Positions 1-17,999 of a stretch of 17,999 nucleotides of DNA are shown piece after piece. Position 1 is the stretch's first letter; every line of letters begins with the position of its first letter. Under the pieces are notes generated by a model. The model saw only the letters and a program-made list of their open reading frames with translations. It was not told the origin of the DNA and did not search any database. The position numbers and the translations under genes were made by a program. Origin of the DNA: Solirubrobacteraceae bacterium (GTDB lineage Bacteria > Actinomycetota > Thermoleophilia > Solirubrobacterales > Solirubrobacteraceae); assembly GCA_024710825.1 (NCBI GenBank), contig JANJUA010000067.1, positions 1 to 17,999 of the forward strand, in the 5' to 3' direction.

Positions 1-1161
1 GCCACCCTCGACCGGCCCTCCCAAGAGCCCGGCTTCGCCCGTGAGCTCTCCCCTGCCGGAGCCGTCTGAGCCGAACTCCGCCGGCGGCTCCGCGCCGGCG
101 TCGCCGGGACCGACCATCACCCCGGCCGGATCGACGCTCACCGCCCCCGCCACGCCCGCCGCCGCCTGCGACACGGTCGCCTGCGCGTCCGCCGGCCGCG
201 ACAGCACCGCGACGTCGCGCTCCGGCTCCCGGGTCGACGTCGCCACCTCCTGCACCGCCATGCCCCCGCCCGCGATCGCCACCGTCGAGGCCGCCACCGC
301 CGCGACCTTCGTCGCCGTCGCCGCCTCCGTGGCCAGCTGCACCTTCAGCGCCACCGCGGCCGCCCGTTCCTGCACGAACCCCGCGGCGCCCTCCGCCGCT
401 CTGACGATCGCCTCGAGCGGCCCGCCGCCGGTCGCCACCGACGCGTCGGCGCCCGCCCCCGCCGCCACCAGGCCCACCGGGAGCACGCCCGCCAGCCGCG
501 GGCCGGCGGCGTGCAGCTCGCGCACCGTCGAACGGCACGCCGCGCAGCGCCGCAGGTGCGGCCGCGCCGCGGCGAGCTGCTCCGCCGTCGCCTCGCCGTC
601 CACCATCGCCGACACGACCGGCGACCAACGCTCGCACTCCGCGCCGGACTCGATGCCCGCGTAGCGGTCCAGGAACGCCCTGCGGCCCTCGGTGATGCAG
701 CGGTTGACCTTCGTGTAGGTCCAGCCCTCGCTCTCGGCGATCTCCGCGTAGGAGTGCCCCTGCGCCTTCAGCCACAGCGCCCGCACCTCCTGCGGCTTGA
801 GCCGCGCCAGCGCCTCCGCCGAGCGCGACAGCCGATCGAAGCGCAGCACCCGCTCGTCGGCGTCCGGCAGGGCGTCCGCCACCCGCGCGTCGAGGTTGGG
901 CTCCTCGGGTCCGACGAGCTGCTGGCGCGACCGGCGCACGGCCTTGGCCTCGTTCTTGACCACGACGTGGAGCCAGCGGACGGCCGTGTCGGGCTCCAGC
1001 GTCGACGCCCGCCGCAGGAAGATCTCGAGCGCCCGTTGGTAGGCGTCATGGGCGTCGTCGGCGCAGAGCGAGTGGCGCCGCGCGGTTCGCAGCAGCGCGC
1101 TCGCGTGCTCGCGGATCGTCCGGACCACCAGGTCGTGAGGATCGTCGTGCATGCGCCCCAT
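1..1161 (-). CDS. ECF-like RNA polymerase sigma factor fused to zinc-finger/membrane extension (3' end outside window)
   Basis: The reading frame is open from ATG at 1161 to the window edge (387 codons seen, no stop), so the C-terminus is missing. Residues about 10-80 resemble sigma-70 region 2 (DDAHDAYQRALEIFLRRAS, then a WLHVVVKNEA stretch). Residues about 110-165 resemble region 4, a helix-turn-helix ending HSYAEIAESEGWTYTKVNRC. After this come an anti-sigma-like zinc motif H202-x3-C206-x2-C209 in a 'VDGE...HLRRCAACR' context, a hydrophobic segment at about 283-303, and a Pro/Gly/Ala-rich tail. Family knowledge: ECF sigma factors direct RNA polymerase to specific promoters, and this zinc motif is usual in separate anti-sigma factors. 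I infer a self-regulated, membrane-tethered sigma. The start is uncertain: ATG at 1152 and an in-frame GTG at 1185 (eight codons upstream) are alternatives, and none has a well-placed ribosome site. Confidence 0.85.
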   Translation of the reverse strand, partial: MGRMHDDPHDLVVRTIREHASALLRTARRHSLCADDAHDAYQRALEIFLRRASTLEPDTAVRWLHVVVKNEAKAVRRSRQQLVGPEEPNLDARVADALPDADERVLRFDRLSRSAEALARLKPQEVRALWLKAQGHSYAEIAESEGWTYTKVNRCITEGRRAFLDRYAGIESGAECERWSPVVSAMVDGEATAEQLAAARPHLRRCAACRSTVRELHAAGPRLAGVLPVGLVAAGAGADASVATGGGPLEAIVRAAEGAAGFVQERAAAVALKVQLATEAATATKVAAVAASTVAIAGGGMAVQEVATSTREPERDVAVLSRPADAQATVSQAAAGVAGAVSVDPAGVMVGPGDAGAEPPAEFGSDGSGRGELTGEAGLLGGPVEGG

Positions 1162-1225
1162 AGCGGCAGCCGAGCGCCGCCTCACCCCCACGCGGACGGC
1201 GATTGGACAGACGTTCTAGACCGTC

Positions 1226-1276
1226 GGGTGGCTGTCGACTTCGCGTCGGTATGCGACGTCAGCTCGACAGCGACCC
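1226..1276. terminator. Long inverted repeat between the carboxylase operon and the sigma gene (terminator or operator)
   Basis: Arms at 1226-1238 (gggtggctgtcga) and 1264-1276 (tcgacagcgaccc) pair at 12 of 13 positions. A second 5-bp stem lies inside (1244-1248 with 1254-1258, loop gtatg). The structure begins about 5 nt after the stop of the carboxylase beta gene, which suggests a terminator for that operon, although there is no T-tract. It also sits upstream of the sigma gene in the same direction, so a regulator site is possible. Confidence 0.5.
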
Positions 1277-1280
1277 GCCG

Positions 1281-2846
1281 CTACATGCGGAAGACGCCGT
1301 AGCGCGGCTCCTCCAGCGGCGCGTTGGCCGCGGCGCTGAGCGCCAGCCCGAGCACGTCGCGCGTGTCGCGCGGGTCGATCACGCCGTCGTCCCACAGCCG
1401 AGCGGTCGAGTAGTACGGCCGCCCCTGCTCCTCGTACTGCTCGCGCAGCCTCGCCCCCACCTCGGCCTGCCCGACGGTCTCCATCACCGTCGCCGCCTGC
1501 TCGCCGCCCATGACGCTGATCCGCGCGTTGGGCCACATGAACAGGAACCGCGGCGAGTACGCCCGCCCGCACATCCCGTAGTTGCCCGCGCCGAACGAGC
1601 CGCCGACGATCACCGTCAGCTTCGGCACCCGCGCGCAGGACACGGCCGTGACGAGCTTGGCGCCGTCGCGCGCGATCCCGCCCGCCTCGTAGTCGCGGCC
1701 GACCATGAAGCCGCTGACGTTCTGCAGGAACAGCAGCGGGATCCGGCGCTGGTCGCACAGCTCGATGAAGTGCGCGCCCTTGAGCGCCGACTCGCGGAAC
1801 AGGATCCCGTTGTTGGCCAGGATTCCGACCGGATGGCCGTGGAGGTGGGCGAACCCGGTCACGAGCGTCGTCCCGTAGAGCTCCTTGAACTCCGCGAACC
1901 GCGAGCCGTCGACGATCCGCGCGACGATCTCACGCGCATCGTAGGGCCTGCGCAGCCCCACCGGCACCGCGCCGAGCAGGCCCTCGGGATCGACCGCGGG
2001 AGCCTCCGCCGCAGCCCGCTCCCACGGCGGCGCGACCCGCGGCGGCAGCGTCGCCACGATCCGGCGCACGATCTGGAGCGCGTGCTCGTCGTCGTCGGCG
2101 AGATGGTCGGCCACGCCGGAGCGGCGGGCGTGCAGATCGCCGCCGCCGAGCTCCTCCGCCGTCACCTCCTCGCCCGTCGCCGCCTTCACCAGCGGCGGAC
2201 CGCCGAGGAAGATCGTGCCCTGCTCGCGCACGATGATCGTCTCGTCGCTCATCGCCGGCACGTACGCGCCGCCCGCGGTGCACGACCCCATGACGGCCGC
2301 GATCTGCGCGATGCCGCGCGCGGACATCGTCGCCTGGTTGAAGAAGATCCGCCCGAAGTGCTCGCGGTCGGGGAAGACGTCGTCCTGGCGCGGCAGGAAC
2401 GCGCCGCCCGAGTCGACGAGGTAGACGCAGGGCTGATGGTTCTGCAGCGCCACCTCCTGCGCGCGCAGGTGCTTCTTGACCGTCACGGGGTAGTACGTGC
2501 CGCCCTTGACCGTGGCGTCGTTGGCGACGATCAGCACCTCGCGCCCACACACCCGCCCGATGCCGGTCACGATGCCCGCGCCCGGCGCCTCGTCGTCGTA
2601 CATCCCGTGCGCCGCCAGCGGCGAGAGCTCGAGGAACGGCGCCCCCGGGTCCAGCAGCCGGTCGACGCGCTCGCGCGGCAGCAGCTTTCCGCGCTCGACG
2701 TGCCGCGCCCGCGAGCGCTCGCCCCCGCCCAGCGCCGCCCGCGCCAGCTCCGCCCGCAGGTCGGCGATCAGCTCGCTGTGCCCGGCGACGTTCGCCGCGA
2801 ACTCCTCCGAACCGGGATCGGCCGTCGTCCTCAGCACTCTGCTCAT
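1281..2846 (-). CDS. mccB: Methylcrotonyl-CoA carboxylase beta subunit (carboxyltransferase)
   Basis: This 521-residue protein is the usual length for the MCC beta subunit, which transfers CO2 from carboxybiotin to 3-methylcrotonyl-CoA in leucine breakdown. Visible signatures are [17 protein letters not shown], the N-terminal-half oxyanion/CoA region [15 protein letters not shown], the C-terminal-half [16 protein letters not shown], the MGGEQAATV segment, and a C-terminus ending YGVFRM. The last is typical of MCC rather than acetyl- or propionyl-CoA carboxyltransferases. ATG at 2846 was chosen because it overlaps the alpha-subunit stop as ATGA and has GGAGG 7 nt upstream; a frame extending to 3311 is only antiparallel coding noise within the alpha gene. 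It is the last gene of the operon. Propionyl- or geranyl-CoA specificity is a less likely alternative. Confidence 0.93.
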
Positions 2847-4786
2847 GCCGCCGCCTCCACGTGCCCGAGCGGCTGGTCGAGCGCCACCTTGTCGCCCGGG
2901 GCGACCCCGAGCTCGGTCACCACGCCGTCCATCGGCGCCGCGATCGTCAACTCCATCTTCATCGACTCCAGCACCACGATCGGCTGCCCGGCGGTCACCG
3001 CGTCGCCCACGGACGCCGGGACGAGCAGCACCTGTCCCGGCATCGGCGCGCGCAGGGCGCCGTGCACGTGCGCCTCGTGGACCTCCTCGGTCGACGGCCG
3101 CCGGACCAGCCAGGCGTCGCCGTCGCAGCCGAGCCACAGCGACTCGCCGTCGACGGCGTAGCGCCACACCCGCCGCGGCCCGTCGCCACGGCACACGGCG
3201 AACGCGTCGTCGCCAACCCGGTCGACCGCGGCGGCCGCGCCGTCGACCTCGACGGTGCCCCGCACGACCACCTCCACCGGCTCGCCCCCGTCGACGGCAA
3301 GCGTCCACCAAGCGCGCGCCCGCTCGCCGCCGAGGCGCCGGCCGTCGGCCGCCTCGAACGGGTCGTCGCCGGCCGCCTCCGCGCGCAGCGCCATGTGCAC
3401 GAGCGCCGCGACGCGCGCCGCCTCGCCGCCGTCCACCGCCCGGTCCTCGAGCTCCAACCGCTCCACGAGCCCGGGGTCCAGCGCCCCCGCCCGCACCTCC
3501 TCGGCGCGCAGCAGCCGGCGCACGTGGCCGGCGGTGGTCCGCACGCCGAGGACCGTCGTCTCCGCCAGCGCCCGGTCGAGCCGCGCCAGCGCGCCCGCGC
3601 GGTCGTCGGCGTGGGCGATCACCTTGGCGACCATCGAGTCGTAGTCCGTCGTCACCAGCGAGCCGGGCTCGATCGCGTCGTCGACGCGGACGCCGCGCGG
3701 GCGCCGGTAGGCCAGCACCCGCCCCGACGACGGCAGGAACCCCGCCGCCGCGTCCTCGGCGTTCACGCGCGCCTCGACCGCGTGCCCGCGCAGCACGACG
3801 TCCTCCTGCGCCAGGGGCAGAGGCTCGCCCGCCGCGACCCGAAGCTGGAGCTCGACGAGGTCCAGGCCCGTCACGAGCTCCGTGACCGGGTGCTCGACCT
3901 GCAGCCGCGCGTTCATCTCGAGGAAGAAGTGCTCGCCGGGATCGTCATAGCTCGCGAGGAACTCGACCGTGCCCGCGCCGACGTAGCCCGCCGCCCGCGC
4001 GAGCGCGACCGCCTCCTCGCCCAGCCGGGCGCGCAGCTCCGCGCCGACCACGGGCGACGGCGCCTCCTCGACCACCTTCTGATGGCGGCGCTGAAGCGAG
4101 CACTCGCGCTCGCCGAGGTGCAGCACGGCGCCGTGCGCGTCGCCGATCACCTGCACCTCGAGGTGGCGCGCCCGCGCGACGAAGCGCTCGACCAGCAGGG
4201 CGTCGTCGCCGAACGCCCGCGCGGCCTCGCGCCGGGCGGCCGCCAGCGCGTCCGGCAGCGCGGCGAGCTCGGACACCACCCGCATCCCGCGCCCGCCGCC
4301 GCCGGCGGCGGCCTTTACCAGCAGCGGCAACGGCGCATCCCGCGCCCAGGCGAGGATCTCCGCGTCGGTCAGCCCCGGCCGGTTGAGCCCCGGCACGACC
4401 GGCACGCCCGCCGCCTCGGCGGCCAGCTTCGCGCGCACCTTGTCGCCCATCAGCTCGATCGTCGCCGCCGACGGCCCGACGAACACGAGCCCGGCCTCCT
4501 CGCAGGCCCGCGCGAACGCCGCGCTCTCGGAGACGAAGCCGTAGCCGGGATGGACGGCGGCCGCGCCCGATCGCAGCGCCGCCTCCACCAGCCGCGCCAC
4601 CGAGAGATACGACTCCGCCGCCGGGGCCGGGCCGAGGCGCAGCGCCTCGTCGGCCTCGCGGACGTGGGGGGCGTCGCGGTCGGCGTCCGAGTACACGGCG
4701 ACCGAGCGGATCCCCAGCGCGCGCAGCGTGCGGATGACCCGCCGCGCGATCTCGCCGCGGTTGGCGACCAGCACCGACTCCAGCAT
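2843..4786 (-). CDS. mccA: Methylcrotonyl-CoA carboxylase alpha subunit (biotin carboxylase + BCCP)
   Basis: This 647-residue protein carries a biotin carboxylase domain (residues 1 to about 450) and a C-terminal biotinyl domain. The start [20 protein letters not shown] is the standard biotin-carboxylase beginning. The ATP-grasp glycine loop reads [14 protein letters not shown], followed by [20 protein letters not shown] and the catalytic segment [14 protein letters not shown]. The biotin attachment motif ESMKME places the modified lysine near residue 610. It carboxylates its own biotin with ATP and bicarbonate and passes CO2 to the beta subunit. ATG at 4786 overlaps the dehydrogenase stop by one base (TGATG), and its own stop overlaps the mccB start (ATGA), so the three genes are one operon. 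The middle region (about 460-570) fits the BT/linker domain that joins alpha to beta in MCC/PCC enzymes. Confidence 0.93.
2854..2858 (-). promoter_or_regulatory. Ribosome binding site of mccB
   Basis: GGAGG on the minus strand lies 7 nt before the ATG at 2846, inside the last codons of mccA. It decides the mccB start and supports translational coupling. Confidence 0.7.
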
Positions 4787-5919
4787 CAGGCGCCGAGCGC
4801 GCGGGCGATCACCATCTGCTGGACCTCGTCGGTCCCCTCGCCGATGGTGAGGATCTTCGCGTCGCGGTAGAAGCGACACACCGGGTACTCCTCGATGTAG
4901 CCGTAGCCGCCGTGGATCTGCACGGCCTCCTCGCTGCACCGCACCGCCAGACGGCCGGTCTTGAGCTTGGCCTGGGCGGCGGTCAGCGTGAAGCTGCGCC
5001 CGGCGTCCTTCTCGCGCGCGGCCTTGTAGACGAGCAGGCGGGCGGCCTCGATCTCGGTCGCCATGTCGGCGAGCTTGCCCTGGATCGCCTGGAACTTCGA
5101 GATCGGCCGGCCGAACGCGCGGCGCTGCGTCGCGTAGCTCAGCGCCTCGTCGAGCGCGCCCTGCGCCAGCCCGACGCCCATGGCCGCCACGCCGATGCGC
5201 CCGATGTCGAGGATGTGGAGGAACTGCTTGAAGCCCTGGCCGCGTGGGCCGAGCAGGTTGGCCTCGGGGACGCGGCAGTCGGTGAACGTCAGCGGCCGCG
5301 TGTCGGAGGCATGCCAGCCCATCTTGCGGTACGGCTCGCCCTGCTCGTAGCCGGGCGTCCCGTTGGGCACGATCAGGTTGGAGATCTCGTCGTCTCCGGT
5401 CCTGGCGGTGATGCAGACGAGGCCCGAGATGTCGGTCCCCGCGTTGGTGATGAACTGCTTGGCGCCGTCGATCACCCACTCGCCGTCCTCGAGCCGGGCG
5501 CGGGTGCGGACGTTGCCCGCGTCGCTGCCCGCCTCCGGCTCGGTGAGGCCGAACGCGCCGAGCCGCTCGCCGCTGCACAGCCGCGGCAGCCACTCGCGCT
5601 TCTGCTCCTCGGTGCCGAACAGGTAGATCGGCTGCGTGCCGAGCGACGTGTGCGCGCAGAGCGTGATCGCCACCGAGGAGTCCACCCGCGTGAGCTCCTC
5701 GACCGCCAGCGCGTAGGCGAGCGTGTCGCCCCCGCCGCCGCCGTACTCCTCCGGGAACGGGATGCCCATCAGCCCCAGCTCGCCGAGCTGGCGCACGATC
5801 TCGTACGGGAAGCGCTTCTCCCGGTCGAGCTCCTCGGCCACCGGGGCGACCTCCCCCTCGGCGAACTCGCGCACCGTGCGCCGGATGAGCTGGTGGTCGT
5901 CGGAGAGGTCGAAGTCCAT
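4786..5919 (-). CDS. Acyl-CoA dehydrogenase of the branched-chain/leucine operon
   Basis: This 377-residue flavoprotein has full-length acyl-CoA dehydrogenase architecture. FAD/substrate-binding signatures include GLTEPEAGSDAG, a W-containing KMGWHASDTRPLTF stretch, RRAFGRPISKFQAIQ and EEAVQIHGGYGYIEEYPVCR. It would oxidise an acyl-CoA to the 2-enoyl-CoA, most simply isovaleryl-CoA to the 3-methylcrotonyl-CoA used by the downstream carboxylase. However, the catalytic Glu is in the classical short/medium-chain position (E361 in IGEGTDEVQ). The helix-G site used by isovaleryl-CoA dehydrogenases reads LDIGR, without Glu. It may therefore act on other branched or short acyl-CoAs. ATG at 5919 gives the normal MDFDLSDDHQLIR start; an upstream extension to 6000 would run through the operator and is rejected. 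It is the first gene of the operon, probably leaderless. Confidence 0.92.
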   Translation of the reverse strand: MDFDLSDDHQLIRRTVREFAEGEVAPVAEELDREKRFPYEIVRQLGELGLMGIPFPEEYGGGGGDTLAYALAVEELTRVDSSVAITLCAHTSLGTQPIYLFGTEEQKREWLPRLCSGERLGAFGLTEPEAGSDAGNVRTRARLEDGEWVIDGAKQFITNAGTDISGLVCITARTGDDEISNLIVPNGTPGYEQGEPYRKMGWHASDTRPLTFTDCRVPEANLLGPRGQGFKQFLHILDIGRIGVAAMGVGLAQGALDEALSYATQRRAFGRPISKFQAIQGKLADMATEIEAARLLVYKAAREKDAGRSFTLTAAQAKLKTGRLAVRCSEEAVQIHGGYGYIEEYPVCRFYRDAKILTIGEGTDEVQQMVIARALGA

Positions 5920-5925
5920 GACGGC

Positions 5926-5931
5926 GTTATA
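5926..5931 (-). promoter_or_regulatory. -10 box of the dehydrogenase-mccAB operon, leaderless transcript
   Basis: TATAAC on the minus strand lies 6 nt from the ATG at 5919, so transcription would start at or next to the A of ATG. No Shine-Dalgarno sequence fits in between. No good -35 is visible. Confidence 0.55.
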
Positions 5932-5966
5932 CCGAACGACCCTTCTAAGTTCTAGCGGTCGTTCGG

Positions 5967-5972
5967 TATAAC
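5967..5972 (+). promoter_or_regulatory. -10 box of the tetR gene, leaderless transcript
   Basis: TATAAC lies 8 nt before the GTG start at 5981, mirroring the -10 of the divergent operon. There is no room for a Shine-Dalgarno leader if transcription starts about 7 nt downstream. Confidence 0.5.
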
Positions 5973-5980
5973 GTGGCGGC

Positions 5981-6583
5981 GTGGCCTCCCAGCCCCCCAC
6001 CCGCCCGGCCCTCCGCGAGCGTTACGAGCGCCGCCGCCAGGAGGTGCTCGCGACCGCCGCGCGCGTCTTCGCGGAGCGCGGCTACCAGGCGACCTCGATG
6101 GCCGACCTGACCGAGGCGACCGGCCTGACCGCCGGGGGCCTCTACCACTACATCGGCAGCAAGGAGCAGCTGCTGTTCGGCATCTGCGACGACCTCATGG
6201 CGCCGCTGCTGGAGCAGGCGCGGCCGATCGCCGGCGGCGACGGCCCGCCCCAGGAGCGCCTGCGCGCGCTGCTGCGCACGTGGCTGCGCCACGTCGCGGC
6301 CCACCGCGACCATCTGCTCGTCTTCGCCCAGGAGCGCCACGTCATCGAGCGCGAGCCCCAGTGGCGCGCGGTCCGCCGCCAGCGGCGCGAGTTCGAGGCG
6401 CTGCTCGACGACGTCCTCGCCGAGGGCGAGCGCACCGGCGCCATGCGCTTCGCCGACCGCCGGCTCGCCCTGCTCGCGCTGCTGGGCATGGTCAACCACA
6501 CCGCCCAGTGGTTCCGTCCGCGCGGCCGGCTCAGCGCGGAGCAGATCGCCGACGGCTACTGCGACCTGCTGCTGAGGGGCTGA
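5981..6583 (+). CDS. TetR-family transcriptional regulator of the branched-chain acyl-CoA operon
   Basis: This 200-residue protein has a clear TetR N-terminal helix-turn-helix (about 18-64): VLATAARVFAERGYQATSM, then TGLTAGGLYHYIGSKEQLL. An all-helical ligand/dimerisation domain with a long Arg-rich helix (EREPQWRAVRRQRREFEALL) follows and resembles KstR2/FadR-type actinobacterial regulators. GTG at 5981 was chosen because it directly follows the TATAAC box and starts at the usual distance before the HTH. It is divergent from the dehydrogenase-mccAB operon across a perfect inverted repeat, so it probably represses that operon and itself. The ligand is likely an acyl-CoA of the pathway; this is inferred from context. 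Its last 53 nt overlap, tail to tail, the 3' end of the cyclase gene on the other strand. Confidence 0.92.
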   Translation: MASQPPTRPALRERYERRRQEVLATAARVFAERGYQATSMADLTEATGLTAGGLYHYIGSKEQLLFGICDDLMAPLLEQARPIAGGDGPPQERLRALLRTWLRHVAAHRDHLLVFAQERHVIEREPQWRAVRRQRREFEALLDDVLAEGERTGAMRFADRRLALLALLGMVNHTAQWFRPRGRLSAEQIADGYCDLLLRG

Positions 6584-7916
6584 GCGCGAGCAGCTCGCGG
6601 ACCTCGACCGGCGCCTCGCGGCCCTTGACCGCCAGCACCCCGAGCGGCTCGGTCAGAGCGTCCGGCAGGCGGCGCGCCGTCTCGGGCCCGATCGCCACGC
6701 CGCCCACGGGCGCGTGGCCCTCCAGACGCGCCGCGACGTTGACCGTGTCGCCGATCGCCGTGTGCGTCCGACCGCCGCTCGCCCCCAGGACGGCGATCGT
6801 CGCCGTGCCCGTGTTGACGCCGACGCGGAAGCGCGGCCAGTCCGGGTGAGCCTCGGCGACCCGCCGCGTCGCGGCCTGGATCGCGAGGGCCGCGGCCGCC
6901 GCGCGCTCGACGTGGTCGAGCTGATCGCCGCGGCGGTTGAAGGTGACCATCAGCGCGTCGCCGATGATGCGGTCGACCTCCCCACCGTGGTCGCGCACCA
7001 CCGCGGGCACCACCTCCCGGAAGTACGTGTTGAGCATCCGGGCGACCTCGCGCGGCTCGTGGCGCTCGGAGAACGCCGTAAAGCCCTGGAGGTCCGCGAA
7101 CACGACGCTGACCTCGCGCTCGCCCTCGGCGGTGGCGTCGAGGTAGAGGTCAGCGAAGCGCTCCTCGTGCCACGAGCGGTGCGCCGCCCAGGCGATGAGC
7201 ACGAACGCCGCCAGCATCAGCAGGTGCCACTCCCACCAGGTCGCGTGCCAGTTGCGGGCGACCGCGATCGCCAGGATCGCCTCCGCGAGCAGCGCCCACG
7301 CCGCCACCATCGTCACCAGCAGCGGCGCGGGCCGGCGCCGCCACAGGGCGATGTAGCGCACCGCGGCGAAGGCGTACAGCGCGATCCCGACGGCGGCGAG
7401 CGCGAGCAGTGGGCCCGACGTGCGCTCAGGCACGGGGCCGCCGTCGAACGGGCCGAGCGAGGCGAGCGACAGCAGGCCCCACGCCGCCATGACGGCGAGC
7501 AGCAGCGCCCGCAGGCGGCGCGCCGTACGCAGCGAGACGCCCTCCAGGCTGGACGCGGCGGCGAACGCCCCCGCCACGACGAGGCCGACCGGCGTGGCCA
7601 GGGCGAAGCCCGGGTTGCTCGCCGCCAGCAGGACGCCGGGCGTCGCCAGAGCGTGCAGGGCGAGGAAGCCGGCGGCGGCGAGGAACGCGAGGCTGACGAG
7701 CAGCACGCGCGCGTCGCCGCGCCGGGCCGCCTCGACGGACGTCGCGTAGGCCAGCACGGCGTTCAGCCCCGCCGCGCCGAGCACGAGCCAGAAGTGCGCC
7801 GGGTGGTGCTCCCAATGCACGTCGAGCGCGGGCTCGGCGATCAGGAGCGCGAGACCCGCCGCCGGCAGCGCCAGCGCGACGGCGAGCGTGGCGACGGAGG
7901 CGCGCCGCGCCGTCAC
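6531..7916 (-). CDS. Membrane-anchored class III adenylate/guanylate cyclase
   Basis: This 461-residue protein has about eight hydrophobic helices (roughly 8-28, 42-61, 70-92, 104-124, 136-156, 167-191, 198-220, 229-247) followed by a cytoplasmic class III cyclase domain (about 265-445). Metal-binding aspartates are D275 (FADLQGFT) and D320 (IIGDALMVTF). The transition-state pair N393/R397 is present in TVNVAAR. The purine-specifying positions are unusual: R316 replaces the canonical Lys and T384 replaces the Asp. Thr at this site is characteristic of class IIIb (bicarbonate-responsive type) cyclases. It would make cAMP, though specificity is not certain. GTG at 7916 overlaps the upstream flavoprotein stop (GTGA), so the two are co-translated. 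Its 3' end overlaps tetR by 53 nt on the opposite strand. A longer upstream frame is only noise inside the neighbour. Confidence 0.9.
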   Translation of the reverse strand: MTARRASVATLAVALALPAAGLALLIAEPALDVHWEHHPAHFWLVLGAAGLNAVLAYATSVEAARRGDARVLLVSLAFLAAAGFLALHALATPGVLLAASNPGFALATPVGLVVAGAFAAASSLEGVSLRTARRLRALLLAVMAAWGLLSLASLGPFDGGPVPERTSGPLLALAAVGIALYAFAAVRYIALWRRRPAPLLVTMVAAWALLAEAILAIAVARNWHATWWEWHLLMLAAFVLIAWAAHRSWHEERFADLYLDATAEGEREVSVVFADLQGFTAFSERHEPREVARMLNTYFREVVPAVVRDHGGEVDRIIGDALMVTFNRRGDQLDHVERAAAAALAIQAATRRVAEAHPDWPRFRVGVNTGTATIAVLGASGGRTHTAIGDTVNVAARLEGHAPVGGVAIGPETARRLPDALTEPLGVLAVKGREAPVEVRELLALSPSAAGRSSRRRSAPR

Positions 7917-9628
7917 GGCGTCCCCGTGGCGATCGAGGGATCGCCCACCCGCGCCAGGCACTCGTGCACCTGGCCTATGACCACCGAGCCGTCGCCGACC
8001 GCGGAGGCGGCGCGCTTGACCGAGTGGCTGCGCACGTCGCCCACCGCGAAGACCAGCGGGACCGTCGTCTCCAGCGGCGTCGGCGGCCGCGCCTCGTCCC
8101 AGCCCGCGTCCTCCGCCGCGCGACCGGTGAGCACGTAGCCCCAGCGGTCGCGGGCCACCGCGGGCGGGAGCCACTCGGCGCGCGGGCGCCCGCCGATGAG
8201 GACGAACACCCCGGCCGCCTCCTCGTCCGTCGTCTCACCGGTCGCCGTGTCGCGCACCCGCAGGCGCTGGAGGCGCCCGTTGCCCGAGCCGCCGGCGACC
8301 TCCGCGCCGAGCCGCACGTCGATCGTCCCCGCCGCCTCGATCGCGTCGAGCAGATAGCGCGACATGCTCTCCGCCAGCGATCGGCCGCGGACGAGCATCG
8401 TGACCCGCGACGCGGTCCGCGCGAGGTGCAGCGCGGCCTGGCCGGCGGAGTTGCCTCCGCCGACCACGAAGACCGGCCGCCCGGCGACCGAGGCCGCCTC
8501 CGAGACGGAGGCGCCGTAGTAGACGCCGGCCCCGACGAGCCGGTCCAGCTCCGGCACCCCGAGCAGGCGGTAGCGGATGCCGGTGGCGAGCACGACCGCG
8601 CGCGCGGTCACCTCCAGGCCTCCGTCGAGCTCGAGCACGTGGCGGCCGTGCTCGCCGGCCCCGACGCGCAGCGCGACCGCCTCGCGCATCAGCACGAAGC
8701 GGGCGCCGAACACCCACGCCTGCTGGTAGGCGCGCTGGGCCAGCTCCGCGCCGCTGACGCCGCGCGGGAAGCCCAGGTAGTTGCGGATCAGCGAGCTGGA
8801 CCCCGCCTGACCGCCGATCGACTCGCACTCGACGACCAGCGTGCGCAGGCCCTCCGACGCCCCGTACACCGCGGCGGACAGGCCGCCCGGTCCCGCGCCC
8901 AGCACGACGACGTCGTAGTGGCGCTCCCCGCCGAGGTCCGTGCTGACGCCGTACGCGCCGGCAAGCTCGGCGTTGGACGGATCGACCATCGCCACGCCGT
9001 CGTAGCGGAGCACGACCGGGCGGCGCTCGTCGGCCAGCCCGGCGTCGCGCAGCAGGGCGGCGCCGCGCTCGGAGTCGCGGTCGTGCGCCGCGTGCGGGAC
9101 GCCGTTGCGCGTCAGCAGGTCGCGCAGCTCGTGGGCGCGCGGCGACCAGCGCTCGGCGACGACCGCGAGCTCGTGCAGGCTCCCGGTCGCCCGGGACCAC
9201 TCGAGCAGCAGCTCCGTGATCGTGCGGTGGAAGTGCTCGTCGCGCTCGCGCCAGGGCTTGAGCACGTAGTAGTCGATGTGGCCGAGCGCCATGGCGCGGT
9301 GGATCGCCTCGGCGGTGGGACGGTCGCCCCACGAGCCCCAGTCCACGAGCAGGCCGCGCTTGGCCTGCGGACAGAGCGCCCGCACGCGGGCGAGGACGTC
9401 GGCGCCGGTGGCGGAGCCGAGCCACTGGTCGGCGAGCACGAGCGCCAGCTCGAGGCCCTCGGCGCGGCACTCCTCGACACGACGCAGCGCGGCGGCGGCC
9501 GAGCCGGCCGTCTCGACGTCGTAGTCGGAGCCGTAGCGGCCGCGCAGCTCGCCGACGGTGCGAGCGAGCGCCTCGGGATCGTCGTCGACGACGAGTAGGA
9601 TGGGAGCGAACGGTTCGACGGAGCTCAT
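7913..9628 (-). CDS. Fusion of response-regulator receiver, glutaredoxin-like and thioredoxin-reductase-like flavoprotein domains
   Basis: This 571-residue protein has three parts. Residues 8-145 are a receiver domain: acidic pocket D15-D17, phosphoacceptor D67 (VLADQW), conserved K124 (YVLKPW); the usual Thr/Ser at strand 4 appears to be D96. Residues about 152-228 look like a glutaredoxin/GST-type fold (ERWSPRAHELRDLLTRNGVP, then RRPVVLRYDG) lacking the CxxC. Residues 238-565 are a pyridine-nucleotide disulfide reductase with FAD motif GAGPGG (244-249), NAD(P)H motif GGGNSAG (390-396), LATG (347-350) and a C-terminal FAVGD (527-531). The thioredoxin-reductase CxxC site reads GASV (372-375), so classical disulfide reduction is unlikely. 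I infer a redox or NAD(P)H sensor or oxidoreductase under two-component control. ATG at 9628 has GGGGAGG 9 nt upstream. It is co-transcribed with the cyclase; no partner histidine kinase is visible. Confidence 0.9.
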   Translation of the reverse strand: MSSVEPFAPILLVVDDDPEALARTVGELRGRYGSDYDVETAGSAAAALRRVEECRAEGLELALVLADQWLGSATGADVLARVRALCPQAKRGLLVDWGSWGDRPTAEAIHRAMALGHIDYYVLKPWRERDEHFHRTITELLLEWSRATGSLHELAVVAERWSPRAHELRDLLTRNGVPHAAHDRDSERGAALLRDAGLADERRPVVLRYDGVAMVDPSNAELAGAYGVSTDLGGERHYDVVVLGAGPGGLSAAVYGASEGLRTLVVECESIGGQAGSSSLIRNYLGFPRGVSGAELAQRAYQQAWVFGARFVLMREAVALRVGAGEHGRHVLELDGGLEVTARAVVLATGIRYRLLGVPELDRLVGAGVYYGASVSEAASVAGRPVFVVGGGNSAGQAALHLARTASRVTMLVRGRSLAESMSRYLLDAIEAAGTIDVRLGAEVAGGSGNGRLQRLRVRDTATGETTDEEAAGVFVLIGGRPRAEWLPPAVARDRWGYVLTGRAAEDAGWDEARPPTPLETTVPLVFAVGDVRSHSVKRAASAVGDGSVVIGQVHECLARVGDPSIATGTP

Positions 9629-9637
9629 GCGGCACAG

Positions 9638-9644
9638 CCTCCCC
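9638..9644 (-). promoter_or_regulatory. Ribosome binding site of the receiver-flavoprotein gene
   Basis: GGGGAGG on the minus strand is spaced 9 nt from the ATG at 9628, in the 24-bp gap after the BTAD regulator. It is one of the few strong Shine-Dalgarno sites in the window and supports translation independent of the broken upstream gene. Confidence 0.7.
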
Positions 9645-9652
9645 GCGGCCGG

Positions 9653-11800
9653 TTACCGCGGCGCTACCGCTCCCTGACCGGCTGGCGCGTCGACCGCCGC
9701 GGCGGCGGCCCGGAGGTCGGCGGTCTCGTGGCCCTCGGTGAACGTCCGCAGCAGCGCGCCCAGCTCGGCTCGCGCGCTCGCGGAGGCGGTCGGACGCCCC
9801 GCCAGCAGGCCGACGAGGTCCGTCAGCGCGCGCAGCTCCAGCGAGCGCGCCCCCTGCTCGCGGGCGACGCCCACGGCGCGGCGCAGCGCGGCCTCCGCGA
9901 GCTCCGGCTCCGCGGTGGCGGCGGCCGAGAGCCGCAGCAGCTCGGGCTCCAGGAAGCGCGCCCGCTCGCGGCAGCCGAGCTCGACGCCCTCGCCCGCCGC
10001 GGCGCGGCAGGCCGCCGGGTCTCCGTCGAGCAGGTGCGCCTCGGCGAGCAGCGCGAGGAAGTGCGGGTCGTCCATCCGCGCGCCCGTCGCCCTCGCCTCG
10101 GCGAGACCGGCGGCCGTCTCCTCCACACCGGTGCTCGGGTCGCCCAGCAGGGCGAGCGCCCAGCCGCGCAGGACCCGCCCCGTCGCGACGCGGTAGGCGT
10201 AGCCGAGCTCCCGACCCGCGTCGACGGTCGCATGCGCCCACCGGAGCGTCGCCTCCGGCTCCCGGCGGCAGGAGTGCACGACCGCGAGCTGCGCCCGGGC
10301 GGTGGCCCGGCTGTAGGCCCGGCGGGGGTCGGCGGCGAGGTCGAGCGCGATCCGCGCCCGCTCCAGCGCCCGATCGGGGCGACCGAGGAACCACAGCGCC
10401 AGCCCGGCCCAGTCCTGGCACGACACGCCGGCGTTGTCGCCCATCGTGGCGGGGAGCGTCGAGTAGCCGCCCGCGTCCTCCCCGGCGGCGGCGTACAGCG
10501 CCGCACCCGACTCGGCGTGCTCGAGCGCCCGCAGGAACGCGCCCTGGTGGAACAGGCTGCAGGCCAGCAGCTCCTCGGACTCGAGCCGCGTGGCGCGCGC
10601 GTCGACCGGGGCCAGACGCAGGCACTCCTCCGTGAGCCGGTGCGCGCGCGCCACCTCGCCGCGCACCTCGCTGAGGGTCGCCAGGGCGAGCAGCACCGCC
10701 ACCAGCGGCTCGTTGTCGTCGAGCGTCGCGGCGGCCTCGCGCGCCGTTGCGAGCTCATCCTCGGCGGCCGGCGAGGACCAGCCCTCCACGGCGACGAGCG
10801 CCTGGCCGAGATGCGCGCGCAGCTCCACCTCGGCGCGGACGCGCTCGACGGAGGCGGGTAGCTCAGCCGCGGCGTCGAGCGCGGCGCGGAGGTGCCGGAT
10901 GCCCTCGTCGGGGGCGCTGCGGGCGAACGCGCGCTCGGCCGCGGCGCGCAGGAACAGCATCGCCTGCTCGGGGTCGCGGCCGGCGACGAAGTGCCGGGCC
11001 AGCTCGACGGCGTGCTCGGTGGCCGTCGCGCCGTACTCGGCGGCCAGGTGGCGCCCGACGAGGGCATGCAGCTCGGCGCGGCGCTCGGGCGCGAGCCCGT
11101 CGCGGAGGACCTCGCGCTCGAGGTCGTGGGCGAACGCGAAGCCGGCCGGCCCCGCCTCCAGCAGCGGGGTCCGCCGCGCGAGCGCCGCGCACCGATCGGC
11201 GACCTCGGCCTCCGGGCGCTCGAGCACGGCGGCGAGGGTCCTCGGCGCGAAGCGCGGGCCCGCTACCGCCGCGACGGTCAGCAGCTCGGCGTCGTCGTCG
11301 CCCAGCGCCGCCAGCCGGTGCTCGAGATGCGCGCGCAGCGTCCGCGGCACGCCTGCGTCGAGGTCGCCCGCCACGCGGACGCTCGCGGCGAGCGCCTGAA
11401 GGGCGCCGGTGCGCAGCCAGTGGTCGAGCAGCAGACGCGCGAACAGCGGGTTGCCGCCCGTGCGGCGGGCGAGCGCGGCCGCGACCTCGGGGGGAGCGCC
11501 GCCGGGGAACCGGCGGGCCGCCAGCTCCGCGAGCGCCGCCGCCGACAGGCGGCCCAGGACGACGTCGTCCGCGGCGCCGCGCAGCGCCAGCTCGCCCGCG
11601 AGCCGGCGCACCGGCCCGGCGTCGGTCCGCGTGGAGACGTAGGTCCCGACGATCAGGAGCCGCGCCGGATGGCGGCGTCGGGCGAGCGCGGCGACGGCGT
11701 CCAGGCTCGGGCCGTCGGCCCAGTGCAGGTCCTCGAGCACGAGCACGACGGGACTCCGCTCGGCGAGCGCGTCGAGCGCCTCGAGCAGCTCGCGCAGCAT
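9653..11800 (-). CDS. C-terminal part of the interrupted BTAD regulator: ATPase remainder and TPR-like repeats
   Basis: Read from the first ATG after the internal stop, this part has 715 residues. It opens with Walker B and sensor-like segments (VVLVLEDLHWADGPSLDAVAALARR, cut short here; RLLIVGTYVSTRTD). Next comes the GRLSAAALAELAARRFPGG and RRTGGNPLFARLLLDHWL pattern of AAA_16/STAND ATPases. From about residue 250 to the end it is Ala/Leu/Arg/Glu-rich helical hairpins resembling degenerate TPRs (for example AERAFARSAPDEGIRHLRAALDAA). It has no C-terminal LuxR helix-turn-helix, so by itself it has no DNA-binding domain. The stop is TAA, and the gene ends 24 bp before the receiver-flavoprotein start. 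Whether it is translated alone is doubtful. Confidence 0.6.
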   Translation of the reverse strand: MLRELLEALDALAERSPVVLVLEDLHWADGPSLDAVAALARRRHPARLLIVGTYVSTRTDAGPVRRLAGELALRGAADDVVLGRLSAAALAELAARRFPGGAPPEVAAALARRTGGNPLFARLLLDHWLRTGALQALAASVRVAGDLDAGVPRTLRAHLEHRLAALGDDDAELLTVAAVAGPRFAPRTLAAVLERPEAEVADRCAALARRTPLLEAGPAGFAFAHDLEREVLRDGLAPERRAELHALVGRHLAAEYGATATEHAVELARHFVAGRDPEQAMLFLRAAAERAFARSAPDEGIRHLRAALDAAAELPASVERVRAEVELRAHLGQALVAVEGWSSPAAEDELATAREAAATLDDNEPLVAVLLALATLSEVRGEVARAHRLTEECLRLAPVDARATRLESEELLACSLFHQGAFLRALEHAESGAALYAAAGEDAGGYSTLPATMGDNAGVSCQDWAGLALWFLGRPDRALERARIALDLAADPRRAYSRATARAQLAVVHSCRREPEATLRWAHATVDAGRELGYAYRVATGRVLRGWALALLGDPSTGVEETAAGLAEARATGARMDDPHFLALLAEAHLLDGDPAACRAAAGEGVELGCRERARFLEPELLRLSAAATAEPELAEAALRRAVGVAREQGARSLELRALTDLVGLLAGRPTASASARAELGALLRTFTEGHETADLRAAAAAVDAPAGQGAVAPR

Positions 11801-11839
11801 CCGGTCGGCCGTGGCGCCGCGCGCGCGTCGCTCGACGGC

Positions 11840-12958
11840 TTAGGCGATCCCGTCGGACATGAGCCACGGGAGCTGCACGAGCCAGGTCGGCCCGCGCGTG
11901 GCGAGGATCTCGACGGCGACGTCCGCCGCCGGGTCGTGCGCGAGCGAACCCAGCGCGTCGAGGATCGCCAGGTACGGCTCTCCCGGGCCGGTGTGCTCGT
12001 GGCACTGGCCGGCGGCGACGAGCAGGCGCTCGCCCTTGCCCGCCTCGGCCACGAAAGCCTCGACCAGCGCGGTCTTGCCCACCCCCTCCTCGCCGCCGAG
12101 GAGCACCGTGCGCCGCTGGCCGCCGCAGGCGCCGGCGAGCGCCTCGCGCAGCAGCGACAGCTCCGCCGCGCGCCCGGCGAGGACGGTGCCCGGCGTACGC
12201 TCGCCGGGCCGCGCGGCGAGCGCGGGGTCCTGCTCGAGGATGCGCCGCTCCAGCGCGCGCGTCTCCTGCACGGGCTGGAGGCCCAGCTCCAGCAGACGCT
12301 CGGCGAGCGCCCGGTAGGCGGCCAGCGCGTCGGCCTGGCGGCCGGCGCGGTAGAGCGCGAGCATGTGCGCGCGGACGACCTGCTCGCGCAGCGGCTCGGC
12401 CTCGACGAGGCGCTCGAGCGCGGGCAGCGCCTCCTCGAGCCGGCCCAGGTCGACGAGGGCGCCGGCGCGCGCCTCCTGCGCCGCGCGACGGACCTGCTCG
12501 AGGCGGCGGGCCTCGGCGTGGGCAGCCGGGTCGTCGGGGAGGTCGGCGAAGGGCGGCCCGCGCCAGAGCGCGAGCGCATCCTCCAGGCGCTCGAGCGCGG
12601 CCGCCGGCGGCAGGGCGTCCGCGTCGCGGACGACGCGCTCGAAGCGGCATGAATCGACGTCGCCGGGATCGACGGCGAGCCGATAGCCCGCCTGGTCGCG
12701 CACGAGGATCGAGCCGTCGCCGTCGTGGCGATCGGGCTCCAGGAAGCGGCGCAGGCGCGAGATCCGCACGCGCAGCGACCGCGCCGCCGCGTCGTGGTCG
12801 GCCTCGTCCCAGATCGCGTCCAGCAGCGCGTCGACCGTCACGGGGCGTCCCGGATCGACGAGGAGGCGCGCCAGCACCGCCCGCTCCTTCGCTCCTGCCG
12901 GCGACCGAGCCTCCCCGTCGTGCACGACCTCGATCGCGCCCAACACGTGGAGCTCCAC
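11840..12958 (-). CDS. N-terminal part of the interrupted BTAD regulator: winged helix, BTAD and Walker A
   Basis: This part has 372 residues from GTG at 12958. Residues 1-98 form an OmpR/AfsR-like winged helix (VELHVLGAIEV; KERAVLARLLVDPGRPVTVD; SLRVRISRLRRFLEPD; GYRLAVDP). Residues about 100-246 are the bacterial transcriptional activation domain (FERVVRDADAL... LLELGLQPVQETRALERRIL). Residues from 255 begin the ATPase, with Walker A GEEGVGKT at 289-296. It ends at TAA just after WLVQLPWLMSDGIA. Family members activate operons, often secondary metabolism or stress genes. Since DNA binding and BTAD are intact, a truncated protein could still bind DNA as small SARP activators do. A frame extension upstream to 13045 is Arg-rich noise; the GTG is supported by a TAGGCT box 7 nt upstream. 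Confidence 0.7.
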   Translation of the reverse strand: MELHVLGAIEVVHDGEARSPAGAKERAVLARLLVDPGRPVTVDALLDAIWDEADHDAAARSLRVRISRLRRFLEPDRHDGDGSILVRDQAGYRLAVDPGDVDSCRFERVVRDADALPPAAALERLEDALALWRGPPFADLPDDPAAHAEARRLEQVRRAAQEARAGALVDLGRLEEALPALERLVEAEPLREQVVRAHMLALYRAGRQADALAAYRALAERLLELGLQPVQETRALERRILEQDPALAARPGERTPGTVLAGRAAELSLLREALAGACGGQRRTVLLGGEEGVGKTALVEAFVAEAGKGERLLVAAGQCHEHTGPGEPYLAILDALGSLAHDPAADVAVEILATRGPTWLVQLPWLMSDGIA

Positions 12959-12965
12959 GTGCGCG

Positions 12966-12995
12966 AGCCTATCCGGGCGGCGCCGGCGGCGGCAA
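12966..12995 (-). promoter_or_regulatory. Promoter of the BTAD-regulator operon, probably leaderless
   Basis: On the minus strand TTGCCG (12995-12990) is followed after 18 nt by TAGGCT (12971-12966), which ends 7 nt before the GTG start at 12958. It is the best -35/-10 pair I see in the 102-bp gap after the thiolase gene. It is a motif match by eye only. Confidence 0.4.
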
Positions 12996-13029
12996 GGCGG
13001 CAGTGCGACGGATCGGGCCCGCCCGGCGA

Positions 13030-13042
13030 CGCCGATCCGGCG
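13030..13042. terminator. Small hairpin downstream of the thiolase gene
   Basis: CGCCG-atc-CGGCG forms a 5-bp stem about 20 nt past the thiolase stop at 13061. No T-tract follows. It is a weak terminator candidate in a background where short GC stems are common. Confidence 0.25.
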
Positions 13043-13060
13043 CACCCCGCGCTCGCCGTC

Positions 13061-14296
13061 CTACCGTTCGACGATCGCCACCAGCCCCTGGCCGCCCGCG
13101 GCGCAGATCGAGATCAGGCCGCGGCCCGAGCCGCGCTCGGACAGCAGCTTCGCCAGCTGGGCCACGATCCGGCCGCCGGTGGCGGCGAACGGGTGCCCGA
13201 ACGCCAGCGACGAGCCGGCCACGTTGAGCTTGGACCGGTCGATCGTGCCCAGCCCCGCCGCCTCCCACGCCTTCAGCGTGGCGAGCACCTGGGAGGCGAA
13301 CGCCTCGTGGATATCGTAGAAGTCGAAGTCCTGGAGCGTGAGCTCGTTGCGCTCGAGCAGGCGTGGGACGGCGCGGACCGGCGCCATGAGCAGCCCCTCG
13401 TCGCCGTGGACGTGGTCGACGGCGGCGACGACCGCGTCCGTGAGGTACGCGAGCACGGGCAGCGACCGCTCCTTCGCCCACGCGTCGGAGGCCAGCAGGA
13501 CTACGCTGGCGCCATCGGAGAGGGGCGTCGAGTTGCCGGCGGTCATCGTGGCGTCGTCGCCGTCGCCGAACACCGGCTTGAGGCGGGCGAGCTTCTCGAC
13601 GGTCGAGTCGGGGCGCAGGTTCTGGTCGCGCGACAGGCCGAGGTACGGCGTGACGAGGTCGTCCATGAAGCCGCGCTCATAGGCCGCGGCGGCATGCTGG
13701 TGGCTCGCCGCCGCCAGCTCGTCCTGCTCCTCGCGGCCGATCGACCACGCCTTGGCGGTCAGCGCGGCGTGGTCGCCCATCGACAGGCCGGTGCGGGGCT
13801 CGGCGTTGCGCGGGATGTCGGGCACGACGTGGTGGGGACGCAGGTCGCCGAGCAGCCGCAGGCGCCCGAGCGTGGAGGGCGTGCGGCGGGCCCGCAGCAG
13901 CGTACGGCGCAGGTCCTCGTTGAGCCCGAGCGGCGCGTCGCTCGCCGTGTCGGCGCCGCCGGCGATGCCGCAGTCGATCTGCCCCGCGGCGATCTTGGCG
14001 GCGACGATCACCGCGGCCTGGAGCCCGGTGTCGCACGCCTGCTGGACGTCGTAGGCGGGCGTGTCGCTCGACAGCGCGCTGCCGAGCACGCACTCGCGCG
14101 TCAGGTTGTAGTCGCGCGCGTGCTTGAGGACGGCGCCGGCGACGACCTCGCCGACGCGCTCGCCCTGGAGGCCAAAGCGGGCGGCGAGGCCGTCGAGGGC
14201 CGTGGTGAGCATGTCCTGGTTGGAGGCCTCGGCGTACGGGCCGTCGGACCGCGCGAAGGGGATCCGGTTGCCGCCGATGATCGCTGTTGGTGTCAT
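13061..14296 (-). CDS. fadA2: Acetyl-CoA C-acyltransferase (thiolase), FadI/FadA2-like
   Basis: This 411-residue thiolase would split 3-ketoacyl-CoA into acetyl-CoA and a shortened acyl-CoA, or run in reverse. The active residues are all present: nucleophile C88 in QQACDTGLQA, H330 in YDIHEAFASQ, H368 in GHPFAATGGR and C398 in CAAGGQG. The HEAF form (instead of NEAF) is that of FadI/trifunctional-type thiolases. ATG at 14296 gives the usual MTPTAIIGGNRIPFARSDG start; the upstream extension to 14380 would overlap the divergent gene and is rejected. It is divergent, over a 28-bp gap, from a FabG4/HtdX-like pair, the same layout as mycobacterial fadA2. I use the symbol by this context and family, not by a database hit. 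Confidence 0.9.
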   Translation of the reverse strand: MTPTAIIGGNRIPFARSDGPYAEASNQDMLTTALDGLAARFGLQGERVGEVVAGAVLKHARDYNLTRECVLGSALSSDTPAYDVQQACDTGLQAAVIVAAKIAAGQIDCGIAGGADTASDAPLGLNEDLRRTLLRARRTPSTLGRLRLLGDLRPHHVVPDIPRNAEPRTGLSMGDHAALTAKAWSIGREEQDELAAASHQHAAAAYERGFMDDLVTPYLGLSRDQNLRPDSTVEKLARLKPVFGDGDDATMTAGNSTPLSDGASVVLLASDAWAKERSLPVLAYLTDAVVAAVDHVHGDEGLLMAPVRAVPRLLERNELTLQDFDFYDIHEAFASQVLATLKAWEAAGLGTIDRSKLNVAGSSLAFGHPFAATGGRIVAQLAKLLSERGSGRGLISICAAGGQGLVAIVER

Positions 14297-14324
14297 GGTT
14301 CGATGTGACATCATACGGTGCCTC
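14297..14324. promoter_or_regulatory. 28-bp divergent promoter/operator between thiolase and ketoreductase
   Basis: The gap holds a short palindrome gatgt-g-acatc (14302-14312). It also has a TATGAT box on the minus strand (14315-14310), 13 nt from the thiolase ATG, and TACGGT on the plus strand (14314-14319), 5 nt from the ketoreductase ATG. Neither gene has a Shine-Dalgarno site here, so leaderless or near-leaderless transcripts are likely. A factor on the palindrome would affect both promoters. Confidence 0.45.
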
Positions 14325-15635
14325 ATGGCAGACACCCTCCAACAGCTCCTCGACTCCCCACCCGCCCGCGCCGTCATCACCCGGCTGGGGGTCCCCGAGG
14401 CGACGCCCCTGCGCCGCTACGAGCCCGGCCAGCCGCTCCTCGACGGGCCGGCCCTGGTCGGCGGCGGCGGTCGCCTGCGGGCCGCCGCCGAGCGCATCCT
14501 CGCCGACGCCGGCGCGGAGATCCGCGACGCCGAGGCCGGCGGCCAGGGCGCGCTCGTCTTCGACGCGAGCGACCTGGCGTCGCCCGCCGACCTCCGTCGC
14601 CTGTACGAGTTCTTCCACCCCGTCCTGCGGCGGCTGCGGCCGAGCGGGCGGGTGGTCGTCCTGGGAGCGCCGCCGGAGGGCGGGGCGGCGGTCGCGCAGC
14701 GCGCGCTGGAGGGCTTCGTGCGCTCGCTCGCCAAGGAGCTGCGGCGAGGCGCGACCGCGCAGCTCGTGCGGGTGGCGGAGGGCGCGGAGGACGACCTCGA
14801 CGCGACGCTGCGCTTCGTGCTCTCGGCCCGCTCCGCGTACGTCGACGCGCAGACCGTCTGCGTCGGACCCGGCGAGAGCACGGCGCCCGACGACTGGGAG
14901 CGGCCGCTGGCGGGGCGGGTGGCCGTGGTCACCGGGGCGTCGCGCGGCATCGGCGCGGCCATCGCCGAGACGCTCGCCCGCGACGGCGCCGAGGTCGTCT
15001 GCCTCGACGTGCCCGTCCAGGGCGCCGCGCTGGCCCGCGTCGCCAACGACGTCGGCGGCTCCGCGCTCCAGCTCGACGTCACCGCCGTCGACGCGGCCGA
15101 CTCGCTGCGCTCCCACCTGCTCGAGCGCCACGGCGGCGTGGACGTGGTGGTCCACAACGCGGGCATCACGCGCGACCGCACGCTGGCCCGGATGAGCGAG
15201 GCGGAGTGGGATGTGCTCATGGCGGTCAACCTCGCCGCGCCCCAGCGGCTGACCGAGGCGCTGCTCGAGGGCGACGCGCTGCGCGCCGGCGGGCGGGTGG
15301 TCTGCGTCTCGTCGATGAGCGGCATCGCGGGCAACCGCGGGCAGGTCAACTACGCGGCGAGCAAGGCGGGGATCATCGGCCTCGTCCAGGCGCTCGCGCC
15401 GGTCCTCGCGCCGACGCGGACGATCAACGCGGTCGCGCCCGGCTTCATCGAGACCGAGATGACCGCGGCGATGCCGTTCTTCACGCGCGAGGCGGGGCGG
15501 CGGATGAACAGCCTCGCCCAGGGCGGCCGGCCGGTCGACGTCGCGGAGACGATCGCCTGGATGGCGAGCCCGGCGTCCGGCGGGGTCAACGGCAACGTGG
15601 TCCGCGTGTGCGGCCAGAACCTGCTGGGGGCGTGA
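14325..15635 (+). CDS. fabG4: Long-form 3-oxoacyl-(ACP/CoA) reductase, FabG4-like SDR
   Basis: At 436 residues this is a 'high-molecular-weight' FabG. Residues 1 to about 190 form an N-terminal Rossmann-like, apparently non-catalytic domain. Residues from 196 form the short-chain dehydrogenase domain: cofactor loop TGASRGIG (203-210), NAG (278-280), catalytic S330, Y343 and K347 (VSSMSG; NYAASKAG) and N302. Mycobacterial FabG4 reduces 3-ketoacyl-CoA with NADH; this family function is carried over by inference. ATG at 14325 was chosen as the first start clear of the thiolase promoter and gives MADTLQQLLDSP. Its stop lies 2 nt before the dehydratase start, so both are one transcript: 3-ketoacyl to 3-hydroxyacyl to enoyl. 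With the divergent thiolase it could form a chain-elongation or reverse beta-oxidation module. Confidence 0.9.
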   Translation: MADTLQQLLDSPPARAVITRLGVPEATPLRRYEPGQPLLDGPALVGGGGRLRAAAERILADAGAEIRDAEAGGQGALVFDASDLASPADLRRLYEFFHPVLRRLRPSGRVVVLGAPPEGGAAVAQRALEGFVRSLAKELRRGATAQLVRVAEGAEDDLDATLRFVLSARSAYVDAQTVCVGPGESTAPDDWERPLAGRVAVVTGASRGIGAAIAETLARDGAEVVCLDVPVQGAALARVANDVGGSALQLDVTAVDAADSLRSHLLERHGGVDVVVHNAGITRDRTLARMSEAEWDVLMAVNLAAPQRLTEALLEGDALRAGGRVVCVSSMSGIAGNRGQVNYAASKAGIIGLVQALAPVLAPTRTINAVAPGFIETEMTAAMPFFTREAGRRMNSLAQGGRPVDVAETIAWMASPASGGVNGNVVRVCGQNLLGA

Positions 15636-15637
15636 CG

Positions 15638-16456
15638 ATGCTGGCGCTCTACGCCCGCGCGGTCGCCAGCGGCCTGCCGCTCGTCGGTTCGCGCGGCGGC
15701 GACACGCTGCCCTCGCTGCGCCTCGCGCGCGAGGGCCTGGAGGCCGACCGCGAGCGCCTGGCGGCCTACGACCGCGTCTGCGGGTTCCGGCTCCGTGACG
15801 AGCTGCCGTCGACGTACGTCCACGTGCTCGCCTTCCCATCGGCGCTGCGGCTGCTGACCGACCGGACGTTCCCGCTTCCGGCGCTCGGGCTCGTGCACGT
15901 GCGCAACGTCATCGTCCAGCGGCGCGCCCTGCGGCTCGGGGAGGCCTTCGACCTGGTCGTGCGCGCGGAGCGGCTGGCGCCGCACGAGCGGGGGCGCACG
16001 GTGGACGTCGTCGCCGAGGCGCGGGTGGAGGGCGAGCTCGTGTGGGAGGACGTCAGCACGTATCTGCACCGCTCGGGCGGGAGCGGCGGGGGCGGGCGGA
16101 CCGCGCGGGCGCTCGCGGAGCTGCCGCCGGCCGCGGCCGTGTGGGAGGTTCCCGGCGACGTGGGCCGCCGCTACGCCGCCGTGTCGGGCGACGCGAACCC
16201 GATCCACATGCACCGCCTTGCCGCGAAGCTGTTCGGCCTGCGCCGGGCGATCGCGCACGGCATGTGGCTGAAGGCGCGCTGCCTGGCGGCGCTGGAGGAC
16301 ACGCTGCCCGCGGCCTACACGGTGGACGTGGCGTTCAAGCTCCCTGTCGAGCTCCCGAGCAGCGTCACGTTCTCGGCGTCGCCGGACGGGGCCTTCGCCG
16401 TCCACGCGGCGCGCGACGGCAAGCCCCATCTGACGGGAGCGATCGCGGCGGGCTGA
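15638..16456 (+). CDS. htdX: MaoC-family (R)-3-hydroxyacyl-CoA dehydratase, HtdX-like
   Basis: This 272-residue double-hotdog protein has its hydratase-2 motif in the C-terminal half, YAAVSGDANPIHMHRLAAK, with catalytic D185 and H190. The N-terminal hotdog lacks these residues, and a Gly/Ser-rich linker (about 146-153) joins the two. It interconverts (R)-3-hydroxyacyl and trans-2-enoyl thioesters, completing the reductase step encoded just upstream. ATG at 15638 lies 7 nt after a GGGGG ribosome-site-like run; a GTG at 15632 overlapping the fabG4 stop as GTGA is the alternative and adds two residues. The length matches the approximately 280-residue mycobacterial HtdX, also paired with FabG4. 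Confidence 0.9.
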   Translation: MLALYARAVASGLPLVGSRGGDTLPSLRLAREGLEADRERLAAYDRVCGFRLRDELPSTYVHVLAFPSALRLLTDRTFPLPALGLVHVRNVIVQRRALRLGEAFDLVVRAERLAPHERGRTVDVVAEARVEGELVWEDVSTYLHRSGGSGGGGRTARALAELPPAAAVWEVPGDVGRRYAAVSGDANPIHMHRLAAKLFGLRRAIAHGMWLKARCLAALEDTLPAAYTVDVAFKLPVELPSSVTFSASPDGAFAVHAARDGKPHLTGAIAAG

Positions 16457-16465
16457 GCGGCGGGA

Positions 16466-16499
16466 CCGACCGGCGCCCCGCGCGGCTCGCCCGGTTCGG
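16466..16499. terminator. Possible bidirectional terminator hairpin between convergent genes
   Basis: CCGACCGG (16466-16473) pairs with CCGGTTCGG (16491-16499) through one bulged T, with a 17-nt GC-rich loop. It fills the 45-bp gap between htdX and the convergent secreted-protein gene. There is no T-tract. Confidence 0.35.
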
Positions 16500-16501
16500 G
16501 C

Positions 16502-16894
16502 TCAGCCGATGCGCTCCTCCGGCGGGCACGGGCCGACGAGGTCCGCGACGACCTTGTCGGGCGCGATGCCGCAGCCGACCAGCGCGGTGCCGAGGTCGAC
16601 GACGACCCAGCGCTTCGTCCCCGCGAGCTTGACGAGGAGCGCGTACGCGGGCTGGAACTTGCCCTCGCCCGCCTTGGTCGAGCGCTGCCAGGCCATCGCC
16701 CAGCTCGAGCTGGCGGTCGAGATCCGCTGGCGATCGATCGTGTACCAGCGGTCGGGGACGCCGCCGCCGACGACGCTGGCGCGCATCGCCTTGGCGATCT
16801 GGCGCTTCTCGGCGGGCTTCGCCGCCCGGTCGGCGACGGCAGGGGCGGCGAAGACGGCCGCGGCGAGCGCAGCGGCGACGAAAGCACGGAACAT
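16502..16894 (-). CDS. Small secreted protein of unknown function
   Basis: The 130-residue protein starts with a signal peptide: MFR, a 14-residue Ala/Val/Phe core, then the cleavage-like site AVA|DRA after residue 21. The mature part is about 109 residues, basic near its start (KPAEKRQIAKAMRAS), with aromatic-rich segments (DRWYTIDRQRIS, SSSWAMAWQRS) and a 'KRWVVVDLGTALVGCG' strand pattern. Its only two cysteines, C108 and C123, could form a disulfide outside the cytoplasm. I do not recognise a family. ATG at 16894 is favoured by the signal peptide and by a TACGAT box 6 nt upstream. It is convergent with htdX and divergent from the small ORF at 16928, so it is probably a single-gene transcript. 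Confidence 0.8.
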   Translation of the reverse strand: MFRAFVAAALAAAVFAAPAVADRAAKPAEKRQIAKAMRASVVGGGVPDRWYTIDRQRISTASSSWAMAWQRSTKAGEGKFQPAYALLVKLAGTKRWVVVDLGTALVGCGIAPDKVVADLVGPCPPEERIG

Positions 16895-16900
16895 GGACCG

Positions 16901-16906
16901 ATCGTA
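16901..16906 (-). promoter_or_regulatory. -10 box of the secreted-protein gene, probably leaderless
   Basis: TACGAT on the minus strand ends 6 nt before the ATG at 16894, the same spacing as at the dehydrogenase operon. No Shine-Dalgarno site lies between. Confidence 0.4.
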
Positions 16907-16927
16907 TGGCTACGGCAAGATTGATGC

Positions 16928-17146
16928 ATGATCGTCTGCGACCAGGCCGGCGACGAGCCGCTCGGCGACGTCGTCGACGGCGAGGAGGCGGCCGGCGGGT
17001 TCGCCGCGCCGTCCCACTTCGAGATGTTCACTTTCAACACCGCGTCGCCCGAGGCGTTCGCCGCAGCCTGTGGGCGCCTCGGCGTCACGGCGGCGGTGCC
17101 GCGCGCGGGCCAGCGGCTCACCAGGGAGCCTCCCCATGCCCACTGA
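16928..17146 (+). CDS. Small hypothetical protein upstream of the universal stress gene
   Basis: The 72-residue frame begins at the first ATG after an in-frame TGA at 16922-16924. Nearly all its codons end in G or C until the last few, as in the confirmed genes, and it contains a protein-like stretch, HFEMFTFNTASPEAFAAACG. The N-terminal part is acidic (DEPLGDVVDGEE). It overlaps the next gene by 11 nt in another frame. There is no signal peptide, membrane helix or family I recognise. The antisense frame 16910-17149 is less protein-like. It may be a genuine short gene coupled to the stress protein; translation is not proven. Confidence 0.45.
   Translation: MIVCDQAGDEPLGDVVDGEEAAGGFAAPSHFEMFTFNTASPEAFAAACGRLGVTAAVPRAGQRLTREPPHAH
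17123..17128 (+). promoter_or_regulatory. Ribosome binding site of the universal stress protein
   Basis: AGGGAG lies 7 nt before the ATG at 17136, which fixes that start against an in-frame upstream ATG at 17070. Confidence 0.7.
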
Positions 17147-17591
17147 CATCCTCGTCGGCTACGACGGGTCGGAGAACGCCGATCTCGCCCTCGAGCACGC
17201 CATCGCCATGGCCCAGGCCGCCAACGCGCGGCTCACCGTGCTGAGCTCGGTGCCGGACGTGGCGGCGACCGCGTACGCCGCCTGGCTCGGCGGCAACCCG
17301 GCGGAGCTCGAGCGCGAGATGACGGCCGAGGTGCGGCGCGTCCTGGAGCAGGCGATCGAGCGGGTACCCGACGACCTCCCGGTCACGAAGGTGCTCGCCC
17401 ACGGCGATGCGGGCGCGGCGCTCGTCGAGCAGATCGAGGAGCGCGGCTGCGACCTGGTCGTGGTCGGCACCCGCGGTCGCGGCGCGGTGCGCTCGCTGCT
17501 GCTGGGCAGCGTGACCGAGCACCTCGTCCACCACAGCCCCGTGCCGGTGGTCGTGGTGCCGCCGCCGCAGCGGATGCGCGGGGACGGCTGA
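17136..17591 (+). CDS. Universal stress protein (UspA family)
   Basis: This 151-residue single-domain Usp has the typical start PTDILVGYDGSENADLALEHA, with the strand-1 Asp followed by GS. It carries the ATP-binding motif G-x2-G-x9-G-S (GTRGRGAVRSLLLGS), followed by VTEHLVHHSPVPVVVV. These motifs mark the nucleotide-binding Usp class, small cytoplasmic dimers induced by starvation, hypoxia or redox stress. Its specific role here is unknown. The ATG at 17136 has a clear AGGGAG site and gives the family's normal N-terminus. It overlaps the 3' end of a small ORF by 11 nt. Its own stop codon lies in the first unit of a 25-bp tandem repeat. Confidence 0.93.
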   Translation: MPTDILVGYDGSENADLALEHAIAMAQAANARLTVLSSVPDVAATAYAAWLGGNPAELEREMTAEVRRVLEQAIERVPDDLPVTKVLAHGDAGAALVEQIEERGCDLVVVGTRGRGAVRSLLLGSVTEHLVHHSPVPVVVVPPPQRMRGDG

Positions 17592-17635
17592 CCGGGCGGA
17601 GCGGTCGGGCGGCTGACCGGGCGGGGCGGTCGGGC
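17586..17635 (+). repeat. 25-bp tandem duplication at the end of the universal stress gene
   Basis: Two adjacent units, 17586-17610 and 17611-17635, match at 24 of 25 positions (A/G at 17600/17625). The first includes the last Gly codon and the TGA stop of the stress-protein gene, so the second copies that end into the intergenic region. Each unit contains ctgaccgggcgg. Confidence 0.85.
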
Positions 17636-17666
17636 GGCCCGCGCCGGCGCCACGCGACGCGCGACC

Positions 17667-17681
17667 CGGCCGCTTCGGCCG
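17667..17681. terminator. Hairpin between convergent genes, candidate terminator
   Basis: CGGCCG-ctt-CGGCCG is a perfect 6-bp stem with a 3-nt loop, about 75 nt after the stress-protein stop. It lies between convergent genes and has no T-tract. Confidence 0.4.
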
Positions 17682-17741
17682 ACGTGCCGTCACTTCTCGT
17701 CCGTCAGCGGGGGTAGATCGACGTCACGTCAGTTCTCGTCC
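17680..17741. repeat. Two 23-bp imperfect direct repeats around the end of the right-hand gene
   Basis: Copies at 17680-17702 and 17719-17741 agree at 20 of 23 positions and share the core ttctcgtcc preceded by cgtca. They are 39 bp apart start to start. The right copy covers the stop codon of the minus-strand gene, and the left one lies beyond it. This may be a local duplication of the gene's 3' end or a paired binding site. Confidence 0.7.
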
Positions 17742-17753
17742 CCCGCTTGGGGG
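17706..17753. terminator. Alternative mutually exclusive hairpins downstream of the partial gene
   Basis: CCCCC at 17740-17744 can pair with GGGGG at 17749-17753 (loop gctt). Alternatively, cccccgct (17740-17747) pairs perfectly with agcggggg (17706-17713) over 26 nt. The two folds exclude each other. One or both may terminate the minus-strand gene. Confidence 0.35.
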
Positions 17754-17999
17754 CGGGCCGCGGTTGGTGACCCACGCACGCGGAGCCGCCGGCGACTCCA
17801 AGCCGAGCGCGGCGGCGGCGCGGGTGCGGGCCGCCGCGTCCAGCGCATCGTCGGATGCGCCGATCCTCATGCGCGGGGTTCCGGCGGGGCGGCCGAGGTT
17901 CGCGAGCGCCAGGTCGAGCGCCTCGATCGGCAGCTCCGCCGCCTCGGCGAGGTCGGTGGCCCGGCGGTCGAGCAGGAGCCGGTCGCCGATGCCGAACAC
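17724..17999 (-). CDS. C-terminal part of an unrecognised protein (5' end outside window)
   Basis: The frame is open from the right edge (92 codons including the TGA stop at 17726-17724). The GTG at the very edge is probably an internal Val. Third positions are almost all G or C until the last dozen codons, so it is coding. The visible part is helical and acidic-basic mixed (ATDLAEAAELPIEALDLALA; then ASDDALDAAARTRAAAALGL), followed by a proline/glycine-rich tail ending GGRELT. I do not recognise a family and give no function. The gene is convergent with the stress-protein gene, and its stop lies within one copy of a 23-bp repeat. Confidence 0.65.
   Translation of the reverse strand: MFGIGDRLLLDRRATDLAEAAELPIEALDLALANLGRPAGTPRMRIGASDDALDAAARTRAAAALGLESPAAPRAWVTNRGPPPSGGRELT

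Follow-up and report, generated by a model that had tools for sequence, protein, structure and literature searches.

A thioredoxin-reductase-like flavoprotein without active-site cysteines, overlapping a membrane class III cyclase gene: a possible redox-responsive signalling pair

The 17,999-nucleotide stretch of Solirubrobacteraceae DNA analysed here (the window) carries a flavoprotein gene whose stop codon runs into the start of a cyclase gene. The locus raises the question of why a protein resembling thioredoxin reductase (TrxR) should be produced together with an enzyme of the class that makes cyclic nucleotides. An earlier note on this DNA proposed that the flavoprotein senses the redox or NAD(P)H state and phosphorylation, and sets the output of the cyclase.

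Domains of the flavoprotein

The flavoprotein P0001 (571 aa; 7913..9628, minus strand) was analysed by translation of its open reading frame, Pfam searches, profiles, and alignments. These confirmed the order receiver, CxxC-less glutaredoxin-like domain, TrxR-like domain that had been read from the sequence before. The TrxR-like domain (residues 237-559; 7952..8920, minus strand) scored 108 bits against Pyr_redox_2 (cut-off 26.1), as expected of the two-domain FAD/NAD(P)H fold. Its matches in the PDB were TrxR structures, with ferredoxin-NADP reductases of the same fold among them. The score against TIGR01292, the TrxB equivalog model, was 186.9 bits, below the cut-off of 343.45. Relatives of P0001 are annotated as FAD-dependent oxidoreductases or thioredoxin reductases. 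At the position of the TrxR CxxC, P0001 has GASV (residues 372-375; 8504..8515, minus strand). As the earlier note had claimed, this motif replaces the active cysteines: it aligns with the CATC of L004, the canonical TrxR of the same genome.

The glutaredoxin-like domain (residues 150-232; 8933..9181, minus strand) contains WSPRAH and no CxxC or CxxS active site. It was visible only by a 17-sequence profile, for which the top PDB match was the mycobacterial glutaredoxin 2lqo (E 2.4e-4). The Pfam Glutaredoxin model matched four of the 17 members of the profile set (best E 8.6e-4) and gave no match when the domain of the window was searched alone. CxxC was found in this region in 0 of 148 database relatives.

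The loss of the TrxR cysteines is family-wide. In the alignment, 0 of 273 family rows have Cys at the CxxC site, while the FAD and nucleotide glycines (G244, G246, G249, and G390) are retained in all 273. With CxxC gone and the FAD/NAD(P)H motifs still present, a role as a dithiol thioredoxin reductase is unlikely. P0001 has lost both cysteine pairs of the TrxR/glutaredoxin relay. Its sequence thus makes thioredoxin reduction unlikely, in agreement with the earlier remark that a flavoprotein lacking its disulfide is better suited to sensing or to another acceptor than to this reaction. At least 7,992 scored relatives make up this family, which is annotated as thioredoxin reductase yet lacks the active-site cysteines. 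Close orthologs of P0001 were matched at 1e-140 in only five of 146 genomes of the bacterial family, its own included; therefore the gene is patchy near home.

The receiver-like domain (residues 12-128; 9245..9595, minus strand) scored 22.2 bits against Response_reg, under the cut-off of 30.2. Some relatives of P0001 pass this model, judging by their listed Pfam domains. The alignment columns showed the acidic pair (D15-D17, which reads DDD), the phospho-acceptor D67, and K124, the latter two being the residues singled out before. At the expected switch Thr there is Val95, and a conserved switch Thr/Ser was found in 0 of 148 database matches. Of the tree rows, 17 have a membrane cyclase as partner; among these, D67 is kept in 16, the acidic pair in one, K124 in two, and the switch Thr in none; sister flavoproteins paired with kinases that carry a cyclic-nucleotide-binding (CNB) domain retain the receiver D/T/K in 16/16. 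The residues called for by the phosphorylation input proposed earlier are present in the window protein at the acidic and Lys positions, but not at the switch position; apart from D67, they are mostly lost in the relatives paired with a membrane cyclase. This decay weakens the case for a phosphoryl input and leaves that for a flavin or NAD(P)H input as it was.

The cyclase and its link to the flavoprotein

The cyclase (461 aa; 6531..7916, minus strand) starts at GTG 7916, in agreement with an alignment of 22 homologs; the listed ORF of 547 aa begins too far upstream. It scored 85.3 bits against Guanylate_cyc (cut-off 21.9), which places it in class III. Its start codon overlaps the flavoprotein stop by 4 nt in the sequence GTGA (7913..7916, minus strand), exactly as previously described. 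The membrane domain (residues 8-245; 7182..7895, minus strand) has eight maxima of averaged hydropathy, corresponding to eight predicted helices, and conserved H41, H88, H231, and W227/W228/W230. Together with the Pfam match, this bears out the earlier description of a membrane class III cyclase. A heme-like His pair was considered, H88 and H231 being conserved in 39/39 cyclases, paired or unpaired, and was set aside, since naming a ligand would take a structure. A literature search on this pair returned nothing useful.

In the catalytic domain (6615..7127, minus strand), located by Pfam and alignments, we take D275 and D320 to be the metal sites, R316 the Lys position, and T386 the substrate Asp position. 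D275, D320, N393, and R397 are invariant across the 22 aligned rows, so the metal and transition-state residues are intact. T386 aligns with the Thr of the adenylate cyclase CyaB at the substrate Asp position, which we assume to be the mark of class IIIb; the substrate-specifying Lys of that class is replaced by R316. Upstream of the flavoprotein, a SARP-AAA-TPR-type regulator in two ORFs (12958-11840 and 11800-9653; together 9653..12958, minus strand) ends 24 nt before it and may share its transcript.

The recurrence of the pair was examined in two sets of loci, in which genes were called with a home-made gene caller. Set A comprised 73 loci, the window included, collected by similarity to P0001 via exact P0001 peptides, and is therefore biased to close relatives. 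The second set comprised 54 loci from a phylum draw and relatives, with one duplicate (L080 = L016). One flavoprotein (that of genome G256) was missed by the caller and left out of the 54; tblastn placed a cyclase upstream of it (L129). The gene immediately next to the flavoprotein encodes a class III cyclase at 29 of the 73 loci of set A, compared with 4 of 784 other neighbour positions (Fisher p 2e-21), and at three of 54 loci of the second set (p 0.22). Of the set-A cyclases directly downstream of the flavoprotein, 15 of 22, the window included, share the 4-nt overlap. Both the pairing and the overlap exceed chance, and there is good support for a link between the two genes. This link belongs to one clade of the flavoprotein tree (a quick tree of 125 rows without bootstrap), the nearest one, in which 29 of 58 rows have a cyclase neighbour. 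The expectation that the two-gene pair would recur is thus borne out within this clade, mostly with overlap. Across both sets, however, 95 of 127 loci have no cyclase neighbour, so that the finding which the earlier note said would refute its reading applies in part.

Among the cyclases paired with the flavoprotein, at least five architectures were distinguished: the eight-helix type, a ~290-aa protein overlapping from upstream, a cyclase-NB-ARC protein, another N-terminal type (L062), and a short form with a Cys-rich start (L042). Some of these (cupin-like, Cys-rich start, and the L062 membrane type) were named by reading the sequence, and Pfam confirmed the cyclase domain only. Given such variety, what the partners have in common is the cyclase domain. 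The paired membrane cyclases group together (two label changes versus 13.3 in shuffles) and share R316 (20/20) and T386 (19/19 plus one gap), at which unpaired cyclases differ. Pairwise distances of flavoproteins and cyclases correlate with r 0.97 (17 pairs), which shared species ancestry also gives. In the phylum draw, a membrane cyclase was present in 22 of 396 genomes, with the flavoprotein inside the 1.5-kb flanks in two of the 22; the membrane cyclase is often found without this neighbour.

A joined-pair search revealed no clean natural fusion among the matches listed. The single candidate among the best 120 rows, P0131 (763 aa), has neither a receiver nor a glutaredoxin part, and just before the cyclase unrelated letters stand in place of the end of its flavoprotein. 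It resembles two neighbouring genes run together by a frameshift and was therefore not counted as a fusion. No description of the pairing was found in the literature searched.

Possible roles of the pair

The explanation that we favour, with a probability of about 0.43, is that P0001 responds to the redox or NAD(P)H state and regulates the cyclase, the two genes forming a signalling module. P0001 would bind FAD and a nicotinamide nucleotide and, being co-produced with the cyclase, could contact it as its cytosolic regulatory partner. The flavin or NAD(P)H state of P0001 would then set the output of the membrane cyclase, in either direction and for whichever nucleotide this enzyme makes. The receiver-like domain would perhaps serve as a docking surface and not as a phospho-switch, and the eight-helix domain would receive a second, external input. 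In some soil bacteria, flavin or NAD(P)H state may thus be converted to a messenger signal through a co-made flavoprotein and cyclase. A more elaborate version, which we consider rather doubtful, sees a defunct thioredoxin reductase that carries a pseudo-receiver as the regulatory subunit of a flavin-gated class III cyclase. The inside FAD/NAD(P)H state and a His/Trp-lined eight-helix membrane sensor would jointly set the signal, and sister branches would use the flavoprotein body as the signal receiver, so that one fold would stand at both ends of a single messenger circuit. If flavin or NAD(P)H gates the cyclase, the pair would provide a direct route from cell redox state to a cyclic-nucleotide signal, and a function for part of a large family of cysteine-less "thioredoxin reductases". 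Two overlapping genes form a compact test system, for which the CNB-fused, kinase-paired, and cyclase-paired family versions are natural controls.

The sister systems also suggest the opposite direction, since they place the flavoprotein downstream of a CNB domain. The cyclase would then act upstream, and its messenger would control family flavoproteins through a CNB-histidine kinase (CNB-HK) that phosphorylates the receiver-TrxR-like protein, or through CNB-TrxR-like fusions, with the paired copy in the output layer. The paralog L002 of the same genome, 45% identical to P0001, has a CNB domain (45.3 bits) in place of the receiver; no more than three CNB-domain matches occur in that genome, L002 among them. 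By BLAST, a CNB-HK-like kinase gene partners 16 of the 125 tree rows, all 16 with D/T/K intact; Pfam confirmed CNB and HATPase in six of these partners (L084, L189, L192, and three plasmid loci), and one of the 16 (L236) has a receiver-kinase instead. At L189 and L192 the cyclase(s), the receiver-TrxR protein, and the CNB-HK lie on one strand. It is not apparent, however, how the paired flavoproteins themselves, with a receiver degenerate in most relatives and no CNB domain, could be the messenger's own target. Nor is a CNB partner universal: among 26 genomes (25 pair-bearing and the window's own; 30 of 43 matches examined), 14 showed a full-length CNB-HK or CNB-TrxR-like fusion and 12 showed none among the matches examined, and G000 gave no CNB-HK match. 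We regard this direction as unlikely for the pair.

It is likewise improbable that P0001 is an independent oxidoreductase with some acceptor of its own, which shares an operon and a stress response with the cyclase but makes no contact with it. Such a role would suit the majority of family loci, which have no cyclase beside them, the ferredoxin-NADP reductases among the PDB matches (CxxC-less TrxR-like flavoproteins can be enzymes), and a Rhodococcus plasmid on which trxA and clpB are neighbours of a CNB-TrxR gene. A shared promoter alone, however, hardly explains why cyclases of several architectures occur both upstream and downstream of the flavoprotein, in many cases with overlapping genes. 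Very improbable is a Pycsar-type anti-phage module with the cyclase as PycC and the flavoprotein as an NAD(P)H-wasting effector. Twelve PADLOC PycC models match the cyclase (best 8.3e-22), and PycTIR is matched by the L192 kinase in its CNB part, but the regions concerned are the generic cyclase and CNB domains. P0001, P0003, P0009, and the L002 protein matched no PADLOC model, and the paired flavoprotein lacks the CNB domain of an adjacent Pycsar effector. A defence role was set aside on these generic matches.

Comparison with known systems

Receiver-TrxR fusions are already known. PMC5847659, in the part consulted, describes the Mycobacterium-like REC-TrxR combination, in which response regulators with a TrxR output share their domain order with P0001. 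The P0001 clade differs in that Val or Ile replaces the switch Thr and the partner is a class III cyclase; that part of PMC5847659 mentions no cyclase. AhpF also has a thioredoxin-fold module ahead of a TrxR-like domain (P0001 scored 132.6 bits against TIGR03140, cut-off 502.9). Unlike AhpF, P0001 has a cysteine pair in neither domain, an extra receiver, and a cyclase partner. The best single-sequence PDB match of the cyclase was the class IIIb adenylate cyclase CyaB (3r5g, 5.6e-21), with which it has in common Thr at the substrate Asp position and the metal Asp, Asn, and Arg residues. It differs from CyaB in Arg for the substrate Lys, the flavoprotein partner, and an eight-helix membrane domain for which no solved structure was matched.

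Within the family, the RefSeq "cyclic nucleotide-binding domain-containing thioredoxin-disulfide reductase", of which L002 is a copy, has the same glutaredoxin-like and CxxC-less TrxR-like body as P0001. It carries a CNB domain instead of the receiver, and no cyclase neighbour was seen at the short L002 locus. The pair of a CNB-histidine kinase and a receiver-TrxR-like protein contains a flavoprotein homologous to P0001 (about 41-47% identity among the matches listed), and its genes overlap by 4 nt in several loci. There the partner is a kinase and the receiver is canonical, whereas in the window the partner is a cyclase and the receiver is non-canonical.

The flavoprotein and its surroundings in the window

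P0001, the 571-aa flavoprotein of the window, is translated from the minus-strand ORF 9628-7913. The top PDB matches of its TrxR-like FAD/NAD(P)H domain (residues 237-559; Pyr_redox_2, 108 bits) were thioredoxin reductases. The receiver-like domain (residues 12-128) scored 22.2 bits with Response_reg, which is below the family cut-off; D15-D17 are present, and D67 and K124 are in place, as the earlier note had read them. For the glutaredoxin-like domain (residues 150-232), it took a profile of 17 sequences to obtain a match (2lqo, E 2.4e-4). Pfam Glutaredoxin was matched by 4 of the 17 members, and the window's own domain, searched singly, gave no match to it.

Two further readings of that note were borne out: GASV (residues 372-375) aligned with CATC of L004, the canonical TrxR of the same genome, and GTGA at 7913-7916 (minus strand) is shared by the flavoprotein stop and the start of the 461-aa class III cyclase (6531-7916). 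The absence of CxxC extends to the family, as no cysteine was found there in 273 rows (116 receiver-type, 9 with a cyclic-nucleotide-binding (CNB) domain and 148 database matches; the window protein occurs twice). The GxGxxG glycines (244, 246, 249) and G390 were retained in all 273, and a glutaredoxin CxxC was found in none of the 148 database matches. Among the 17 rows paired with a membrane cyclase, the acidic pair was kept in one (the window), D67 in 16, Lys in two and the switch Thr in none; the corresponding numbers for the 148 closest database matches were 131, 120, 140 and 0. Judged from these residue counts, the window receiver might still be open to phosphorylation, though it lacks the usual switch residue. 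Beside genes resembling CNB histidine kinases (CNB-HK), D, T and K were retained in 16/16 rows.

A convergent TetR-family gene (5981-6583, plus strand) shares 53 bp with the 3′ end of the cyclase (6531-6583). It adjoins carboxyltransferase, biotin carboxylase and acyl-CoA dehydrogenase genes (1281-5919, minus strand), which look like an acyl-CoA carboxylase catabolic cluster. A SARP-AAA-TPR-type regulator gene (9653-12958, minus strand) is split in two ORFs, 12958-11840 and 11800-9653. It looks frameshifted or mis-assembled, because the AAA_16 match stops in the former and picks up in the latter.

Recurrence of the flavoprotein-cyclase pair

A P0001 scan of named genomes gave 73 loci; set A consists of 72 of these and the window, with L079, a canonical TrxR, left out. 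Neighbouring genes were called with a home-made caller, and a profile was used to recognise cyclases among them. In set A, which was selected by exact P0001 peptides and is biased, a class III cyclase directly adjoins the flavoprotein in 29/73 loci, compared with 4/784 other neighbour positions (Fisher p 2e-21). It lies downstream in 22/68, always on the same strand and with an exact 4-nt overlap in 15 of the 22, and upstream in 7/70 (six on the same strand). The carriers include Jiangella, Agromyces, Cryobacterium, Glaciibacter, Mumia and Solirubrobacterales MAGs. The second set (phylum draw and relatives, 54 loci including one duplicate) had a cyclase neighbour in three (p 0.22).

The earlier note would have given up its two-gene module if homologs usually stood without a cyclase. 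This is partly so, because 95 of the 127 loci in both sets show no cyclase next to the flavoprotein, but half of one clade has the pair. A single 58-row clade (SH-aLRT 93) of a quick tree, built from 125 flavoproteins, holds 29 of the 30 cyclase-neighbour rows, together with 26 rows that have none and three at a contig end. The cyclase link is therefore a property of this clade and not of the family. The thirtieth row, locus L192, was placed in a clade paired with CNB-HK-like kinase genes.

Partner cyclases and the membrane domain

The cyclase domain is the element common to all partner types. An eight-helix cyclase is one; a ~290-aa cyclase overlaps the flavoprotein upstream in L020, L021, L028 and other loci; a cyclase-NB-ARC protein is the neighbour in L017 and L022; L062 has a cyclase with a different N-terminal part and L042 a short cyclase whose start is rich in Cys. 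By eye, the ~290-aa cyclase of L020 is without several standard residues, and by sequence the partners look different in catalytic fitness.

The two metal-site Asp of the window's cyclase (275 and 320), Asn393 and Arg397 did not vary among 22 homologs. Thr386 stands at the substrate-Asp position, as in CyaB (3r5g), the top PDB match. Arg316, at the substrate-Lys position, occurs in 20/20 paired cyclases; the 19 unpaired ones have 8 Gln, 8 Arg, 2 Lys and 1 Asp. Averaged hydropathy predicted eight membrane helices. H88 and H231 are retained in 39/39 cyclases and H41 in 36 (three gaps); with the N-terminus on the inner side, all three would come close to the outer face. The conserved His/Trp motifs (residues 35-43, 87-97 and 222-231) read WEHHPAHFW, LHALATPGVLL and NWHATWWEWH. 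They are retained in paired and unpaired cyclases and form a possible sensor site.

Paired cyclases cluster (2 label changes vs 13.3 in shuffles), and 42% of bootstrap trees gave them a single origin. A membrane-cyclase match (1e-50) was found in 22 of 396 genomes of the phylum, and two of these, the window's own and G253, have the flavoprotein within 1.5-kb flanks. Two more of the 22 genomes, G156 and G261, carry a receiver-TrxR gene 2-4 kb downstream of the cyclase, on its strand, and after that a CNB-HK gene. In G261 the receiver-TrxR gene is preceded by a second cyclase, and a zf-UBP gene comes after. The database protein P0131 (763 aa), considered as a TrxR-cyclase fusion, looks like a frameshifted adjoining pair.

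Sister systems and the direction of control

The own-genome paralog L002 (contig C429), TrxR-like and without CxxC, has a CNB domain where the receiver stands in P0001; about 3 kb from it, C429 has another ORF with a CNB domain. This genome has three CNB-domain matches (one is L002) and seven cyclase domains. On Deinococcus, Gloeothece and Tsukamurella plasmids the gene after the flavoprotein carries the annotation 'ATP-binding protein' and is CNB + HATPase by Pfam. Among the matches examined, full-length CNB-HK or CNB-TrxR proteins were found in at least 14 genomes of the 26 considered (the window's own and 25 that have the pair). Two loci have such genes on one strand: L189 (7336-13686) with cyclase, MFS transporter, receiver-TrxR and CNB-HK, and L192 (7001-15785) with cyclase, cyclase-AAA-TPR, receiver-TrxR, CNB-HK and zf-UBP. 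A small zf-UBP gene recurs beside flavoproteins of a Tsukamurella plasmid (L288) and a Rhodococcus plasmid (L289), in the latter together with trxA and clpB.

Two directions of control remain, from a CNB ligand to the flavoprotein or from the flavoprotein to the cyclase. Our reading of the sister systems is that the messenger, or another CNB-bound ligand, acts on the flavoprotein. For the cyclase-paired clade, action of the flavoprotein on the cyclase is the simpler reading, because these proteins have no CNB domain, their receiver is mostly decayed, the cofactor sites are retained and they are co-made with the cyclase; we give it a probability of a little over 0.4. Flavoprotein-cyclase contact, redox control and the cyclase product are all three what we infer. 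Among the papers listed by searches of an open-licence library, none on the pairing was found. PMC5847659 names the REC-TrxR combination, and PMC9584953 is concerned with thioredoxin docking of response regulators.
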